Made by a program: the position numbers and the translations under genes
Source: Armatimonadota bacterium
GTDB lineage: Bacteria; Armatimonadota; Zipacnadia; JAUWAU01
Assembly (NCBI GenBank): GCA_030601885.1
Contig: JAUWAU010000003.1
Location: forward strand, 62,001 to 126,000
Direction of reading: 5' to 3'
Length of the DNA stretch: 64,000 nt
Shown here: positions 1 to 64,000 of the stretch, one piece after another
Layout: each line of letters opens with the position of its first letter
Position numbering within the stretch: position 1 is the stretch's first letter
The notes under the pieces: generated by a model
Databases searched by the model: none
Told to the model about the DNA's origin: nothing
Seen by the model: the letters and a program-made list of their open reading frames with translations, nothing else

Positions 1-291
1 GTCCGCCGGCACGATGCGGCCGCCGAGCGCCTGCACGACACACTGGTGCCCCAGGCACACGCCCAGAATAGGCACCCGGCCCGCGAAATGCTGGACAACG
101 GCGGTCGATATTCCCGCCTCCGTGGGCGTGCGGGGCCCGGGGGAGATGACGATGTATGACGGTGAGAGCTCGTCCAGCTCCGCCAGTGTGACCTTGTCGT
201 TGCGAAAAACCGCGATTTCCTGCCCGAGAATGCCGAGATATTGGACGAGATTGTAGGCGAAGGAGTCGTAGTTGTCAATCAACGCGATCAT
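1..291 (-). CDS. trpG: Anthranilate synthase glutamine amidotransferase subunit, partial
   Basis: This is the N-terminal 97 residues of a class I glutamine amidotransferase; the gene runs off the window edge. It begins [19 protein letters not shown], the standard TrpG/PabA opening. Further on are the conserved SPGPRTP segment and GVCLGHQ, which holds the nucleophilic cysteine of the glutaminase site. The protein supplies ammonia to TrpE for making anthranilate from chorismate. Its ATG overlaps the TGA of trpE by four bases (ATGA), so the two are translationally coupled. PabA is the alternative name, but the trp-type leader upstream of trpE favours TrpG, possibly used for both pathways. Confidence 0.95.
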
Positions 292-1847
292 GCCAATCCC
301 TCCTCCGCCAGCTTCACGGCATCTAGCTGCGCCATGGCCTTCAGCATCGTCTCCTCGTATTCCCGCTCCGGCACCGAGTCGGCCACGATACCGGCGCCGG
401 CCTGAGCGTGTGCGGTGGCGCCCTTGATAACCATCGTCCGAATCGTGATAGCCGTATCCATGCTGCCGGAATAGCTGAAGTAGCCGATGGCACCGCCGTA
501 TGGGCCGCGACGAGTCGGCTCCAGCTCGTCGATGATCTCCATCGCCCGTATCTTCGGCGCGCCGGACAGCGTTCCCGCCGGGAAGCAGGCGCGCAGCAGG
601 TCGAACTGGTCCCTGTCCTCGGCGAGCCGCCCGACCACGTTGGAGACGATGTGCATGACGTGCGAGTAGCGCTCCACCACCATGAGCTCGTCCACGACGA
701 CGCTCCCGTACTCGCACACGCGGCCGATGTCGTTACGGTGCAGATCAACGAGCATGATGTGCTCGGCGCGCTCCTTCTCGTCCGCCAGCAGCTCCTCCGC
801 CAGCGCCGCGTCTTCGGCCGCTGTCTTTCCGCGCCGCCTGGTGCCGGCAATGGGCCGGGTGATCACCTCGCCGGCGTCCTCCGTGACGAGAATCTCGGGC
901 GAGGCGCCGACGATCTTCAGGTCGCCGAAGCTCAGATAGAACATGTACGGCGACGGGTTGACCGAGCGCAGCGCCCGATAGATCACGAAGGGGTCGCAGC
1001 CGATCTCCATGGAGAGACGCTGCGACAGGACGACCTGGATAACGTCACCGGCCGCGATGTACTCCTTGGCCGTCCGCACCATGTCCTCGTACTGCTCCTG
1101 GGAGACGTTGGCCCGCACCTCGCCGGCGCGGCCGTTGCCGCCCGAGTCAAGCGGCGGGAGCGGCTGCTGCAGGACGGCGATGACCTCCTCGATCCGCCGC
1201 CGGGCGGCGTCGTACGCCGCGCCCGGATCGTCCCCGGTGTCAACCGGAACGTTTTCAAGGATACGGATCTTGTGCTGCACGTGATCGAAGATGACCACGG
1301 TGCCGGTGAGCATGAACCCGCAGTCCGGGAGCTGGAGATCGTCTTCCGTGTCGTCGGGGAGCTGCTCGAAGAAGCGGACGATGTCGTAGCCCATGAAGCC
1401 CACGGCACCGCCGCTGAAGCGTTCCCAGCCTTCGATGGGCACGTAGGCGCGAGCGTGCAGATGCTGCTTGAGGAGGTCGAGGGGATCGGCGTCCGGGGGA
1501 AGCTCTGACGCCGTGGTCTCGCAGCCGTCCGGCGTGGTCGTGACGCTGCGACCGTGGCTGAACAGCACCGCCGCTGGCTGCACTCCCATGTAGCTGTAGC
1601 GGGCCACATTCTCGCCGCCGGCCACGCTTTCCAGCAGAAAGGCGTACTCGCCATTGCGCGCGGTGAGCTTCAGGAACGCCGAGACGGGCGTCTCCAGGTC
1701 GGCGAGGATCTCCCGGTAGACGGGCACCAGCGCCCCGCGCTCAGCGCCTCGGAGCGCCTCTTCTGCTTGCTCACAGAAGACCTCGCGAGTCGGACGGTAC
1801 GGCTGCGCGCCCTCCTGCGACCGCGCGCTTTCACTGCGTATCACCAC
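288..1847 (-). CDS. trpE: Anthranilate synthase component I
   Basis: TrpE converts chorismate plus ammonia to anthranilate, the first committed step of tryptophan synthesis. The N-terminal part has [20 protein letters not shown] and the LLES element of the tryptophan feedback site. The chorismate-binding C-terminal part shows [29 protein letters not shown] and [10 protein letters not shown]. The start is uncertain. The frame is open to a GTG at 1892, which has no ribosome-binding site. A GTG at 1847 or 1844 lies 14-17 bases after AAAGGAG and gives about 519 aa, a normal length. The AAAGGAG is better spaced for an ATG at 1852 that would open a three-codon ORF (M-G-W-stop) overlapping the trpE start. 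Confidence 0.95.
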
Positions 1848-1996
1848 CCCATGTTCATCAACTCCTTTGCTTGCGTTCTGTAGGGGAGGCACCCCCGTAC
1901 TTCTGTTCGCGGCCTTTCCAGCCTCACCATATGCGCCTGTCCTTCGCCGTTTCCGTGTCGTCTTTTCCCTTTTCCCTTCTCCTTTTTCCCTGCCTC

Positions 1997-2034
1997 AAAC
2001 ACAACCGCGGGCGTTCTTTGCGAATCGCCCGCGG
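1997..2034 (-). terminator. Attenuator terminator of the trpEG leader
   Basis: On the minus strand CCGCGGGCG (2034-2026) pairs perfectly with CGCCCGCGG (2013-2005) across a 12-base loop, and TTGTGTTT follows at 2004-1997. This is a Rho-independent terminator shape lying between the trp promoter and trpE, about 160 bases before trpE. Its 5' arm can pair instead with an upstream segment inside the leader ORF (2091-2081), which makes it a transcription attenuator. Confidence 0.8.
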
Positions 2035-2064
2035 CCTTGGGCCTACTTGCTTCTTGACGGTTTC

Positions 2065-2154
2065 TCAGATGCACAGCCGTGCCGGCGGGCGAATCCATAT
2101 CGGTTCGTCCTGTCGCCAAGCCCACCAGCGAATGTCCGCTCCGCGTACTGGCAT
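2065..2154 (-). CDS. trpL: trp operon leader peptide
   Basis: This 29-codon ORF begins ATG CCA GTA about 18 bases after the predicted transcription start and ends TGA at 2067-2065. Residues 9-14 read RWWAWR, and a fourth tryptophan is at position 20, so four of 29 codons are UGG. An AGGTG lies nine bases before the ATG. Residues 22-26 (RPPAR) are encoded by the segment at 2091-2081 that can pair with the 5' arm of the downstream terminator. Stalling at WWAW would leave that segment free and form an antiterminator. Normal translation to the stop would cover it and let the terminator form. The function is inferred from this architecture, which matches classical trp attenuation. Confidence 0.85.
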   Translation of the reverse strand: MPVRGADIRWWAWRQDEPIWIRPPARLCI

Positions 2155-2178
2155 CTGATCTGCACCTGTTTCATTGGT

Positions 2179-2207
2179 ATTCTACCCCAGGAAGGGAGCT
2201 CTGTCAA
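2179..2207 (-). promoter_or_regulatory. Promoter of the trpL-trpEG transcript
   Basis: On the minus strand TTGACA (2207-2202) is followed after exactly 17 bases by TAGAAT (2184-2179). The -35 is a perfect sigma70 consensus and the -10 matches five of six positions. Transcription should start near 2172, giving a leader of over 300 bases before trpE. Confidence 0.85.
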
Positions 2208-2231
2208 CGCGGGAATGCGCGATACACCGTG

Positions 2232-2260
2232 TTGCCCTGCCTCGCACAAGGCGGTATCAT
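2232..2260 (+). promoter_or_regulatory. Promoter of the HicB-like gene
   Basis: TTGCCC (2232-2237), 17 bases, then TATCAT (2255-2260) form a sigma70-like promoter about 27 bases before the GTG at 2287. It is divergent from the trp promoter, with the two -35 boxes about 25 bases apart. Confidence 0.55.
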
Positions 2261-2286
2261 GCTGGCGTGCGAGAGGGGGAACATCC

Positions 2287-2595
2287 GTGTCCGGACAAGC
2301 AGCAGCCAGCGGGGCGGGCGGGGCCCCGGTAGCCGAGACGGCTGCCGAAATGCGGCAGCTTGTCCTGCGGCGTTCGCTCCAGTCGGCCGCGGAGCAATCC
2401 GAGGGCTCCTACACCGTCTGGAATGAGGAGTTCCGCGTGCACGGCGCAGGAGAGACGCTGGAAGAAGCGGTCCGCGACTTCGAGCAGAACTTGATCGCGG
2501 TCTATGAGACGTATGTCGAAGAGCCACCGGACGATCTGTCCACGGGCGCGAAGAAGCTGCGTGACAGACTCGCCGAGGCGTTTCAGGTTCGCTGA
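2287..2595 (+). CDS. Small HicB-like protein
   Basis: This protein of about 102 aa starts at a GTG preceded by GAGGGGGAA at good spacing; the frame is open further upstream but without start signals. The core EGSYTVWNEEFRVHGAGETL followed by EEAVRDFEQNLIAVYE resembles the partial RNase-H fold of HicB-type antitoxins and their free-standing relatives. No HicA-like toxin lies next to it, so an antitoxin role is not supported. The N-terminal 20 residues are Gly/Ala-rich and probably disordered. The family assignment rests on pattern similarity only. Confidence 0.6.
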   Translation: MSGQAAASGAGGAPVAETAAEMRQLVLRRSLQSAAEQSEGSYTVWNEEFRVHGAGETLEEAVRDFEQNLIAVYETYVEEPPDDLSTGAKKLRDRLAEAFQVR

Positions 2596-2853
2596 TGCCG
2601 ATACGGGCACACAACGCCTTCGCCTCAATGCCGGCCCCTGACCCAACCCGGCCCCCATCGACATAGCCGAGTCCATCAGCAGGGGCCCGGCGATTGCCAC
2701 CCCCCGCCACAATTCTCGTCCCCTCAGGCAGGATACTCCCAACTTCCAACGAACACATACAGCCGGTCCGGCGGCTGGTGGCTCTCGGGCGTGGCAGGCC
2801 TCGGGATCGTCGGACCGAAAACGAGTTATCAAGGGGAAGGGGAATCACCGATC

Positions 2854-4266
2854 ATGGCGGCAAGCGAAGAAGTCTCTGCACCGCAGACGTATCAGCGCAT
2901 GCAGCTTTTCGTACTGAGCTGCGTTGCGCTGACCACTGCGGCGATGGTCTTCAGTCTTCGGGCGAACGTCATGCAGGACTTGGGCGAGGCGTTCCACCTG
3001 ACGGCTGAGGCCGTGGGCGTTGCCGTGGGCCTATCGTTTCTGGGATTCACCATATCCGTCGTCGTCGGCGGCCCGCTGTGCGACACCGTGGGCATGCGAG
3101 GGCTGCTCGGCATTGCGGCAGTGCTGCACATCATCGGCATGCTCATCGTCGTATTCGCCGCCTCCCTGACGTTCCTCGCGTCAGCCGCTGCGGTTCTGTC
3201 CATCGGCATGCTGGCGGTCGGCATTGCGCACGGCCTCGTCGAGGCGGTGATCAACCCCCTCTGCGCGACGCTGTACCCCGATGAGAAGACGCACAAGCTC
3301 AACGTGTTGCACGCATGGTGGCCCGGGGGCATGATCATCGGCGGGCTGCTGGGCTTTTGGTTCACCAGGCATCAGGTGACATGGGAGATCCAGCTCGGCA
3401 TCATCCTCATCCCGGCGGTCATCTACGGCCTGCTCGTGGCGGTGACCAAGTTCCCGCCCACCGAGCGCGTCGAGCACGGCGTGCCCACGGCCGACATGTG
3501 GCGCGAGGCGATCCGGCCCCTGTTCATCGTGTGGTTCGTGTGCATGTTCTTCACCGCGGCGATGGAGTTGGGCCCCATGCAGTGGGTGGAGGCCACTCTG
3601 GGCAAGACCGTTGGCTTCCCCGGGATTATCATTCTCGTCTACGTCAGCGGCCTGATGTTCATCCTGCGCCACTTCGCCGGTCCGCTCGCCCACAAGCTGT
3701 CTCCGGTCGGGCTGATGTGGTGCTCCGCGCTGTTGGCCGGCTTGGGGCTGTTGGGTCTGTCGGCCGCCAAGTCGCCCGTTCCCGCCCTCATGGCCGCGAC
3801 CGTCTTTGGGTTCGGCGTCTGCTACATGTGGCCGACTATGCTGGCCGTCACCTCCGAGAGGTTCCCGAGAGGCGGCGCGCTGCTGCTCGGCCTCATGGGC
3901 GGCGCCGGGAACCTGTCCGTGTTCACCACCGTGTGGGTCATCGGCAGGATCTACGACGTCTATACGCAGAAGTTCCTCCCGCTTGGTGAGAGGCTGACGG
4001 GCGACCTCGTGGCCCGCGCAGGCACGGAGCCACTCGTGGGCCAGATGCTGGACGCGGCCCGCGCGCAGGCCGTGCCGTCTACGTTCCGATTCGTGGCCGC
4101 GCTGGGCATCTTCCTGATCGTAGTGTTCGGCGTCATCTGGCTGCGCGATAGGGCAGCCGGCGGCTACAAGGTTGTTGACCTCGCAGCGGAGATGGGAACC
4201 AAAGAGGATGCGGCTGAGGCGGAGGCCGAGGAGAGCCAGCCGGCCGACGAGAGCAGCGAAGAATAG
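2854..4266 (+). CDS. Major facilitator superfamily transporter
   Basis: This is a 470-residue polytopic inner-membrane protein. The ATG at 2854 has AGGGGAA nine bases upstream and is preferred over in-frame upstream starts. The N-terminal half has hydrophobic segments beginning LFVLSCVALTTAAMVFSL, with GGPLCDTVGMRGLLG between helices 2 and 3, the place of the MFS GxxxDxxGRR-type loop. The C-terminal half repeats the pattern (SPVGLMWCSALLAGLGLLGL, GFGVCYMWPTMLAVTSERFP). The C-terminal tail of about 30 residues is very acidic. Similarity to FucP/sugar-type carriers is plausible but the substrate cannot be read from sequence. It is monocistronic and is closed by a strong hairpin at 4299. Confidence 0.85.
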   Translation: MAASEEVSAPQTYQRMQLFVLSCVALTTAAMVFSLRANVMQDLGEAFHLTAEAVGVAVGLSFLGFTISVVVGGPLCDTVGMRGLLGIAAVLHIIGMLIVVFAASLTFLASAAAVLSIGMLAVGIAHGLVEAVINPLCATLYPDEKTHKLNVLHAWWPGGMIIGGLLGFWFTRHQVTWEIQLGIILIPAVIYGLLVAVTKFPPTERVEHGVPTADMWREAIRPLFIVWFVCMFFTAAMELGPMQWVEATLGKTVGFPGIIILVYVSGLMFILRHFAGPLAHKLSPVGLMWCSALLAGLGLLGLSAAKSPVPALMAATVFGFGVCYMWPTMLAVTSERFPRGGALLLGLMGGAGNLSVFTTVWVIGRIYDVYTQKFLPLGERLTGDLVARAGTEPLVGQMLDAARAQAVPSTFRFVAALGIFLIVVFGVIWLRDRAAGGYKVVDLAAEMGTKEDAAEAEAEESQPADESSEE

Positions 4267-4298
4267 GCCGGGCGCCACCGGCGTTTCGGCTGAAATGC

Positions 4299-4331
4299 GC
4301 AATGCGCGCTCCTTCACGGAGCGCGCATTGC
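4299..4331. terminator. Bidirectional terminator between convergent genes
   Basis: A perfect 14-base inverted repeat (GCAATGCGCGCTCC, 4299-4312, and its complement at 4318-4331) encloses a five-base loop. It lies between the stop of the MFS gene and the stop of the convergent oxidoreductase gene. There is no long U-run on either strand. Confidence 0.75.
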
Positions 4332-4379
4332 TATTGACCACCCTTTGACGCGCGACAGCGGCTAAGGCCCCTGTCGCAG

Positions 4380-5675
4380 TTACGTCAACTTCCACGGAGC
4401 CCGGTACTCGTAGTGCAGCAGCTTGTTGGCTGCTTTGGGGCTGGTGATGCGCTCGCGCTTGGGGTCCCACTCGATGCGCGACTTCGTCTCCAGGGCGATG
4501 TTGGCCAGGTGCGCGAAGGTCGTCGAGCGGTGGCCCTCCTCCACGTCGGCGTTGGGAGTCGCGCGCGACTTGACGCAGTCCAGGAAGTTGCGCATGTGGG
4601 CGACGGTCAGGTCGCCGTCGCTGCCTTTGACTGACATCGGCTCCATCCGCGGGTCCCTGCTCTGGAACTGCCCGCCGGTCTCGGGAACGATCTCGAAGCT
4701 GCTGCCTCCGGCGTAGATCGTCCCCAGCGTGCCGCGCAGCTCGGCGTCGCCGCCCTTCATCGCCTTGTTGTTGCTGGCCTCGTACTGGCCGAAGATGAGC
4801 AGCCGCCCGGAGGCGAACTCGAAGATGGCCTCCAGGGTGTCGGGGATGGTGCGGTCGTCGTCCACGGCGTATCTCCCGCCGTGGGCCGAGATGGACGCCG
4901 GGGCCTCCTCGTCCAGCAGCCATCGAATGAGGTCGAAGTAGTGCACCCCCCAGTTGCCGACCTGCGACGAGTACAGCTTGCGCCAGCGGAACTTGTAGGG
5001 GTGGATCGTCGGACTAAACGGTCGCGCGGGCCTGGGGCCGAGCCACATGTCCCAGTCCATCCCCGGCGGCGGGTCGGTGTCCGGGGCCTTGCCGATGCCG
5101 TCGGGGTACATGTTGCTTATGCGGTAGCAGCGCGCGACGGTGACTTTGCCGACCTTGCCCTGTCGAATCAGCTCGCACAACTGCGGCATGAGCGTTGACG
5201 AGCGGCGGTGCGTGCCCACCTGCACGATGCGGTTGTTGCGCCGGGCGGCCTCGACCATGCGACGGCCCTCGACGATGGTCATGGAGAGCGGCTTTTCCAC
5301 GTAGACGTCTTTGCCGGCGTCGCAAGCCCAGATTGTCTGGAGGGCGTGCCAGTGGTCGGGCGTGGCGATGACCACCGCGTCGATGTCGTCGCGCTCCAGC
5401 ATCTCGCGGCAGTCGCGGTACGTGGCCACCTTGCCCTCGACGCGCTCGACGGCTTTGTTCAGCACGCTCTCGTCCACGTCGCACAGGGCCACGACATCGA
5501 CGTCGTCGTTCCGCATGGCGGCCCTCAGGAGCTGTCCGCCGCGATTGCGCACGCCGATGAAGCCGAGCCGAATGCGGTCGTTGGCGCCCAGTGCGGAACC
5601 GGGCGCGGCGGCCGCCGCGAGGCTCACAGCGGCGCCAGTCTTGATGAACTTGCGTCTCGTGAGTCCGGAGGGCAT
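4380..5675 (-). CDS. Gfo/Idh/MocA-family oxidoreductase, TAT-exported
   Basis: This is an NAD(P)-dependent sugar or polyol dehydrogenase of the Gfo/Idh/MocA family, 431 aa. The ATG at 5675 follows GGAGAAG at good spacing. The N-terminus has a twin-arginine signal (LTRRKFIKTGAAVSLAAAAA). The Rossmann domain follows with LGFIGVRNRGGQLL, and the family motif VYVEKPLS contains the catalytic lysine. The C-terminal half holds the substrate-binding fold (NWGVHYFDLIRWLL). Export by TAT is typical for this subfamily in Planctomycetota and relatives. With the following isomerase-like and esterase genes it suggests periplasmic carbohydrate processing; the substrate is unknown. Confidence 0.9.
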   Translation of the reverse strand: MPSGLTRRKFIKTGAAVSLAAAAAPGSALGANDRIRLGFIGVRNRGGQLLRAAMRNDDVDVVALCDVDESVLNKAVERVEGKVATYRDCREMLERDDIDAVVIATPDHWHALQTIWACDAGKDVYVEKPLSMTIVEGRRMVEAARRNNRIVQVGTHRRSSTLMPQLCELIRQGKVGKVTVARCYRISNMYPDGIGKAPDTDPPPGMDWDMWLGPRPARPFSPTIHPYKFRWRKLYSSQVGNWGVHYFDLIRWLLDEEAPASISAHGGRYAVDDDRTIPDTLEAIFEFASGRLLIFGQYEASNNKAMKGGDAELRGTLGTIYAGGSSFEIVPETGGQFQSRDPRMEPMSVKGSDGDLTVAHMRNFLDCVKSRATPNADVEEGHRSTTFAHLANIALETKSRIEWDPKRERITSPKAANKLLHYEYRAPWKLT

Positions 5676-5720
5676 TGTGTATCTTCTCCTTAGCACTTGC
5701 AGAAAACCGTGCCGGGAACT

Positions 5721-5820
5721 GTCATCCTGAGCGACCGCAGAGAGCGAAGGATCTCGCTGTCGCCATCACGGAGCCAGCCCACAGAGACGAGATTCTTCGT
5801 CGTTGCCTCCTCAGAATGAC
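5721..5820. repeat. Dispersed inverted repeat, GTCATYCTGAG family
   Basis: A 100-base intergenic element bounded by GTCATCCTGAG and CTCAGAATGAC, with inner segments GAAGGATCTCG and CGAGATTCTTCG. Related copies lie at 23468-23507 (half element) and 52621-52759. It contains no gene. Confidence 0.7.
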
Positions 5821-5852
5821 AAGCCCTGTTGCAGTTGACCCGGGCAGCAACA

Positions 5853-6791
5853 CTACGCCTTCGCGCGCAGCTCCTGCTCCATGGTGCGAAGGTACGCGAT
5901 CTCTTTGCTCGTCAGCTCAATGCGCTGCTCCAAGCTCTCGGCCTGGAACTCGCTGTGGAAGCTCAATGGACCAGCGAAGTTGTGCTCCACGAGCCAGGCC
6001 ATCATCGGCTTCCACTCCACCGTTCCCTGACCCAGCGGGAGGGTTCGCTTTCGCACCGAGCCATCGTCCCTCTTCTCCTTGAGCATGTCCTTGACGGCCA
6101 CAATCGCGAGCCAGTCGGCGACCATGTCGAGGGCCATCGGCAGCGGCTCGCCGCAGATGTTGAGGTGCCCGGCGTCCAGGTAGGCGCCTACTTGCTCCGG
6201 GTCGAAGTCCTTCAGCACGTGCATCAGCGACGACGCGTTGCACGCCAGGTTGCTGCCGCTGTGGGTGTGCAGGCACGGCTTCGCCCCGTACCTGGCGCCG
6301 ATCTTGGCGAAGTCCTCCACATCCTTCTTCATCCCGTCAACAGCTTTCCAGTAGCCCTCGCCGCGGAACTTCCAGTAGCCGATCTTCACCAGGCCAATCT
6401 TGGCCTCGCCGCAGGCGCGGAAGATCGGCTCCACGGAGGGGTCGGATGGATCGTTGAGGCTCGTCGGCGTCGATATCATCGGCACTGACAGCCCGGCGGC
6501 TCTGATCTTCTCAGCCGCTGGGACGAGTGCATCGGCCACGTTGTCCGGATTGACCGCATAGCCCGGCCGGACCGTGAGGTCGAAGCCGTCCGCCCCCAGG
6601 CGCTTGACCGATTCGATCATCTGCTCTATCGACTGCCCCTTCAGCGTCTTACTGAAGAACACGTACTGCATCGTGGTGTTCGTGCCTTCCTTTGTGCCGG
6701 GCCTGGCAGCCTGTGCCCGCGCCTGCGGCACACCGGCGGCAAGGCCGAGCCCGGCCAGGCACGATGTCTCCAGGAACTGTCGTCGGTTCAT
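5853..6791 (-). CDS. Sugar phosphate isomerase/epimerase-like TIM-barrel protein, TAT-exported
   Basis: This 312-residue protein is of the xylose-isomerase-like/AP-endonuclease-2 barrel family. The ATG at 6791 lies six bases after GGAGG. The signal begins MNRRQFLETSCLAGLGLAAG. Barrel features include GADGFDLTVRPGY, KPCLHTHSGSN, VGAYLDAGHLNICGEPLPMA and PLSFHSEFQ, supplying the His/Glu/Asp metal ligands typical of the fold. It lies downstream of the lipoprotein gene and upstream of the Gfo/Idh gene on the same strand, a common pairing in sugar catabolism. The substrate is not identifiable. Confidence 0.88.
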   Translation of the reverse strand: MNRRQFLETSCLAGLGLAAGVPQARAQAARPGTKEGTNTTMQYVFFSKTLKGQSIEQMIESVKRLGADGFDLTVRPGYAVNPDNVADALVPAAEKIRAAGLSVPMISTPTSLNDPSDPSVEPIFRACGEAKIGLVKIGYWKFRGEGYWKAVDGMKKDVEDFAKIGARYGAKPCLHTHSGSNLACNASSLMHVLKDFDPEQVGAYLDAGHLNICGEPLPMALDMVADWLAIVAVKDMLKEKRDDGSVRKRTLPLGQGTVEWKPMMAWLVEHNFAGPLSFHSEFQAESLEQRIELTSKEIAYLRTMEQELRAKA

Positions 6792-6886
6792 GGCAAGCCT
6801 CCATGCCACAGAGCTAGCATGCGTGCTCCGTCATCAGACGGCGGCCCTGCAGCAAACGGCATTCGACCACGTCGGCGGCGAAGCCA

Positions 6887-7396
6887 CTACTCCTCGGCTT
6901 TCATCACGACCGTGATGCCGATATTGGTTATCTGCTCGTCCTCATCCCGCGTGACGGCGACGGTGACGTTCCGCGTTTCTTCCTCTTTGCTGATCATCAG
7001 GCTGCCGGGCTGCTGCACGACTGCCGCGGCGCCCTCCGCGTACTTGCTCTTGTAGAATTCAGCCACCTTGTCGAAGGCATCCGACGTCTCCAGCGCAACG
7101 CTGGTCATCTCAACGCCTTCGAAGCCCTCGCCTTTGTACGTGGTGCCGGCCTGGGGTTCCGCGCCGGGATAGATCTCCACGCCCAGTCCGGACAGATCCA
7201 CATCCTCACTGATCTCAACCTGCGCCTCTCCCTCGTCGGAGCGTATGGTCAGCTTCATCTTCTCGCCGCTTCGGTCCATCTCCACGGTGGTCTTCTCGCC
7301 CTCCGGTCCGGTGATCGTCGCCCGTCGCTTGCCGCATCCGACCAGACAGCCCGCCACTGCGACCGTCAGCATTGCGAACATCAACTTCCTCAGCAT
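6887..7396 (-). CDS. Small lipoprotein of unknown function
   Basis: This 169-aa protein has a lipoprotein signal: MLRKLMFAMLTVAVAGCLVG followed by a cysteine, the second of two possible lipobox cysteines. An AGGAGGG lies seven bases before the ATG. The mature part is acidic and beta-rich (TTVEMDRSGEKMKLTIRSDE), with a later segment FDKVAEFYKSKY reminiscent of proteins that monitor a residual between two states. I do not recognise a named family. It stands between the exported isomerase and the esterase genes on the same strand. Confidence 0.75.
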   Translation of the reverse strand: MLRKLMFAMLTVAVAGCLVGCGKRRATITGPEGEKTTVEMDRSGEKMKLTIRSDEGEAQVEISEDVDLSGLGVEIYPGAEPQAGTTYKGEGFEGVEMTSVALETSDAFDKVAEFYKSKYAEGAAAVVQQPGSLMISKEEETRNVTVAVTRDEDEQITNIGITVVMKAEE

Positions 7397-7495
7397 GATT
7401 TGCCCTCCTGTGCATGTCGATGAGGAGCTCGAGGTATCGAGCGCCTCATCGCTTGGGCCTCTGCACCCCGCGCGAGGCCGACGTGCCGCGCTACG

Positions 7496-9823
7496 TCACT
7501 TCGGGAGCGGCCACTTCAGGTGCTTGTGCAGAAACTCGAAGGTGCCTTTCCCGTGAATCATGTGTCCGCCGTCGAAGAACTCGATCTCTGTCCGGTCCGG
7601 GATGCCCAGGGCGGCATAGAGTCGGCGAACCTTGGCGTACTCGTAGGCCACCCACTCGTCCGGCGCGACACCGTCGTGATGGCCGCGCTCCACCATGAAG
7701 GGCCGCGGGGCGATGAGCGCCGCCAGCTCGGCGTAGTTGAACGTGTGTCCCAGATCGAACTCGAACATCTCGTACTCAGGGCTGAACATGTACGTATAAC
7801 GCCGGTGCGTCGCCGTGTTCTTCCAGATCCACTCGTTGAAGTCGGCCGAGCAGATCGACAGCGCGTACCCTTCCAGCAGCGCCGGCACCCGCATGGCCGT
7901 CTTGCCGCCGTAGGAGATGCCGTAGAAGCCGATGCGCTCCGGATCGACGAAGGGCAGCTCGCGGAGCCACTCCAGCGTTCGCTCGTGCTGCCGGACGATG
8001 ACGGCGAAGAGCGACTTCTTCAGCGGGTTGGCTTTGCGCTGCAGGACGCGGAACTTGTCGCGCCCGATGTACGGGTTCTGCGGACTATAGACGACGAAGC
8101 CCCGGTCGGCCAATTGCGCGCCGAAGGCCTGGTAGGCCGTCCCCATGTCCCGGTGCACTGGCTTCTGCGCCGTCCCCTCGAGGCCATGTTGGCATACCAC
8201 GACCGGACGCCGCTCGCCAGCCTCAAGATCCTTTGGTACGAGCAGGATGCCGTAGGCGAACACGTCCGGCCACACGTCGAGCACGACCTCGTAGCCCTTC
8301 CACTTCGGCTCGTCGTAGGCGAGGCGCGTCCGTGGATTCGGTGGCCGGCTGGCCGGCGGGAAGCGCCCGATGACCTCGTCCCACAGGTAGTCCCGGTAAG
8401 AGGTGCACGTCTCCCGCCAACGCTGGATCGACGACGTGTCCGCCTTCTCCCAGAACTCACGGCGCACGCGCGCTGAGTGCTTGACCAGAGCTTGCGTGAA
8501 CGCACAGAGCTGGTCGAACTGCCGCCGGAGGCGAGGGCGAGGATCGTAGGCTCCGCGGAGATCTGTGGGCGGCTCGCCCGGTGCTTTGACGGCCGCGGGC
8601 GCGCCGGCGTCCGAGACGAGCGTGCCAAGCAGCGCCTTCGTTGCCGCCTCCGTGCCGGGCTGCCCGGTACCGTCCCCGCTGACCACGAGCTGAAGGTTCG
8701 CGCTTGCTTCCAGCTTGTCATAGAACATGTGCGCTCGCTCGAACGCCGATCTGACGGAGTCCAGCGGCGGAGTGACCAGCCGACCCGGCGCCGCGCCCTT
8801 TCGGCCGTCGCGTGCCGGCGGAGGCCCGTCCACTTGCGGCCCGCGGCACGCCTCGATAATCAGAGCCCGTGGTGCGATCAGACTGGCCAACTCAGCGTCG
8901 CCGAACTCGTGCAGCAGTGACCAGACGTTGCGGTAAATAGGCTCCTGCCAGACGTTCTGGCGAGACTGGAAGTAGCCGCTGACGACCGCCGTATCGATTC
9001 GCGGATCGGCCGCCGCGCTGTACAGAGCCAGCAGCCCGCCCTCGCCGTGGCCCCATACGGCAATGTGCGCGTCATCGGCGCCCGCGTCGTGCGTGAACCA
9101 ATCCACGGCGGCCAGTACCTTCTGGACCTCGTATCCGATGATGTGCCGGCCCATCTCGAAGGCCATGCGGTAGATGAACTCGCGATGCGGCTGGTTGGTC
9201 ATGCGGATGCGCGGATTGCCCGACCAGGTATCCGTGCGGTCGATGAGCCCGGGCACGAGCACCTGGCAGCCGTTCTCGGCCAGGCGGCGGGCGAACTGCG
9301 CCTCCGGCGGCACGCCGGGCGCGAGGCCCACGAGCATCTCAGGCGACCAGTCGGCGTCCGGGATCGCGACAACGCGCACGACGGGATCGCCATCCGGCTG
9401 CAGCAACAGGCCCTCGGCGTCAACCCCGTCGAGCACGGGCCAGCGAACGGCATGGACCGTGTAGCCGGCGCCCGTCGCCACCAGCGAGGGGGAGGAAGTC
9501 GTGCCCACAAACTCAAGGGCCGTCACCGGACCTCTGTCGTCCACGGCCCCGATGTACTTCAGGAAGCGCTCCCGGTTCGGCGCTACGGACCGGGCGTAGG
9601 CCTCCGGCGAGGTGTAGTCGCGGCCCCAGAGGTCGGCGCGCATCTTCACTGACGCCTCGAGCTCGCGCATCAGGAACCGGTCGATGCCGGCCACCATCTC
9701 GGCGGCGAGATCACCCTCGAGGGTGAGCAGCTTCGTGTTCGGCAGTGTCTCCAGGCGCGCCGGAGCACCCGGCGCCGAGGCACCCATGCTGATGACTCCT
9801 ATCGTGAGCGTGGCAAAGAGCAT
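7496..9823 (-). CDS. Tandem alpha/beta-hydrolase (acetyl xylan esterase-like) secreted protein
   Basis: The probable start is the ATG at 9823 (MLFATLTIGVISMGASAPGA, a signal peptide), giving 775 aa. The frame stays open to 10108, but that extension only translates palindromic repeats. There are two alpha/beta-hydrolase folds in tandem. The first has GHGEGG where the nucleophile motif GxSxG is expected, so it appears inactive. The second has GISYGG and a late FFDGGHMIHG that fit the Ser-His-Asp triad. The arrangement resembles acetyl xylan or glucuronoyl-type carbohydrate esterases. The substrate is inferred only from the surrounding sugar-degradation genes. Confidence 0.8.
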   Translation of the reverse strand: MLFATLTIGVISMGASAPGAPARLETLPNTKLLTLEGDLAAEMVAGIDRFLMRELEASVKMRADLWGRDYTSPEAYARSVAPNRERFLKYIGAVDDRGPVTALEFVGTTSSPSLVATGAGYTVHAVRWPVLDGVDAEGLLLQPDGDPVVRVVAIPDADWSPEMLVGLAPGVPPEAQFARRLAENGCQVLVPGLIDRTDTWSGNPRIRMTNQPHREFIYRMAFEMGRHIIGYEVQKVLAAVDWFTHDAGADDAHIAVWGHGEGGLLALYSAAADPRIDTAVVSGYFQSRQNVWQEPIYRNVWSLLHEFGDAELASLIAPRALIIEACRGPQVDGPPPARDGRKGAAPGRLVTPPLDSVRSAFERAHMFYDKLEASANLQLVVSGDGTGQPGTEAATKALLGTLVSDAGAPAAVKAPGEPPTDLRGAYDPRPRLRRQFDQLCAFTQALVKHSARVRREFWEKADTSSIQRWRETCTSYRDYLWDEVIGRFPPASRPPNPRTRLAYDEPKWKGYEVVLDVWPDVFAYGILLVPKDLEAGERRPVVVCQHGLEGTAQKPVHRDMGTAYQAFGAQLADRGFVVYSPQNPYIGRDKFRVLQRKANPLKKSLFAVIVRQHERTLEWLRELPFVDPERIGFYGISYGGKTAMRVPALLEGYALSICSADFNEWIWKNTATHRRYTYMFSPEYEMFEFDLGHTFNYAELAALIAPRPFMVERGHHDGVAPDEWVAYEYAKVRRLYAALGIPDRTEIEFFDGGHMIHGKGTFEFLHKHLKWPLPK

Positions 9824-9880
9824 GATAGTACCCACAGTGAAGCTTCCCCGCGGTCCCGGCGAGGGATCTCGCCGACGTGT

Positions 9881-10067
9881 GGCACGGGTAGCTGACGTGT
9901 GGCACGGGTAGCTCGCTACCCGTGCGTCCCCGATTGCCCGCAGGTGCACGGCTTGACGAGCAAGCCGTGCCACACCGTGCTGCTGTGTGTGTGGCACGGG
10001 TAGCTTGCTACCCGTGTGTCCCGGGCGCCCGAGGGAGCACGGATTGGCAAACAAACCGTGCCACACA
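9881..10067. repeat. Cluster of GCACGG-type palindromic repeats
   Basis: The 421-base gap between the esterase and dehydrogenase genes is filled mainly by hairpin repeats. GCACGGGTAG pairs with CTACCCGTGC at 9902-9925 and in a copy near 9993-10018. GCACGGCTTG pairs with CAAGCCGTGC at 9946-9970 and is followed by CACAC. A degenerate copy is near 10038-10066. The same unit sits inside the signal peptide of the heparinase gene (16357-16386). No gene is seen here. Confidence 0.75.
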
Positions 10068-10166
10068 GCCGCCCTCGCACGTGGGGGCCGCAGCGCATTA
10101 TACTGCAATGGTGCACGGCGTCACAAGAGCAGCACCTAAGGCCCGGGGGCTTTCCCGCGATCTCGC

Positions 10167-10195
10167 TTTACATTTGGCCTGCGCGCACCTATCAT
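10167..10195 (+). promoter_or_regulatory. Promoter of the dehydrogenase-amidohydrolase operon
   Basis: TTTACA (10167-10172), a 17-base spacer and TATCAT (10190-10195) each match sigma70 consensus at five of six positions. The start of transcription is expected about 40 bases before the TTG at 10245. Confidence 0.75.
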
Positions 10196-10244
10196 AGTGC
10201 GACCCGCGCACGCGGGGTCCGTCGGACACCCGGAGGTGCAGAAC

Positions 10245-11369
10245 TTGCCCACACACAGGATCGCCGTCATTCCCGGCGACGGCATCGGAAAAGAGGTCAT
10301 CGCTGAGGGAGTCAAAGCGCTCGAGGCCGCTGCCGAGAAGGCAGACGTAAAGCTGCGCATGGAGCACCTTCCGTGGAGCTGCGACTACTACGTGGAGCAC
10401 GGGCGGATGATGCCCGAGGATGGCATCGAGCAGATGCGCGGCTTTGATGCCATCTACCTGGGCGCCATCGGCGATCCTGCCCGCGTGCCGGACCCCATCT
10501 CGCTGCGGGAGAGCATCCTCGCGTTTCGGTTCGAGCTGGACCAGTTCGCCAACGTGCGCCCCACGAGGGCGATACCCGGGGCGCCGTGTCCGCTGGCGCA
10601 CGTGCGTCAGGAGGACATAGACCTCGTGGTGGTGCGGGAGGCCACCGAGGGATTCTACGTGGGTGAGGGAGGCGTATTTGAGCGGGGCACCCCTGAGTTC
10701 GACGAGCGCGCCAAGCTCCGACCGTCCTTTGCGGCCTCTGGCCGGATCGCTCTCCAGACGGGCATCTTCTCCGAGGCAGGCTGCCGGCGGGTCATGAAGT
10801 ACGCCTTCGAGTTGGCCCGGTCCCGCAACGGCGAGAGCCGAGTGACGAGCTGCACGAAGACGAACGCTCTGGGCCACGCCATGGGCCTGTGGGACGACGT
10901 GTTTGCCGACGTGGCCGCCGAATACCCGGATATCTCGACGGAGAGTTGCTACGTGGATGCGCTCTCGATGAACCTGGTGCTCAAGCCACAGGCGTACGAC
11001 GTCATCGTGGCGCCGAATCTCTTCGGCGACATCATCACCGATCTTGCCTCGGCGCTCGTCGGCGGTCTCGGGTTTGCGCCCGGGGGCAACATTAACCCCG
11101 ACGGCGTCTCCATGTTCGAGCCCCCGCACGGCTCCGCGCCCGACATCGCCGGGCAGCAGAAGGCGAACCCCATCGCGGCAATCCTCACCGGGGCAACGAT
11201 GATGGAGCACCTGGGCCAGAGGGAAATGGCCGAAAGCATCTGGAGCGCCGTGGGCGACGTTGTCGCCGCCGGAAAGGTACGCACCACGGACATGGGTGGC
11301 GCCGCGCGCACACAAGACGTGGGCGACGCCGTCCTGGCTGCGCTCAAGAGAGACTCACGAAGTGCCTGA
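10245..11369 (+). CDS. Isocitrate/isopropylmalate dehydrogenase family; D-malate/tartrate dehydrogenase-like
   Basis: This is a 374-aa NAD-dependent decarboxylating beta-hydroxyacid dehydrogenase. TTG at 10245 follows GGAGG with eight bases between. Motifs are RIAVIPGDGIGKEV, the substrate-binding helix LRESILAFRFELDQFANVRP, LVVVREATEGFYVGEGG, the metal-binding IVAPNLFGDIITDLAS and FEPPHGSAPDIAG. The LRESILAFRF helix, with its intact arginine, is closer to tartrate/D-malate dehydrogenases than to LeuB, and no other leucine genes are nearby. It overlaps the next gene by eight bases. Confidence 0.85.
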   Translation: MPTHRIAVIPGDGIGKEVIAEGVKALEAAAEKADVKLRMEHLPWSCDYYVEHGRMMPEDGIEQMRGFDAIYLGAIGDPARVPDPISLRESILAFRFELDQFANVRPTRAIPGAPCPLAHVRQEDIDLVVVREATEGFYVGEGGVFERGTPEFDERAKLRPSFAASGRIALQTGIFSEAGCRRVMKYAFELARSRNGESRVTSCTKTNALGHAMGLWDDVFADVAAEYPDISTESCYVDALSMNLVLKPQAYDVIVAPNLFGDIITDLASALVGGLGFAPGGNINPDGVSMFEPPHGSAPDIAGQQKANPIAAILTGATMMEHLGQREMAESIWSAVGDVVAAGKVRTTDMGGAARTQDVGDAVLAALKRDSRSA

Positions 11370-12087
11370 GATCTTCGATGCCGTGACGAGCTTCGGCTCC
11401 TATCCGGGCAAGCCGGTGGATTGGTCCCTGGAGACGCTCCTCGGCATTCTCCGCGACAACGGCGTCAGCCGGGCGCTGTCGATCTCGCTCAAAGGCGTCT
11501 ACTACGACTTCGAGGAGGGCAACGACGAGACACTGGAGGTGAGCCGCCGGCACGACGCCATCGTGCCGGTCGCGACCATCGATCCACGGCGGCATCTGGG
11601 CTGCATCGAAGAGATCGGCAGGCGAGTGGCGCAGGGGTTTCGGGTGTTTCGCTTCTTTCCCGCCGACCAGGGATGGCCCGTGGGCTTTCTCCCCTTCCGG
11701 AACCTGCTGCAGGAGCTCGCGCAGCACGACGTGCGGCTGATTCTCCCCGTCTCAGGCAATGGAGCCATCACGGCCGTGCTCGACGTGCTCGATCAGTACG
11801 CGCCTGCGGTTCCAGCGCTGCTCATCGGCGTCAACTATAGCAACCTGGCTGAGCTCATCGCCGCCCTCAAGGCGAGCGACCGGCTCTACACCGATGTACA
11901 CCTGCTGGACTCGCCGAACGCGCTCGAGATCATCGCGGACGCGGTCGGCGTGGAGCGTATTATCTTTGGCTCAAACTCACCCGGGCGGGAATTCAACAGC
12001 GCGCTGAACGTGGTGACGTATTCGACGCTGTCGGAGGCGGATGAGCAGAAGGTGCTGGCCGGCAACGTCGAGGCCTTCCTGTCGTGA
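11362..12087 (+). CDS. Amidohydrolase-like metal-dependent TIM-barrel protein
   Basis: This protein of about 241 aa starts at a GTG inside the end of the dehydrogenase gene (eight-base overlap), so it is coupled to it. It opens EIFDAVTSFGSYPGKPVDWS and ends with IIFGSNSPGREFNSALNVVT and KVLAGNVEAFL, the last resembling the barrel ending of amidohydrolase-2 proteins, where the metal aspartate lies in xGSDxP. Here the residue after GS is Asn rather than Asp, and the N-terminal HxH is not seen. Catalysis in the usual way is therefore doubtful. Confidence 0.7.
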   Translation: MPEIFDAVTSFGSYPGKPVDWSLETLLGILRDNGVSRALSISLKGVYYDFEEGNDETLEVSRRHDAIVPVATIDPRRHLGCIEEIGRRVAQGFRVFRFFPADQGWPVGFLPFRNLLQELAQHDVRLILPVSGNGAITAVLDVLDQYAPAVPALLIGVNYSNLAELIAALKASDRLYTDVHLLDSPNALEIIADAVGVERIIFGSNSPGREFNSALNVVTYSTLSEADEQKVLAGNVEAFLS

Positions 12088-12119
12088 AGCTTGGTGCCGC
12101 ACACGTCGCTTACACGCCA

Positions 12120-13040
12120 TCAGCCATCGCCCGAGGTGACTGCTTCCACGACATCCTCCGCCGTGATGCCCAGGCGGCTTTTCACTTGCTCGACCGTCCC
12201 GACGACCCGGCAGAAGGTGTCCTGCAAGCCGAGACGCTTGAGAGGCACTGAGGCGCCCGCCTCGGCGAGCACCTCGGCCACGGCGCCGCCAAGGCCACCG
12301 GCCACGAGATGCTGCTCGACGGTGACGATGAGCCGCGTCTGCTGCGCCGCCCGCAGGATGGCGTCTGCATCGATGGGCTTGATGGTGTGCATGTTGAGCA
12401 CGCGCGCCTGGACGCCGCACTCGACCAGCTTCACCCCCGCCTCAACCGCGTCCGCGACGGCCGCCCCGGCGGCGATGATTGCCACGTCGTCGCCGTCCCG
12501 CAGCGTCTGGGCCTTGCCGACCTCAAAGGGGCGCGGCTCGTCGGGGTCGGGGATCGGAAGGGGCCGCTTCCCCAGGGCCATGTACACCGGGCCATCAATG
12601 GCTGCCGCGGCACGTGTGGCTGCTTCGGTTTCGACGAGATCGGCGGGCATGAGGACGGTCATCCCGGGGATGAGGCGCATGAGTGCCATCTCCTCGATGG
12701 CATGGTGCGTGGGGCCCCACGTCGGGAATCGCAGCCCGCTGCCCGAGCTGCCGACGATCTTGACGTTGCGCTGCCCGTAGCCCACATCCGTGCGGATCTG
12801 CTCGAAGCAGCGCATGGTGACGAACGGGTTCATCCCGACCGCGAACGGCACTTTGCCGCGCAGCGCGAGGCCGGCGGCGACGCCGATGAGGCTCTGCTCC
12901 GCGATGCCCATCTCGATGGCGCGGTCGGGGAACTCGTCGGCGAGGGGCTTGATGTAGTGGAAGCAGTCCGCGCTGACGCCGAAGATCCGCTCGTCGTCGC
13001 GGGCCAGCTCAGCGAGCACCTCGCCGAAGCTCTTAGGCAT
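12120..13040 (-). CDS. Transketolase, C-terminal subunit
   Basis: This 306-aa protein holds the pyrimidine-binding and C-terminal domains of a split transketolase. It begins MPKSFGEVLAELARDDERIF. GIAEQSLIGVAAGLALRG contains the catalytic Glu that activates thiamine diphosphate. The C-terminal domain shows LIVTVEQHLVAGGLGGAVAEVL. Its start overlaps the end of the N-terminal subunit by eight bases. Split transketolases of this size are common in non-proteobacteria, where they serve pentose metabolism or aromatic precursor supply. Confidence 0.92.
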   Translation of the reverse strand: MPKSFGEVLAELARDDERIFGVSADCFHYIKPLADEFPDRAIEMGIAEQSLIGVAAGLALRGKVPFAVGMNPFVTMRCFEQIRTDVGYGQRNVKIVGSSGSGLRFPTWGPTHHAIEEMALMRLIPGMTVLMPADLVETEAATRAAAAIDGPVYMALGKRPLPIPDPDEPRPFEVGKAQTLRDGDDVAIIAAGAAVADAVEAGVKLVECGVQARVLNMHTIKPIDADAILRAAQQTRLIVTVEQHLVAGGLGGAVAEVLAEAGASVPLKRLGLQDTFCRVVGTVEQVKSRLGITAEDVVEAVTSGDG

Positions 13041-13875
13041 CGTGCCCCTCCCCCACGGCCACGCCCAACTCGCGCAGCGCCGCGTCGCGCTCCTCGGGAG
13101 TGAAGCCACTCATATGCTGATGGCCAGTCTCGAGGCGGGAGACGCCTTTACCCTTGACCGTGTGCGCCACGATGGCCGTCGGGCGGCCCGGGTCGTGCGG
13201 AACCGTCTCAAGCGCGCCGAGAACCTCGCCCATGTCGTTCCCGTCTATGACGCGCGCGCTCCAGCCGAAGCTCTGCCACTTGTCAGCGAGGGGCTCGAGG
13301 GCCAGCATCTCCTCGGTGAGGCCCGTCTGATACCAATTGCGGTCAACGATGGCCGTAAGGTTGTCGAGCTTGTGGTGCGCAGCGGCCATCGCGGCCTCCC
13401 AGTTGGAGCCCTCCTGGAGCTCGCCATCGCCGACGACCACGAACACGCGATTCGTGGCCTTGTCCGCCTTAATCCCCAGCGCGATGCCGACACCTACGGG
13501 AAGCCCGTGACCCAGGGCGCCGGTGGAGACGTCAACACCCGGGGTGGTCGTGCAGGCGTGGCCGGAGATGATGCTGTCCAGCTCCTGATGCTGCGCGAGC
13601 AGCTCCTCGGGGAAGAAGCCGCGCATGGCCAGGGCCGCGGCGAGGGCCGGGACGGTGTGGCCTTTGCTGAGGATGAAGTAGTCACGCTCGTCCCAGTCGG
13701 GGTTGTTCGGGTCCACGCGCAGCACGTGGAAGTAGAGCGCCGCGATCACATCGGCCATCGACAGCGCCCCACCCGCGTGGCAGCTTGCGGCGGCGGCCAT
13801 GCGGACCACGTGAATCCGAATATCGCGGGCTCTGGCCTCGAGCCCGCTGATGAGTGTTCGTTGGGCGTTGTGCAT
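13033..13875 (-). CDS. Transketolase, N-terminal subunit
   Basis: This is the 280-aa thiamine diphosphate-binding half. It shows HAGGALSMADVIAALYFHVL and the diphosphate/Mg motif GDGELQEGSNWEAAMAAAHH. Also present are ILSKGHTVPAL and GALGHGLPVGVGIALG. It is transcribed before, and overlaps, the C-terminal subunit gene. The 66 bases upstream hold a low-complexity TTGATGG-type repeat and part of a palindromic unit ending CCCTACAG. Confidence 0.92.
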   Translation of the reverse strand: MHNAQRTLISGLEARARDIRIHVVRMAAAASCHAGGALSMADVIAALYFHVLRVDPNNPDWDERDYFILSKGHTVPALAAALAMRGFFPEELLAQHQELDSIISGHACTTTPGVDVSTGALGHGLPVGVGIALGIKADKATNRVFVVVGDGELQEGSNWEAAMAAAHHKLDNLTAIVDRNWYQTGLTEEMLALEPLADKWQSFGWSARVIDGNDMGEVLGALETVPHDPGRPTAIVAHTVKGKGVSRLETGHQHMSGFTPEERDAALRELGVAVGEGHDA

Positions 13876-13941
13876 GGCTGAGGGTTAATGGTTGATGCTT
13901 GATGGTTGATGGTTAACGGCCCGACGGCGGGAGACCTCGCC

Positions 13942-16446
13942 CTACAGGGCTGGTGAATTCTCGGGCGTCGCCTCCGTGCCGGCCACGCGGATGGTCGTGC
14001 CGCCTCGGCCGAAGACGGTCCGAATCTCGCCGGTGGGCGAGCGGCGCACGGCGACCACGCGCATGTCGGTCTCGATATCGGCCACTTTCAGCCAGGCTGC
14101 CGGATCGACACGGAAGGCCACAATGTCGCGCCCGGCAGCGCTTTCGAGCTGCACCGCGAAGCCGCCCTCACATTCCAGCATCGCAATGCGCGGCAAACCG
14201 GCCTCGTCCCCCGCACGGTACGGCACGAGCGCGGTGAGGAACCGCGCCTCGGGCGCCTTCTCCGGCGTGCTCGCGGTGAAGTGCCATTGATTGGCGGCGT
14301 TGTTGAGCGGCTGTACGTCGAACTGATCGGTCTGCTCCATTCGCAGTCCCGCGGGCGCCAGCAGCCGCACGAGGAGCCGCGCCTCCCCCTCGCTGACCGT
14401 CACGCTCTGCTGGGCCTCGTCGATTGACATCCTGCTCTTGGCGTGCAGCCACCACTCGTATTGAGACGCGCTCTCGCTTTCCAGGTCGTCGTAGATGACG
14501 AAGTAGTCAGGGCGGGCAAGCAGCACGTAGCGCAGGAACCGCTTGAGGCGCCCCTCGTATGCGTCCGTCGCGTCGCCGACGGCATAGGCGAAGTGCTCGG
14601 TGTTATCGAAGTCGGCGATGTGGCAGCCGGGGGCCATGCTCCGCTGCTTCTGCCCGATGCCATCGACGGTTATGGAGTTGTGTGCCCTCGTCTCGCGCGT
14701 CCAGCCGGAGTGATGCAGGCTGCCGTAGCGCTGGTAGTAGCCGGAGCTGATGGCGAGCGGTTCACCGAAGCCGTTGATGATGAAGGCGTTCTGCGAAGCA
14801 TGGCTGTGGCTGTAGGAGCCATACGGGCTGCTCTTGAGCATGAAGTGCACGTTGTTCTCCGGCTCGGCCAGATTGCTGTGCATGGCCACCCAACCGATGC
14901 GCGGGAAGTTGCGCGCCTGGGGCAGATCGCTCGGCGGCTTGGCCTCGACCGGCACGTCGAGCGCGATGAGGCTTGCCGCTCCGGAGCCCGGCCCGCTGCC
15001 GATGGTCTCGGCATACCAGCGGAAGTACGGATTGCGGTAGATACTGGACAGTTGATAGAGCAGTTGTCCGTCGCCGCCTCCGACGCGGCCCTCGTGGCCG
15101 TCGCCGTACGGGCGCACCTTGCTGAACGGCGGAGCGCAATAGAGGCCGAAATAGCCCGTGTTCTCCAGGAACGGCTTGCGGTCGTATGGCACATCGTAGT
15201 CCTGCAGCACCATGACAAAGGGCACGAGCATGCCGATGTAGGCGCGCCAGTAGCTCATTCCCTGAGCCCACCCCCCATCGGCGGAGCCCCACGCCGGGTA
15301 GACGCTCCACATGATCGTCAGAATGTAGTCGAGCCACTGCTTCGCCTCGGGGATCTCGTGCGCGAACACGATGCTCCCCTCTCCCAGGAAGCCGACCATC
15401 CGCCCCTGATGGCTGCCGTAGGTGCGGCTCTCAAAGGGCAGCTGCCGGTGCAGCTCCCGAATCTGCCCGAGGCGAATGCGAAAGACCTCGATGCACTTCT
15501 GACGCTCTTCCTCGCTCAGGAGATCCCAGATCCAGTCGAAGGTGCGCGGGCCGCGCATGGCGATGTCCATGCCTGCCTCGTCGTTGTGGAACATGCTGGT
15601 TGGCCCCTCGGGATCCCAGGACGCGTAATGCACCAGGCGCCGCCGCGCCTCCTCGCCAAAGCGCCGCTCGCCGGTGAGGGCGTACGCCAAGGCGCAGCGC
15701 TCCATGCCGGCCGTGAACGGGCGCATGGTGCGAAACGACTGCTGATAGGCGATGCTGCGCTCCTGCCCGCTCTTGGGCAGGCGCTGCGGCTCCGGGTACA
15801 GCTCTCGCCCTATCTGGGACTCGGCGGAGCGAACGACGCTGGCGATCACGTTGGCCCATGGCCCGTCCGGCCCGCCACGGATCCTCGCCAGGCGCGTGGG
15901 TGTCACGTATACGCGCGGTCGCTCGCGCGGGATGCGTTTGAGGACGTCCTCGATCCGAGGGCGCGGGAAGATGCGGGCGTCCGGCGTGACGGTGAAGCTC
16001 CGCGCACGACTGAACACGGTCTCGCCGCCCACCTCGAACCCGTAGCGCCAGTGCCACTCACCCGGCTCGAGGGGCTCGTGGGGAACGTAGGCGCAGATGG
16101 GGACGTGGCGCACCGTCGTGGTCTCTGGCGGCCGGAAGCCATCGCTCTGCGAGTACTGGACGATGTACTCCTGCACGCCCTCGGCCGGCACCCAGGTGAA
16201 GGCGGGAGGATTGACGGTCGGTGCGCTGCCGTCGGCCGGTTGATAGGGCACCCGCGTCGGGTCCGGCGCAAGGTCAAGGCGTTTTCTGAGGGAGGCGTCG
16301 GCAGATTCGCGGAGGTTCATGGCGGCTGGTAGGGCCTTTCCTATGGTCAGAGGCACGCACGGCTTGGCCAGCAAGCCGTGCCACACGCATGCAGTAGGCG
16401 CAGTCAGTAGCGCAGTTGCGGCGAGTGAGGCGAAGAGGCGGGCCAT
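13942..16446 (-). CDS. Heparinase II/III-family polysaccharide lyase with N-terminal DUF4962-like domain
   Basis: This 834-aa secreted protein begins with a signal peptide (MARLFASLAATALLTAPTAC). The next ten residues (VWHGLLAKPC) are encoded by a palindromic repeat element. A fibronectin-like domain follows (PPAFTWVPAEG), then an alpha/alpha-toroid. The beta-sandwich has YGSYSHSHASQNAFIINGFG and HSGWTRETRAHNSITVDG, the heparinase II/III signature region with the catalytic His/Tyr area. The C-terminus ends TVFGRGGTTIRVAG. It probably cleaves uronic-acid polysaccharides by beta-elimination; the substrate is unknown. A decayed paralogue end lies at 18512. Confidence 0.88.
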   Translation of the reverse strand: MARLFASLAATALLTAPTACVWHGLLAKPCVPLTIGKALPAAMNLRESADASLRKRLDLAPDPTRVPYQPADGSAPTVNPPAFTWVPAEGVQEYIVQYSQSDGFRPPETTTVRHVPICAYVPHEPLEPGEWHWRYGFEVGGETVFSRARSFTVTPDARIFPRPRIEDVLKRIPRERPRVYVTPTRLARIRGGPDGPWANVIASVVRSAESQIGRELYPEPQRLPKSGQERSIAYQQSFRTMRPFTAGMERCALAYALTGERRFGEEARRRLVHYASWDPEGPTSMFHNDEAGMDIAMRGPRTFDWIWDLLSEEERQKCIEVFRIRLGQIRELHRQLPFESRTYGSHQGRMVGFLGEGSIVFAHEIPEAKQWLDYILTIMWSVYPAWGSADGGWAQGMSYWRAYIGMLVPFVMVLQDYDVPYDRKPFLENTGYFGLYCAPPFSKVRPYGDGHEGRVGGGDGQLLYQLSSIYRNPYFRWYAETIGSGPGSGAASLIALDVPVEAKPPSDLPQARNFPRIGWVAMHSNLAEPENNVHFMLKSSPYGSYSHSHASQNAFIINGFGEPLAISSGYYQRYGSLHHSGWTRETRAHNSITVDGIGQKQRSMAPGCHIADFDNTEHFAYAVGDATDAYEGRLKRFLRYVLLARPDYFVIYDDLESESASQYEWWLHAKSRMSIDEAQQSVTVSEGEARLLVRLLAPAGLRMEQTDQFDVQPLNNAANQWHFTASTPEKAPEARFLTALVPYRAGDEAGLPRIAMLECEGGFAVQLESAAGRDIVAFRVDPAAWLKVADIETDMRVVAVRRSPTGEIRTVFGRGGTTIRVAGTEATPENSPAL
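16357..16386. repeat. GCACGG palindromic repeat inside a signal-peptide coding region
   Basis: A perfect 10-base stem (GCACGGCTTG with CAAGCCGTGC) and a five-base loop, followed by CACAC, is the same unit as at 9946-9975. It is read through in frame by the heparinase gene. Confidence 0.75.
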
Positions 16447-16470
16447 GGTGCGATTGCCCCTTTAGAGGAT
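16443..16470. repeat. 28-bp direct repeat, left copy
   Basis: These 28 bases are identical to 20034-20061. On the minus strand they hold the last codons and stop of an isomerase reading frame, the 15-base gap, and the heparinase ATG. The two copies flank the disturbed block between them. Confidence 0.8.
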
Positions 16471-16602
16471 CCCCCGGCAATACTCGACGTCGTCGGCGAG
16501 CACGACGGGATCGCCCGCGTCCACCTGATCGACGTACCTGAGGCCCTTGACGACGCGGCCCTGGTCAACATCGAGGCATGGGATTGTTCGCTTCGCGAGC
16601 AT
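16462..16602 (-). pseudogene. hisF: Chimeric remnant: HisF N-terminus joined to isomerase C-terminus
   Basis: This 46-codon ORF starts [20 protein letters not shown] and continues to DAGDPV. These 33 residues match the start of HisF, the cyclase subunit of imidazole glycerol phosphate synthase. It then switches to [13 protein letters not shown] and a stop, the C-terminal end of the isomerase encoded at 20053-20928. The rest of HisF (over 200 residues, with the second catalytic Asp and both phosphate loops) is missing, so it cannot be an enzyme. The switch falls at a shared Val-Leu-Ala, suggesting recombination at short homology. It sits directly before the heparinase gene, where an isomerase gene would be expected. 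Confidence 0.75.
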
Positions 16603-16638
16603 TGCGGCACCAAGTAGTAGCCGCCGGCGGGGAAGCAG

Positions 16639-18450
16639 TCATGCCTCCCCCGCGGCGTCGGCGTCATCGTCGTAGTGCACCGGGGCTGTCCGCAGGTACG
16701 CGGCCAAGTCCAGGGCCTTGGCAAGAACCTTCTCAATCGGCGTCATCGGAGTGTCTGCCTGTTCCGCCCGTTGCGCCCGGAGCACCTCCGGGAGTGCCGC
16801 AGCGGCCTCGACCTTGGAGTAGTCGCAATGGCACGTCCTGGCGAAGTCCTCGACCACCTGCAGCGGCGAGTCGTTCGGCCGTTTCGCCCGGAGCTCTCTG
16901 AAGTGGCCCCGCAGTGTGTCCGGATTGAGGCCGGGATGTGCCTGCGCCAAGCGCTCCTCTGCCGTCCGCAGCCAGGCCTGAAAGAGCTGTTCTGCTGTGA
17001 AGTTGGCATCTTCGAAGCACGGGTCCCATTTCAATACTCCGAAGACAGCCGACTCCGGGTCATCCAACTCCGGCAGTTGGATGATCCTCCCGAGCTTCCG
17101 ATGGGCAACTGTGCGCACCAACTCGTCGGCGCCAACGTCTCCGCCGTCCACCGTGAGCAACAAAGCGGCGCTCCAATCCCTGACGAGATCCAGGTACTTG
17201 TTGAATAGTCTGTCATTTGGGGTCACGCCGAACATGCACACCAGCCGTATGTCCCTCGCATCCAAGTCGATCCCCTCTATCTCGCAGGTCGTCTCTATGA
17301 ACGCTTCCTCGCTCTGTCCCTCAACGATCCAGAGCACGCGAGGGCGCACATCGAGTCCGAGCCGGCGAGACAGGCTGGCGAGCACATTGCGCCGGGCGTA
17401 GTCCACATCCTGCGCGGGGACGCCGTACAGGCGTTCTTCGTGCTCCCCACGTCCCCAGAGCTCGTCGATGCGGGGCTGCCTCTGGCCCGTGAGATGCCCA
17501 AGGAAGAGCCCGAGCAGTTCCGCGACCTCGTAATAGTCCCAGGCGAGGAGCGCGGAGCCGCGGAGCCGAGAGCGCTCGCGCTGCGAGAGATGCCGTAGCA
17601 ACAAGAACAGATGGCGGTTCGGATCGATGACGTCGGCATCACGCGCATATGACATCCTCAGATCCTTGACCTCCTCCACTGTCCACCCCGACTCGGCGAC
17701 GATTGCCGCACGGTCTACATCGCGCTGCCACTCATCCCAATCCTGTTGATTCGCGTCGACTCCGAGGAACGTAAATCGGTCTCGCAAGAAGGGAAGGTAC
17801 ATGTCCTCTATCGCCAAGAGTAGGGCGAGGACCCTCAGGCTACGGGCGTGCCCGCGCGCCAGGGCCTGATGGGCAGCCTCGCACTGGGCCCTAAATGTCT
17901 CTGTCACGGCATCCCAGTTCGTGAGACTCCCGTCGTCCCAGATGAAGATCTGCCGAAGGATTGCTCGCTGCACCCGATCCGCATGCAGGACCTGGTACGG
18001 GTGGTAGAAGGTCCACACGGTCGGCATTGCGTCTGGGGCCCGGTACTCAGCCCACGGGACGAACTCCCCCCGCCCCGGCCAGAGGATCTCGCCGTGCTCA
18101 GCGATGGAAGCCAACAGGTCGCCTGAGAAGGAGTAGCCGGCATATCGCTGCAGCACCTCCTGAGAGGGTGCGGCACCGTCCTCCAGCGGGCGAGGGTCGT
18201 ACTCGACGCTGCCGTCGGGACGTCTTGTCAGTATTCGGTGTCTTGTCACCGGCGCTTTGCAACGCAACACGGGCAGGAGTAGCCGATGCTCCTCCAGCCT
18301 ATCGAGCCGGAAACGCGCCATCTCGATGCCCCGATCTGCAGCATGCGAGGCGAACCTGTCAGGGCTCATAAGGCTCTGTTGTGGGTAGCGCTTGCCGAGC
18401 AGAACTCGGACCACGAGTTGCTGTGCCTCGAAGAGCTCTGCTTTACACAC
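16639..18450 (-). CDS. Large protein with TOPRIM-like segment, unknown function
   Basis: This protein of about 603 aa starts at a GTG seven bases after GGGGAGGG. The frame is open upstream, but that part overlaps the heparinase remnant. A segment near residue 375 reads RVLWIVEGQSEEAFIET. About 50 residues later comes LLLTVDGGDVGADELVR. The VEGxSE glutamate and a later acidic cluster are the pattern of TOPRIM domains of the OLD-nuclease type. No ATPase Walker motifs are visible. The N-terminal part has an aromatic stretch, TVWTFYHPYQVLHADRVQR. I do not recognise the family. Its place inside a disturbed array suggests an accessory gene, and a defence role is possible but unproven. Confidence 0.65.
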   Translation of the reverse strand: MCKAELFEAQQLVVRVLLGKRYPQQSLMSPDRFASHAADRGIEMARFRLDRLEEHRLLLPVLRCKAPVTRHRILTRRPDGSVEYDPRPLEDGAAPSQEVLQRYAGYSFSGDLLASIAEHGEILWPGRGEFVPWAEYRAPDAMPTVWTFYHPYQVLHADRVQRAILRQIFIWDDGSLTNWDAVTETFRAQCEAAHQALARGHARSLRVLALLLAIEDMYLPFLRDRFTFLGVDANQQDWDEWQRDVDRAAIVAESGWTVEEVKDLRMSYARDADVIDPNRHLFLLLRHLSQRERSRLRGSALLAWDYYEVAELLGLFLGHLTGQRQPRIDELWGRGEHEERLYGVPAQDVDYARRNVLASLSRRLGLDVRPRVLWIVEGQSEEAFIETTCEIEGIDLDARDIRLVCMFGVTPNDRLFNKYLDLVRDWSAALLLTVDGGDVGADELVRTVAHRKLGRIIQLPELDDPESAVFGVLKWDPCFEDANFTAEQLFQAWLRTAEERLAQAHPGLNPDTLRGHFRELRAKRPNDSPLQVVEDFARTCHCDYSKVEAAAALPEVLRAQRAEQADTPMTPIEKVLAKALDLAAYLRTAPVHYDDDADAAGEA

Positions 18451-18511
18451 CCAAGTACCCTCCCCGTGCGGCGTCGTCGTGTGTGTTGCCCCAGACCCTG
18501 TCATGGGCCTG

Positions 18512-18691
18512 CTACGGCTGTTGCTCGGCGCCGGCGATGCGGAGCGTGGTCCCGCCGCGGCCGAAGATGCTGCGGATGTCGCCGCCAGGCGTGCGGCGAA
18601 CGGGTACCACCCAGTCAAGCATACTGATGCGCGGAATGTCTGTGTCCTCACCGGCACGAAATGGGAAGAACGCAGTCAGAAAGCCTTCGCT
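18512..18691 (-). pseudogene. Remnant of a second heparinase gene (C-terminal end)
   Basis: About 59 codons read FLTAFFPFRAGEDTDIPRIS and end SIFGRGGTTLRIAG. They match the C-terminus of the intact heparinase (FLTALVPYRAGDEAGLPRIA ... TVFGRGGTTIRVAG). Compared with that copy, some 40 residues are deleted between the two blocks, and the start and middle of the gene are gone. It lies 14 bases after the isomerase remnant, the same order and nearly the same spacing as the gene pair ending at 16462/16446. Confidence 0.8.
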
Positions 18692-18705
18692 TTCGGCACA
18701 CCGGC

Positions 18706-18801
18706 CTACAGGAGGCCATTGCAGTACTGGACAGGCTTGGCCAGCACGTCGGCGCGCTCGTTCTGGGACAACTTGCTCAGTGACTCGTACTCGAGGCACC
18801 A
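18706..18801 (-). pseudogene. Remnant of a second isomerase gene (C-terminal end)
   Basis: Thirty-one codons read WCLEYESLSKLSQNERADVL and then AKPVQYCNGLL with a stop. They correspond to FCLEDESLGKVPQEERADVL and [11 protein letters not shown] at the end of the intact isomerase (20053-20928). Upstream the similarity stops abruptly in GC-rich DNA without a coding signature (about 18802-18986). Confidence 0.8.
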
Positions 18802-18986
18802 GCGTCGCTCGCGGCCGACCCGCGGGGACGCCAGGAGGACCCCGGACGATCGAGGTCGGCACGCACGCTCCGTTGCATCCCGGGCGGGCTGCCCCGGGCC
18901 GGGGCGCCCGGCGCACACGCCGGCGTACACGCCTGGCGCCTGTGGGCGAGCCCGGCTCGGCTCTCCCGTGCCGGCTGCGTCCCCGA

Positions 18987-19937
18987 TCACTTCCGCGGGG
19001 AAAGCGACCGCAGGTTGATCTCCTCGGTGACGACGTAGCCGCCGGTCTCTGTCAGGTGGATCGGCAGAGCGGCAGCCCAGTCTCGGGCCCTGTCTGGATG
19101 CCGGCGCAGGTGGGCTGCTACGGCGGTCCTCGGGTCAAGGAGCTGCACGATCCCGTCAACGTTAGCCTCCCCCCGCGTCCCGGCTAGCCAGAGGACGTCA
19201 CAGCTGTGCGGTGGCGGCAGGCGCGCCTTGACCACGAGCAGGTACTCGCGGGACGGGCCCTCATGGGCTTTACGCTCAGTGGGCTGGCCGCACGCCGGCT
19301 GTCCGGGCAGGAGACGGCGTTCCCCCGCGCGAACCTCGCAGAGCAGGCCGAGCACTCCCTCAATGGCGTCCTCTGCACCGGGCGCGCCCCGCAACTCCTG
19401 CAACGGACGGTCTTCACGGTGCCCCCGCAGCCGCGGAGCGCAACGGTCCTTCTGCCCGGCGCGGAAGAACTCGAAGTGGAACGGAAACGGTTCGTACCGC
19501 TCCTCCAGGAGTTCCGCCAGCCGCCCCGCAACGGAATTGCGCTTGGGCCCACCGATCACGACCTCGAAGTGGTCCTTGAGGTAGTCGTCCAGTGGCAACT
19601 CCTCCGAGTCCCAGATCGGCAGGCGCTTCCCGTTGCGTGGGAGCTTTGACGGCCAGCGGTCCTTGAGATGGTGATACGCCTCGCAGGCGCACTCCAGGTC
19701 CGCCCGGGACACCCTTCGGCTCGCGGCAGGCACATCGGGCCTCTGGGTAGCGCCAATGATGATACGGATCTTCGGAAGAGGGCTATCGAGTAGCCAGCGG
19801 ACTGGCAACGTTCCTGTGAGTGCCTCGCCCAGCCACTGACCCCGGGCCCTCAGCAGGAAGTTGGCGAAGAAGTAGCAGGCACCCGCGACTCCCGCGCTCA
19901 ATGCACCTACGAATAGGTCGTACCAGAACTTGCCCAT
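18987..19937 (-). CDS. Membrane-anchored protein of unknown function
   Basis: This 316-aa protein starts at an ATG seven bases after GGAGAGG. One transmembrane helix lies at about residues 5-30 (LFVGALSAGVAGACYFFANF). The rest would be cytoplasmic or periplasmic. It contains KIRIIIGATQRPDV, then DHFEVVIGGPKRNSVAGRL and later EYLLVVKARLPP and DVLWLAGTRGEANVDGIVQL. The IGGPxxN and later AGxxG elements suggest a Rossmann-like nucleotide-binding fold, but I cannot name it. The middle (about residues 165-230) is Arg/Gly-rich and less protein-like, so a local frameshift pair is possible. It is inserted directly after the start of a broken heparinase copy. Confidence 0.6.
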   Translation of the reverse strand: MGKFWYDLFVGALSAGVAGACYFFANFLLRARGQWLGEALTGTLPVRWLLDSPLPKIRIIIGATQRPDVPAASRRVSRADLECACEAYHHLKDRWPSKLPRNGKRLPIWDSEELPLDDYLKDHFEVVIGGPKRNSVAGRLAELLEERYEPFPFHFEFFRAGQKDRCAPRLRGHREDRPLQELRGAPGAEDAIEGVLGLLCEVRAGERRLLPGQPACGQPTERKAHEGPSREYLLVVKARLPPPHSCDVLWLAGTRGEANVDGIVQLLDPRTAVAAHLRRHPDRARDWAAALPIHLTETGGYVVTEEINLRSLSPRK

Positions 19938-20033
19938 GGGCTCACCTCTCCGGCGCGTCTCCCTTGGCACAGCGCCACGACATTCGCTCCCCACATCAAG
20001 CGGGCGGCCAATCCGCCACGCGGGCGGGGCGCT

Positions 20034-20061
20034 CCATGGTGCGATTGCCCCTTTAGAGGAT
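20034..20061. repeat. 28-bp direct repeat, right copy
   Basis: These bases are identical to 16443-16470. On the minus strand they cover the isomerase stop, the 15-base gap and an ATG in the heparinase start position. The following codons soon reach a stop, so the heparinase gene that should follow the intact isomerase is truncated here. Confidence 0.8.
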
Positions 20062-20928
20062 GCCTCTGCAGTACTCGACGTCGGCGGCCAGCACGTCCGC
20101 CCGCTCTTCCTGCGGCACCTTGCCGAGGGATTCGTCCTCGAGGCAGAAGCTCCTATCGTATCCCGCCGCCTTGAGCCACTCGATGACGCGGGCGTGGTCG
20201 ATATCGCCCTCGGCGATGGGGCAGACGTACTTGCCGTACTCGAAGCCCACCTCGCGCCGCTGATTGCGGATCTCCTCGGGGTAGCTGATGGCCTTCACGT
20301 GGGTGTGTTTGGCGAATGGCGCGAGGCGCTCCATGATGGCATACACCTCGTCGAGTGGATGGCCCCACCAGTAGAAGTTGCCGGTGTCGAGGGTGACGCC
20401 GAAACGATCAGAGCCGATGCGCTCCAGCGCGCCATCCAGGAACGCCGGGTCGTTCCCGCCCCAGCCGTGGTTCTCGACGCCGATGTCCACCTTCGACCCC
20501 TCGGTGGCGGCCAACACCTGCCTCACGCAATCTGCAAAGACATCCACCCTCTGCTCCACGGGCCTCTCGCGCTCGTCGATCATGATGGAGTCTATACGGA
20601 CCGCCTCAAGACCGAGGGCGTCGGCGGCTTCGACGGTGCGCGTTACCCACCGCACCTGTTCGTCGTTGTCGTCGCCGCCGAACTTGTTCATGGTGAGCAG
20701 GGCGGCGATGCGGACGCCGCATTCCTGAGCGTGGGCGCCGTATTGCAGCGCCGCCTCCGGCGAGTCGAGAGTGAACTCCGTCTTCTCACCCACCGGCTCG
20801 ATCGCCGGCACGGTCATATCCGGCGCTACCGAGATCTCCACTGCCGAGAGGCCGAGCGTCTTCAGTGCCTCACCGATGTTGGCGAATCCGGCGCCGGGAA
20901 GGATGGCATCGCGGATGGAGAGGTACAT
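20053..20928 (-). CDS. Sugar phosphate isomerase/epimerase (xylose isomerase-like TIM barrel)
   Basis: This is a 291-aa cytoplasmic barrel protein. The ATG at 20928 follows AAAGGAG. Motifs include LGLSAVEISVAPD, KVDIGVENHGWGGNDPAFLD, FGVTLDTGNFYWWGHPLDEV, FAKHTHVKAISYPEE and FCLEDESLG, giving the Glu/Asp/His metal ligands of the family. The frequent pairing of such isomerases with heparinase-type lyases suggests work on monosaccharides released by the lyase. It is the only intact copy of a gene whose C-terminal fragments also occur at 16462 and 18706. Confidence 0.88.
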   Translation of the reverse strand: MYLSIRDAILPGAGFANIGEALKTLGLSAVEISVAPDMTVPAIEPVGEKTEFTLDSPEAALQYGAHAQECGVRIAALLTMNKFGGDDNDEQVRWVTRTVEAADALGLEAVRIDSIMIDERERPVEQRVDVFADCVRQVLAATEGSKVDIGVENHGWGGNDPAFLDGALERIGSDRFGVTLDTGNFYWWGHPLDEVYAIMERLAPFAKHTHVKAISYPEEIRNQRREVGFEYGKYVCPIAEGDIDHARVIEWLKAAGYDRSFCLEDESLGKVPQEERADVLAADVEYCRGIL

Positions 20929-21156
20929 GAGGGTGTGCTCCTTTGTGGGCGGTCGTGTTCGGGCCGATGCGACATGGCCCTGTGGGGTGGTTCTTCGCCG
21001 CCCGCGAGGGGAGCACCTCTCGGGGGGCACTGCTGCGTGGGACTCGAGCCCCCGAGACAGGGAAAAGCAAAGAAGGGAATGGGCGACCACGGTGGCTGCT
21101 GGCAGCCAGTGCCGTGCTCTCCCTTTCCCCTCTTCGTTTGCCCGGCGATTCTCGTC

Positions 21157-21369
21157 TTACCGCTCGTCCGCGGGGACGCTTTGCCCGGTCTCAGGCTTCG
21201 CGTCCGTCTGTTTCCGAACTTCCTCGGTCTTCGTCTCGTCGCGCGAACCCGTCGCGCAGACGCCCGACATTCAGGTGGGCACTCCCAGCCTCGGGAGCAC
21301 GAATCCCATAAGCAAGAACCAGACGACGAATACCGCCGCCACTATCAAAAGTCCGTTAAACTCTCCCAT
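21157..21369 (-). CDS. Candidate small membrane selenoprotein with in-frame UGA
   Basis: The reading frame begins MGEFNGLLIVAAVFVVWFLL, a single transmembrane helix, and continues MGFVLPRLGVPT to a UGA at codon 33 (21273-21271). It stays in frame after the UGA with MSGVCATGSRDE and a charged Lys/Glu/Asp-rich tail to a TAA at codon 71. Read as selenocysteine, the protein would be 70 aa with a Thr-Sec-Met-Ser-Gly-Val-Cys redox-like motif. A hairpin begins eight bases after the UGA. It lies 43 bases downstream of arsR on the same strand. If the UGA is a stop, the product is a 32-residue hydrophobic peptide. Function is unknown; a thiol/selenol redox or metalloid-related role is an inference from the motif and the arsR neighbour. 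Confidence 0.6.
21232..21262 (-). promoter_or_regulatory. Putative bacterial SECIS hairpin
   Basis: On the minus strand GCGCGA (21257-21252) pairs with TCGCGC (21246-21241) around the loop CGGGT. A lower stem, CGTCT (21262-21258) with AGACG (21236-21232), is separated by a four-base bulge. The G-containing apical loop begins 20 bases after the UGA, the distance known for the E. coli fdhF SECIS. Confidence 0.5.
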
Positions 21370-21412
21370 CGCTCATTCGATCCCTATCTGCCGCCGTCGT
21401 CGCCGGCACGCG

Positions 21413-21757
21413 TCACTCACTCATTGCCGCGGCGGCGTTGTTGAGCCGGCCCGCAAGCGCCCCCTCATGCGCAAGGTGCGATGCGAGCACCTCGTTGATC
21501 ATCTCGCACGCGTCCACAATCCGCGCATCGGCCAGCGTGTAGAACACGCTTGTCCCCTCCTGCCGCCTCCGCACAACGCCAACGGTCCGCAGTCGCGCCA
21601 GATGCTGGGAAACGGTGGTCTGCGGCAGGTCGGTCGCCTCCTGAAGCTGAGCCACTGTCCGTTCCCCGTCGCGCATCACGTGCAGCAACTCAAGCCGCTT
21701 GGCGTTGGCAAGCGCTTTGCATATCTCGGCCTGACGGCGGAACAATGCTCGGTCCAT
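21413..21757 (-). CDS. ArsR-family transcriptional regulator
   Basis: This is a winged-helix repressor of 114 aa. The ATG at 21757 is preferred because GGGGGAT lies before it; an in-frame ATG at 21775 is the alternative. The helix-turn-helix core reads LANAKRLELLHVMRDGERTV and TDLPQTTVSQHLARLRTVGV, then the wing VVRRRQEGTSVFYTLAD. The ELCVC-type metal motif of ArsR/SmtB is not present (here LELLHVM), so it may sense something else, for instance through a redox signal. It seems to head a two-gene operon with the small candidate selenoprotein gene. Confidence 0.88.
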   Translation of the reverse strand: MDRALFRRQAEICKALANAKRLELLHVMRDGERTVAQLQEATDLPQTTVSQHLARLRTVGVVRRRQEGTSVFYTLADARIVDACEMINEVLASHLAHEGALAGRLNNAAAAMSE

Positions 21758-21777
21758 GGGTGTACTATCCCCCATAT

Positions 21778-21789
21778 ATATTAGAATAT
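21778..21789 (-). promoter_or_regulatory. Possible ArsR operator
   Basis: ATATT and AATAT form a 12-base inverted repeat with a two-base centre, in an AT-rich island about 20 bases before the arsR start. Autoregulatory ArsR sites commonly lie at this place. No clear -35 box could be assigned. Confidence 0.4.
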
Positions 21790-22324
21790 CCAAATACTCG
21801 GTCGGCCAAACATCCACAGCCCTTCGTTTCCACGCGAGGGCCCAGCTTGTCGCCTATCCCTATATGATAGACTCACCGTCGCCACGGATTATTCACGCTG
21901 GCGGCGTATTGCGCTGGCCAGATGGCATTGCTTCCTTGCACCCGATCAACGGACCGAACTGACTGTTGCTCGCCATTGTTTATCGGATGTACTGCATGTC
22001 GTCAAGGGATTTGCTAACTAATCCAATTGGAATACGCACATTAGAGCGGGTGACCTCTGGTGCTGCCATCCGGCACCGTCTGGAAGGAGAACTTCCCCTC
22101 TTTCAGGAATGCCCGGTGCATCGGCGTGAAACGCCGCTGCCTCCTGTACGGCACACCCACATATGTAGACGCTCAAACGCGCGAAATCGTTGCACCCGTC
22201 AATCCGGTGACGATCCTGGCGTCCGCTGTGTTCCATTGCGCGAGGGTATGATCCGCGCGGGGCGCAAGGAGCGGCGTCAGGCGATGTCGAACATCCCGTG
22301 GCCGCACGGCACGAGGTGACGGCC
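21790..22324. other. Gap without recognisable gene
   Basis: About 535 bases between the divergent arsR and UroD-family genes. The first half has lower GC content than its surroundings. I see no coding signature, RNA gene or repeat; short frames here have no ribosome-binding site and no family resemblance. Confidence 0.5.
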
Positions 22325-23425
22325 ATGAACGGCTACCAGCGCATGATGGCGGTGATGCGAGGCGAGCAGCCGGATCGGGTCCCTATCTGGGAGCTGATCG
22401 TGAATGAGCCCGTGATCCGCGCGTTGCGAGGCGAGGTGAGTTATCACGATTTCGTCGAGCTCGAGGACCTCGACGGCGTCACCATCTTCGAGGATCAGCA
22501 GATCGCAGAGCGGCTCGACGAGTCAACGTACCGGGACGAGTGGGGAATCGTGTGGCAGATCGATGCGCCAGAGATTCCCTACCGGGTTGACGGGCCCATA
22601 AAGAGCGAAGCGGACCTGGACGGCTACAACGCGCCTGATCCGGATGCCGACCATCGGCTGAAGACGCTGGAGGAGGCCGTCACGCGCTTCAAGGGCGAGC
22701 GGGCTATTACCTTTCTGGGGCACGACGCCTTCGAGTTCTCCCACTATCTGCGCGGCATGGACCAGCTCCTCATGGACTACGTGCTCAACCCGGGACTCGC
22801 GCGCCGACTCGCCCGCCTCGTCACCGACTACAAGAAGCGCGTCCTGGAGCGGGCCATCGAGATGAGCGCCGACATCGTGCTCACGGGCGACGACTACGCC
22901 CACCGCACCGCTCCCATCATGTCGCCGGCGCATTTCGAGGAGTTCGTGCTCCCCTATCTGCAGGAAATGGTAGACGTGGCCAAGGGCGCGGGCGTCCCCT
23001 TCATCAAGCACACGGACGGGAACTTGTGGCCCATCATTGACATGATCGTTGACACGGGCATCGACGCGCTGGACCCGCTCGAGCCCATCGCCGGCATGGA
23101 CATCGGCGCGGTGAAGCAGCGATACGGCGACCGGATCGCGCTGTGCGGGAACGTGGACTGCGGCGAGCTGCTCTGCCACGGCACTCCGGAGGATGTGGTC
23201 GAGGCGGTCAAGGAAACGCTCGCCAAGGCTGCCGGCGCCCGCCACATCCTGGCCTCCAGCAACAGCATCCATCCGGCCGTGAACCCACAGAATTACCGCG
23301 CCATGGTCGAGGCCGCGAAGGAGTTTGGGCGGTGTCCGCTGGACGCGCAGATGGTGGAGGAGTATCGGGAGAGGAACTACATCGAGAGCTTTGGGGGATC
23401 GAGCGTTTCGATTCCAGGGAGATAG
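22325..23425 (+). CDS. UroD-family protein 1 (methyltransferase-like)
   Basis: This 366-aa TIM barrel belongs to the uroporphyrinogen decarboxylase/MtaA-MtbA-CmuA superfamily. The ATG at 22325 follows GAGGTG. It has the family opening YQRMMAVMRGEQPDRVPIWE and VLTGDDYAHRTAPIMSPAHF. Near the active site is IKHTDGNLWPIIDMIVDTGI, with Asp where zinc-binding methyltransferases have Cys (HxCG). The end has LASSNSIHPAVNPQNYRAMV. True HemE is unlikely because HemE invariants such as the N-terminal RxPVWxMRQAGR are absent. It is the first of four tandem same-strand paralogues and probably acts in methyl transfer or decarboxylation of an unknown substrate. Confidence 0.85.
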   Translation: MNGYQRMMAVMRGEQPDRVPIWELIVNEPVIRALRGEVSYHDFVELEDLDGVTIFEDQQIAERLDESTYRDEWGIVWQIDAPEIPYRVDGPIKSEADLDGYNAPDPDADHRLKTLEEAVTRFKGERAITFLGHDAFEFSHYLRGMDQLLMDYVLNPGLARRLARLVTDYKKRVLERAIEMSADIVLTGDDYAHRTAPIMSPAHFEEFVLPYLQEMVDVAKGAGVPFIKHTDGNLWPIIDMIVDTGIDALDPLEPIAGMDIGAVKQRYGDRIALCGNVDCGELLCHGTPEDVVEAVKETLAKAAGARHILASSNSIHPAVNPQNYRAMVEAAKEFGRCPLDAQMVEEYRERNYIESFGGSSVSIPGR

Positions 23426-23467
23426 CGACGGCAGGCGGCGCGGGTGCCTGGGCGGGGCGACTGGTGT

Positions 23468-23507
23468 GAGATTCTTCACTCCGCCTCCGGCTCCGTTCAG
23501 AATGACA
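23468..23507. repeat. Half copy of the GTCATYCTGAG-family repeat
   Basis: GAGATTCTTC and TTCAGAATGAC, in the short gap between two UroD-family genes, match one arm of the elements at 5721-5820 and 52621-52759. Confidence 0.65.
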
Positions 23508-23544
23508 ATGAGCCGAGCCGGTGCCAATCTTCTGTGAGGACAAC

Positions 23545-24645
23545 ATGGCGCTTTCGGACCGTGAGAACTACATACGCACGGCGAGGATGACGGGGCCGGA
23601 ATGGATGCCCTGCCACGTGAGCATCTCGGGCGCGTCGTGGGATCAACTGCGGGGCGATCTGGAGGACGTGCTCGTGCGGCATCCGACGCTGTTTCCGGGC
23701 TTCAGGAAGGGGCAGCGTGACTTCGAGAACTGGGACTTCGGGCCAGCGAATCGAGCGCGCGAGCGATACACGGATGCGTGGGGGTGCGTGTGGCACAGCG
23801 AGATCGACGGCATCGAGGGGGTCGTGGAGGAGCACCCGCTCGCGGACTGGAGCAAGCTCGACAGCTACACGCCGCCGGATCCGATGGTGCAGGCGGATCG
23901 CGGGCCGGCCCACTGGGAGGCAGCGCGGGAGCGCGTGGAGCGAGCGCGCGCCAAGGGACAGCTCACCTCGGGAGGCGTGCCGCACGGGTTCTTCTTCATG
24001 CGCCTGTATTACCTGCGCGGCTTCGAGAACCTGATGGCGGACATCGCCACGAACGCGCCGCAGCTTCCGCGGCTCATCGACGTGCTGCTCGAGCACAACC
24101 GGACCATCGCGAGCCAGTGGCTGAGCTTCGGTGTGGATATGGTTCAGTTCGGCGAGGACCTGGGCACGCAGACAGCGTCCGTGATCAGTCCCACCGCTTT
24201 CGCCAAGTGGATCACGCCGGTATACAAGGAGCTGATGCAGCCGTATCGCGACGCCGGCGCGCTCGTGGCGCTGCACAGCGACGGGTACATCATGGAGTTG
24301 ATCGATGAGCTCATCGCCGCCGGCGTGGACATCATCAACCCACAGGACCTGTGCAACGGCATCGACAACCTGGCCCGCGAGGTCAAGGGGCGGATGTGCA
24401 TTCGGCTCGACATCGACCGGCAGAAGATCGTGCCCTTCGGCACCCGCCGCGACATTCACGAGCTGATCGAAGAGGAGGTGCGCAAGCTCGGGTCGTCGCA
24501 AGGGGGCCTCGAGCTGGGCGCCGGCATATACCCGCCCACGCCCGCCGAGAACCTGGACGCGCTGTGCGAGGCGATGGAGGAGTTCCGGACGTACTGGTGG
24601 GATGGGCGGGGGAGGAGGCTGAGGCGGAGCAATGACGCCGCGTGA
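23545..24645 (+). CDS. UroD-family protein 2
   Basis: This 366-aa paralogue starts at an ATG six bases after GAGG. It shows MVQFGEDLGTQTASVISPTA and FAKWITPVYKELMQPY, then LHSDGYIMELIDELIAAGVD. It again has HxDG rather than the zinc-type HxCG. It contains DIINPQDLCNGIDN and ends with GIYPPTPAENLDALCEAM. Its stop overlaps the next gene by 14 bases, so the two are cotranslated. The opening RENYIRTARMTGPEWMPCHV diverges from the usual RERxxxxLxxxxPDRVP. Confidence 0.85.
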   Translation: MALSDRENYIRTARMTGPEWMPCHVSISGASWDQLRGDLEDVLVRHPTLFPGFRKGQRDFENWDFGPANRARERYTDAWGCVWHSEIDGIEGVVEEHPLADWSKLDSYTPPDPMVQADRGPAHWEAARERVERARAKGQLTSGGVPHGFFFMRLYYLRGFENLMADIATNAPQLPRLIDVLLEHNRTIASQWLSFGVDMVQFGEDLGTQTASVISPTAFAKWITPVYKELMQPYRDAGALVALHSDGYIMELIDELIAAGVDIINPQDLCNGIDNLAREVKGRMCIRLDIDRQKIVPFGTRRDIHELIEEEVRKLGSSQGGLELGAGIYPPTPAENLDALCEAMEEFRTYWWDGRGRRLRRSNDAA

Positions 24646-25759
24646 ACGCTTACTGACAGCGCTGGCGCATCGGCAGCCCGACCGGGTGCCCACGGACCTG
24701 GGCGGCATCGTCACAGGCATCGCCGTGGAGGCGTACCAGGGGCTGCTGGGGCACTTCGGCCTCGAAGAGGACATCATCATCAGCGACCAAAAGCAGCAGC
24801 TCGCACTTCCCAGCGACGAGGTGCTCCAGCGGCTCGGGGTGGACACGCGTTATCTGCTCCCCGGCGCGCCTCAGTCGTGGACGCTCGACATCCATGAGGA
24901 CGAGACGGGTCACACGTACGTGGACGAGTGGGGCATCACGGTGCGGATGCCCAAAGAGAATGGCTACTACTTCGACATGGTCGCCCATCCCCTCGCCGAC
25001 CTCGACACGGCCGACCTGGCCCATTATCCCTGGCCCGACATGCGCGACCCGGGCTACACCGAGGGGATGCCGGAGCGGGCGCGGGACCTATACGAAAAGA
25101 CCGACTACGCCCTGGTCACCCGCAACGCCGGATCGATCTTCGAGCGTGCGTGGAACCTGCGCGGGCTTGAGAACTTCCTGATCGACCTGATGACGGACGA
25201 GGCGTTCGTGAACGCGCTCATGGACAAGCTGCTGGAGCTGAACATGGCGTTCCTGGCGGAGTATCTCGGAGCCATCGGCCGGTACATCCAGGTCGTCGCC
25301 CTCAGTGACGACCTCGGGACGCAAAGGGGGCCGATGATCTCGCCGGAGTTGTACCTGAGGTTCGTGAAGCCGCGCCAGAAGGAGCTGTTCGCCTTCGTGA
25401 AAGAGCGCACCGACGCCTGCGTCTTCTTCCACACGTGCGGCTCGGTGTACCGGTTTATCCCCGACCTCATCGAGGTGGGAGTGGACGCGCTCAACCCGGT
25501 CCAGGTCTCGGCCGCAGAGATGGACACCCGCCGCCTGAAGGACGAGTTCGGCGATCGGCTCAGCTTCTGGGGCGCCGTGGATACGCAGCAGGTGCTGCCC
25601 TTCGGGACGCCGGAGGACGTGCGAGAGGAGGTGCGCCAGCGGATCGGCGACCTTGGGACGAATGGCGGCTACGTGCTCGGGGCGGTGCACAACATCCAGG
25701 CGGGAGTGCCGGCGGAGAACATCGTGGCGATGTATGAAGAGGCAATGGCCAGTGGTTAG
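24632..25759 (+). CDS. UroD-family protein 3 with HTCG zinc-type motif
   Basis: This 375-aa protein opens MTPRERLLTALAHRQPDRVP. The central VVALSDDLGTQRGPMISPEL is the family substrate loop, and FFHTCGSVYRFIPDLIEVGV has the His-x-Cys-Gly pair that binds zinc in MtaA/MtbA methylcobamide:thiol methyltransferases. Later come VDTQQVLPFGTPEDVREEV and GGYVLGAVHNIQAGVPAENI. The zinc motif suggests transfer of a methyl group to or from a thiol or corrinoid. No corrinoid-binding protein gene is adjacent. Confidence 0.88.
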   Translation: MTPRERLLTALAHRQPDRVPTDLGGIVTGIAVEAYQGLLGHFGLEEDIIISDQKQQLALPSDEVLQRLGVDTRYLLPGAPQSWTLDIHEDETGHTYVDEWGITVRMPKENGYYFDMVAHPLADLDTADLAHYPWPDMRDPGYTEGMPERARDLYEKTDYALVTRNAGSIFERAWNLRGLENFLIDLMTDEAFVNALMDKLLELNMAFLAEYLGAIGRYIQVVALSDDLGTQRGPMISPELYLRFVKPRQKELFAFVKERTDACVFFHTCGSVYRFIPDLIEVGVDALNPVQVSAAEMDTRRLKDEFGDRLSFWGAVDTQQVLPFGTPEDVREEVRQRIGDLGTNGGYVLGAVHNIQAGVPAENIVAMYEEAMASG

Positions 25760-25776
25760 TGGTCAGTGAAGGATTG

Positions 25777-25802
25777 GCGGGCCACAGGTGCCCGCCTACA
25801 GT
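25777..25802. repeat. Short palindromic repeat, CTACAG family
   Basis: GGCGGGC and GCCCGCC form a hairpin followed by TACAG, in the gap between UroD-family genes 3 and 4. It is related to units at 29507, 43558, 43596 and 57772. Confidence 0.6.
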
Positions 25803-25822
25803 ACGACTTCAGGAGAAGCGAG

Positions 25823-26881
25823 ATGACATCGCGAGAACGCGTCTCGATGGTGCTGAATCACGAGGAGCCGGACCGGGTGCCGATCCACGACAGTCCCTGG
25901 GGACACACGGTGGAACGGTGGCGGAAGGAGGGGCTGCCGCAGGATCAGTCGCCCGCCCAGTACTTCGGTTACGAGATCACCAACCAGGGCGCCGATCTAT
26001 CGCTGCAGCTTCCCGAGGAGACGATCGAGGAGACCGATACATACCGCGTCTTCAAGGACGCCAACGGCGCGGTGCGGCGCAAGTTCAAGGATCACGAGTC
26101 CACGCCCGAGTGCATCGACTTCACTATAACGAGCCGGGAGATCTGGGAGGAGTACAAGCCGCGCATGGCCTGGAACGACACACGGGTCGATTGGGAGAAC
26201 GCATTGGCGGCCAACCGCGCCTTGCGCCAAGGCGATAAGTTTGTGTGCTACAGCGCCGCCTTTGGCTACGATAAGATGCAGGGCTTCGTTGGGTCACAGC
26301 GGCTGCTGATGTCGATGGTCGAGGATCCCGACTGGGTCAAGGACATGTTCGATACCGCCGTTGATTTGCTCATCGCTGCGTGCGAGGAGATGCTGGCACG
26401 GGGCTTCGAATTCGATGGCGCCTTCGTGTACGATGACATGGGCTACCGAAACGCCGCGCTGTTCTCGCCGGCAGCCTATCGGGCGATGGAGTTCCCCTCA
26501 CAGAAGCGCATGTGCGATTACTTCAAGAGCAAGGGGCTGCCCGTGATCCTGCACACCTGTGGCTGCGTGCGAGAGTTCATGCCGATGCTCGTCGAGGCGG
26601 GCTTTTCCTGCATACAGCCGCTCGAGGTCAAGGCGGGCATGGACCTGGTGGAGCTGAAGGAGAACTTCGGCGGCCAGGTTGCATTCATGGGCGGCATCGA
26701 CGTGCGCGCCATGGCCGACCCGGATCCGGCGGTGATCGAGGAGGAAGTACGCACGAAGATCCCCATCGCCAAGAAAGGCGGCGGCTACATCTACCACTCG
26801 GATCACTCAGTGCCGAGCAACGTGAGCTTCGAGCAGTACTGCCGGACGATGGAGCTGGTGCACGAATACGGGAAGTATTGA
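25823..26881 (+). CDS. UroD-family protein 4 with HTCG zinc-type motif
   Basis: This 352-aa protein has its ATG after AGGAG. It opens MTSRERVSMVLNHEEPDRVP. It has DGAFVYDDMGYRNAALFSPA and ILHTCGCVREFMPMLVEAGF with the HxCG zinc pair. PLEVKAGMDLVELKENFGGQ and YHSDHSVPSNVSFEQYCRTM follow. It is closest in pattern to the UroD-like proteins found beside sugar-catabolic genes in Armatimonadota and Planctomycetota. The substrate is unknown. Confidence 0.87.
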   Translation: MTSRERVSMVLNHEEPDRVPIHDSPWGHTVERWRKEGLPQDQSPAQYFGYEITNQGADLSLQLPEETIEETDTYRVFKDANGAVRRKFKDHESTPECIDFTITSREIWEEYKPRMAWNDTRVDWENALAANRALRQGDKFVCYSAAFGYDKMQGFVGSQRLLMSMVEDPDWVKDMFDTAVDLLIAACEEMLARGFEFDGAFVYDDMGYRNAALFSPAAYRAMEFPSQKRMCDYFKSKGLPVILHTCGCVREFMPMLVEAGFSCIQPLEVKAGMDLVELKENFGGQVAFMGGIDVRAMADPDPAVIEEEVRTKIPIAKKGGGYIYHSDHSVPSNVSFEQYCRTMELVHEYGKY

Positions 26882-26885
26882 CCGA

Positions 26886-27006
26886 CGGTGTGGGACAGGC
26901 TGCCAGCCTGTCGGCCATGTCCTCACGTCCGCCAGGCAAGCCCCTGACCCTTTGGGCGGGGTGCCGCCCCCGACGGGGTCAGGCACTGCCTGGCCCACAC
27001 TGCAGT
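26886..27006. repeat. Palindrome-rich intergenic repeat
   Basis: The gap between convergent UroD-family genes 4 and 5 holds GTGTGGGACAGGCTGCCAGC-type and CCTGACCC ... GGGTCAGG inverted segments. Similar text occurs at 37134-37212 (GACAGGCTGGCAGCCTATCC). It may also act as a terminator for both genes. Confidence 0.55.
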
Positions 27007-27011
27007 CCCGG

Positions 27012-28070
27012 CTACATCCACCCGTGCTCGTAGCCCGTCTCGTACATGGCGACGATGTTCTCGGGCGAGCTGATGGGCTGGATGTTATGACACGGGCCGA
27101 TGATGTACCCGCCGCCGGCGCCGAGGATGCGGATGTTGTCGATGACCTCCTGCCGCACTTCCTCCTCGGAGCCAAAGGCGAGCGTATACTGATTGTCCAC
27201 GGCGCCGTGAAAGATCAGCCGGTCGCCGAAGTCACGCTTCAGGCCCTTGCGCTCCATCCCCCGGCAGCGCCACTGCACCGGATCCAGCACGTCAATGCCA
27301 GCCTCGATCATGTCGGGAAGGAACTCGCGAACGCCGCCGTCGCTGTGGTGGAACACGAAGGCGCCGGCCTGGTGGGCCAGGTCTATCATGCGCTTCATGC
27401 GCGGGAGTAGGAACTCGCGGATCTGGCCCGGCGAGTACATCAATGCCTCCTGGGAACCGAGATCCTCGGCCACGTATGTAATCATCACTTGCCCACGCGC
27501 CTGCTCGTAGATGCGGCGCGTGTTCTCGTAGCAGAGGTCAAAAAGCTTGTCGAGACAGTAGTGCACGATGTCCGGGTTTTCGACCAGGTCGATGAAGGCC
27601 TGCTCGTCGCCGCGGAGGTACTTGTACGTGGCGAACGGCTCCGAGCCGCCGCCGCGGATCGGGTACGCCTCATTCCCCTCGAGCTGCGCCGCGACGCCCG
27701 AGTAGTCGTACCAGTCCGGGCTTGGCCAGGTATAGCTGCGCTCGATCTGCTCCACCGTCTCGTACTCGGACAGCGGATGAGAGACGCACTCGCGGTACAC
27801 GCCCGTGCCATAGTCCACGTCCTCATAGCCACAGCCGAAGACGTCCCTGTCGCGGGGGATCGGCGGCCCGACGTACCTTGGGCTGAGGCTGACGACGCGG
27901 TCGATGTGGAGTCGCTCGTAGAGGGCTTGCCCGTCGTTGCAGCCCAGGTATCCCATGAGCTTTCGAGTGGCTTCTCTGGTGGCGCGGTACCCCATCGGAA
28001 CGCGATCTGGCTGCTGTCGGCTCAGCACCGCGAGCCACCGCTCGCGCGGCGTCATGGTCTCCCGGCGCAT
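27012..28070 (-). CDS. UroD-family protein 5
   Basis: This 352-aa paralogue lies on the opposite strand from the first four. It opens MTPRERWLAVLSRQQPDRVP after an upstream in-frame ATG with GGAG; either start is possible. It has YVAEDLGSQEALMYSPGQIR and FHHSDGGVREFLPDMIEAGI, an HxDG variant without the zinc cysteine. VDNQYTLAFGSEEEVRQEVI and YIIGPCHNIQPISSPENIVA follow. It faces UroD-family gene 4 across a palindromic repeat and may form a unit with the DUF364 and TrmO-like genes upstream. Confidence 0.86.
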   Translation of the reverse strand: MRRETMTPRERWLAVLSRQQPDRVPMGYRATREATRKLMGYLGCNDGQALYERLHIDRVVSLSPRYVGPPIPRDRDVFGCGYEDVDYGTGVYRECVSHPLSEYETVEQIERSYTWPSPDWYDYSGVAAQLEGNEAYPIRGGGSEPFATYKYLRGDEQAFIDLVENPDIVHYCLDKLFDLCYENTRRIYEQARGQVMITYVAEDLGSQEALMYSPGQIREFLLPRMKRMIDLAHQAGAFVFHHSDGGVREFLPDMIEAGIDVLDPVQWRCRGMERKGLKRDFGDRLIFHGAVDNQYTLAFGSEEEVRQEVIDNIRILGAGGGYIIGPCHNIQPISSPENIVAMYETGYEHGWM

Positions 28071-28087
28071 GGTCTCTGTCTCCGATC

Positions 28088-28115
28088 GTAGGGGCGACGC
28101 CCGCGTCGCCCCTAC
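28088..28115. repeat. Perfect palindrome overlapping a stop codon
   Basis: GTAGGGGCGACG (28088-28099) pairs with CGTCGCCCCTAC (28104-28115) around a four-base loop. The stop codon of the DUF364-like gene (28114-28112) lies inside the right arm. Confidence 0.7.
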
Positions 28116-28840
28116 CGAGTGACCGTCACGAGGCTGCAGTGGGTCTTGATGTACGGGAAGCTCGCCCCGGCACGCACCGTATGCATGGCGCCGTCCACGT
28201 TCGTGACGCGCACACCGGACAGCGCGTCAAATCCGACATCAAACAGAACCGGCGACAGCGGGGTGGTGGGCCCGAGCATGATCTTGAAGCTGTCCGGGCG
28301 GCACAGCGCCAGAAGCTCATCGATGGTGTGATTGATAAGAGTCGTGGCGCTCATGGCCACCACGTCGGCGTCGGGCAGTACGGCGGGGGCCTGGTCCGCG
28401 GGCAGATCGCCCGCCTGCGGCCGCAGCTCCAGCACCCACAGCTCCGCCGCCAGTTCCTGCAAACGCAAGGTGAAGGGGAAATGGCCGACGACCGCGACCT
28501 TTCGGCCCGTGCCTGCGTCAGCCAGGACCTCGGCAGCATTCAACTCGACGCAATCGCTCTCGTCCACCTCGAGCAGCGAGTTCACCGCCGCGATTCCCAG
28601 GCTTGCCTCGCGCAGGTTATCGGAACGCGCAAGCGCGGCCAGCTCCCCCGCCGTGCGGCCGGTAGCATTCGCCAATGGCTGTCCCGCAATCAGTGCCTCG
28701 GGCCGGGGACACGGAGTTCCCAGTGCCGATGCGAGCCCACAGCCACGACTCAGCACGGCCGTGAAGCGACCACCGAAGGCGATGTCGCGCACCGGCGCAT
28801 CGTCGGTCAGGGAATTGAGCAGCTCTTCGATAACGTCCAT
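28112..28840 (-). CDS. DUF4213/DUF364-type putative heavy-metal chelation protein
   Basis: This 242-aa protein has two parts. The first half contains LREASLGIAAVNSLLEVDES, similar to the DUF4213 N-terminal domain. The second half has a Rossmann-like start KVAVVGHFPFTLRL and DADVVAMSATTLINHTIDEL, FKIMLGPTTPLSPVLF and FDALSGVRVTNVDG, the pattern of the DUF364 domain. Members have been linked structurally to metal or nucleoside binding, but no reaction is established. It starts 14 bases after the TrmO-like gene, so the two form an operon. Confidence 0.8.
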   Translation of the reverse strand: MDVIEELLNSLTDDAPVRDIAFGGRFTAVLSRGCGLASALGTPCPRPEALIAGQPLANATGRTAGELAALARSDNLREASLGIAAVNSLLEVDESDCVELNAAEVLADAGTGRKVAVVGHFPFTLRLQELAAELWVLELRPQAGDLPADQAPAVLPDADVVAMSATTLINHTIDELLALCRPDSFKIMLGPTTPLSPVLFDVGFDALSGVRVTNVDGAMHTVRAGASFPYIKTHCSLVTVTR

Positions 28841-28854
28841 TGCACGCAGGGCGC

Positions 28855-29202
28855 TCAGTAGGGCTTGATATCGATGACGGGCGAGCCCTCGAGGGCGTCC
28901 AGGCCCTCCACCGTCAAGACATTGCCGTCGCGTTCGAGCAGCTTCACCCGGGTGAGTCCGATCGGGTTGGGTCGCATCGGGCTGCGGAGGGCGAAGACAC
29001 CGCGCTTCTCCTTGCTCCGATCGCCCATCGGATGCGCCTGCAGCAGCTCCCGGTCAGGCTCCGCGAGCTGGTGCATCCAGTAGAGGACCCAATACTCGTC
29101 CCCCGGCGTGACCCTCAGCAGCGCAGAACTATACTGCTCGTAAATGCGGATGCGCGCTGCGTCGCCTGCCTCGATGACAATACCTACGGGTCGCAGCTTC
29201 AA
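28855..29202 (-). CDS. TsaA/TrmO-like SAM-dependent methyltransferase domain protein
   Basis: This protein of about 115 aa starts at a TTG eight bases after AGGAG; an ATG at 29229 is the alternative but has no ribosome-binding site. It has the TsaA fold signature RGVFALRSPMRPNPIGLTRV, and the end VEGLDALEGSPVIDIKPY, both typical of the UPF0066/TrmO family. In E. coli TrmO N6-methylates t6A37 of tRNA-Thr. Stand-alone short homologues are widespread and many have unknown substrates, so the tRNA role is an inference. Confidence 0.88.
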   Translation of the reverse strand: MKLRPVGIVIEAGDAARIRIYEQYSSALLRVTPGDEYWVLYWMHQLAEPDRELLQAHPMGDRSKEKRGVFALRSPMRPNPIGLTRVKLLERDGNVLTVEGLDALEGSPVIDIKPY

Positions 29203-29312
29203 TGCGTCGTCTCCTGGAGCCTGATGCATGGGGAGATTAGACGTAGGCAGCCGCATCCCCTTCGTGGGGGAGCTTCCGCTGTGCCGGGAGGAGTTACGCA
29301 TGTTTCTGCGCC

Positions 29313-29713
29313 ACACCCGGAGCCCATGAAGATGCGCCCGGCGGGGGGCTGGGGACCGCCGGAGCAAGCTGCTCCGGCTACAACGGGTGGGCCGACGGGC
29401 GAAATCTTCGGGGTAGTTCGCCATGGCCCGGTGGGCCACCCGGAAACCATGAAGATGTCTGGGCTGACGCACAGCCCGTGGGAGCGCTGAGACGGGGCTG
29501 TGGCGAGCCACAGGTACTCGCCTACAGAAAGGCACACGACCAAATCTTCGAGGCAGCTCTTCATGGCCCGGTGTGCCACCCGGAAACGATGACGATGCGC
29601 TCATGTCGTCGTGTAGCTCGGGCTGCCAGCCCGAGGCCCGCCGGAGCAAGCTGCTCCGGCTACAACGGGTGGGCCTGCGGCCGAAATCTTCGAGACAGAC
29701 ACCCACGGCGGGG
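29313..29713. repeat. Block of modular dispersed repeats
   Basis: The 578-base gap upstream of the TrmO-like gene holds no gene but several repeat modules. GCCGGAGCAAGCTGCTCCGG, followed by TACAACGGGTGGGCC, occurs near 29370 and 29640. CATGGCCCGGTG and a CCACCCGGAAAC module occur near 29422 and 29563. GAAATCTTCG ends three units. GGCGAGCCACAGGTACTCGCC lies near 29510. The same modules recur at 43556-43655, 46950-47135 and 60250-60430. Confidence 0.7.
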
Positions 29714-29780
29714 CTTCGGTTATCGGTAGGGAGGATAGTGAGGCAATGACACATTTGTTGCCGTTAAGCTGACGTGGTTG

Positions 29781-30905
29781 TCAGTCCCCGAAACTTCGAG
29801 TATTGGGGACCGGCCTTCGGTATGCGGGGAAGAAGGAATCGTCGGCGTCCTCGGGCTGCGTCCCGACAGACTGGTCTCGCAGCTCGCAGAGCTGGTCATA
29901 TAGGTCGGACACGAGGACGGCTTGATATGTACAGAAGGGCCGGCGCTCCGGGGAGAAGCCGGCTTTGAAGCGGAAGAGGCCGTCATTCGGCCGCGTTCCG
30001 CCGCCGAGATGCAGCAAGCGACAGCCCGTCCGGCCGGCCCGCCTGGCGAGCTCGTGGAGCAGCCCGTGCATCACCCCGGAGCTCAGCGCCTCCGCAGCGG
30101 TGCAGCCGAAGTGGTAATGGGCATACGGGCCCCACTGCATGGCAAGGGCTCCGGCAGCCAGGTGGCCGCCGACACGGCCCTCGAGCAGCCAGGCGCGGCG
30201 CCCGAGCAGCCGCAGCGTGTCGGCGAAGAACGCGCGGGAGAAATGGTAATCTCTGCGCGCATTGCGGCGGCGCATGGTCTCGATATACACCCGGTGGAAC
30301 TCGCTCGTGGCCGATTCGAGCTGTGGTTTGAAGAAGGCGACGCCAGCCCGGTTGGCTTTGCGGATGTTGCGCCGGTGATGCGACGACACCTGAGCCAGGA
30401 GACGCTCCTCGTCGGCATCGAGGGGCACGACGACAGTGTCCCAGCGATGCGTCACCTCGACGCACTGGCGCACGAGCTCATCGTTTCTCAGCACCGGGTG
30501 CAGACGGCAGAACTCCGACACGATGCGGGCGCCCGCGCAGTATTTCCTGAAGGCGTCGAAGAACCCGGCGACGAAGTCAGGGCGCTCGGCGCGCTCCGAG
30601 CTGGCGATTGGGCCGCCGTAGCCGTACGGCGTGATGATGTCGAACGCCTCGGCGGCGGGGGAATCGGCCGGCACGAAGGGTAGGTCGCGCAGCGCGCGTC
30701 GGAGGAACACATGCAGAACGAAGTCGGGCGGCTCGCCATACACGAAGGCGATCGCGGTGCCGTGGCCGGCGCGCTCCCATATGAGCGCATACTCCGGCGT
30801 GAAGTACACGTCGCGGCGCTCGGGCGGCATCTGCTCAAGCAGCCGCTGCCAGAGAGCGGCCCCGGACCTGTGGGCGTTCAGCAGTATGGTACGTCTTTCA
30901 TTCAT
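29781..30905 (-). CDS. FemAB/GNAT-like acyltransferase
   Basis: This 374-aa protein has the two-lobed layout of FemAB/BioF2-like N-acyltransferases. The N-terminal lobe has DVYFTPEYALIWERAGHGTA and FVYGEPPDFVLHVFLRRALR. The central VSSHHRRNIRKANRAGVAFF is the conserved Arg/Asn-rich motif before the second lobe, followed by FHRVYIETMRRRNARRDYHF, GHLAAGALAMQWGPYAHYHF and LLHLGGGTRPNDGLFRFKAG. It probably transfers an acyl or aminoacyl group in cell-surface glycan or exopolysaccharide synthesis. The substrate is not evident and no biosynthetic cluster is adjacent. Confidence 0.8.
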   Translation of the reverse strand: MNERRTILLNAHRSGAALWQRLLEQMPPERRDVYFTPEYALIWERAGHGTAIAFVYGEPPDFVLHVFLRRALRDLPFVPADSPAAEAFDIITPYGYGGPIASSERAERPDFVAGFFDAFRKYCAGARIVSEFCRLHPVLRNDELVRQCVEVTHRWDTVVVPLDADEERLLAQVSSHHRRNIRKANRAGVAFFKPQLESATSEFHRVYIETMRRRNARRDYHFSRAFFADTLRLLGRRAWLLEGRVGGHLAAGALAMQWGPYAHYHFGCTAAEALSSGVMHGLLHELARRAGRTGCRLLHLGGGTRPNDGLFRFKAGFSPERRPFCTYQAVLVSDLYDQLCELRDQSVGTQPEDADDSFFPAYRRPVPNTRSFGD

Positions 30906-31129
30906 CTCGGACTGGCCACAGAGCGAATGTACCGCTCAGGGGACGTCGGTCTTCCTTTTGCCTTTCACCTTCTTCCCTGCCGTTCGACGCGTGGCCTTCG
31001 ACGCTGCCGCCATCTTTGGAACTTTTGGCCTCTCGCCGTCGTCATAGAGGCGACCCCGACCCATAAGGAGTTGGGGCAACGAGCTCGAGGGGCGGAGCCC
31101 ATCATGGTTTTGAGCAAGGGGGAAGTACG

Positions 31130-34100
31130 ATGACTCTCAAGGGAAAGGTCACTGTCGGGCGCGTGTTCAGCGCTCTGGGCTTCTGCGCCGTAGTGGTAGC
31201 CCTCGTGTCCGTCTTCTCAGCGATGGCCGACAACCCCGCCATTCGTATCGGGGGCGCCGTTCCAGAGGGCATTTCGCCGCTGGGGCTGCAGGTCATAGGT
31301 CAGAAGGAGCTGCTCACCGGCAGCGACGCATCGCTCCGGGTGATCACCACCGACCATCGCGCCGGAGCGCCGCTGCGGGGCGCCGAGGTGGCCATCTACC
31401 TCGCCAGCGTCGAGTCCGGTGACACGACCACGCTGCTGCGGAGCGAGACCAACGCGTACGGAACGCTCGCGGCCCGCTTCCGGATGCCGGACGTGGAGCC
31501 GGGACAGTACGAGCTCCGCGTGAGCGCGACGTCCCCCATCGGAGAGGCGAAGGCCACGCAGACGATTACGCTCAAGCGTGACTACCGCGTACTGCTGACC
31601 ACCGACAAGCCCATCTATCAGCCAAATCAGATGATCCACATCCGCGCGCTGGCGCTGCGCCGACCGAAGCTCAGCGCCGCCGCGGCCAAGGACATCACGC
31701 TCGAAGTGAGCGATGGGAAGGGCAATAAGGTCTTCAAGAAGGCACTGAAGACCGACGACTTCGGCATCGCCGCGGCCGACTTCCAACTCGCCGACGAGAT
31801 CAACATGGGCCGCTACACGGTGCGCGCGCTGCTCGAGGACACGAAGGCCGAAAAGACCCTCACCGTCGAGCGGTACGTCCTGCCGAAGTTCAAGGTCACG
31901 AGCACTCTGAAGAAGGACTACTACATGCCGGGCGAGACGGTGGAGGGCACGGTGCAGGCCGACTACTTCTTCGGCAAGCCCGTGGCCGATTCGCAGGTAA
32001 CGGTGAAGCTGTCCACGTTTGACGTGGAGCTCAGCGAGATCGCCACGCTCAAGGGCACCACGGATGCCAACGGGACGTACGAGTTCGAGGGCAAGCTCCC
32101 GACGCACTTCGTGGGCCAGTCGCTGGAGCGCGGCGATGCGTACCTGCAGATCGACGTGTCAGTGAAAGATCAGGCCGATCACATCGAAAAGGTGACGCGC
32201 ACCGCGCACGTGGCCAAGGATCCCATTCGCATCACAGTGGTGCCCGAGACGGGACACATCGTGCCCAACGTCCCGAACCAGTTCTACATCATGACGACCT
32301 ACCCGGACGGCACGCCTGTCGCCGATTGCCGGGTGCGCATCCGCGGTGAGCAGCGGGCCCTGCGGACGGACGTCCTCGGCATCGCTCGGTACGAGACGAC
32401 GCCAAAAGAGGCGCCCTACGTGCTGGAGATCACCGCGACCGACAAGCAGGGCAACACTGCCTCAAAGACCGAGAGCATGGAGTTCGACCCGGACACCGAG
32501 GGACTGCTGCTGCGCACGGACAAGTCGCTGTACAAGGTCGGCGACCAGGTGCGCTGCACGACGCTTTCGCCGGCCGGGCGCGGGACGGTCTTCATTGACG
32601 TGGTCAAAGATCGCCAAACGATGCTGACGCGGGCGCTGGAGATGCGCAAGGGCCGGGGGGCGGCCAGCATCAGCCTCGGCCCGGAGATGGCCGGGACGAT
32701 ATGGCTGTCGGCCTACCGCATCAAGCCCGACGGCGATATCGTGCGCGATACGAACGCACTCTACGTGGACCCGGCCGACGATCTGCGCATTCAGGTGAAA
32801 GCCAACAAGAAGACCTACAAACCCGGCGATGAGGACGTTCGGATCAACTTCACCGTCACTGACGAGCGCAAACGGCCCGTGGCGGCCGCGCTCGGCGTCC
32901 ATGTGGTGGACGAGAGCGTATTCGCGCTGCAAGAGATCCAGCCGGGCATGGAGAAGGTGTACTTCCTGCTCGAGCGCGAGCTCATGGCGCCCAAATACGA
33001 GATCCACCAGTTCACCCCGATGGAGATCGTCCGCGAACCGAGTCCGCGGCCGATACCCGTGGCCGAACGACGCCAGGAGGCAGCGGGCTTCCTGTTTGCC
33101 TCGGCGGAGCTGCCGGACGATCAGAACTTCGTGATCAACACCTTCGCCGCCGCCCTCGCCGAGCTGAAGCAGAAGTGGGCGGAGGCCATGGTCAAGGACG
33201 CCCAGACGATCCAGAGCGCCATCCGGCGCTACCAGCAGAAGCACCGTGACTTCCCCACATACGAGCAAGGGCTCGATGTGCTCGTGGCCGAGAAGTTCCT
33301 CTCGGTGGCCGACACCAGGGACCAGTGGGGGAACACGTACAAGCTGGAGCGATCGCCGTGGAATCCCGAGGAGGAGCGCGTGACCCAGCCATTCCTCACG
33401 TCCTTCGGCCCCGACGGCACGGAGGGCACGCTGGACGATCTGGTCGGTGTGCCGCCCTGGCCCGTTCAGATGATGGACGACGGACGATTCGACGGGGACT
33501 TCATGTTCGGGATGCGCGGGGGAAGGATGATGAGGATGCGCGGCCGGGGATTCGGCGGCGCAATGGCCATGGAGGCGCTCGCAGTGGCCGAGGGTGCCAT
33601 GGAGCTGGAGGAGGCGCCGGCAGGCATGCCGGTCGCCAAGTCGGCCGCGCCGGAGAATGGGGACGGGAAGCCGGCCGTGCGCGTGCGGGAATACTTCCCC
33701 GAGACGATGTACACCAACCCGCGCGTGATCACCGACAAGCGCGGCCGCGCCAGCGTGACCTTCACGATGGCTGACTCCATCACCGAGTGGCGCCTTACGG
33801 CGATGGCCAACAGCGCCCTCGGGCAACTGGGGAGCACGACCGCCGGCCTGCGCTGCTTCCAGGACTTCTTCATCGACATCGACCTGCCGGTCGCGCTCAC
33901 CGATGGCGACCAGGTGTCGATCCCGGTTGCGGTCTACAACTATCTGCCGGTGAGCCAGAAGCTGCGGCTGGAGTTGACGGAGGGCGACTGGTTCACGCTG
34001 TCCGGCAGCGCCACCGAGACGATGCAGATCGACTCCAACGACGTTGACGTCGCCTACTTCACCATCACAGCGACGGAGATCGGCAACCAGCGCCTGACGG

Positions 34101-35782
34101 TGCACGGCTATGGCGACAAGATGAGCGATGCCATCACCCGCCAGATACGCATCGAGCCCAACGGACAGCTCAGGGAGCTCGCCATCAACGGCCGCCTGAA
34201 GGGCGACGTGGAGCATACCGTCACGATTCCGCGCGACGCCGTCGCCAATGCGAGCAACATCCTGGTAAAAGTGTATCCCGGCATCTTCTCGCAGGTCGTG
34301 GAGGGCCTCGACGGCATCCTGCAGATGCCCTTCGGATGCTTCGAGCAAACCAGCTCAGCCACGTACCCGAACGTGCTGGCGCTGGACTACATGAAAACGA
34401 CGCAGCAGATCACCCCTGAGATACGCATGAAAGCCGAGGGGTACGTCAACACCGGCTACCAGCGGCTCGTGTCCTTCGAGGTGCCGGGCGGCGGCTTCTC
34501 GTGGTTCGGCAACGCGCCAGCGAACAAGGTGCTGACGGCCTACGGCGTCATGCAGTTCGCCGACATGGCCGAGGTGCACGAGGTCGATCCGGCCGTCATC
34601 TCACGCACGCAGCAGTGGCTGCTCTCCCAGCAGGAAGATGACGGCTCGTGGACGCCGGACGAGGCGTTCCTGCACGCCGAGAGCTGGGGGCGCATCCAGA
34701 ACAGCAGCCTGCTGCCGACGGCGTACGTCACCTGGGCGCTGGTTGACTCGGGCATGAAGGGTGGCGGTGCCGCGAGGGGCACCGAGTACATCCGCAAGCA
34801 CCTGGCCGACGCCAAGGACGCGTACACGCTCGCGCTGGTGTGCAACGCTCTCGTGTCAGCGGACGCCGACGACGACTCGACGCTGGAGGCGCTCGACCGG
34901 CTGCTGAAGATGGCCAAGGAGGAGGACGACAAGCTCTGGTGGGAGAGCGACGTCGAGACCATCACGCACGCACACGGCAATACCGCGAGCCTGGAGACAA
35001 CGGCGGTGGCCGGGTACGCGCTCATACGGTCCGGCCGGCATGCCGGCGAGGCGACCAAGGTGCTGAACTACCTCATCGCCAGCAAGACGCCCAACGGCAC
35101 CTGGGGCTCCACCCAGGCGACGGTGATGGCGCTCAAGGACATGGTGGCCGCGCTCGGCTCGGCGACGCAGAAGGTGAACGCCGAAGTGGCCGTGATGATC
35201 GACGGGCAGAGGGCCGCGGGGCTGGCGCTGACGTCGGAGAACAGCGACGTGCTGCAGCAAGTGGACCTGCGCAAGTACGTGCGCTCCGGCGATAACAACA
35301 TCAATATCCAGTTCGACGGCGAGGGCAGCTCCCTGTACTCCATCGTCACGAAGTACTACGTGCCGTGGGAGAAGCCCATCCTTCGCCCCGGCAAGTTCAT
35401 GAGCATCGACGTGAAGTACGACAAGACGCAGCTTGCCAAGGACGACACCGTGACGTGCTCGGTGGAGGTGCGACAGGACCGGCCCGGGACCTCCGGGATG
35501 GTCGTCGTGGATCTGGGCATTCCGCCCGGGTTCGCCGTTGAGGCGGGTGACCTTGCGGAGCTGGTGGGCTCGGACGTGATCCAGAAGTTCAACCTGACCG
35601 GGCGGCAAATCATCGTCTACCTGGAGACGCTCGAGAGCGGCAAGGCGGTGCGGTTCAGCTACCGGCTGCGGGCGAAGTTCCCCATCCGCGCCCAGACGCC
35701 GCGCTCGATGGCCTACGAGTACTACGATCCGGACAACAAGGCGTTCGCGAAGCCGGTGGAGATGGAGGTGAGCGCCGCCTAG
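31130..35782 (+). CDS. Bacterial alpha-2-macroglobulin with GspG-like insert
   Basis: This is a 1550-residue secreted or anchored protease-trapping protein. The start follows GGGGGAAG. A signal or anchor lies at about residues 10-32. Macroglobulin domains follow, with LLTTDKPIYQPNQMIHIRAL marking MG2/3. The thioester is PFGCFEQTSS, with Cys1070 and Gln1073. The A2M domain has ITEWRLTAMANSALGQLGS and the thioester domain helices follow. Residues about 688-773, in the bait-region position, resemble the C-terminal domain of type II pseudopilin GspG: IQSAIRRYQQKHRDFPTYEQ, DQWGNTYKLE and SFGPDGTEGTLDD. A Met/Gly/Arg/Ala-rich linker comes next. No pbpC partner gene is adjacent. Confidence 0.9.
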   Translation: MTLKGKVTVGRVFSALGFCAVVVALVSVFSAMADNPAIRIGGAVPEGISPLGLQVIGQKELLTGSDASLRVITTDHRAGAPLRGAEVAIYLASVESGDTTTLLRSETNAYGTLAARFRMPDVEPGQYELRVSATSPIGEAKATQTITLKRDYRVLLTTDKPIYQPNQMIHIRALALRRPKLSAAAAKDITLEVSDGKGNKVFKKALKTDDFGIAAADFQLADEINMGRYTVRALLEDTKAEKTLTVERYVLPKFKVTSTLKKDYYMPGETVEGTVQADYFFGKPVADSQVTVKLSTFDVELSEIATLKGTTDANGTYEFEGKLPTHFVGQSLERGDAYLQIDVSVKDQADHIEKVTRTAHVAKDPIRITVVPETGHIVPNVPNQFYIMTTYPDGTPVADCRVRIRGEQRALRTDVLGIARYETTPKEAPYVLEITATDKQGNTASKTESMEFDPDTEGLLLRTDKSLYKVGDQVRCTTLSPAGRGTVFIDVVKDRQTMLTRALEMRKGRGAASISLGPEMAGTIWLSAYRIKPDGDIVRDTNALYVDPADDLRIQVKANKKTYKPGDEDVRINFTVTDERKRPVAAALGVHVVDESVFALQEIQPGMEKVYFLLERELMAPKYEIHQFTPMEIVREPSPRPIPVAERRQEAAGFLFASAELPDDQNFVINTFAAALAELKQKWAEAMVKDAQTIQSAIRRYQQKHRDFPTYEQGLDVLVAEKFLSVADTRDQWGNTYKLERSPWNPEEERVTQPFLTSFGPDGTEGTLDDLVGVPPWPVQMMDDGRFDGDFMFGMRGGRMMRMRGRGFGGAMAMEALAVAEGAMELEEAPAGMPVAKSAAPENGDGKPAVRVREYFPETMYTNPRVITDKRGRASVTFTMADSITEWRLTAMANSALGQLGSTTAGLRCFQDFFIDIDLPVALTDGDQVSIPVAVYNYLPVSQKLRLELTEGDWFTLSGSATETMQIDSNDVDVAYFTITATEIGNQRLTVHGYGDKMSDAITRQIRIEPNGQLRELAINGRLKGDVEHTVTIPRDAVANASNILVKVYPGIFSQVVEGLDGILQMPFGCFEQTSSATYPNVLALDYMKTTQQITPEIRMKAEGYVNTGYQRLVSFEVPGGGFSWFGNAPANKVLTAYGVMQFADMAEVHEVDPAVISRTQQWLLSQQEDDGSWTPDEAFLHAESWGRIQNSSLLPTAYVTWALVDSGMKGGGAARGTEYIRKHLADAKDAYTLALVCNALVSADADDDSTLEALDRLLKMAKEEDDKLWWESDVETITHAHGNTASLETTAVAGYALIRSGRHAGEATKVLNYLIASKTPNGTWGSTQATVMALKDMVAALGSATQKVNAEVAVMIDGQRAAGLALTSENSDVLQQVDLRKYVRSGDNNINIQFDGEGSSLYSIVTKYYVPWEKPILRPGKFMSIDVKYDKTQLAKDDTVTCSVEVRQDRPGTSGMVVVDLGIPPGFAVEAGDLAELVGSDVIQKFNLTGRQIIVYLETLESGKAVRFSYRLRAKFPIRAQTPRSMAYEYYDPDNKAFAKPVEMEVSAA

Positions 35783-35802
35783 CGGCACGGGGCTGGCGGG
35801 GC

Positions 35803-37068
35803 TTATTCCGCGTCCAGTATGCCCCCCTGGGCCACGACTTCGGACTGAATGTCTTTCACATCCAGCGCTCGCGGCATGGTGTTCCCCTTCGCCGCGAGCG
35901 CTGCTGCTATTCCCGCCGCATGGCCCATGCCCGAGCAGATGGCCTGGATGCGCACCGAGGAGTGGGCCTCGTGCGTGGTCGAGATGGGACGCCCAGCCAC
36001 GAGCAAACCATCCAGGCCGCGTGGGAGCAGGCAGCGATATGGTATCGCGTAATACTCGCCGCACGCCAGCGGCTTGATGATCGTCCCGGTGCCCGCCGGG
36101 TTGTGGATGTCGATGTCGTACGAGCCCAGGGTTATGGCGTCGGGGAACTTACGGGCGCCGAGCACGTCGTCTTCCGTGAGCACGTAATCGCCAAGGATGC
36201 GCCGCGTCTCCCGCACTCCTATCTGCGGCGCCGTCCACAGCAGGTAGGCTTTCTCAAAGCCCGGGACGTGTTGCTGCAGGAGGCGCACCACCTCCCACGT
36301 CTGCCTGCGGCTCTCGATCTCGGCCTTCGTGAGGTCGTCGCGATCCGTGCCGTCAACGTGCGTGACGCGCGTCGTGTTGAAGTGGATCTGGTCCTCATAG
36401 GTGGTGTCGAACCAGAGCAGATTCTCGCGGGGGTTGTCGATCTCGCCGCGCTCTTTCGCCGCCACGTACAGCTCGTTGATCTCCTCGCGACTGGGCATGC
36501 GCGGCACGTCCACGCCGCCCATGCGGAAGTGCAGCGTCATCGGCTGCATGAGCCCGTCCTCGGCGCGGCCCTTCTCGTACTCCGCCCCGCCCCGGGCGGC
36601 CACGTCCCCGTCGCCCGTCGCGTCCACGATGATTGCGCCGCGATGCTCCTCCCGCCCGGATTTGCTCTCGCTCACCACGCCGGAGACGCGATCGCCCTCC
36701 CGGATGGTGTCAACGATGAGCGTGTGCAGCATCAGATGGACGCCGGCCTCGAGTACAAGCTCCAGCTCTACCTGCTTGAGATCCTCCGGGTCGAAGCAGT
36801 GGTGCACGTTGCCGAAGTGACTGCTGACTTTGTAGGCGCCGCGCTCCTTGAGTCGGTCGATGATGTCCTGCAGCACGCCGGCGACGAGCTGCTTGTCGCC
36901 GGCGTGGAAGGTCATCCACGGGTGCACGACGCCCGCCGTGGCCATCCCGCCGAGGAAGCCATAGCGCTCGATCAGGAGCGTGTTTGCCCCGCACCGCGCC
37001 GCGCCGATGGCCGCGGCGATCCCCGCCGGCCCCCCGCCGGCTATGATGACGTCGTGGTCCGTGGGCAT
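35803..37068 (-). CDS. FAD-dependent oxidoreductase (FAD_oxidored family)
   Basis: This is a 421-aa flavoprotein. The ATG at 37068 precedes DHDVIIAGGGPAGIAAAIGA, the FAD-binding GxGxxG, with LLIERYGFLGGMATAGVVHP directly after. Later segments are IIVDATGDGDVAARGGAEYE and CLLPRGLDGLLVAGRPISTT, then MGHAAGIAAALAAKGN near the end, all typical of the family. Such proteins are abundant in polysaccharide-degrading bacteria of these phyla; the substrate is unknown. The frame is open further upstream to 37227, but that part translates palindromic repeats. Confidence 0.88.
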   Translation of the reverse strand: MPTDHDVIIAGGGPAGIAAAIGAARCGANTLLIERYGFLGGMATAGVVHPWMTFHAGDKQLVAGVLQDIIDRLKERGAYKVSSHFGNVHHCFDPEDLKQVELELVLEAGVHLMLHTLIVDTIREGDRVSGVVSESKSGREEHRGAIIVDATGDGDVAARGGAEYEKGRAEDGLMQPMTLHFRMGGVDVPRMPSREEINELYVAAKERGEIDNPRENLLWFDTTYEDQIHFNTTRVTHVDGTDRDDLTKAEIESRRQTWEVVRLLQQHVPGFEKAYLLWTAPQIGVRETRRILGDYVLTEDDVLGARKFPDAITLGSYDIDIHNPAGTGTIIKPLACGEYYAIPYRCLLPRGLDGLLVAGRPISTTHEAHSSVRIQAICSGMGHAAGIAAALAAKGNTMPRALDVKDIQSEVVAQGGILDAE

Positions 37069-37133
37069 GGCTCGGAGTCCTCGTCGTTGCGATAGCCCGG
37101 GTAGATCCCCGCACCTACCACGTGGCCCGTCAC

Positions 37134-37212
37134 GGCGGCGACAGGCTGGCAGGCTATTCCACACGCCGCGGGGGCCACGGAGGCGACAGGCTGGCAGCCT
37201 ATCCCACACGCC
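37134..37212. repeat. Tandem GACAGGCTGGCAG repeat
   Basis: Two copies of a unit GGCGACAGGCTGGCAG, followed by CTATYCCACACGCCGC, lie head to tail, separated by about 45 bases. They belong to the same family as the repeat at 26886-27006. Confidence 0.65.
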
Positions 37213-37253
37213 GCCAAGATAAAACACTTACCCTTGACCCTTTGCCCTGCCGT

Positions 37254-39230
37254 TCAGAACGGCATCTGGGTGACGGATTGCGAGACGAGCGCGATGGCGA
37301 TGGCGCACATGCCGATGAGGCCCATGCCGCAGGAGAAGCCGGCCAGCAGCACGGGCGTGTAGCGGCGCCACTCCCGCGTGCCGAAGCGCCTGGCGAAGTA
37401 GTAGCGGCCGAGCAGCGCGCCGGCGAACTGGGGAATGAGCATGTGCGGGAACATGCCCATCCCACGAAGCAGACCGTAGATCAGCGTGACGGGCAAGCCC
37501 AGATAGGACAACAGCGAGTAGGCCCCGAGGCCGAAGCCGGTGCCGCCGACGATCACCTTCCATTTGATGGCCTGCGCGAACAGCTCGCTGCGTTCGGTCG
37601 TGGCCGTGATCCACAGCGACTGCTGCAGGGCCTGGTAGTCCCAGAACTTCAGCGCGTACGGGTACATCACCGACGGGATCGGCGCCAGACGCCAGACGAA
37701 CTGCCAGAACAGCAGACTGCAGGGCATCATGACGACGAAGATCAGCGCCTCGGCCTTGATGACGCTGGTGATCTTCGTTCCGGTGAGCTCGACCTCGCGG
37801 AACTGCTGCGCGTAGCGGCCGTAGTTCGCCAGTGGGATGGGCGCGAACCACAGCCGCACTCCGCGATAGCCGCTGAGAATGAACGATGCCTCGCGCACCA
37901 TGGGGAAGCCCACGAACTGGCCCGTCAGGCCGTACATGCGGGCGTTGATGTAGGACTGCAGCGGGGTCCAGATGAGGCCGTAGGCGGCGAAGAAGATGAG
38001 CCCGTACTTGAACTCCGGCACCAGATAGTGGCACAGCGCCACGTACCCAACGGTCGCGGCGACGTATAGACCGACGGCAAGGTAGATGTTGATGTCCCCC
38101 CGCCCGGCGGGCGGGGCCCCCAGGCCGCGCCGCGCGCCGGGCGCCGCGGCGCGCTGGGTCTGGATCAGCTGCCATATGCCGATGATGGCGATGGCCAGCA
38201 TGGCCCCGATGATGAAGCTGAGCCAGAAGTCGATCATGTTGGCGAAGGAGCAGTGGATGGTCTCCATGCCCGGCTGCCAGGTGTCTCGCGGGCCCTCGTA
38301 CAGGTGCAGCAGCGGGTTGATGAACGTGGTCAGGAGCGCCGCCGCGAAGCCCCCCACAACGATCCAGAAGGGCAGCACGAACCCGACCATGACCTCGGCC
38401 AGCGACGTCGCGATGCCGGTGGGCGCGGAGGGCAGGAAGCGCTCGGTGGCCTGGGTGAAGTCGATCCACGGGATCGGCAGTATGCTGACGGGGCGCACCA
38501 GCATCACGCCCGTCAGCGTCGGGATCCCGACGTAGATGATCCCGAAGCTGATGCCGATCATGGTGCCGATGGAGAACACGCGCCAGCGCCACGTCTCGCC
38601 GCCGGTGCCGGAGGCCTCGGCCAGCGCGGTGGCGCCCTGGGCGGCGACCGGGGCCATGGGGAAGGGGAGCTGCTCCACATCGGACGTGATGCGGAACAGC
38701 GAGTAGCCCATGCTGAACCAGCTAATGCGGTTGAGGATCTGACTGGCCGCCAGCACGCCGATGGCGGGCAGCCATTCGACGCTCAAGAACGTCCGGCTCA
38801 CCAGTGCGTCGCTCCCTGGCTGGGGCGACACCCAGAGCGGGATCTGCTCGACGAAGGTTGCCGCCGCGGGGGAGCGCACGAAGTACTGCTGCCAGATGAG
38901 CTGGGCGAAGGCCCCGCCGGACAGCGCCACGGTACCCATCATGACCGTCAGGGCGCCGGCTACATAGTACAGCAGGTAGATCTCCTGGCGCTTGAGGCTG
39001 GTGAACGAGCGGCGGGCGAGCTCGTTAAACAGGATGATGGTGGTCCACTCGGCCGCCGGGCCCATCGTCTGGCCGGCCACCAGGCCCAGGTAGATGGAGC
39101 CCGGCATCATCACCAGACCGATGAAGAGGGCGCCGACGACCGTCTTCCAGTCGAAACTGTCGATGAACTCATCGGGCGTTTCCATGAGCTCGCGGTATTC
39201 CTCGAGCTCTTTGGCCTCTCGCAGTTCCAT
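37254..39230 (-). CDS. Polytopic membrane protein, DUF6785-like
   Basis: This protein of about 658 aa has a dozen or more hydrophobic segments. The ATG at 39230 (MELREAKELEEYRELMETPD) is preferred over the open frame upstream because a charged cytoplasmic start is typical. Segments include VVGALFIGLVMMPGSIYLGL, IGTMIGISFGIIYVGIPTLT and FWIVVGGFAAALLTTFINPL. A long soluble loop with WAAEW-like aromatic residues is not evident. The overall length and the conserved LPFPMAPVAAQGATALAEAS resemble the DUF6784/DUF6785 family, which shares the general layout of oligopeptide transporters. Transport is inferred; the substrate is unknown. Confidence 0.7.
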   Translation of the reverse strand: MELREAKELEEYRELMETPDEFIDSFDWKTVVGALFIGLVMMPGSIYLGLVAGQTMGPAAEWTTIILFNELARRSFTSLKRQEIYLLYYVAGALTVMMGTVALSGGAFAQLIWQQYFVRSPAAATFVEQIPLWVSPQPGSDALVSRTFLSVEWLPAIGVLAASQILNRISWFSMGYSLFRITSDVEQLPFPMAPVAAQGATALAEASGTGGETWRWRVFSIGTMIGISFGIIYVGIPTLTGVMLVRPVSILPIPWIDFTQATERFLPSAPTGIATSLAEVMVGFVLPFWIVVGGFAAALLTTFINPLLHLYEGPRDTWQPGMETIHCSFANMIDFWLSFIIGAMLAIAIIGIWQLIQTQRAAAPGARRGLGAPPAGRGDINIYLAVGLYVAATVGYVALCHYLVPEFKYGLIFFAAYGLIWTPLQSYINARMYGLTGQFVGFPMVREASFILSGYRGVRLWFAPIPLANYGRYAQQFREVELTGTKITSVIKAEALIFVVMMPCSLLFWQFVWRLAPIPSVMYPYALKFWDYQALQQSLWITATTERSELFAQAIKWKVIVGGTGFGLGAYSLLSYLGLPVTLIYGLLRGMGMFPHMLIPQFAGALLGRYYFARRFGTREWRRYTPVLLAGFSCGMGLIGMCAIAIALVSQSVTQMPF

Positions 39231-39329
39231 GGAACGCCCCGGGAGGCAGGATACGGGATTCGGCGCGGAGCCAAAGGCGGATGGAGCCGTTCTGCTCCGC
39301 TTTCCCCGCCGATAGTATGGCCTGAGGCG

Positions 39330-39355
39330 GAGGCCCACTGCTCAGTGGGTGCCTC
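39330..39355. other. Stable hairpin upstream of the DUF6785-like gene
   Basis: GAGG and CCCACT pair with AGTGGG and CCTC (minus-strand sense), with a two-base bulge and a GAGC tetraloop. It lies in the 5' region of the minus-strand membrane-protein gene, about 100 bases before its start. Its role is not clear. Confidence 0.4.
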
Positions 39356-39548
39356 GTGGCCAGGTGTCGGGGCCACTACACCAAGCAGCTCGATCAGGCT
39401 CCTCCGCCCCAGGTAACCTATTCTGGATTCGTCCCTCAGAGCCGGTTCCCTCCTCCTTCACAGCCGACCGTACCATTTTTTTTCGAGATTTGTTAAGTAC
39501 CCAGCAGTGATGAAAGGCGCGGCGTGGAACCCTTGACTTAGCCCCCAT

Positions 39549-39564
39549 AGCCGCTGCAGCGGCT
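39549..39564. promoter_or_regulatory. 16-bp perfect palindrome before copA
   Basis: AGCCGCTGCAGCGGCT lies just after a TTGACT at 39533-39538 and 39 bases before copA. It may be a repressor operator. It does not look like the usual CsoR site with its C-runs or a CueR site. Confidence 0.4.
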
Positions 39565-39583
39565 GGCGGAGGGCCGGATGCCG

Positions 39584-39596
39584 TGCACTCAGTGCA
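39584..39596. promoter_or_regulatory. 13-bp inverted repeat before copA
   Basis: TGCACT and AGTGCA surround one central base, ending seven bases before the copA ATG. As the second palindrome in 50 bases it could serve as an operator or a translational hairpin. Confidence 0.35.
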
Positions 39597-39602
39597 GAGC
39601 CT

Positions 39603-41792
39603 ATGGCCAACCCGGGGCTCATCATGGCGGAGCGATTAACGCTGGCTGTCAGAGGCATGTCCTGCGCAAGCTGCGTTGGGCGGGTGGAGCGCGCGTTGCG
39701 CGACGTGGATGGAGTCGCGGACGCCACCGTGAGTCTGCCCACCGAGACGGCCTCGATAGAGTACGCGCCCGCCAGGGCCACGCCGGAGAGCCTCATCGCC
39801 GCCATCGAGGCGGCGGGTTACGAGGCCGCCGTGGCGGGGGCGGACCGGACGGATGCGGAGACCGCCGAGCGGCAGCGCGAGGTGCGCGCACATCTGTATC
39901 GCCTCGTGTGCGGTACGGTCCTGGGCGCCGCCATCATGACCATCCAGATGTGGACCGCCTTTGCGGACCGCGGCGCCGTGCTGTTCGGGCTCGCCTCCGT
40001 CGTGGTCGCCTACGTCGGCGCGCCATTTCTGGCGAATGCCTACCGCGCGCTGCGGCACGGGTCGGCGAACATGGACGTGCTCATCAGCATGGGCGCGCTC
40101 TCGGCGTACCTGTACAGCACGTGGGCTCTGTTCGCTGGTGGCACCGAACCGGAGTTGCACTTCGACGCGGCCGCCATGATCCTGGCGCTCATCACCATCG
40201 GGCGATTCCTCGAAGCGCGCGCCAAGGCACGAACCACGGGCGCCATCAGGAAGCTCATGCAGCTCCGGCCCGCCACCGCCCTGGTGGTGCGCAATGGCGA
40301 CGAGCAAGAAATCCCGGCCGACGAGGTGCAGGCCGGCGACACCGTGGTCGTGCGGCCGGGAGAGAAGATCCCGGTGGACGGCATAGTGCTCAGCGGGCAT
40401 TCGGCGGTGGACGAGTCCATGATCACCGGCGAGAGCGTCCCGGTGGAGAAAGGGCCGGAGGACGAGGTGACCGGGGCCACCGTGAATGGCCACGGCGCGC
40501 TGACGATTCGGGCCACGCGCGTGGGCGAGGACACGGCGCTCGCCGAGATCATTCGCGTGCTGGAGCGAGCGCAGGCGTCGAAGGCTCCCGTGCAGCGCAT
40601 CGCCGACCGCGTGGCGGCCGTGTTCGTGCCGGTCATCATCGGCGTGGCCGCGTTGACCTTCGCTTTCTGGCTTCTGGTGTCCGGCGCGGCGCTCGACACG
40701 GCGGTCGCCCGCGCGGTGGCCGTGCTCGTGATCGCCTGCCCCTGCGCATTGGGCCTGGCGACACCGACGGCCGTCGTCACCGCCGCGGGCAGGGGAGCGG
40801 AGCTGGGGATCCTCTTCAAGGACGCCATGATCCTGGAGCGCGTGTATCATATCAATAAGGTCGTACTGGACAAGACCGGCACCCTGACAACGGGCGTGGC
40901 GCACGTCACGGAGCTCGTCCCCGCCGCCGGTGTGAGCAAGGAGCGGCTGCTCGGCATAGCGGCCTCGGTAGAGCGGCGCTCGGAGCACCCGCTCGCTCAG
41001 GCCATCGTGGCGGCGGCGCGCCAGCGGGGCATCGACACAGAGGAGCCCAAGGGCTTCGAGGCGCTTCCTGGAGCCGGAGCAGTTGCCACGGTGGCCGGCG
41101 AGCAGGTTGTGGTGGGCACGCCGCGACTCTTGGCCGAGCAGGGCGTGGACTGGGAGCCGCTGGCCGATAGCCTCGAGGCCCTGCAGCGCGGCGGCGCCAC
41201 GGCGGTGTGCGTGGCGCAGTCGGGCATGGCGCTTGGCGCCATCGGCATTGCCGACACGCTGCGGCCCACGGCGAAGCAGGCCGTCGAGCGACTGAAGGCC
41301 GCGGGCATCGCGAGCGCCATCATCAGCGGGGACAATGCAGCGCGGGTTGCGGCCGTGGGCAGCGCCGTGGGCATCGAGGAGCAGCACGCCGAGGTGCGGC
41401 CGGCGGACAAGGCCGCTCGCGTGCGTCAGCTTCAGTCCGAGGGCGCAGTGGTGGCCATGGTGGGCGACGGCATCAACGACGCGCCGGCGCTGGCCCAGGC
41501 CGACGTCGGCATCGCCATCGGCACTGGCGCCGACGTGGCCCTCGAGGCCGCCGATGTGGCCCTCATGCGCAGCGATCCACAGGACGTGGCCACGGCGATC
41601 TCACTGAGCCGGCGGGCCATGCGCATCATCAAGCAGAACCTCTTCTGGGCGTTCTTCTACAACTGCCTCGGCGTGCCGCTGGCGGCGGCAGGCGTGATCC
41701 CGCCGACCTTCGCTGCGGCCGCGATGGCGCTCAGCTCGATCTCAGTGGTGGGCAACTCCCTGCGCCTGCGGCGGTTCTCGGCCGAGGCGTAG
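39603..41792 (+). CDS. copA: Copper-exporting P1B-type ATPase
   Basis: This 729-aa ATPase exports Cu(I) across the inner membrane. There is one heavy-metal-associated domain with [12 protein letters not shown] (Cys21, Cys24). The six-helix CPx core has [13 protein letters not shown], the actuator domain has [12 protein letters not shown], phosphorylation is at DKTGTLTTG (Asp423), and [20 protein letters not shown] is the hinge. The last helix has [17 protein letters not shown], whose Met and Ser residues are typical of Cu(I) pumps. The start may be ATG 39603 or ATG 39624. No copper chaperone or regulator gene is adjacent, but two palindromes lie just upstream. Confidence 0.93.
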
Positions 41793-42059
41793 CCACCGGC
41801 GCCAACCCGCGCCGGGCGGGCTGGCCCGTCTTCGTCCCGGGTCCGCACATCGAGGTCGGCCACCAATGCCCGACCCGCACGCAAGTGAAGCATCCCGGGC
41901 ACCCTCGCGCACACTCCGAAAGAGAAGGTGCGGCGCACAGAAGCGCAGAAGTAGCGATGTAAGGCGCAGTAGATGGTCACTGGGCAGTGCGCAGGAGCGC
42001 GCATGCCCTTGCGGAGCCACAGCTCCGCCGGTCGAAGGGCCGCCGTGGGAGGCAGTGCC

Positions 42060-42383
42060 GTGAACGAGTATCGTCTGACTCGCTTGCTGCGAACACTAAC
42101 GTCCGAGATATACCTCGTCTGGGACGGGGAGCGCCGCATCGGTCAAGTGGATGTGCACTACGCTGACGACGTGATCCATGCGACGGTGCTGCTGGAGCCG
42201 GACGTGAAGCAGGAGGCCGAGACGGCCCTGATACGGCGGCTGGACCGGGAGGTGGTCTCGGGACACCGGGAAGACTTCGAGCGCGAAGACTTCCTGGTCA
42301 CCGTGTATCGCGGCAGCGAGACAACCTCGTACTCCGATGCCGTGTCCGAAGACGAGCTCGACCTGCCCGACATCAGTTGGTAG
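42060..42383 (+). CDS. Small protein of unknown function
   Basis: This 107-aa protein starts at a GTG eight bases after GGGAGG. It is a single compact domain: NEYRLTRLLRTLTSEIYLVW, GERRIGQVDVHYADDVIHAT and a C-terminal acidic tail ending SEDELDLPDISW. The beta-strand-rich pattern with a conserved IGQVDVHY suggests a small beta fold. I do not recognise the family. It ends directly before the first permease gene and may be cotranscribed with it. Confidence 0.65.
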   Translation: MNEYRLTRLLRTLTSEIYLVWDGERRIGQVDVHYADDVIHATVLLEPDVKQEAETALIRRLDREVVSGHREDFEREDFLVTVYRGSETTSYSDAVSEDELDLPDISW

Positions 42384-43529
42384 TTGCTCGATCGGATGCT
42401 GAATCACACCATGCAGTGCCCCAATTGCCAGGTTGACATTCCTGACGACGCTAAGTCCTGCCCGTATTGCTCCGCCGACATCGCCGTTCCGGCGAAGGCT
42501 CGCGCCAAGGTCAAGCCCTCTCGCCGGCCCCGCGTGCGCGATGCTCTGACCGGGTACGCCTTTCTGCTCCCGAACATCGTCGGCTTTCTGACCTTCACGC
42601 TCCTGCCGGTCTTTGCGGCCTTCGCGCTCAGTTTCTTTCACTGGGACGTGATCCAGCCCTTCTTCCCCGAGGACACACCGACGACGCGCGAGAGCATCGC
42701 CACTGTGCTGAGCGGCGAGAAAGGCAAGCACGCCAGGTTCGTGGGGCTGCGCAACTACAAGGAATTCCTCGGCTGGGAGCGTGACCAGCGCACCGGCAAG
42801 ATCAAAGCCCGCGACGACAAGTTCTGGTACTACGCCTACAACACTGTCTTCTTGATGGCCGGCGTCCCCATCGGAATGGCGCTGTCCCTGATCCTGGCAC
42901 TGCTTCTGAACACCAAGCTCAAGGGCGTGGTCATATACCGCACGGTGTTTTTTCTCCCGGCGATATGCGCCCCGGCCGCCCTGGCGCTGCTGTGGCGATG
43001 GATCTACAACCCGGAGTACGGCCTGTTCAATTCCGCCATCATCTCGGTGACCCGGCTGTTCGGGATGAGCGTCACTCCGCCCGCGTGGCTGAGCGATCCG
43101 GATTGGTCGAAGCCGGCACTCATCATCTTGGCCCTCTGGGTCGGTGCGGGCGGCTACAACTGCTTGCTGTATCTGGCGGGCCTGCAGGGCATTCCGCAGG
43201 AGCTGTACGAGGCGGCCGACATCGACGGCGCAGGCTGGTGGCACCGGCTCCGCCACATCACCTGGCCGATGCTGAGCCCCACTACGTTCTTCATCTTCGT
43301 GATGGCCATCATCGCCGGATTCCAGGGCGGTTTTGTGTACATCAACCTCATGACCGACGGCGGCCCAGCCGGCTCCACCACCACCCTGATGTACTACATA
43401 TACCTGCACGCGTTCCGATGGTTCAAAATGGGGCGCGCGTGTGCGTTGGCGGTACTGCTCTTCATCGTGGTGTTCGCCATCACGTTGCTGAATTGGCGCT
43501 ACGGGCGGCGGGCGGTGCATTATCAGTGA
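42384..43529 (+). CDS. Sugar ABC transporter permease (MalF/UgpA type) with N-terminal zinc ribbon
   Basis: The frame opens at a TTG (42384); ATGs at 42396 and 42411 are alternatives and none has a clear ribosome-binding site. The first part has MQCPNCQVDIPDDAKSCPYC, a four-cysteine zinc ribbon, followed by a basic linker. Six or more membrane segments follow, starting YAFLLPNIVGFLTFTLLPVF. The EAA loop that contacts the ATPase is EAADIDGAGWWHRLRHITWP. Such permeases normally start directly with helix 1, so the zinc ribbon is an addition. There is a cytoplasmic or periplasmic loop of about 60 residues after helix 1. The substrate is probably an oligosaccharide. Confidence 0.87.
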   Translation: MLDRMLNHTMQCPNCQVDIPDDAKSCPYCSADIAVPAKARAKVKPSRRPRVRDALTGYAFLLPNIVGFLTFTLLPVFAAFALSFFHWDVIQPFFPEDTPTTRESIATVLSGEKGKHARFVGLRNYKEFLGWERDQRTGKIKARDDKFWYYAYNTVFLMAGVPIGMALSLILALLLNTKLKGVVIYRTVFFLPAICAPAALALLWRWIYNPEYGLFNSAIISVTRLFGMSVTPPAWLSDPDWSKPALIILALWVGAGGYNCLLYLAGLQGIPQELYEAADIDGAGWWHRLRHITWPMLSPTTFFIFVMAIIAGFQGGFVYINLMTDGGPAGSTTTLMYYIYLHAFRWFKMGRACALAVLLFIVVFAITLLNWRYGRRAVHYQ

Positions 43530-43557
43530 GGTAGCGAAGGCATGCCACCTCGGCCAG

Positions 43558-43626
43558 GCGGGCGACGGAGAGCCCGCGCTACAATGCCACCGCAGCCGGC
43601 GGGGCACGGAGTCCCCGCTCTACAAC
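43558..43626. repeat. Two adjacent CTACAA-family palindromes between permease genes
   Basis: CGGGCGACGGAGAGCCCG, then CGCTACAA, is at 43558-43584. CGGCGGGG with CCCCGC, then TCTACAAC, is at 43596-43626. A GAAATCTTCGAGGCAG module follows at 43639-43654. The block sits inside the permease operon. Confidence 0.65.
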
Positions 43627-43663
43627 ACGGAAGCGACGAAATCTTCGAGGCAGCCGTAATAGC

Positions 43664-45148
43664 ATGGCAACGACACTGACCATAGAGCAATCGACGCGCC
43701 GACGGCGAGCCAGAGAGCGGCTCAGGAATGGCATACTGTACCTGCTGCTCACCGCTGGCGGCATCACCATGCTCATCCCGCTCATCTGGACGATCTCTAC
43801 GTCCCTGAAACGCACGGGCGCCGTCTTCATCTTCCCGCCGGAGTGGATTCCGCGCCGGCAGGTCCAGGAGAGCATCGACGGAGAAAGCCTCCCGGTGTAC
43901 ACTGCGCACTTGGCCGATGGCCCGCAGCGCGTCGGTCGTGTGGCATTCGTGCCGGGCGGCGCGAAGGTGAAGGTGCTGGACGGGCCCGATCGCGGTAAGC
44001 TCATGGAGGTCGGCACACGGCTTGTGCTCCTGCAGCACGGGGACGCCCGCGCCGCCGTGCGACCGGCGTCGAAGACGCCCGCGCACCAGGATGCACTGCC
44101 CGCGGCGGACGTGGCCGGGCAATTGGGCGGTGTCTCGATCTTGGATCCCATACGGCGAACCTGGGGCTTCCAGTTCCGCGGCCGCCGCCTCGAGGGGCGT
44201 CTCGGGAAGCGCCACGCGTTCTTGGATGATGAGCCCATCCGACTGACGGCAGAGCCGTTCACCGAGGACGGCAAACTCGTGCTGCCCGCCACGGTCTTCC
44301 GCGACGTCCTGGGCATGCAGCTCAGCACCGAGCAGATCCTGAAGCCCGTCCGGACGATGGACATCGTCTGGCAGAATTACCCCGAGGCATGGACCAAGAT
44401 CCGACTCGATGAGCCGCTCTTCGCCTTCAGCATCCCGTATGCGCTCATCGTCAAGCTGGGTGGGCACCGATGGGAGATCGGGCCTCTGCGGTTCGGCGGG
44501 TTCCACCCCAAAGACGCGTTCTTCGCTTTCTACATCAACTCCATTCTGGTGGCGATACTGGTCACCTTTGGGCAAGTGCTGACCAGTTCTCTGGCCGCCT
44601 TTGCGTTCTCGCGACTGCAATTCCCCGGCCGCGATAAGCTCTTTCTCGGCTACCTTGCGACCCTGATGATACCGGGCGTCGTCACCATGATACCGGTCTT
44701 CATTCTGCTCCGGCAGCTCGGCTGGATCGATACCTACAAGGCCCTCATCCTGCCGGCGATGTTCAGCGCCTACGGCACGTTCCTGCTGCGGCAGTTCTTC
44801 CTCACTATTCCAACGGACCTCGAGGACGCGGCACGGATCGACGGCTGCGGCGCCTTCGGCATATACTGGAACGTCATTCTCCCCCTGAGCAAACCGGCGC
44901 TGGCGACGCTGACCACCTTCGTGTTCCTCGGCTCGTGGAACAACTACATGTGGCCCCTCATCGTTATCAACAGCACGGCGAAGAAGACGCTGCCCATCGG
45001 GCTGCAATCGTTTCAAGGCCTGTATACGACCGAGTGGACGCTGCTCATGGCAGCTTCCGTGTTCGTCCTGCTGCCCGCGCTGCTGATGTTTATCTTCAAC
45101 CAGCGCTTCTTCGTGCGCGGCATCGTCCTCAGCGGGCTGAAGGCGTAG
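43664..45148 (+). CDS. Sugar ABC transporter permease (MalG/UgpE type) with large insert
   Basis: This 494-aa permease is about 200 residues longer than usual for the family. Helix 1 is at about residues 23-45 (ITMLIPLIWTISTSLKRTGA). A soluble insert of about 220 residues follows, including HLADGPQRVGRVAFVPGGAK and GFQFRGRRLEGRLGKRHAFL. Helices 2-6 then run from AFYINSILVAILVTFGQVLT to the end. The EAA loop is LEDAARIDGCGAFGIYWNVI. It pairs with the MalF-like gene. No substrate-binding protein or ATPase gene is next to them, so the system must be completed elsewhere. Confidence 0.88.
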   Translation: MATTLTIEQSTRRRRARERLRNGILYLLLTAGGITMLIPLIWTISTSLKRTGAVFIFPPEWIPRRQVQESIDGESLPVYTAHLADGPQRVGRVAFVPGGAKVKVLDGPDRGKLMEVGTRLVLLQHGDARAAVRPASKTPAHQDALPAADVAGQLGGVSILDPIRRTWGFQFRGRRLEGRLGKRHAFLDDEPIRLTAEPFTEDGKLVLPATVFRDVLGMQLSTEQILKPVRTMDIVWQNYPEAWTKIRLDEPLFAFSIPYALIVKLGGHRWEIGPLRFGGFHPKDAFFAFYINSILVAILVTFGQVLTSSLAAFAFSRLQFPGRDKLFLGYLATLMIPGVVTMIPVFILLRQLGWIDTYKALILPAMFSAYGTFLLRQFFLTIPTDLEDAARIDGCGAFGIYWNVILPLSKPALATLTTFVFLGSWNNYMWPLIVINSTAKKTLPIGLQSFQGLYTTEWTLLMAASVFVLLPALLMFIFNQRFFVRGIVLSGLKA

Positions 45149-45168
45149 GGCGACGTGGGGCAGAGCCA

Positions 45169-46053
45169 GTGTCAGAGACCCTCAGACAACGGACCCTGCG
45201 GCTGCTGCAGCAGCACGGGCTGCGTGCGAGCAAACGCCTCGGGCAGCACTTCCTCATCGACAACGGCGTTGCGCGCGACATCGTGGCGGCGGCGGAGCTA
45301 AGCGGCGACGAAAACGTTCTCGAGATCGGCGCTGGACTCGGAGCCCTCACGGAGCATCTGGCGCGCGCCGCCCGGCGCGTCGTCGCCGTCGAGCTGGATA
45401 AAGGCATCGCGGCCGCCTTGGAGCGGCTCGCCCACGACTGGCCGGTGCAGGTGCTCCACGCCGACTTCCTGAAGCTGGACCTCGCGACCGTCTGTGGCGG
45501 AGACAGGGCCGAGCCGTGGAAGGTCGTCGGCAACTTGCCCTACAACGTTACCACGCCGATTCTCCACCGCCTCGGGGAGCATTTCGCCCGCTTCGAGCGT
45601 TTCATTGTGACGGTGCAACAGGAGGTGGCCCAGCGGCTTCGTGCCCGACCGGGCAGCAAGACGTACGGCGCGATGACGGTGGCGATGCAAGCGCGCTTTC
45701 TCCTGGAGCCAGTGCGAACCGTGCCGCCGCAGGCCTTCTTTCCCGTGCCTGACATCGTATCCGAAGTGCTGTGCTTGCGACCGCTCACCGAGCCGCTCGT
45801 CCCGAGCGCTTACGCGACCATCTTTGAGCAGGTGGTCCGCGGCGCCTTTGCCCAGCGACGAAAAACGATCCTGAATTCGCTGTCAGGCTCCGACCGACTC
45901 ACGGCGAGCCGCGCGCAGATCGCGGATGCTCTGGTGGCGGCCGGGATCGATCCGGGCCAACGCGCCGAGGCTCTGTCTCCGGACGAGCTTCTGGCGCTCA
46001 CGAAGGCCATCGCTGCCATCGAGACCGACGGAGCGGAGGGGGCGAGACAGTAG
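45169..46053 (+). CDS. rsmA: 16S rRNA dimethyladenosine transferase
   Basis: RsmA (KsgA) N6,N6-dimethylates two adjacent adenosines in the 3' hairpin of 16S rRNA. The 294-aa protein begins at a GTG after GGGG. It has the SAM-binding LEIGAGLGALTEHLA, the acidic AVELDKG and the catalytic VVGNLPYNVTTPI. KRLGQHFL at the start is the family opening. It is followed after one base by ispE, a common arrangement. Confidence 0.95.
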   Translation: MSETLRQRTLRLLQQHGLRASKRLGQHFLIDNGVARDIVAAAELSGDENVLEIGAGLGALTEHLARAARRVVAVELDKGIAAALERLAHDWPVQVLHADFLKLDLATVCGGDRAEPWKVVGNLPYNVTTPILHRLGEHFARFERFIVTVQQEVAQRLRARPGSKTYGAMTVAMQARFLLEPVRTVPPQAFFPVPDIVSEVLCLRPLTEPLVPSAYATIFEQVVRGAFAQRRKTILNSLSGSDRLTASRAQIADALVAAGIDPGQRAEALSPDELLALTKAIAAIETDGAEGARQ

Positions 46054-46054
46054 A

Positions 46055-46933
46055 GTGCGGCTCAGAGCCCACGCAAAGCTCAATCTGGGCCTGCAGATTC
46101 TGGGGCGACGCTCGGACGGCTATCACGAAATCCGCACGGTGCTGCAGTCGATTTCGCTGCACGATGCGGTGACACTGACGCCGGGGGGCGATGGCGTGAC
46201 GGTGGAGTGCGACGATCCACGGGTGCCCGAGGGGGAGGCCAACATCTGCCACCGCGCGTCGCGCACATTCCTCGAACGCGCGGGCATCGACGACGCCGTG
46301 ACCGTGCGCATCAGCAAGCGCATCCCGGCTGGCGCCGGTCTCGGGGGGGCCAGCGCGGACGCGGCCGCGATCCTTGTGGCCCTCTCGGAGACCTACAGCG
46401 ACCGGGAAGCGCCGGAGATCGTGGAGCAGATCGCGCCGCAGATCGGCGCCGACGTCCCCTTCTGCCTCGCCGGCGGCACCGCCTTGGCGACGGGCATCGG
46501 CGAGCACACTGAGCCCCTCGAGCGGAACTGCCCGCTGTGGTTCGTCATCGCCAAGCCCCCGCGGGATGTCGGCACTGCATGGGCATACGGATTGGCTGAC
46601 AGGGCAGGTGCGGGTGAGTACAGCGCGGAGGACGACCTGCGCCGCGGCCTCGCTCGTGGCGATGCGGCGCTGGTGGCGCAGAGCCTGGGCAATGCCTTTT
46701 GGGAGCCCGTTGCGACAGAGCTGCCCGAGCTGCGCGGCATCCGAGAACGACTCATGGCCATTGGCGCGCTCGGCGCCACGCTGACGGGCAGTGGCTCGGC
46801 GGTGTATGGCCTGTTCCCCTCAGCAAACAGTGCCGAGCGGGCTGCGCTCGAGTTAGCCGCCGCGAATGCGGCCCGTATCGCGTTCGTCACCGTGGCCCGG
46901 GCCGTCCCGCGAGGTGTGGTACGTGAGCTATAA
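46055..46933 (+). CDS. ispE: 4-diphosphocytidyl-2-C-methyl-D-erythritol kinase
   Basis: IspE phosphorylates CDP-methylerythritol in the non-mevalonate isoprenoid pathway. The 292-aa protein starts at a GTG one base after the rsmA stop. It begins RLRAHAKLNLGLQILGRRSD, has the GHMP ATP-binding loop PAGAGLGGASADAA at about residues 91-104, and ends with the third motif GATLTGSGSAVYGLF. It is probably translationally coupled to rsmA. Confidence 0.95.
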   Translation: MRLRAHAKLNLGLQILGRRSDGYHEIRTVLQSISLHDAVTLTPGGDGVTVECDDPRVPEGEANICHRASRTFLERAGIDDAVTVRISKRIPAGAGLGGASADAAAILVALSETYSDREAPEIVEQIAPQIGADVPFCLAGGTALATGIGEHTEPLERNCPLWFVIAKPPRDVGTAWAYGLADRAGAGEYSAEDDLRRGLARGDAALVAQSLGNAFWEPVATELPELRGIRERLMAIGALGATLTGSGSAVYGLFPSANSAERAALELAAANAARIAFVTVARAVPRGVVREL

Positions 46934-46949
46934 TCCAACTGCCTCGAAG

Positions 46950-47135
46950 ATTTGGCTGCGGTGGCGCTGTAGCGCGGGGTCTATGTCCCCCGCCTGGCTG
47001 CTGTGGCCGGCGCGGCTGTGGCGCCCCCTGCACCAGCTTCATCGTTTCCGGGTGTGCCAACGCAACATGATGCCTACCTCGAAGATTTCGGCCGCAGGCC
47101 GAGCTGTAGGGCGGGGATGCCCTGCTACTCTGCGA
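46950..47135. repeat. Modular repeat block after ispE
   Basis: CCTCGAAGATTT occurs near 46943 and 47080. The second is followed by CGGCCGCAGGCCGAGCTGTA and GGGCGGGGATGCC. CGTTTCCGGGTGTG lies between. The same modules are at 29313-29713 and 60250-60430. No gene is visible in this gap. Confidence 0.65.
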
Positions 47136-47209
47136 AGTAGCGACCCTTCGCTACGTAGCACGAGTTCCCTGCCAGCCTTTGCTGCTTCGTATCGACAGCG
47201 CACGGAGGG

Positions 47210-47989
47210 ATGCAGGTGGTAGGCGCGGTGATCATAGCAGGCGGCCGGACCGATCAGGAGCTGTTCGACAAGACGGGGGCACGGGAAAAGGCGCTCATAC
47301 CCATTTGCGGCCGGCCGATGCTCGACTACGCCATCGAAGCCGTCACCTCGTGTCGCGCCATTGGCGAGATCGTTGTCGCCTGCCCGGCGGATTTCGAGGT
47401 GGCAAAGCGCGACTGGGCCGGCATTCGACTGACGATGACAGATGGACACAGCCCCATCGACAGCATCGTGGCGGGCGCCCAAGCCCTGACGAAAGCGGAC
47501 AAGATGCTCATATGCGCCTGCGATGTGCCGCTGCTGACCCCGGAGGCGGTGGAGCAATTTGTCGCTGAGGGCCTTGAGGCCGACGCGGATTGCTGCTATC
47601 CTATCGTCGAAGAGCGAATCGTCGAGGCCGAGTTCCCCGGCTGTTCGCGCACGTACGCTCAATTCCGCGACGGCCGGTTCACGAGCGGCAATATCGCCCT
47701 CGTGGCGCGCAGCTTCGCTATTGACCACCGCGACAGGATCCATCAGATCTACCGCGTCAGGAAAAGCAAGGTGAAGCTGGCGGCGATGCTGGGGCCGATG
47801 ACCGTCGTCCAACTGCTGCTGGGAACGGCCAGTGTCGCGAGGGTGGCGGATCGAGCCGCGAAGATGCTCGACTGCTCGCTGGCTGTCGTCCAGTGCCGGC
47901 ACGCGGAGATCGCTTTCGATGTGGACAAGCCGAGCGACCTGGAGCTCGCCGAGCAGATCCTGTCAGAGCACGCGTGCAGTTGCGCGTAG
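47210..47989 (+). CDS. MobA-like nucleotidyltransferase
   Basis: This is a 257-259-aa nucleotidyltransferase-fold protein. ATG 47210 is very close to GGAGGG, so GTG 47216 may be the real start. It has VGAVIIAGGRTDQELFDKTG and then REKALIPICGRPMLDYAIEA, the NTP-binding glycine-rich loop and lysine. Also present are MLICACDVPLLTPEAVEQFV, with the metal-binding Asp in DVPLL. The C-terminal 90 residues (HQIYRVRKSKVKLAAMLGPM) are not typical of MobA or IspD and may be helical. It could transfer a nucleotide to a sugar phosphate or cofactor; the substrate is not known. Confidence 0.8.
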   Translation: MQVVGAVIIAGGRTDQELFDKTGAREKALIPICGRPMLDYAIEAVTSCRAIGEIVVACPADFEVAKRDWAGIRLTMTDGHSPIDSIVAGAQALTKADKMLICACDVPLLTPEAVEQFVAEGLEADADCCYPIVEERIVEAEFPGCSRTYAQFRDGRFTSGNIALVARSFAIDHRDRIHQIYRVRKSKVKLAAMLGPMTVVQLLLGTASVARVADRAAKMLDCSLAVVQCRHAEIAFDVDKPSDLELAEQILSEHACSCA

Positions 47990-48039
47990 CCGCGGCGGGA
48001 GGGCTCAGGGCACGGATGTGCCGGTGGGAGTCTGAGGGA

Positions 48040-48396
48040 ATGGGAGCGTTCCGGCACACCATAGAGATTGAGGCCGCGGACGGCACCAGCTTCGAGTCGG
48101 TGGAGGCCCTGGTGGACACGGGCGCTACGTACACGTGGATCCCGCGGCCGGTACTGGAACGTCTGGGCATCGAACCCTCCCTCGGCCGCCGCCTGCAAAC
48201 GGCCGACGGCCGCATCATCGAGCGCGATGGTGCGCAGGTGCCGGTGAGGATCAACAACGAGAGTCTCATGACGATCTGCATATTCGGGGACCCGGGCAGC
48301 CATCCACTCCTGGGAGCCGTGACGCTGGAGGAATTCGGCCTGGGAGTTGACCCTATCAACCGCAGGCTCGTGCCCGTCGTTTCTTTGCTGATGTAA
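48040..48396 (+). CDS. Retropepsin-like aspartyl protease domain protein
   Basis: This 118-aa protein is a single aspartic-protease half. It has VEALVDTGATYTWIPRPVLE, the DTGA catalytic motif at residues 26-29, and HPLLGAVTLEEFGLGVDPIN, with the flexible GxxxL element. Retropepsin-like proteins of this size act as homodimers in many bacteria; clear substrates are mostly unknown. The ATG at 48040 has GGGAG nine bases upstream. It is followed within seven bases by a tRNA gene. Confidence 0.82.
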   Translation: MGAFRHTIEIEAADGTSFESVEALVDTGATYTWIPRPVLERLGIEPSLGRRLQTADGRIIERDGAQVPVRINNESLMTICIFGDPGSHPLLGAVTLEEFGLGVDPINRRLVPVVSLLM

Positions 48397-48403
48397 GAGC
48401 TGC

Positions 48404-48478
48404 TGGGGCGTGGCCAAGTGGTAAGGCACGGGACTTTGGATCCCGTATTCGGAGGTTCGAATCCTCCCGCCCCAGCCA
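48404..48478 (+). tRNA. tRNA-Gln (anticodon UUG)
   Basis: The acceptor stem TGGGGCG pairs with CGCCCCA. The anticodon stem CGGGA/TCCCG carries the loop CTTTGGA, giving anticodon TTG. The T arm is GGAGGTTCGAATCCTCC. The sequence ends with an encoded CCA at 48476-48478. Confidence 0.95.
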
Positions 48479-48590
48479 CAGCACGGACGTAGAGCGCACC
48501 AATATGCAATGAGGGCTTGGCCAAATGCATTGGGACCGCTGAGGATCGCGGCGGTCCGCCGCCGTCCTCATGGTGTTGGAGGAATAGCCG

Positions 48591-49268
48591 ATGGAACAAG
48601 TGACTCTTGCGGCGCAAAAGAGAGAGCAAACAGGCAAGGGAGCAGCGCGGAAGCTTCGAGCGGCGGGGAAGATCCCCGGCGTTGCATACGGGCGTGGCGT
48701 TGATCCTGTTTCCGTCGTCGTAGATGAGCGGGATCTGCTCTCCGTGGCGAAGCAGGGCGCTAACGTACTTATTGACCTCCAAATCGACGGCGCCACGGGC
48801 ACGTCGGACGCCTTGGCGATTCTCAAGGAGGTACAGCGGGACCCGGTCACCGATCATCCTCTGAGCGTTGATCTGCAGTGGATCTCAGTCACCGAACGGA
48901 TCACCGTATCGGTGCCCACGGTGCTCGAAGGTGCGGCACCCGGAGTCGAGGTCGGCGGCATCATGGAGCACGTCCTATGGGAGCTGCAGGTCAACGTCCT
49001 CCCCACACAGATCCCCTCGTCCATCTCCGTGCCCGTGGGCCATCTGGAGATTGGCCAGTCCATACACGTGAGCGAAGTGGTCGTACCGGAGGGCGTCGAG
49101 GTCCTCACGCCACTCGACGAGCCTGTCGCGACGGTCACTGCGCCTGTGGTGGAAGAGGTGCCTGAGGAAGTAGTGGAGGAGATCCCGGTGGAGGGCGAGG
49201 AGGAGGAGGCCCCTGAGGGCGCCGAGGAAGCCGAAGAGCCGCAGCCTGAGGCAGAGACTGAGACGTAG
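48591..49268 (+). CDS. rplY: 50S ribosomal protein L25 (Ctc/TL5 type)
   Basis: This 225-aa protein binds 5S rRNA. It opens QVTLAAQKREQTGKGAARKL and has RAAGKIPGVAYGRGVDPVSV, the L25 signature. DPVTDHPLSVDLQWISVTER and the C-terminal TL5-like domain follow. The last 40 residues are Glu/Pro-rich, and the acidic tail is usual for Ctc-type proteins. GGAGGAATAGCCG precedes the ATG. It sits before pth as in many bacteria, where rplY and pth are commonly linked. Confidence 0.95.
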   Translation: MEQVTLAAQKREQTGKGAARKLRAAGKIPGVAYGRGVDPVSVVVDERDLLSVAKQGANVLIDLQIDGATGTSDALAILKEVQRDPVTDHPLSVDLQWISVTERITVSVPTVLEGAAPGVEVGGIMEHVLWELQVNVLPTQIPSSISVPVGHLEIGQSIHVSEVVVPEGVEVLTPLDEPVATVTAPVVEEVPEEVVEEIPVEGEEEEAPEGAEEAEEPQPEAETET

Positions 49269-49445
49269 GCCACGATCGGGCCACGACCGAGCGCCAACGA
49301 CGGCCACGATGCTCCCGGCACAGACGCCGCCGCTCTCCGGGCGATGCCTGGCACCACACGGCGTCCTCTATGTGTTGCCACGGAGGTGACGATCTGCGCT
49401 GACGGCCGCTTGCAGCGAGGGGCCCTTCCGGCGCGCACCAGCGAC

Positions 49446-50048
49446 ATGAGACTGTGGCCCTTCTTCAGGCGCGAGAGGAAGCCAAAACCCCAGACGCTTG
49501 TGGTCGGTCTGGGCAATCCCGGGGCTGAGTACGCCGCCACACGCCACAATGTGGGCCTGCGTGCCGCGGCACAATTGGCGCGTGTGCACGACATCCCCCT
49601 GCGGCACACGCGGCATCGGAGCATTTACGGCGAGGGCTGCATCGGCGACGCGTGGGTCCTCGTGGCGCTACCCCAGACGTTCATGAACAACAGCGGCGAG
49701 GCCGTGGCCCGCCTGGCAGCCTATTACGACACTGCCCCGTCCGCCATTGTCGTGGTCTGCGACGACTTGAGCCTCCCGCTCGGCAAGCTTCGCATCCGGC
49801 GACGAGGCAGTGCCGGCGGACACAAGGGCCTGCAATCCATCATCCACGCCCTGGGCACATCCGAGTTCGCTCGCCTGCGCATCGGAATCGGCCCGCGACC
49901 ACGACGTGTTAACGCGGTAGAGTTTGTCCTCTCAGCGTTCACGCCACGCGAATCGAAGATCATTGATGAACAGATCATAGTTGCCGGCAACGCTCTGCGC
50001 ACACTCCTTGCGGACGGCATCGAGGAGGCCATGAATGCGCACAACTGA
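49446..50048 (+). CDS. pth: Peptidyl-tRNA hydrolase
   Basis: Pth recycles tRNA by cleaving peptidyl-tRNA released from ribosomes. The 200-aa protein has TLVVGLGNPGAEYAATRHNV (with the catalytic His), FMNNSGEAVARLAAYY and RIRRRGSAGGHKGLQSIIHA, then LRIGIGPRP near the end. The start MRLWPFF at 49446 adds a short basic N-terminal extension and has no ribosome-binding site. Other in-frame starts upstream are possible. It overlaps the following gene by 14 bases. Confidence 0.94.
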   Translation: MRLWPFFRRERKPKPQTLVVGLGNPGAEYAATRHNVGLRAAAQLARVHDIPLRHTRHRSIYGEGCIGDAWVLVALPQTFMNNSGEAVARLAAYYDTAPSAIVVVCDDLSLPLGKLRIRRRGSAGGHKGLQSIIHALGTSEFARLRIGIGPRPRRVNAVEFVLSAFTPRESKIIDEQIIVAGNALRTLLADGIEEAMNAHN

Positions 50049-50718
50049 TCGGCCCCCGAGTCGTTACGACGTTGCGCGCAGCCGCCGCTCACGCAGAGCC
50101 GGGCGTCGCAAGGTTTTTCTGACGGCGGCCGCCGCCGCTGCGGTGGTCTTATTGCTCCTCGCAACTCAGATCCTGTATGTCCCCCCAGAGGCACGAACGT
50201 ACTGGGTTCCCTCGGCGGAGGAGGCAGGGGCCGCTGAGGCACGGCTTGGGACTGCCTTCGACATCGTTGCAGACCACCGATCACCCGCTGGCCCTGCCGC
50301 GCCCCCCCGTGAAGCACACGTTGCCCTGCGTCCGGTGTCGCACGAGGTGCGCATTACGCAGGCCGATGTGAACATATGGCTCGCCAGTGAAGCCTACAGA
50401 TATGCAGATAAAGCCCGCAACGTGCGGATGGAGTTCGGCGATGGCATCGGTACCGTGTCCGGCATCGTGGAGTTCGGCGGCCGGCCGGTACACGTGACCG
50501 CTACCGGCCGTCTCGTCCGCTCCGCGGACGGCACGCTGAGCGCGGTAGTTGACCACGTATACGCGGGACGCGTCCGGCTCGGGCGCGTTGTTGCTCGTCG
50601 GTTGCAGGAGCAGATCGATGAGAAGCTTCAGGAGCACGGGCTTGCTGGGCTCGCCGTGGAGAGCATCACGGTGCGTCCGGGGGAGATCATCATCAGGGAG
50701 CGCCCGCCATCCTCGTGA
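50035..50718 (+). CDS. Membrane-anchored protein of unknown function
   Basis: This 227-aa protein has a basic N-terminus (RSRRSRRAGRRK) and one helix (VFLTAAAAAAVVLLLLATQI), so it is probably a signal anchor with the rest outside the membrane. The outer part is beta-rich: VSHEVRITQADVNIWLASEA, FGDGIGTVSGIVEFGGRPVH and VDHVYAGRVRLGRVVARRLQ. The pattern resembles DUF2993/LmeA-like or related lipid-transfer-type domains, but I cannot confirm it. It starts inside pth (14-base overlap) and ends before a strong terminator. Confidence 0.7.
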   Translation: MRTTDRPPSRYDVARSRRSRRAGRRKVFLTAAAAAAVVLLLLATQILYVPPEARTYWVPSAEEAGAAEARLGTAFDIVADHRSPAGPAAPPREAHVALRPVSHEVRITQADVNIWLASEAYRYADKARNVRMEFGDGIGTVSGIVEFGGRPVHVTATGRLVRSADGTLSAVVDHVYAGRVRLGRVVARRLQEQIDEKLQEHGLAGLAVESITVRPGEIIIRERPPSS

Positions 50719-50762
50719 GCCAGACGGGCCACTCGGCGACAGCGATCGACACCTGCACAAAG

Positions 50763-50793
50763 AGCACCGCCCCGCTTCGTGCGGGGCGGTGCT
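50763..50793. terminator. Bidirectional terminator
   Basis: AGCACCGCCCCGC (50763-50775) pairs with its complement at 50781-50793 around the loop TTCGT. It lies between the convergent membrane-anchored protein gene and the pseudopilin gene. Confidence 0.85.
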
Positions 50794-50825
50794 TGACTTC
50801 GCCGTTCGGGTTCGGTGGCACGCGT

Positions 50826-51572
50826 CTAGTAACCGGTCGTGATTGGCCGCATGCAATCGCCTATGCCGCCTCGGCCGCAGATGTTCCTATCCCTGCTGTT
50901 ACGATAGAAATTGAAATACCACAGCTCGTCGAGTCTCTTGGACTCCACGTGCCCGTCGCCATACAACACGTTGATACGGGCATTATGCCACGCTGTCTCG
51001 TACGTGTTGCCATAGGTGTCCGGCAAGAACCACGCCGCGCCCAACCGGTCGTAGATGGTTTCGTGGCGGTCGAACCAGAGATGATAGCCCTCCGCAATCA
51101 GCACTTGCTTTGCAGGCTCGCGCACATCGGAGTCCCGGACGCCGCCACGCACGCGACCCCAGCAGAGCCAATTGTAGGGATAGCTGTACTCGTACGCGTC
51201 GCCGCAGGCCCTATACGTGTACCACCACTCGAAGCTCCTCGAAGGGCACTTCAGAATCCGCTCCTCGCGTATGTACTCGTGCAACACGGTATAGATGCTT
51301 CCTGGATAACTGACGCCCGTATACTGCGTGTATCCTCGCACGGGGAGTTCGTTGAGCGTCACGGCCCTCCCGCGGGGAAACCGGCCGGCGTTGTCATCCA
51401 CGTACAGCCGCATAGCCATGCCGAGCTGTCTCATTTGGGCGGTGCAGGTCGCTTGCCAGGCCTTCTCCCGGGTCCTGGCGAAGACGGGAAACAGGATCGC
51501 CATGAGGATCATAATAATGGTAATTACAACGAGGAGCTCGATTAGCGTGAAGCCCTTGGCTCGTGGCTGCAC
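50826..51572 (-). CDS. Prepilin-type H-X9-DG protein (DUF1559-like)
   Basis: This 248-aa protein has its GTG start eight bases after GGAGG. It begins VQPRAKGFTLIELLVVITII, a type IV prepilin signal with cleavage after Gly and Phe at +1. The C-terminal part has HNARINVLYGDGHV: His, nine residues, then Asp-Gly, the H-X9-DG element. These proteins are pseudopilin-like and very numerous in Planctomycetota, Lentisphaerota and Armatimonadota. They are probably assembled or exported by a type II/IV pilus-like system; the exact role is unknown. Confidence 0.9.
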   Translation of the reverse strand: MQPRAKGFTLIELLVVITIIMILMAILFPVFARTREKAWQATCTAQMRQLGMAMRLYVDDNAGRFPRGRAVTLNELPVRGYTQYTGVSYPGSIYTVLHEYIREERILKCPSRSFEWWYTYRACGDAYEYSYPYNWLCWGRVRGGVRDSDVREPAKQVLIAEGYHLWFDRHETIYDRLGAAWFLPDTYGNTYETAWHNARINVLYGDGHVESKRLDELWYFNFYRNSRDRNICGRGGIGDCMRPITTGY

Positions 51573-51673
51573 AGGGGATACCTCCCAGTGACGCCAATTT
51601 CGCCGAGTATATCCGTTCCAGAAACGCGTGTCAATACCTGCCCCGGGCATGCACGTCCAGACGTCGGCTAATC

Positions 51674-52618
51674 ATGCTTGCCCTAATCATCGCTATTCTG
51701 TGCGTTGCTGCGATCATCGCCGTGGCGTTGGCCGCTCTCGCAGAGGCTCGCGGGCTGCGCGTTACCCATCTCAGCCTCTCGGTTCCAGGCTGGCCCGGCG
51801 GCGCCGGCAGGGCGCGCATTGCCCACCTGAGCGACCTGCATCTGCCGGGCATACCTGTCAGCCTGGACAGGCTTCTCGGCGTCATCAGAGACATCGATCC
51901 GCACCTCATCGTGGTTTCGGGCGACACGCTGGCGTGGAATGCGGACATTGACATTGCTGTCTCGCTTATCCGCCGTCTTGCGGCGCATGCGCCGGTGCTG
52001 TGCGTCACAGGCAACAGCGAACACGCGTACGATCTTAACATCGAAGCCTTCGGGGCTGCCATCGAGCGCGTCGGCGGCCGTCTGCTGGTGAATCGGCATT
52101 GGACCGGTACCATCGGCGGCGCGAACGTGTGCGTCCTCGGGTTGGAGCATCGCCTGACGGGCACGCCAGATTTCGAGGGTACATTGGCCGATGCATCACC
52201 CGCTGATCTCATGATCGTCGTGGCCCACTCTCCCTTTGCCTGGCCCCGGGTGCCCCGCGAGCGCACGCACCTCTTCCTGTGCGGGCACACGCACGGCGGC
52301 CAGTTGCGCATTCCGATACTTGGGCGGCTCATAGCCCACTCTCGGCGCGAATGGGAGCTGAAATCAGGCGTTCTGGAGCTGCCACGGCACGGCAGTGATT
52401 GGGCTGACCTCCGGCGGGTATACTCGCACGAGGAGCTATGTAAGAACGGGAAAGTCAGAACGCTCCGGTTCACGTCCGGCCGCCCCCTCATGTGCACCAC
52501 CCGGGGCGTCGGCGCCGTCATCCTCCCCATGCGCCTCGGCTCGCCGCCCGAGGTGATCGCCATCACGGTCGGCGGTGACATGGCAGGAGATGCACCCGGC
52601 GAGACAGAAGTAAGTTAG
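51674..52618 (+). CDS. Calcineurin-like metallophosphoesterase, membrane-anchored
   Basis: This is a 314-aa protein of the YkuE/YaeI-like group. An N-terminal helix (LIIAILCVAAIIAVALAALA) anchors it. Phosphoesterase motifs are ARIAHLSDLHLPG (DxH), LIVVSGDTL (GD), TGNSEH (a variant of GNHE), VVAHSP and FLCGHTHGGQ (GHxH), which bind two metals. The asparagine of the third motif is kept, but the His after it is replaced by Ser, as in some relatives. YkuE-type enzymes act on lipid or UDP-sugar substrates; none is shown here. It has no good ribosome-binding site. Confidence 0.87.
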   Translation: MLALIIAILCVAAIIAVALAALAEARGLRVTHLSLSVPGWPGGAGRARIAHLSDLHLPGIPVSLDRLLGVIRDIDPHLIVVSGDTLAWNADIDIAVSLIRRLAAHAPVLCVTGNSEHAYDLNIEAFGAAIERVGGRLLVNRHWTGTIGGANVCVLGLEHRLTGTPDFEGTLADASPADLMIVVAHSPFAWPRVPRERTHLFLCGHTHGGQLRIPILGRLIAHSRREWELKSGVLELPRHGSDWADLRRVYSHEELCKNGKVRTLRFTSGRPLMCTTRGVGAVILPMRLGSPPEVIAITVGGDMAGDAPGETEVS

Positions 52619-52620
52619 TA

Positions 52621-52759
52621 CTACAACCGTGCTTGTCATTCTGAGGAGCGAAGCGACGAAGAATCTCGGCCCCCGGGGTCCCTTTTCGTGTCAAAAGCGA
52701 GATTCTTCGCTCCGTTTCACTGCGCTCAGAATGACATGGCTCGACAAGCACGGTTGTAG
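52621..52759. repeat. 139-bp inverted-repeat element (MITE-like)
   Basis: Perfect 17-base terminal inverted repeats (CTACAACCGTGCTTGTC at 52621-52637 and its complement at 52743-52759) enclose ATTCTGAG/CTCAGAAT and GAATCTCG/CGAGATTC pairs. It is the fullest copy of the family seen at 5721 and 23468. It codes for nothing. Confidence 0.8.
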
Positions 52760-52807
52760 GATTAGTGGATCACTCCTGCGGGGAATGGATAACGGGGGTG
52801 CGGAGAG

Positions 52808-53950
52808 ATGATCGTGCGGAGCATGACAATGGCAATCATCGTCGGCATCGTACTGGGCATCTGCGCGCCGCTGCAGGCCGCGGAGCAGAGAGACAACGTC
52901 CGGCTCCAGAGGATCTACCTGCTGCACGCCGATGCGCGTGATGTGGCTCGGATGTTCGGCCTCGCCGCTCGCGCTCGCCCCCAGCGCCCTCCGGTGGCTG
53001 CCCGACGCCGCCCCGGAATCGGCCCATCGGGCCTCGTCCGTCCGGAGGCGAAGCCGGATCTCTCGCGCCCATCTCAGCTTGTCGCATGGGCCGGATTCCC
53101 CGACCCGCGCGAGCAGTATGGCGGACCGGACGGTACGACCGGCGCGTTCCGCCCCTTCGCGCCGCCCGATTTGCTTCCGGGCGAGATGAAGCCGCCGATC
53201 CCCATTCCCGGGCACAACGCCTTGCTCGTAACCGGCACGCCGGCGGAGATCGATGAGTTCCGCGAGATACTGCAGCTCTTCGATGTGCCGCCGACTCAGG
53301 TGCGGATCCGCGCCGATATCGTCAACGTCCTGACCCGCATCGAGAAGGCGCTCGGGCTGGACTTCACCGGCACGTTTGGGCCCGTGGGTGGCGGCACGTC
53401 GGGCAACGTCCCGCCCGACGCAAACATCGCGTGGCGGATGGCCTTTGCCGATGTCGCCGCGGTAGTCGGCGCCATGCAGCGAGAGACCCGCCGCAGTGAG
53501 CGCGCCGGGGCCGAGGTCATGACCATGACTGGCCAACCTGGGCTCATCCGGGTCGGCCAATCGGTCCCGTACTTCCTGCCCCAGACCACGGTCACGTACG
53601 GAGCCGTCACCACGAACTACATCCCATTCAGCGCCTTCGTCGGCGTGGAGCTGTACGTGACGCCCCGCGTGAACGCGGATGATACGGTCTCCATGGGGAT
53701 CCGTGTCAGCCTGATTGACGAAACAGGCACCGTCCTGGGCCCCGGCGGCGCAGTCCCCACCACGAAGCAGACGCTCACCAGTGCTCTCATCCGCGTACCC
53801 GACGGCGACAGCGTGTGCATCGCCGGCCTACCGCGGCGGCAGAACTCCACGACCACCAGCCCGCTCGGCACACGGCAGATCATCGATGATTCCGAGCTCC
53901 TCGTCTTCGTCACGCCGACCATCCTGAGACCGGTCAACGTGCCCCGCTAG
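52808..53950 (+). CDS. Secretin-like (type II/III secretion system) domain protein
   Basis: This 380-aa protein has a signal peptide (MAIIVGIVLGICAPLQAAEQ). A secretin short-domain pattern follows: YLLHADARDVARMFGLAARA and NALLVTGTPAEIDEFREILQ, LFDVPPTQVRIRADIVNVLT. The C-terminal secretin part has LIRVGQSVPYFLP, VELYVTPRVNADDTVSMGIR and SELLVFVTPTILRP. It is shorter than PilQ or GspD and lacks the N0 domain, so it may be an orphan secretin-like protein, possibly tied to the nearby pseudopilin. Two in-frame ATGs exist; the first is annotated. Confidence 0.82.
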   Translation: MIVRSMTMAIIVGIVLGICAPLQAAEQRDNVRLQRIYLLHADARDVARMFGLAARARPQRPPVAARRRPGIGPSGLVRPEAKPDLSRPSQLVAWAGFPDPREQYGGPDGTTGAFRPFAPPDLLPGEMKPPIPIPGHNALLVTGTPAEIDEFREILQLFDVPPTQVRIRADIVNVLTRIEKALGLDFTGTFGPVGGGTSGNVPPDANIAWRMAFADVAAVVGAMQRETRRSERAGAEVMTMTGQPGLIRVGQSVPYFLPQTTVTYGAVTTNYIPFSAFVGVELYVTPRVNADDTVSMGIRVSLIDETGTVLGPGGAVPTTKQTLTSALIRVPDGDSVCIAGLPRRQNSTTTSPLGTRQIIDDSELLVFVTPTILRPVNVPR

Positions 53951-53995
53951 TGCCGGAGGGGGCGGGCCTGACAACTGAGCGGGGAGGCACCCGGC

Positions 53996-55156
53996 TTGGC
54001 CACTGACAGCGACCTCATCGACCGCGTACTCGAGATCTGTGCCGGCGACGAGAATGCGGCACGCGCCGCCAAGTGGGCCCCGCAGCCGGACTGGGCCCGC
54101 GACCATTGGCGCGGCCTACCCCGGCGAGACGCTGACGGCATCCCCTTCACGGTGGAGCCCGAGAACGCCCTCTGGGCTCATATCCTCGGCTTCGACATCG
54201 CCCGCTACTACAACGACCCCCGCACGTTCCTGCAGGCGCGCCTGCAGATGAGCATCTACCGCTTCGAGCACTTCGACGACCACACCGTGATCGGCGACGA
54301 CATCCCCATCTGGTTCGGCGTGCCCTTCGAGATGAGTCTGTTCGGCATGCCGTGGGAGTTCACCAGCGGCAACGATCCCTGGATCGGGCGGAAGCCCGTC
54401 GTGAATGACCTCGAGGACATGCGTTGCCTGCTCCCGATAGACTTTCACTCGAGCGGCCTCATGCCGCATGCACATCGGTTCTACACGGAGCTTTCCGGGC
54501 TTGCCGACGGCCGGATGCGGGTCACGTTTCCCGAATGGGGCCGTGGGCCCATGGGAGTGGCCTGCCAGCTCCGGGGCATGCAGCACTTCCTCGCCGACCT
54601 CTGTGAGCAGCCGCAGATGGTGCGTGAGCTACTGCGCACGGTCACCGACGCGCGCATCCTGTGGACGCAGAGGCGCGCCGATTTCCTCGGCCAGGAGCCC
54701 GGCGCGGGGAATCTCTACAACGACTGCATCGGCTCCGAGACCATCAGCCCGCGGATGTACGAGGAGTTCGTGCTGCCCGAGGAGATGCGCCTGGGGGAGT
54801 TTCACGGCGCTATCGCGTACTGGCATAGCTGCGGCCGCACGGACGACTTCGCGCAGTTCGTCGCCCGCTTGCCGAGCCTGACGATGTACAACGTCGGCCC
54901 GCGGACGGATGTGCGGAAGGTGCGGGAGGCTCTGGGCGGCGATGTCGCGCTCGAGGTGTGCCTCGACCCGGTGGCCGACGTGCAGATGAGCGACTCGAAG
55001 GCCATGCAGCGGCGCATACGTGCCATCGTCGCGGCTGCCGAGGGCGCTCCGCTGACGATACGGGCCGATGGCCTGCAGCTCCTGAACGGCCTCAGCGAGG
55101 ACCTCGCCAAGATCCAGGAGTTCATCGAGGCGGCCAAGGCGGTGCTGGACGGGTAG
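53996..55156 (+). CDS. UroD-family protein 6 with HSCG zinc-type motif
   Basis: This 386-aa protein starts at a TTG after GGGGAGG. It contains FEMSLFGMPWEFTSGNDPWI and NDCIGSETISPRMYEEFVLP, the substrate loop. YWHSCGRTDDFAQFVARLPS follows, carrying the HxCG zinc pair at the place occupied in MtaA/MtbA proteins. LEVCLDPVADVQMSDSKAMQ follows. It is longer at the N-terminus and more distant from the five clustered paralogues at 22-28 kb. The gene after it encodes a VOC protein, perhaps in the same transcript. Confidence 0.84.
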   Translation: MATDSDLIDRVLEICAGDENAARAAKWAPQPDWARDHWRGLPRRDADGIPFTVEPENALWAHILGFDIARYYNDPRTFLQARLQMSIYRFEHFDDHTVIGDDIPIWFGVPFEMSLFGMPWEFTSGNDPWIGRKPVVNDLEDMRCLLPIDFHSSGLMPHAHRFYTELSGLADGRMRVTFPEWGRGPMGVACQLRGMQHFLADLCEQPQMVRELLRTVTDARILWTQRRADFLGQEPGAGNLYNDCIGSETISPRMYEEFVLPEEMRLGEFHGAIAYWHSCGRTDDFAQFVARLPSLTMYNVGPRTDVRKVREALGGDVALEVCLDPVADVQMSDSKAMQRRIRAIVAAAEGAPLTIRADGLQLLNGLSEDLAKIQEFIEAAKAVLDG

Positions 55157-55250
55157 AACGCATGTACCAGATACAGTAAGCGCTGAGCAGGCGAACAGCC
55201 TTCGGCAGACGGCCGCACGGGCAGCCGCGCATTTGCGGAGGACATCGCGA

Positions 55251-55676
55251 ATGAACCCATACCTGAAGAGACTGAGCCACGTGGGCATCCGGACATCCGA
55301 CCTGGACGCGTCGCTGAAGTGGTACACCGAGGTGTTGGGCCTCAAGGAGGCTTTTCGACTTGAGCGCGATGGGCGCGTGGTGATCGTATACCTGCATTTG
55401 ACGCAGAACACGTTCATCGAGCTTTTCGCGCCGCGCCCGGACCAGGCCGCGCCCCCGAAGACTCACTTCTCCATCGAGGTGACCGACATCGAAGGCGCCG
55501 TGCAGGACATACTCCCGCGGCTGCCGGACCTGTCGGTCCGCAAGCGCGAGATCACCACGGGAATGGACGGCTCTCGTCTCTTCAATTTCTTCGATCTGGA
55601 TGGGCATCGCATCGAGTTTCAGGAGTTTCCTCCCGAATCCCAGGAGGCCCAGGCGATGGCGCGGTGGGAGAAGTAG
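55251..55676 (+). CDS. VOC-superfamily (glyoxalase-like) protein
   Basis: This 141-aa protein has GGAGG nine bases before its ATG. It opens LKRLSHVGIRTSDLDASLKW and has VIVYLHLTQNTFIELFAPRP and FFDLDGHRIEFQEFP, the two beta-alpha-beta-beta-beta motifs with His, Glu and Glu as likely metal ligands. VOC proteins include glyoxalase I, methylmalonyl-CoA epimerase and extradiol dioxygenases. The reaction here is not known. Confidence 0.88.
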   Translation: MNPYLKRLSHVGIRTSDLDASLKWYTEVLGLKEAFRLERDGRVVIVYLHLTQNTFIELFAPRPDQAAPPKTHFSIEVTDIEGAVQDILPRLPDLSVRKREITTGMDGSRLFNFFDLDGHRIEFQEFPPESQEAQAMARWEK

Positions 55677-55753
55677 CGGGTTCGCGCGAGGATCGCTCTC
55701 CGTTTTGCGGTTGGCATGCGGGAAGATAGGGCTTCCTCGCGGGCCTGCGCTGC

Positions 55754-55759
55754 TATACT
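55754..55759 (+). promoter_or_regulatory. Possible -10 box of the propeller-like gene
   Basis: TATACT preceded by TGC (an extended -10) lies about 190 bases before the ATG at 55947. A TTCCTC 15 bases upstream is only a weak -35. No gene is seen in the 270-base gap 55677-55946. Confidence 0.3.
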
Positions 55760-55946
55760 CCGCCTCGACCGCTCAGGCAAGGCGCCTTCCGCTGCTGGCT
55801 CAGCGGGCTCCCTGGGCCCTCTCCTGTGTTCGCCGATGCAGGTATCCCGCAGCACACCAGCGAATCCATACATCAAGTGAGATGGCACCTGCGGACTAGC
55901 TGCTGCGTGGTGGGTGGCCCGTAGTCGCTCCAGAGGGGGAAGGACG

Positions 55947-58391
55947 ATGCGGATCGCTGTGGCTGTAGTGCTTTCTGGCTTGATACTGTTGGGCGCTGCC
56001 GGAGTGTGCCCGGCAGGCCCCTGGTACATTCGGACCGTGGAGGGCGGTGGCGATGTCGGGGAGTACACCTCGCTGGCCTTGGACGGTGCTGGCCGCCCGC
56101 ACGTAAGCTACTACGACGCGACCAACGGCGACCTTAAGTACGCTGCCTGGAACGGCAGCAGGTGGGGCGTCGAGGTCGCGCACGGCGTGGGCGACGTCGG
56201 CAAATGGAGTTCGCTGGCGCTAGCCAGCAATGGCGACCCACGCATAAGCTACTACGACGGCACCAATGACAACGTCAAGTTCGCGGCCTGGAGCGGCACC
56301 GCTTGGTTCATTCAGGTGGTAGGCACTGCTGGTGGAGGGGGCGGGCATACGTCGTTGTCGCTGGATGCCAGCGACTCCCCGCACATAAGCTACTGCGGAA
56401 CCGGTAACCTGAGGTATGCCCTGTGGCAAGGCTTCTTCTGGGACATACATACAGTGGACACCGGCAACTTCTTCGGGCAGTGGACTTCATTGGCCTTGGA
56501 CGCCAGTGGCCATCCACACATCAGCTACTACGCAGGTGGCCCCCTCAAGTATGCCGCTTGGGACGGCACCACGTGGGCAATCCAGACTGTACCTGGCCAG
56601 CCCGATAACGGCACCTCCGTTGCGTTGGACAACCGCGGCTATCCCCACATAAGCTGCTCCGCTTTAGGGAATCGCGACCTCCAATACGCTACGTGGGATG
56701 GCACCGCTTGGGACACTCAAGTGGTGGACAGCGTGGGCGACGTCGGCACATGGAGTTCGCTGGCGCTAGCCAGCAATGGCGACCCATGCATAAGCTACGA
56801 GGACGGGTACATGAATTTCGACCTCAAATACGCCGCCTGGAACGGCAGCAGTTGGGACATCGAGACGGTGGATAGCACTGGGTACGTCGGGGTATACACG
56901 TCCTTGGCTTTAGACACTGAGGGCTTCGCGCACATAAGTTACTACGATTACACGAATGGCGACCTCAAGTACGCCACCAACCGTCCGGTACCAGAGAGCG
57001 TGCACGAGCTGCCCGCGACTGGGTACTACATGATCTCCTTCCCTCTCGTGCCCCCCTCGACTACCGTGCACGACTTGCTCTGCGACGACCTGGGCTGCGG
57101 CAATTACTACATGTGGGCATGGGGTGGCCTGACAGGGTTCCGCTACCTCAATGTCCCAACGAGCCCGCCGAGCTGTCAAAGCACCATGCTCAACATGCAG
57201 GCGGGATACTGGCTGCTGAGTCCAGCAGCGACGCTTGACATCGACGGCGGGGGCGAGGTGCCGTACTACTCGCGGACGATCTCCTTGCACCCCGGCTGGA
57301 ACATGGTGGCTGCGCCCCACGCAGCCACCATCGACAGCCTGCAGGTGAATAGGGCCGGCGACGTGCGCAGCTTGGCGGCTGCCGAAAGCGCCGGCTGGGT
57401 GTCGGCCACCTTCTGGTACTCGCATGACGGGACGGGCGGCTACAGCACGGTCACCATCGGCCAGACGCCGGGGGACACGCTGTCGCTGTGGTACGGCTAC
57501 TGGGTGTTGGCCGGGATCGACTGTTCGCTCATCGTGCCACAGCCCTCGGGCGGTGCGGATGGAACGGCAGTGAGCAAGTCGCGAGGCGTTGCGACGGATC
57601 GCGCGTGGGCGTTCGACATTCAAGCAAGCAGCTCAAGCTCTACCGACACCATCACCATCGCCGCGGCCGACTCTGCCTCGGACGACTTCGACGGCTTTGT
57701 GCTGGATAGGCCGAAGCCGCCGGCCCCGCCAGGTGAGGGCAGGCTGCGGATGGTGCTCAGAGCCGAAGGCTGGCGGGGGACGGAGCCCCCGCCCTACAAT
57801 AAGGCACCGGGCCGCCAGATGCCGTGGAGCTCCGAGCTGGCCATGGAGACAAAGACCGCCACCTCCCAGCCCACCGAATACCACTTCACCGTCACCGGCG
57901 GCGTCAAAGGCGAGCCAGTGACGCTGAGCTGGCCCGAATTGGGTGGCCTGCCCAAGGATGGAGTGGCGACGCTTGCCGATCGCGACACGGGCAGGCGGAC
58001 CTTCATGCGCACGCGAGCGCAGTACGAATTTGCAGCGCCCGGCGCACACGCCAGCCGCGGCTTCACGGTGACGGTCAAGCGGGCACAGGAAGGCGCGCTG
58101 CTCGTCAGCGGTCTCAGTGCCGTGCCAGCACGCGGCGGAGCCTGGGACATCGGCTTCAACTTGTCAGCGGATGCAGCCGTGAGCGCCCGCGTCTACAACG
58201 TGGCGGGACGCCTGGTGGCCGAGATCGCACGCGGCCACCAGCTCGCCAGCGGACGGGCGGCGCTCACTTGGGATGGCCGTGGCACCGCCGCCACTCACGT
58301 CCCAAGCGGCACCTATCTCCTCCGCGTCACCGCTCGCGCCGAGGACGGCGAGCAGGCGTCGGCGGTGGCCCTGCTGCAGGCGGAGCGTTAG
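55947..58391 (+). CDS. Secreted seven-repeat beta-propeller-like protein with FlgD-like C-terminus
   Basis: This 814-aa protein has a signal peptide ([20 protein letters not shown]). Seven repeats of about 46 residues follow (roughly residues 24-345), with the core SLALDxxGxPHISYY and the end DLKYAAWNG, enough for a seven-bladed propeller. Repeats 2 and 6 are nearly identical in DNA over 66 bases. A middle region ([19 protein letters not shown]) comes next, then a C-terminal FlgD-like Ig module ([39 protein letters not shown]). A palindromic repeat is read in frame at 57772. It is probably a cell-surface or extracellular binding protein; the target is unknown. Confidence 0.83.
57772..57799. 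repeat. CTACAA-family palindrome inside coding sequence
   Basis: GGCGGGGG and CCCCCGCC form a hairpin, followed by CTACAA. It matches the intergenic units at 43558 and 43596 and is translated as [11 protein letters not shown] in the propeller-like protein. Confidence 0.7.
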
Positions 58392-58611
58392 GCCACCCCT
58401 GGAGCCCGCCGTGCCGCCGCCCACCGGGCTTGTCCTGAGCACTGCCGCGGGATGCCCCTTCCTCATTCCCAGGAAAGCTGCAGTTATTCGGCTCGTGCTG
58501 CGAAATTGTTGCGGCGCGGCAACACATCGTTTGTTCCGTAGTGGCAGTGTGAGTGACGCGTGGGAGCATCAGCCGCGCGAGGCTTCAGGGGCGGGACCGG
58601 GAGGGTAAGCA

Positions 58612-58950
58612 ATGACCGCTGACGATGACATCATCGCAAGACTCCGAGCCGCCATGAGCATCTTGCCGGCGACGGATGAAGTGACCCCGGAGCGCATTGA
58701 GCAGTTGGCCGACGGTCTGGCGTCGCGCATGGGACAGGTGGCGCAGCAGATCGTCGAGGGGCAGGGCGGCAGGCCCGTGCGGGGCACCGACACCGGCTTC
58801 ATCGTGTCGATGCTGGCGGCGCTGGCGCAGCAGGTGACCGAGCACGGTCCACGATGGCTCACAGAGGGCATTCCGGCGACCGGCGACCGTGGGCTACGGC
58901 GCCACTCGCGGGCGCAGGCGCTGCGCCTTGTACGTGATGGCCGGCAGTAG
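58612..58950 (+). CDS. Small helical protein of unknown function
   Basis: This 112-aa protein follows GGAGGGTAAGCA. It is predicted to be mostly helical: DDIIARLRAAMSILPATDEV, ERIEQLADGLASRMGQVAQQ and FIVSMLAALAQQVTEHGPRW, then a basic tail. I do not recognise a family. The 220-base region before it has no other feature. Confidence 0.55.
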   Translation: MTADDDIIARLRAAMSILPATDEVTPERIEQLADGLASRMGQVAQQIVEGQGGRPVRGTDTGFIVSMLAALAQQVTEHGPRWLTEGIPATGDRGLRRHSRAQALRLVRDGRQ

Positions 58951-58979
58951 CAACAACGGGACCGGGCAGAGCGGCTCCC

Positions 58980-60176
58980 CTATTCGAGGTCCATCTGCCG
59001 GAGCGCTTCCTGGTAGACTTGCTTGAGCGGCACGTCGTGCGCCTCGGCCGCCTGGCGGCAGTCGTCGTGCTCCGGGGCGGCCGTGGTGATGCGGCCCTGA
59101 TGCCTGGCCACTTTCACCCGAATGCGCCCGTACTTCGTCGTCACCTCAATGTGCTCGCGCTCCAGGCAGCGGCGCGACATCTCGCCGATCCGCACGCCGA
59201 ACGTGGTGGTGTGCTCGAAGATGGCCCGGGTCGCGCCGTCGAGTCCGTCGCGGTGCACGAGCGCGGCGAGCGTGATGGCCGGGCGACCCTTCTTCATCTG
59301 GATCGGCGTCAACCATGCGTCCACCGCACCGGCAGCGAAGAGCGCCTCGAGCGCGGCGTCGTACAGCTCCGGGTTCATGTCATCGATGTTAGCCTCGACA
59401 ACATACACCGTGTCGCGCTCAGCGTCGTCTTCGGCTGCGGCCTGCCCGCTGACCATCCGGAGGACGTTGGGAATGTCGCCGAAGTCGGAGACGCCCGCTC
59501 CGTAGCCGATCCGATCTATGCGCATCGATGGCATCGGGCCAAAGTGCGCGGCCAGCGTCGCCAGGATGGCCGCTCCCGTGGGCGTTACGGTTTCGCCCTC
59601 GACGTCGAGGCTGCGCGTCGGGAGTCCCTTGACGATCTCCAGCGTTGCCGGGGCGGGCACCGGATACGTTCCGTGGCTGAAGGTGACGGTGCCGTGGCTC
59701 AGAGGTATGGGCGAGGCGTGTATCTCGTCAACCCCGAGCAGCTCAAAGCCCACTACGGCGCCGACGATATCGACGATGGCATCAACCGCACCCACCTCGT
59801 GAAAATGTGCCTTCTCGGGCGTCGTGCCATGTATCTTGCCCTCGGCCTCGGCGAGTCGGTTGAAGATGGCCAGCGACCGATCCTTGATCCCGCGCCCCAG
59901 GCTCGCATCCTCGATCAGCGCCGTAATCTGCGCCATGGTGCGTCCGTGGCTGCCGTGTCCTTGAGACGAGCCCGCATCGCGGACCTCCACGGTCGCCTGG
60001 GTGGCACTGATACCGCGTTTGACCACCTTTTCCACGCGCAGGTGCCACTCCGGCAGCCGGATCTTGCGCAGCTCACTGGTGAGCTGCTCCGGCTCCACGC
60101 CGAGGTCGATGAGGGCACCCAGCGTCATATCGCCGCTGATGCCGCAGAAGCAATCGACGTAGGCGATACGCATCAT
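58980..60176 (-). CDS. larC: Nickel-pincer cofactor biosynthesis protein LarC
   Basis: LarC inserts nickel into the pyridinium-dithiocarboxylate precursor of the nickel-pincer cofactor used by lactate racemase and related enzymes. The 398-aa protein begins RIAYVDCFCGISGDMTLGAL, has HFHEVGAVDAIVDIVGAVVG with the metal-binding His/Glu, and later PTGAAILATLAAHFG and YVVEANIDDMNPELYDAALE. It is encoded in one frame, without the ribosomal frameshift seen in some species. LarB, LarE and LarA genes are not in this window. It starts at ATGATG after GGGAG. Confidence 0.93.
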   Translation of the reverse strand: MMRIAYVDCFCGISGDMTLGALIDLGVEPEQLTSELRKIRLPEWHLRVEKVVKRGISATQATVEVRDAGSSQGHGSHGRTMAQITALIEDASLGRGIKDRSLAIFNRLAEAEGKIHGTTPEKAHFHEVGAVDAIVDIVGAVVGFELLGVDEIHASPIPLSHGTVTFSHGTYPVPAPATLEIVKGLPTRSLDVEGETVTPTGAAILATLAAHFGPMPSMRIDRIGYGAGVSDFGDIPNVLRMVSGQAAAEDDAERDTVYVVEANIDDMNPELYDAALEALFAAGAVDAWLTPIQMKKGRPAITLAALVHRDGLDGATRAIFEHTTTFGVRIGEMSRRCLEREHIEVTTKYGRIRVKVARHQGRITTAAPEHDDCRQAAEAHDVPLKQVYQEALRQMDLE

Positions 60177-60249
60177 TTAGCTCCCAACCGTGTCGCACAG
60201 GCTGGCAGCCCGTGGAGTCCCAGGCAGGGCTGCTCGCACTGCGCAGCAA

Positions 60250-60430
60250 GCTACCCCGAAGATTTCGGCCGCAGGCCGAGGTGTAGGGCGGGGATGCTCT
60301 TCCCCGCCGGCCTTCCGCCTTCGCGGGAGCGACATAGCCGCTTCGGCGGAGTCGCTTGCCTCAGTACACAGAGCCACCAACCTCGGGGCGGAGATCTTCG
60401 TCGTTTCCGGGTGTCGCACTGCGCCATGAA
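60250..60430. repeat. Modular repeat block between larC and aroF
   Basis: CCCGAAGATTTCGGCCGCAG and GTGTAGGGCGGGGATG occur near 60260, and CGTTTCCGGGTGTCGCACTG near 60407. These match the modules at 29313-29713 and 46950-47135. No gene is visible. Confidence 0.65.
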
Positions 60431-60461
60431 GGCTGCTTCGCAGAGCAGGGCCTGGGCTACA

Positions 60462-61475
60462 CTATATCGTCCGTCCGGCGGCCTCGGCGAAGGCCGGGAG
60501 TGCTTCCATCAGCTCCGCGAACTCCGTTGGCGAGAGCGCCTGCGGGCCATCGCAGAGCGCCTGGTCCGGGCGGAAGTGCGTCTCCACGAACAGCCCGTCG
60601 GCCCCCACGGCAACGGCGGCCTTGGCCAGCGGCGGCACGTAGTCATGCTGACCGGCCGCATGGCTCGGATCCACCAGTATGGGCAAGTGGCTGAGGCGGC
60701 GCACCACGGGCACCATCGAAAGGTCGAGGGTAAACCGCGTGGCCGTCTCGAAGGTGCGGATACCTCGCTCGCACAGCACGACGTTATGATTGCCCGTCAC
60801 CATGATGTACTCGGCGGCCTTCAGGAAGTCGTCGATCGTAGACGCTATGCCCCGCTTGAGAAGCACTGGAAGGCCGCTCTTCCCGACCGCGGACAGGAGC
60901 GCGAAGTTCTGCATGTTTCGCGCCCCGATCTGCAGCATGTCTACGACTCCCACCATGGCATCGAGCTGGCCGGGCTCCATGATCTCGTTTACCAGGTACA
61001 AGCCGAGCTCCTCCTTGACCTCCTTCAGCAGCTCCAACCCCTTGAGCCCGAGCCCTTGGAAGTCGTGGGGCGAGGTACGTGGCTTGAAGGCGCTCCCGCG
61101 GACGATGCGCACGCCGTGGCTCTTCACCAACTTCGCCGTCTCCAGGAACTGCTCGCGGCTCTCAATGGCGCACGGGCCGGCGATCACCGCCAGCCTCTCC
61201 CCGCCGATGGGCACATCACCGACCGTCACCACGGTCTTCTCAGGCTTCACATCGCTGCCGGCAAGCTTGTACGGCTGCCCGATAGGCACGGCGCGGTCAA
61301 CGCTCGGCAGCGACTCGAACATGTCGGCAGCATCGTACGCACCCTCGCCAATAACGGCCACGACGGTCTTCTCGACGCCAAAGATCGGATGGGGGGTGAA
61401 CCCAAGTTCCTCGACCTTCGCGATGACGGCATCGATGTCAGCTTTCGGAGCTCCTGGTTGCATGACGATCACCAT
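60462..61475 (-). CDS. aroF: 3-deoxy-7-phosphoheptulonate (DAHP) synthase
   Basis: This 337-aa enzyme condenses phosphoenolpyruvate with erythrose 4-phosphate, the first step of aromatic amino acid synthesis. Residues 1-70 are a ferredoxin-like/ACT-type regulatory domain (MVIVMQPGAPKADIDAVIAK). The barrel follows with AVIAGPCAIESREQFLETAK, VRGSAFKPRTSPHDFQGLGL, LQIGARNMQNFALLSAVGKS and LPILVDPSHAAGQHDYVPPL. It is the KDO8PS-like (type I-beta) class. GGAGGG precedes the ATG. The transcript has a leader of about 250 bases with an aromatic-rich leader peptide and a terminator. Confidence 0.95.
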   Translation of the reverse strand: MVIVMQPGAPKADIDAVIAKVEELGFTPHPIFGVEKTVVAVIGEGAYDAADMFESLPSVDRAVPIGQPYKLAGSDVKPEKTVVTVGDVPIGGERLAVIAGPCAIESREQFLETAKLVKSHGVRIVRGSAFKPRTSPHDFQGLGLKGLELLKEVKEELGLYLVNEIMEPGQLDAMVGVVDMLQIGARNMQNFALLSAVGKSGLPVLLKRGIASTIDDFLKAAEYIMVTGNHNVVLCERGIRTFETATRFTLDLSMVPVVRRLSHLPILVDPSHAAGQHDYVPPLAKAAVAVGADGLFVETHFRPDQALCDGPQALSPTEFAELMEALPAFAEAAGRTI

Positions 61476-61558
61476 GAGATCATGCCCTCCTCTCGCGATC
61501 CGAAGGCGCCTCGGGAACGCAGCGCGGCCCATCGCTCGCCGTGAGCGGATAAGATGAA

Positions 61559-61583
61559 GGCCGCGGGCTCCGCACCCGCGGCC
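61559..61583 (-). terminator. Attenuator hairpin of the aroF leader
   Basis: On the minus strand GGCCGCGGG pairs perfectly with CCCGCGGCC across a seven-base loop, with TTCATCTT after it. It lies between the leader peptide and aroF. Its 5' part can pair instead with 61643-61634, within the leader ORF. The U-run is imperfect. Confidence 0.7.
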
Positions 61584-61615
61584 GGTTTCGCTATCGCTGT
61601 GTTGCTTCGCTATGT

Positions 61616-61711
61616 CTATGAGATATACATGCGCCGGCGCGGGCGAACGCGAGGTGCGTCGCCAGTAAACCAGTAAGTAAACCAGACCCTTAGGTCGCCC
61701 GCACTGGCCAT
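61616..61711 (-). CDS. aroF leader peptide rich in Trp, Phe and Tyr
   Basis: This 31-codon ORF starts ATG GCC AGT about 15 bases after the expected transcription start and ends TAG at 61618-61616. Residues 10-15 read WFTYWF, and a Tyr is at 29. The codons following this cluster (RVRPRRR, residues 21-27) contain CCCGCGCCGG (61643-61634), which can form about ten pairs with the 5' side of the downstream terminator. Stalling at the aromatic cluster would therefore favour the antiterminator. The layout parallels the trp leader at 2065-2154. A weak GGGG lies before the ATG. The function is inferred from this architecture. Confidence 0.8.
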   Translation of the reverse strand: MASAGDLRVWFTYWFTGDAPRVRPRRRMYIS

Positions 61712-61732
61712 CTCTGAGCCCCGTGTGGCGGA

Positions 61733-61761
61733 ACTCTACGCCAACCGGAGGCCGATGTCAA
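61733..61761 (-). promoter_or_regulatory. Promoter of the aroF leader transcript
   Basis: On the minus strand TTGACA (61761-61756), a 17-base spacer and TAGAGT (61738-61733). The -35 is a perfect sigma70 consensus and the -10 matches four of six. Transcription should start near 61726. Confidence 0.75.
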
Positions 61762-61798
61762 GGTCGGGGAGCGACGAATCAGCTCGTGGGTGGCACGC

Positions 61799-63151
61799 TC
61801 AAGCGGTCGAGGCGCCTACGTCCTTTTCCCACTGGGCCAATGCGGACGAGAGCGTGTTGACACGACCCGGGTGCTGCCCGCTCAGGTCGTTCTTCTCAGC
61901 GATGTCGTCGTGCAGATTGAACAGCATTGGCGGATTGTCGCCGCGAATCAGCAGCTTCCAGTTTCCCTGCCGGACGGCGCGTTGGTCCCGATAGGCCCAG
62001 AACAGCGTGCGCTCCCCGAGCCCGTCTCCGCTGGCTAACAGAGGCAGTAGGCTCACGCCGTCGAGCCCGCGCCCGGCCGGAGTTGGCGCATTCGCGGCCT
62101 CCAGGTACGTCGGGAAGATGTCGAGGCTAATGCTCACCTCATGAATGATCTGGTTCGGTGCGATGGTCCCGGGCCAATGCGCAATGAGCGGCTCGCGGAT
62201 GCCGCCCTCCCACAGAGAGCCTTTGGCGCCCAACAGGGGGGCGTTGCGGCCCGCTTTCCCGGTGCCGCCGTTGTCAGAGAGGAAGATGAGCAGCGTGTCC
62301 TGCTCGAGCCCGAGGCGCCGGAGGGTCGCCGCGATCCTCCCCACTCCATCATCGATGGCCTCGACCATCTCGGCATACGTCTCTCTGCTCGCAGCGCCGG
62401 GGCGCTGGCCGGAAGTGTGCGCGTCGCCGGGCCCCTGATAGGGGGAATGCGGCGCACCGTGCGGCACGTAGAGCAGGAAGGGCCTGTCTTTGTTCTCCTC
62501 GATGAAGTGTACGGAGTGATCGGTGATCAACGTGGTCAGGTAGCCCTCTTCGGTGATCTCCACGTCGTTATGCCACCAGTCGTGCTTGCCGGTGTTGTCG
62601 ATGTGGGCGAAGTAGTCCACGTTGCCGGCGATGAAGCCGCGATGGACGTCGAAGCCCTGCCTGGTCGGGCCGCACTCGGGGGCGTAGCCGAGATGCCACT
62701 TGCCGAAGATGCCGGTCGCGTAGCCGGCGGCCTTGAGCAGATCGGCCATCGTTGTCTCGCCCGGGTCCATTCCCTGGGCCCGCTGTTTGGTGGTGAGCAC
62801 AGCCGTGATGCCGCATCTCTGCTGATAGCGTCCGGTGAGGAGCCCGGCGCGGGTGGGGCTGCACACGGGTGCGGAGACGTAGAACTGGGTGAATCTGGCG
62901 CCGCCCGCGGCGATAGCGTCGAGGTGGGGCGTCTTGATATCCGGAGCGCCATAGCAGCCCAAGTCCCCGTAGCCCAAGTCGTCAGCCATGATGAGGACGA
63001 AATTGGGGGGCCTGGCTGCTCCCGGATTGCCCTGGGCCCTGACGACACGGGGCAGGGCACACGCCGCCGCCCCCCCGGCCAATGCGCCCACGAACTGTCT
63101 TCTGGTTGATCGGGTCGTCCTCGAGTCTGTCGACCGCGCTTTCTTGTACAT
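61799..63151 (-). CDS. Sulfatase (arylsulfatase type), TAT-exported
   Basis: This is a 450-aa periplasmic sulfatase. It has GAGGAGG before the ATG and a twin-arginine signal (TRRQFVGALAGGAAACALPR). It opens NFVLIMADDLGYGDLGCYGA with the metal Asp pair. The formylglycine motif is CSPTRAGLLTGR with Cys97. GKWHLG, PHGAPHSPYQGPGD and LIFLSDNGGTGKAGRNAPLL complete the S1-type active site. It needs an anaerobic or aerobic maturase encoded elsewhere. It probably removes sulfate from glycans together with the lyase and esterase genes of the window. Confidence 0.93.
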   Translation of the reverse strand: MYKKARSTDSRTTRSTRRQFVGALAGGAAACALPRVVRAQGNPGAARPPNFVLIMADDLGYGDLGCYGAPDIKTPHLDAIAAGGARFTQFYVSAPVCSPTRAGLLTGRYQQRCGITAVLTTKQRAQGMDPGETTMADLLKAAGYATGIFGKWHLGYAPECGPTRQGFDVHRGFIAGNVDYFAHIDNTGKHDWWHNDVEITEEGYLTTLITDHSVHFIEENKDRPFLLYVPHGAPHSPYQGPGDAHTSGQRPGAASRETYAEMVEAIDDGVGRIAATLRRLGLEQDTLLIFLSDNGGTGKAGRNAPLLGAKGSLWEGGIREPLIAHWPGTIAPNQIIHEVSISLDIFPTYLEAANAPTPAGRGLDGVSLLPLLASGDGLGERTLFWAYRDQRAVRQGNWKLLIRGDNPPMLFNLHDDIAEKNDLSGQHPGRVNTLSSALAQWEKDVGASTA

Positions 63152-63256
63152 CGTACGGCCTCCTCATGATGATGGCTGGAATCCCAGGAACCGTGCGGTG
63201 GCTGCCTCTCACATCGGTGGGTGACGGCCCTGTACGCGGGTGCCGGAGGCATCGCC

Positions 63257-64000
63257 CTATTGGGCCAATTCCTCCACGTGGCGGTCCCGCTCGGACCATT
63301 TGACGGGGCGGACTTCGTAGGCGCGGAGCGCCTCCAGTAGCTCGGGGCGAAGCTCTCGGCTGTCTGTATCGTTGACAATTGCGTAAAGCTGCGACCTCGG
63401 GGGGCGCCTATCGCGAGTATCTGACCACGCGAAGATCAGGAAGCCTGCTGTTTGCCTGTCGAGCACGTTGATGGCCCGAACAGCCCGTTCCGGTCTGTCC
63501 CTCGACGCGGGAATGACAAAGTCGAACCTGTGAGAGAGACCGCTCTTGCCGACGAGGTGGACTTGCGGCGTGAATCGGATCTCATGTGCCGCCAGGAAGC
63601 GCTCGACGTCCTCGCGGAAGAGCCGGGCGACCCGGGGCGGGGCAGCGACGAAGAGGTCGTTGACGGCCAGCATGGCCTGGAGCAGATTGTGTTTGCCCCT
63701 CGGGAAGTCCGCGTCGTTTGTCTCGACCACCAACTCGCCCTTTTCCTCGCGGACGCCCAGCCCTGCCAGAATCGTGCGCAGGAGCTCCTGACGACGCTCC
63801 GTTCTGAGATCCAGCCCCGAGATCGCCAAGTCGGACAGCGTGTACCCGTCATCGGTCAACAGGAGGCCTTGTGCGGTGCGCCTAACGTAGATCTGAAAAT
63901 GATCGTTGTGGCGGTCCAAGAAGGGCGTCGTAATCTCGCACACCCCCCCCACATCCGCGACGGTGATGCGTTGTCTCAGCCACCGCATATAGGAATCGAC
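63257..64000 (-). CDS. DUF1828/DUF1829-type protein, partial
   Basis: The C-terminal 247 residues of a gene whose start lies beyond the window; the frame is open through the edge with VDSYMRWLRQRITV. The first part reads EITTPFLDRHNDHFQIYVRR and LLLTDDGYTLSDLAISGLDL, matching DUF1828. The second half (SHRFDFVIPASRDRPERAVR, FAWSDTRDRRPPRSQLYAIV) fits DUF1829. Such proteins occur in phage-defence and mobile-element settings and have been suggested to be nuclease-related, but no activity is established. Confidence 0.8.
   Translation of the reverse strand, partial: VDSYMRWLRQRITVADVGGVCEITTPFLDRHNDHFQIYVRRTAQGLLLTDDGYTLSDLAISGLDLRTERRQELLRTILAGLGVREEKGELVVETNDADFPRGKHNLLQAMLAVNDLFVAAPPRVARLFREDVERFLAAHEIRFTPQVHLVGKSGLSHRFDFVIPASRDRPERAVRAINVLDRQTAGFLIFAWSDTRDRRPPRSQLYAIVNDTDSRELRPELLEALRAYEVRPVKWSERDRHVEELAQ

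Follow-up and report, generated by a model that had tools for sequence, protein, structure and literature searches.

The SECIS of the E. coli fdhF gene is a hairpin directly past the UGA, with a G in its apical loop. Cysteine is the usual counterpart of selenocysteine (Sec). In SelK and SelS, one helix is followed by a charged tail, and Sec lies near the C-terminus. According to a 2026 catalogue of 119 selenoprotein families (PMC13188914), most characterised selenoproteins adopt a thioredoxin-like fold. The bacterial SECIS (bSECIS) model given there calls for a loop of 3-9 nt with G in its first two bases, located 16-37 nt from the UGA, and a minimum free energy (MFE) of -7.5 kcal/mol or lower. 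Table 1 of the same source includes Sec in SelD and a putative mercuric transport selenoprotein, PF02411, with the motif C/SxxU.

The family described here is represented by one gene in the window, that is, the whole stretch of 64,000 nucleotides that was analysed. It shares with the prokaryotic selenoproteins of the catalogue, as outlined there, an in-frame UGA, a bSECIS with an apical G, Cys homologues and SelB-bearing hosts; catalogued selenoproteins are often thioredoxin-like, whereas members of this family are predicted to have a single helix with a UxxxxC motif. The placement of the hairpin and the G of its apical loop are like those of fdhF, in a different gene. SelK and SelS, which are eukaryotic, are likewise small selenoproteins that cross the membrane once and have a part that is charged and disordered, a likeness for which we claim no homology; the present family differs in being bacterial and in having Sec at the membrane edge, near the middle of the protein. 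The mercuric transport selenoprotein is alike by name, through membrane transport and metal resistance, but belongs to another Pfam family with another motif, and no PF02411 match was found here.

A small gene with an in-frame UGA

The minus-strand open reading frame begins with MGEFNGLLIVAAVFVVWFLLMGFVLPRLGVPT, and its first 32 codons, which end in LPRLGVPT, are followed by TGA. Another 37 codons (MSGVCATGSRDETK...ADER) then continue in frame as far as a TAA. The Sec site reads UMSGVC, with a cysteine five residues past the TGA. The layout given in the preliminary description, a UGA at codon 33 with 37 further codons and the motif UMSGVC, was thus reproduced on the minus strand. Coordinates are collected below. 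The gene for an ArsR-family regulator lies upstream on the same strand, separated by 43 bases; it ends in TGA itself, in agreement with the earlier statement that UGA is also an ordinary stop here.

Features of the candidate selenoprotein locus, in positions of the window
Feature	Coordinates	Strand	Remarks
Small candidate selenoprotein gene	21157..21369	-	ATG 21369-21367; TAA 21159-21157; 70 residues, Sec at 33
In-frame TGA, codon 33, read as Sec	21271..21273	-	Same codon in relatives
Single transmembrane helix, about residues 7-25 (predicted)	21295..21351	-	Hydrophobic stretch and AlphaFold2 helix
LPRLGVPT motif, residues 25-32, just before Sec	21274..21297	-	Conserved in alignments
Cys38, UxxxxC partner of Sec33	21256..21258	-	Cys at +5 in most TGA loci
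Bacterial SECIS hairpin core, 7-bp stem	21240..21258	-	Loop CGGGU 21251-21247; positional conservation, synonymous-codon null, covariation
arsR-family regulator gene	21413..21817	-	Directly upstream; ends in TGA

The reading of this frame as a selenoprotein gene with a SECIS holds up and is very probably correct, with Sec insertion deduced from the codon, the hairpin and the machinery. The gene would then encode a single-pass membrane selenoprotein of 70 residues. Ribosomes would meet the UGA at codon 33, the hairpin just 3' of it would bring SelB with Sec-tRNA-Sec, and Sec would be inserted, with translation running on to the TAA.

The mechanism of Sec insertion is already known; the sources consulted do not contain the protein family, which is new to that extent. 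No NCBIfam model fits the window protein, 17 members or any of 50 members at E <= 0.01, and Pfam offered no convincing family for the window protein or the 17 members. The best candidate, PF04602 (best E 0.00096), matched 5 of the 17 members at E <= 1, the window's not among them, and was set aside as a chance match in a hydrophobic helix. A tblastn search of the read-through sequence against plasmids gave nothing convincing (8 records, E 0.5-10). A description of the family was not found in the open PMC literature, a scope that leaves subscription papers and preprints outside, nor does Table 1 of PMC13188914 hold such an entry. Gene prediction that treats the UGA as a stop would report a fragment of 32 residues, which would explain a family without a name.

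Relatives and the conservation of the UGA

Relatives were retrieved without demanding TGA at codon 33. A search with the read-through protein against 101 genomes, its own included, found 16 loci besides that of the window at E <= 2.9e-4, weaker matches not being taken as family, and the same codon is TGA in 16 of 16. A profile search of 291 Armatimonadota genomes yielded 30 loci with E of 2.5e-7 or lower, and the codon is TGA in 28 of them and codes for Cys in 2; 6 of the 36 matching genomes (E 4.7e-4 to 0.01) were left out. Among Acidobacteriota, the family occurs in 93 of 396 genomes at E <= 1e-4, about a quarter of those sampled. Loci from 30 of these 93 genomes were inspected (29 TGA, 1 Cys), and the others were judged by stops inside the frame.

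Named genomes were scanned solely with the pattern [WFY][VL]LP[RK][LF]GVPT, the Sec column being masked as X. Pattern matches numbered 186, of which 130 were confirmed as relatives, and in the best 80 of those 130 (L078-L157) TGA is the next codon after the pattern in 80 of 80; the genomes behind all of these counts are related and are not independent samples. By record titles, the taxa are Armatimonadetes, Acidobacteria, Planctomycetota, Zixibacteriota, Eisenbacteria, KSB1, Calditrichaeota, Latescibacterota, Krumholzibacteriota, Spirochaetota, Actinomycetota, Anaerolineae, Rokuibacteriota, Myxococcota and Deltaproteobacteria, and the records are metagenome-assembled in nearly all cases. By these sequence searches, the candidate family is widespread across many bacterial phyla and is not a local novelty.

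The UGA is conserved in homologues, with conserved residues on either side of it. Homologues extend beyond residue 32, and most keep Ser at +2 and Cys at +5, as would be expected of a translated extension. Homologues with Cys at position 33, for which a search had been proposed, were seen in three cases: L053 and L054, both from Armatimonadota, and L184 from Acidobacteriota. Cys is the sole alternative residue at the Sec site among inspected loci, at frequencies of 2 in 30 for Armatimonadota, 1 in 30 for inspected Acidobacteriota and 0 in 80 for the named loci. The three Cys forms hold both cysteines, reading CMSGAC, CCSGPC and CMSGAC.

Before the Sec site, Pro26, Gly29 and Thr32 are invariant and Leu25 nearly so in the 30-row alignment A2; alignment A7 shows more invariant motif positions, its relatives having been selected by an LPRLGVPT-type motif. 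After the Sec site, the counts refer to 121 distinct loci, obtained from 124 rows by removing 3 duplicates. Ser at +2 is spelled by TCN codons in 53 of the 121 and by AGY codons in 35, and this use of both codon sets suggests that the amino acid is under selection. Cys occurs at +5 in 104 of the 121 distinct TGA loci (TGC in 81 and TGT in 26 of the 124 rows, duplicates included) and somewhere from +4 to +10 in 116. Five TGA-form loci (L016, L017, L056, L061 and L138) have no Cys in the 12 residues past Sec. To judge from these alignments, TGA-form members do not strictly need the UxxxxC pair. At another locus, L059, five inserted residues place the Cys at +10 instead of +5, and the hairpin is still about 24 nt from the TGA; the protein spacing changed there while the RNA element held its distance. 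Beyond the Cys, the tail shows little conservation outside the part covered by the hairpin. A VxSRR-like stretch past the Cys coincides with the hairpin and is missing in the three Cys forms; the stretch is on that ground taken to be imposed largely by the hairpin, and it probably reflects the SECIS.

The same loci bear on a reading in which the TGA is a true stop, closing a membrane peptide of 32 residues, with coupled restart of a second small reading frame at the ATG directly past the TGA. The codon past the TGA is in fact ATG in 90 of the 121 loci, and ATG, GTG or TTG in 93. The other 28 have no such start codon (ACG, GCG, GGG and TTC are examples), and the three relatives with a Cys codon in place of TGA are read through in one continuous frame. 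Stop and restart would also fail to explain why all 80 named loci (the best 80 of 130) use TGA and not TAA or TAG, why a hairpin with a loop G lies at SECIS distance, and why the family co-occurs with SelB in Acidobacteriota. We rejected this reading on the start codons and the Cys forms, and consider it highly improbable.

The hairpin and the selenocysteine machinery

The preferred reading, Sec at the UGA, calls for a SECIS. The hairpin in the window has 7 bp and the five-base loop CGGGU, with the loop 19 nt past the UGA and an energy of -9.4 kcal/mol, values that lie within the constraints of the bSECIS model (PMC13188914). A five-base, G-containing loop at 19 nt had been reported before and was found again; the stem had been placed eight bases past the UGA, but in its contiguous form it starts 12 nt past the UGA, and the full minimum-energy fold starts a few bases past it. 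Folding of this region had been proposed as a check. The window sequence alone folds within chance (z -0.87, with 35 of 200 shuffles folding equally well), whereas comparison of the relatives takes the hairpin far beyond chance.

When hairpin centres were scanned across 101 rows, the strongest position was 27 nt past the T of the TGA (mean -5.5 kcal/mol), followed by 24 nt (-2.5) and, in third place with a value near the second, by a position 16 nt before the TGA (-2.2). Taken one by one, 70 of the 121 distinct loci have their best hairpin centred at 27 nt, and 19 have it at 24 nt. Mean hairpin energy is -8.88 kcal/mol, compared with -2.79 in synonymous recodings that drew on local or pooled codon usage (n=120, z -24.3), and 95 loci have a hairpin of -6 kcal/mol or lower where 19 were expected. 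This position-specific test replaced a comparison of whole-segment MFE with synonymous recodings, which was dropped as a test for its lack of specificity (mean z -0.91 for the post-UGA segment vs -0.78 for an upstream control).

The loop contains G in 57 of 58 rows in one register and in 20 of 20 rows in the other, one of these 20 being a duplicate. The pair in question, L007 = L102, contributes one duplicate to the 101-row profile, the loop-G rows, the MFE test and the set of 103 loci used for neighbours below. Stem sequence varies widely within the family, and the SECIS is kept by base-pair covariation: across 46 ungapped sequences, from the 58 loci in that register, double changes occur in 8 of 8 pairs, with 97 cells vs 23.1 +/- 6.8 after shuffling and at most 29 after sliding, and 86.4% of cells pair vs at most 45.9%. 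Contiguous hairpins with bSECIS geometry and an energy of -7.5 kcal/mol or lower, the energies being those of the unbroken stem-loop and not of the whole segment, were found in 86 of 121 loci; another 23 fall between -4 and -7.5, and 12 do neither (constraints from PMC13188914). An Rfam search of positions 20800-21900 returned matches only far below gathering scores. The alignments bring together a large number of natural bacterial SECIS hairpins whose pairs covary.

Among the Cys forms, no hairpin was found in L053, a weak one in L184 (-4.0 kcal/mol) and a strong one in L054 (-11.2 kcal/mol). The L054 hairpin (G267:C465) has the loop GGC at SECIS distance, in a genome with no detected selA, selB or tRNA-Sec, and is perhaps a relic of lost Sec use.

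The genome of the window encodes selA (contig C82), selB (C70), a tRNA-Sec with anticodon TCA (C10:302387) and selD, so that all four components named for a check by the preliminary description are present. In the stretch G000 C10:301262-302481 (L188, L062), this selD lies about 200 bases from the tRNA-Sec gene, and it has an in-frame TGA of its own, in the context VRCAGUASK. This TGA sits at the place of the known Sec of SelD. Across Acidobacteriota, SelB was found in 87 of 92 genomes with the TGA form and in 199 of 303 family-free genomes (Fisher p 2e-9). For the named loci, the genomes of 50 of the 80 were tested and SelB was found in 42. A SelB match is absent from 5 of the 92 Acidobacteriota genomes and from 8 of the 50. 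Co-occurrence with SelB is not significant in Armatimonadota (22 of 28 TGA-form genomes vs 197 of 291 overall, p 0.14). Six Armatimonadota genomes with the TGA form have no SelB wing domain; selA, selB or tRNA-Sec was found in three of these (G096, G074 and G073), and no confirmed Sec marker in the other three (G101, G118 and G065), which are fragmented, with completeness of 72-88%. A match to the tRNA-Sec model above cut-off in G101 is called tRNA-Ser by ARAGORN.

The full Sec machinery was found in none of the three genomes with Cys forms. G267 has no selA, no selB above cut-off and no tRNA-Sec; G524 has no SelB, the only marker searched there; and G160 has no selA or tRNA-Sec and a wing-domain match alone, in a frame of 253 residues. 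Wing-domain matches in frames of 253-321 residues occur in G160 (G160:C1:3468-3590) and in several genomes of the same genus (g35), possibly as decayed or split SelB.

A hairpin right after a stop codon can promote read-through generally. The TGA and its hairpin might on this ground serve SECIS-independent read-through or regulation, such as near-cognate decoding or attenuation. There is very little chance of this, we believe, since the geometry and the loop G fit the bSECIS model, the selD of the same genome also has an in-frame TGA, at its known Sec place, Cys is the sole other residue at the site among inspected loci, and SelB co-occurs with the family in Acidobacteriota.

Structure, genomic neighbours and possible role

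For the read-through protein, AlphaFold2 with 50 aligned sequences predicts one helix, residues 2-27, followed by coil. The pLDDT is 83-95 over the first 30 residues (blocks of 10), with a mean of 71.6 and a pTM of 0.39. A profile search of the PDB gave no match at E <= 1. Over 80 loci, the residues ahead of the helix carry a net charge of about -0.75 and the nine that precede Sec about +1, the positive charge of these nine being partly fixed by the search pattern; the 15 residues past Sec are near neutral. By the positive-inside rule, these values weakly suggest a cytoplasmic C-terminus. The helix would place LPRLGVPT-Sec-MSxxC at the edge of the membrane, probably facing the cytoplasm.

The UxxxxC spacing is that of the redox pair in flavin disulfide reductases. 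This makes it plausible that Sec33 and Cys38 form a selenol/thiol pair able to close into a selenenylsulfide. Such a pair could reduce or bind reactive species at the membrane, a conjecture based on the motif and on genes that occasionally lie nearby (those for ArsR, DUF302, OsmC-like and RND efflux proteins), and the ArsR regulator encoded upstream may control the window gene. A redox role, judged by motif and neighbours, seems to us about evenly poised. The preliminary description had stated that Sec at this place would define a new small redox protein; the redox role stays at the level of conjecture.

The neighbours are mostly diverse. A gene of the arsR type is found on the same strand no more than 1 kb upstream at 5 of 103 loci, that of the window included, and at 4 of 101 with the window and one duplicate removed, which is still an enrichment (p 0.007): 4 of 79 vs 5 of 752 other ORFs, or 5 of 81 vs 5 of 768 with the window and the duplicate retained. 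HTH_5 occurs in 4 of the 70 nearest upstream ORFs on either strand. The description of the gene as arsR-linked is therefore true of this locus and a minority of others and is not a trait of the family, in which adjacency to arsR is not consistent. A DUF302-type cluster supplies 6 of 92 adjacent same-strand ORFs vs 1 of 739 others (p 1e-5) with the window and one duplicate excluded, and 6 of 93 vs 1 of 756 with them. Genes for RND, fusion-protein and TolC-like products, named from their sequences, recur within 6 kb in some loci; most loci have no adjoining arsR or efflux pump. These neighbours suggest a membrane-associated stress or detoxification function, and nothing more specific. At one locus (L144:1-8125), genes for ArsR, DUF302, the small selenoprotein, a DUF2892-like protein, TolC, a fusion protein and an RND pump stand nearly in a row; the names at L144 were read from sequences, whereas DUF302, HTH_5 and OEP were counted by Pfam among the nearest neighbours of the set.

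Chemically, a selenol/thiol pair could plausibly bind soft metals. Rather than a redox enzyme, the protein might thus be an anchor for mercury or other metal(loid) ions that it passes to ArsR-controlled efflux pumps. The arsR gene upstream here and at four other loci (within 1 kb, same strand) is consistent with this, as are the RND, fusion-protein and TolC-like genes that recur within 6 kb of some; yet neither adjoins most loci, and the ArsR of the window scores highest with HlyU (4k2e), 2kko and the ArsR-family regulator 6o8k, its nearest solved relatives, not with the metal sensors SmtB, CzrA and NmtR. Weaker matches of this ArsR are Rv0081 (6jmi) and a biofilm growth-associated repressor (3pqj). 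We regard the anchor as possible but unlikely. A little less likely again is a single-pass membrane adaptor in the manner of SelK and SelS, with a Sec tail that tunes partner complexes. The layout is similar, with one helix ahead of a charged tail, which AlphaFold2 models as coil, but the tail past the Cys shows little conservation apart from the part that the hairpin covers, and Sec comes just past the helix instead of near the C-terminus.

Returning to the Sec/Cys pair, we think it fairly probable that these proteins form a class of single-helix membrane selenoproteins that spans phyla and has been overlooked, its members carrying Sec in nearly every case, and that the pair, at the membrane face, would make up all of their active machinery. 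If so, each would be a minimal selenoenzyme or a soft-metal trap, sometimes under the control of a stress regulator, and the class would be among the more widespread unannotated bacterial selenoproteins. It would add a type of selenoprotein that shows no sign of a thioredoxin-like fold, and would offer a very small, testable system for the advantage of Sec over Cys at a membrane.

Elsewhere in the window, at 22298-26881, four consecutive plus-strand ORFs of 371-375 residues look, from their translations, like tandem paralogues of the uroporphyrinogen-decarboxylase/MtaA-like kind.
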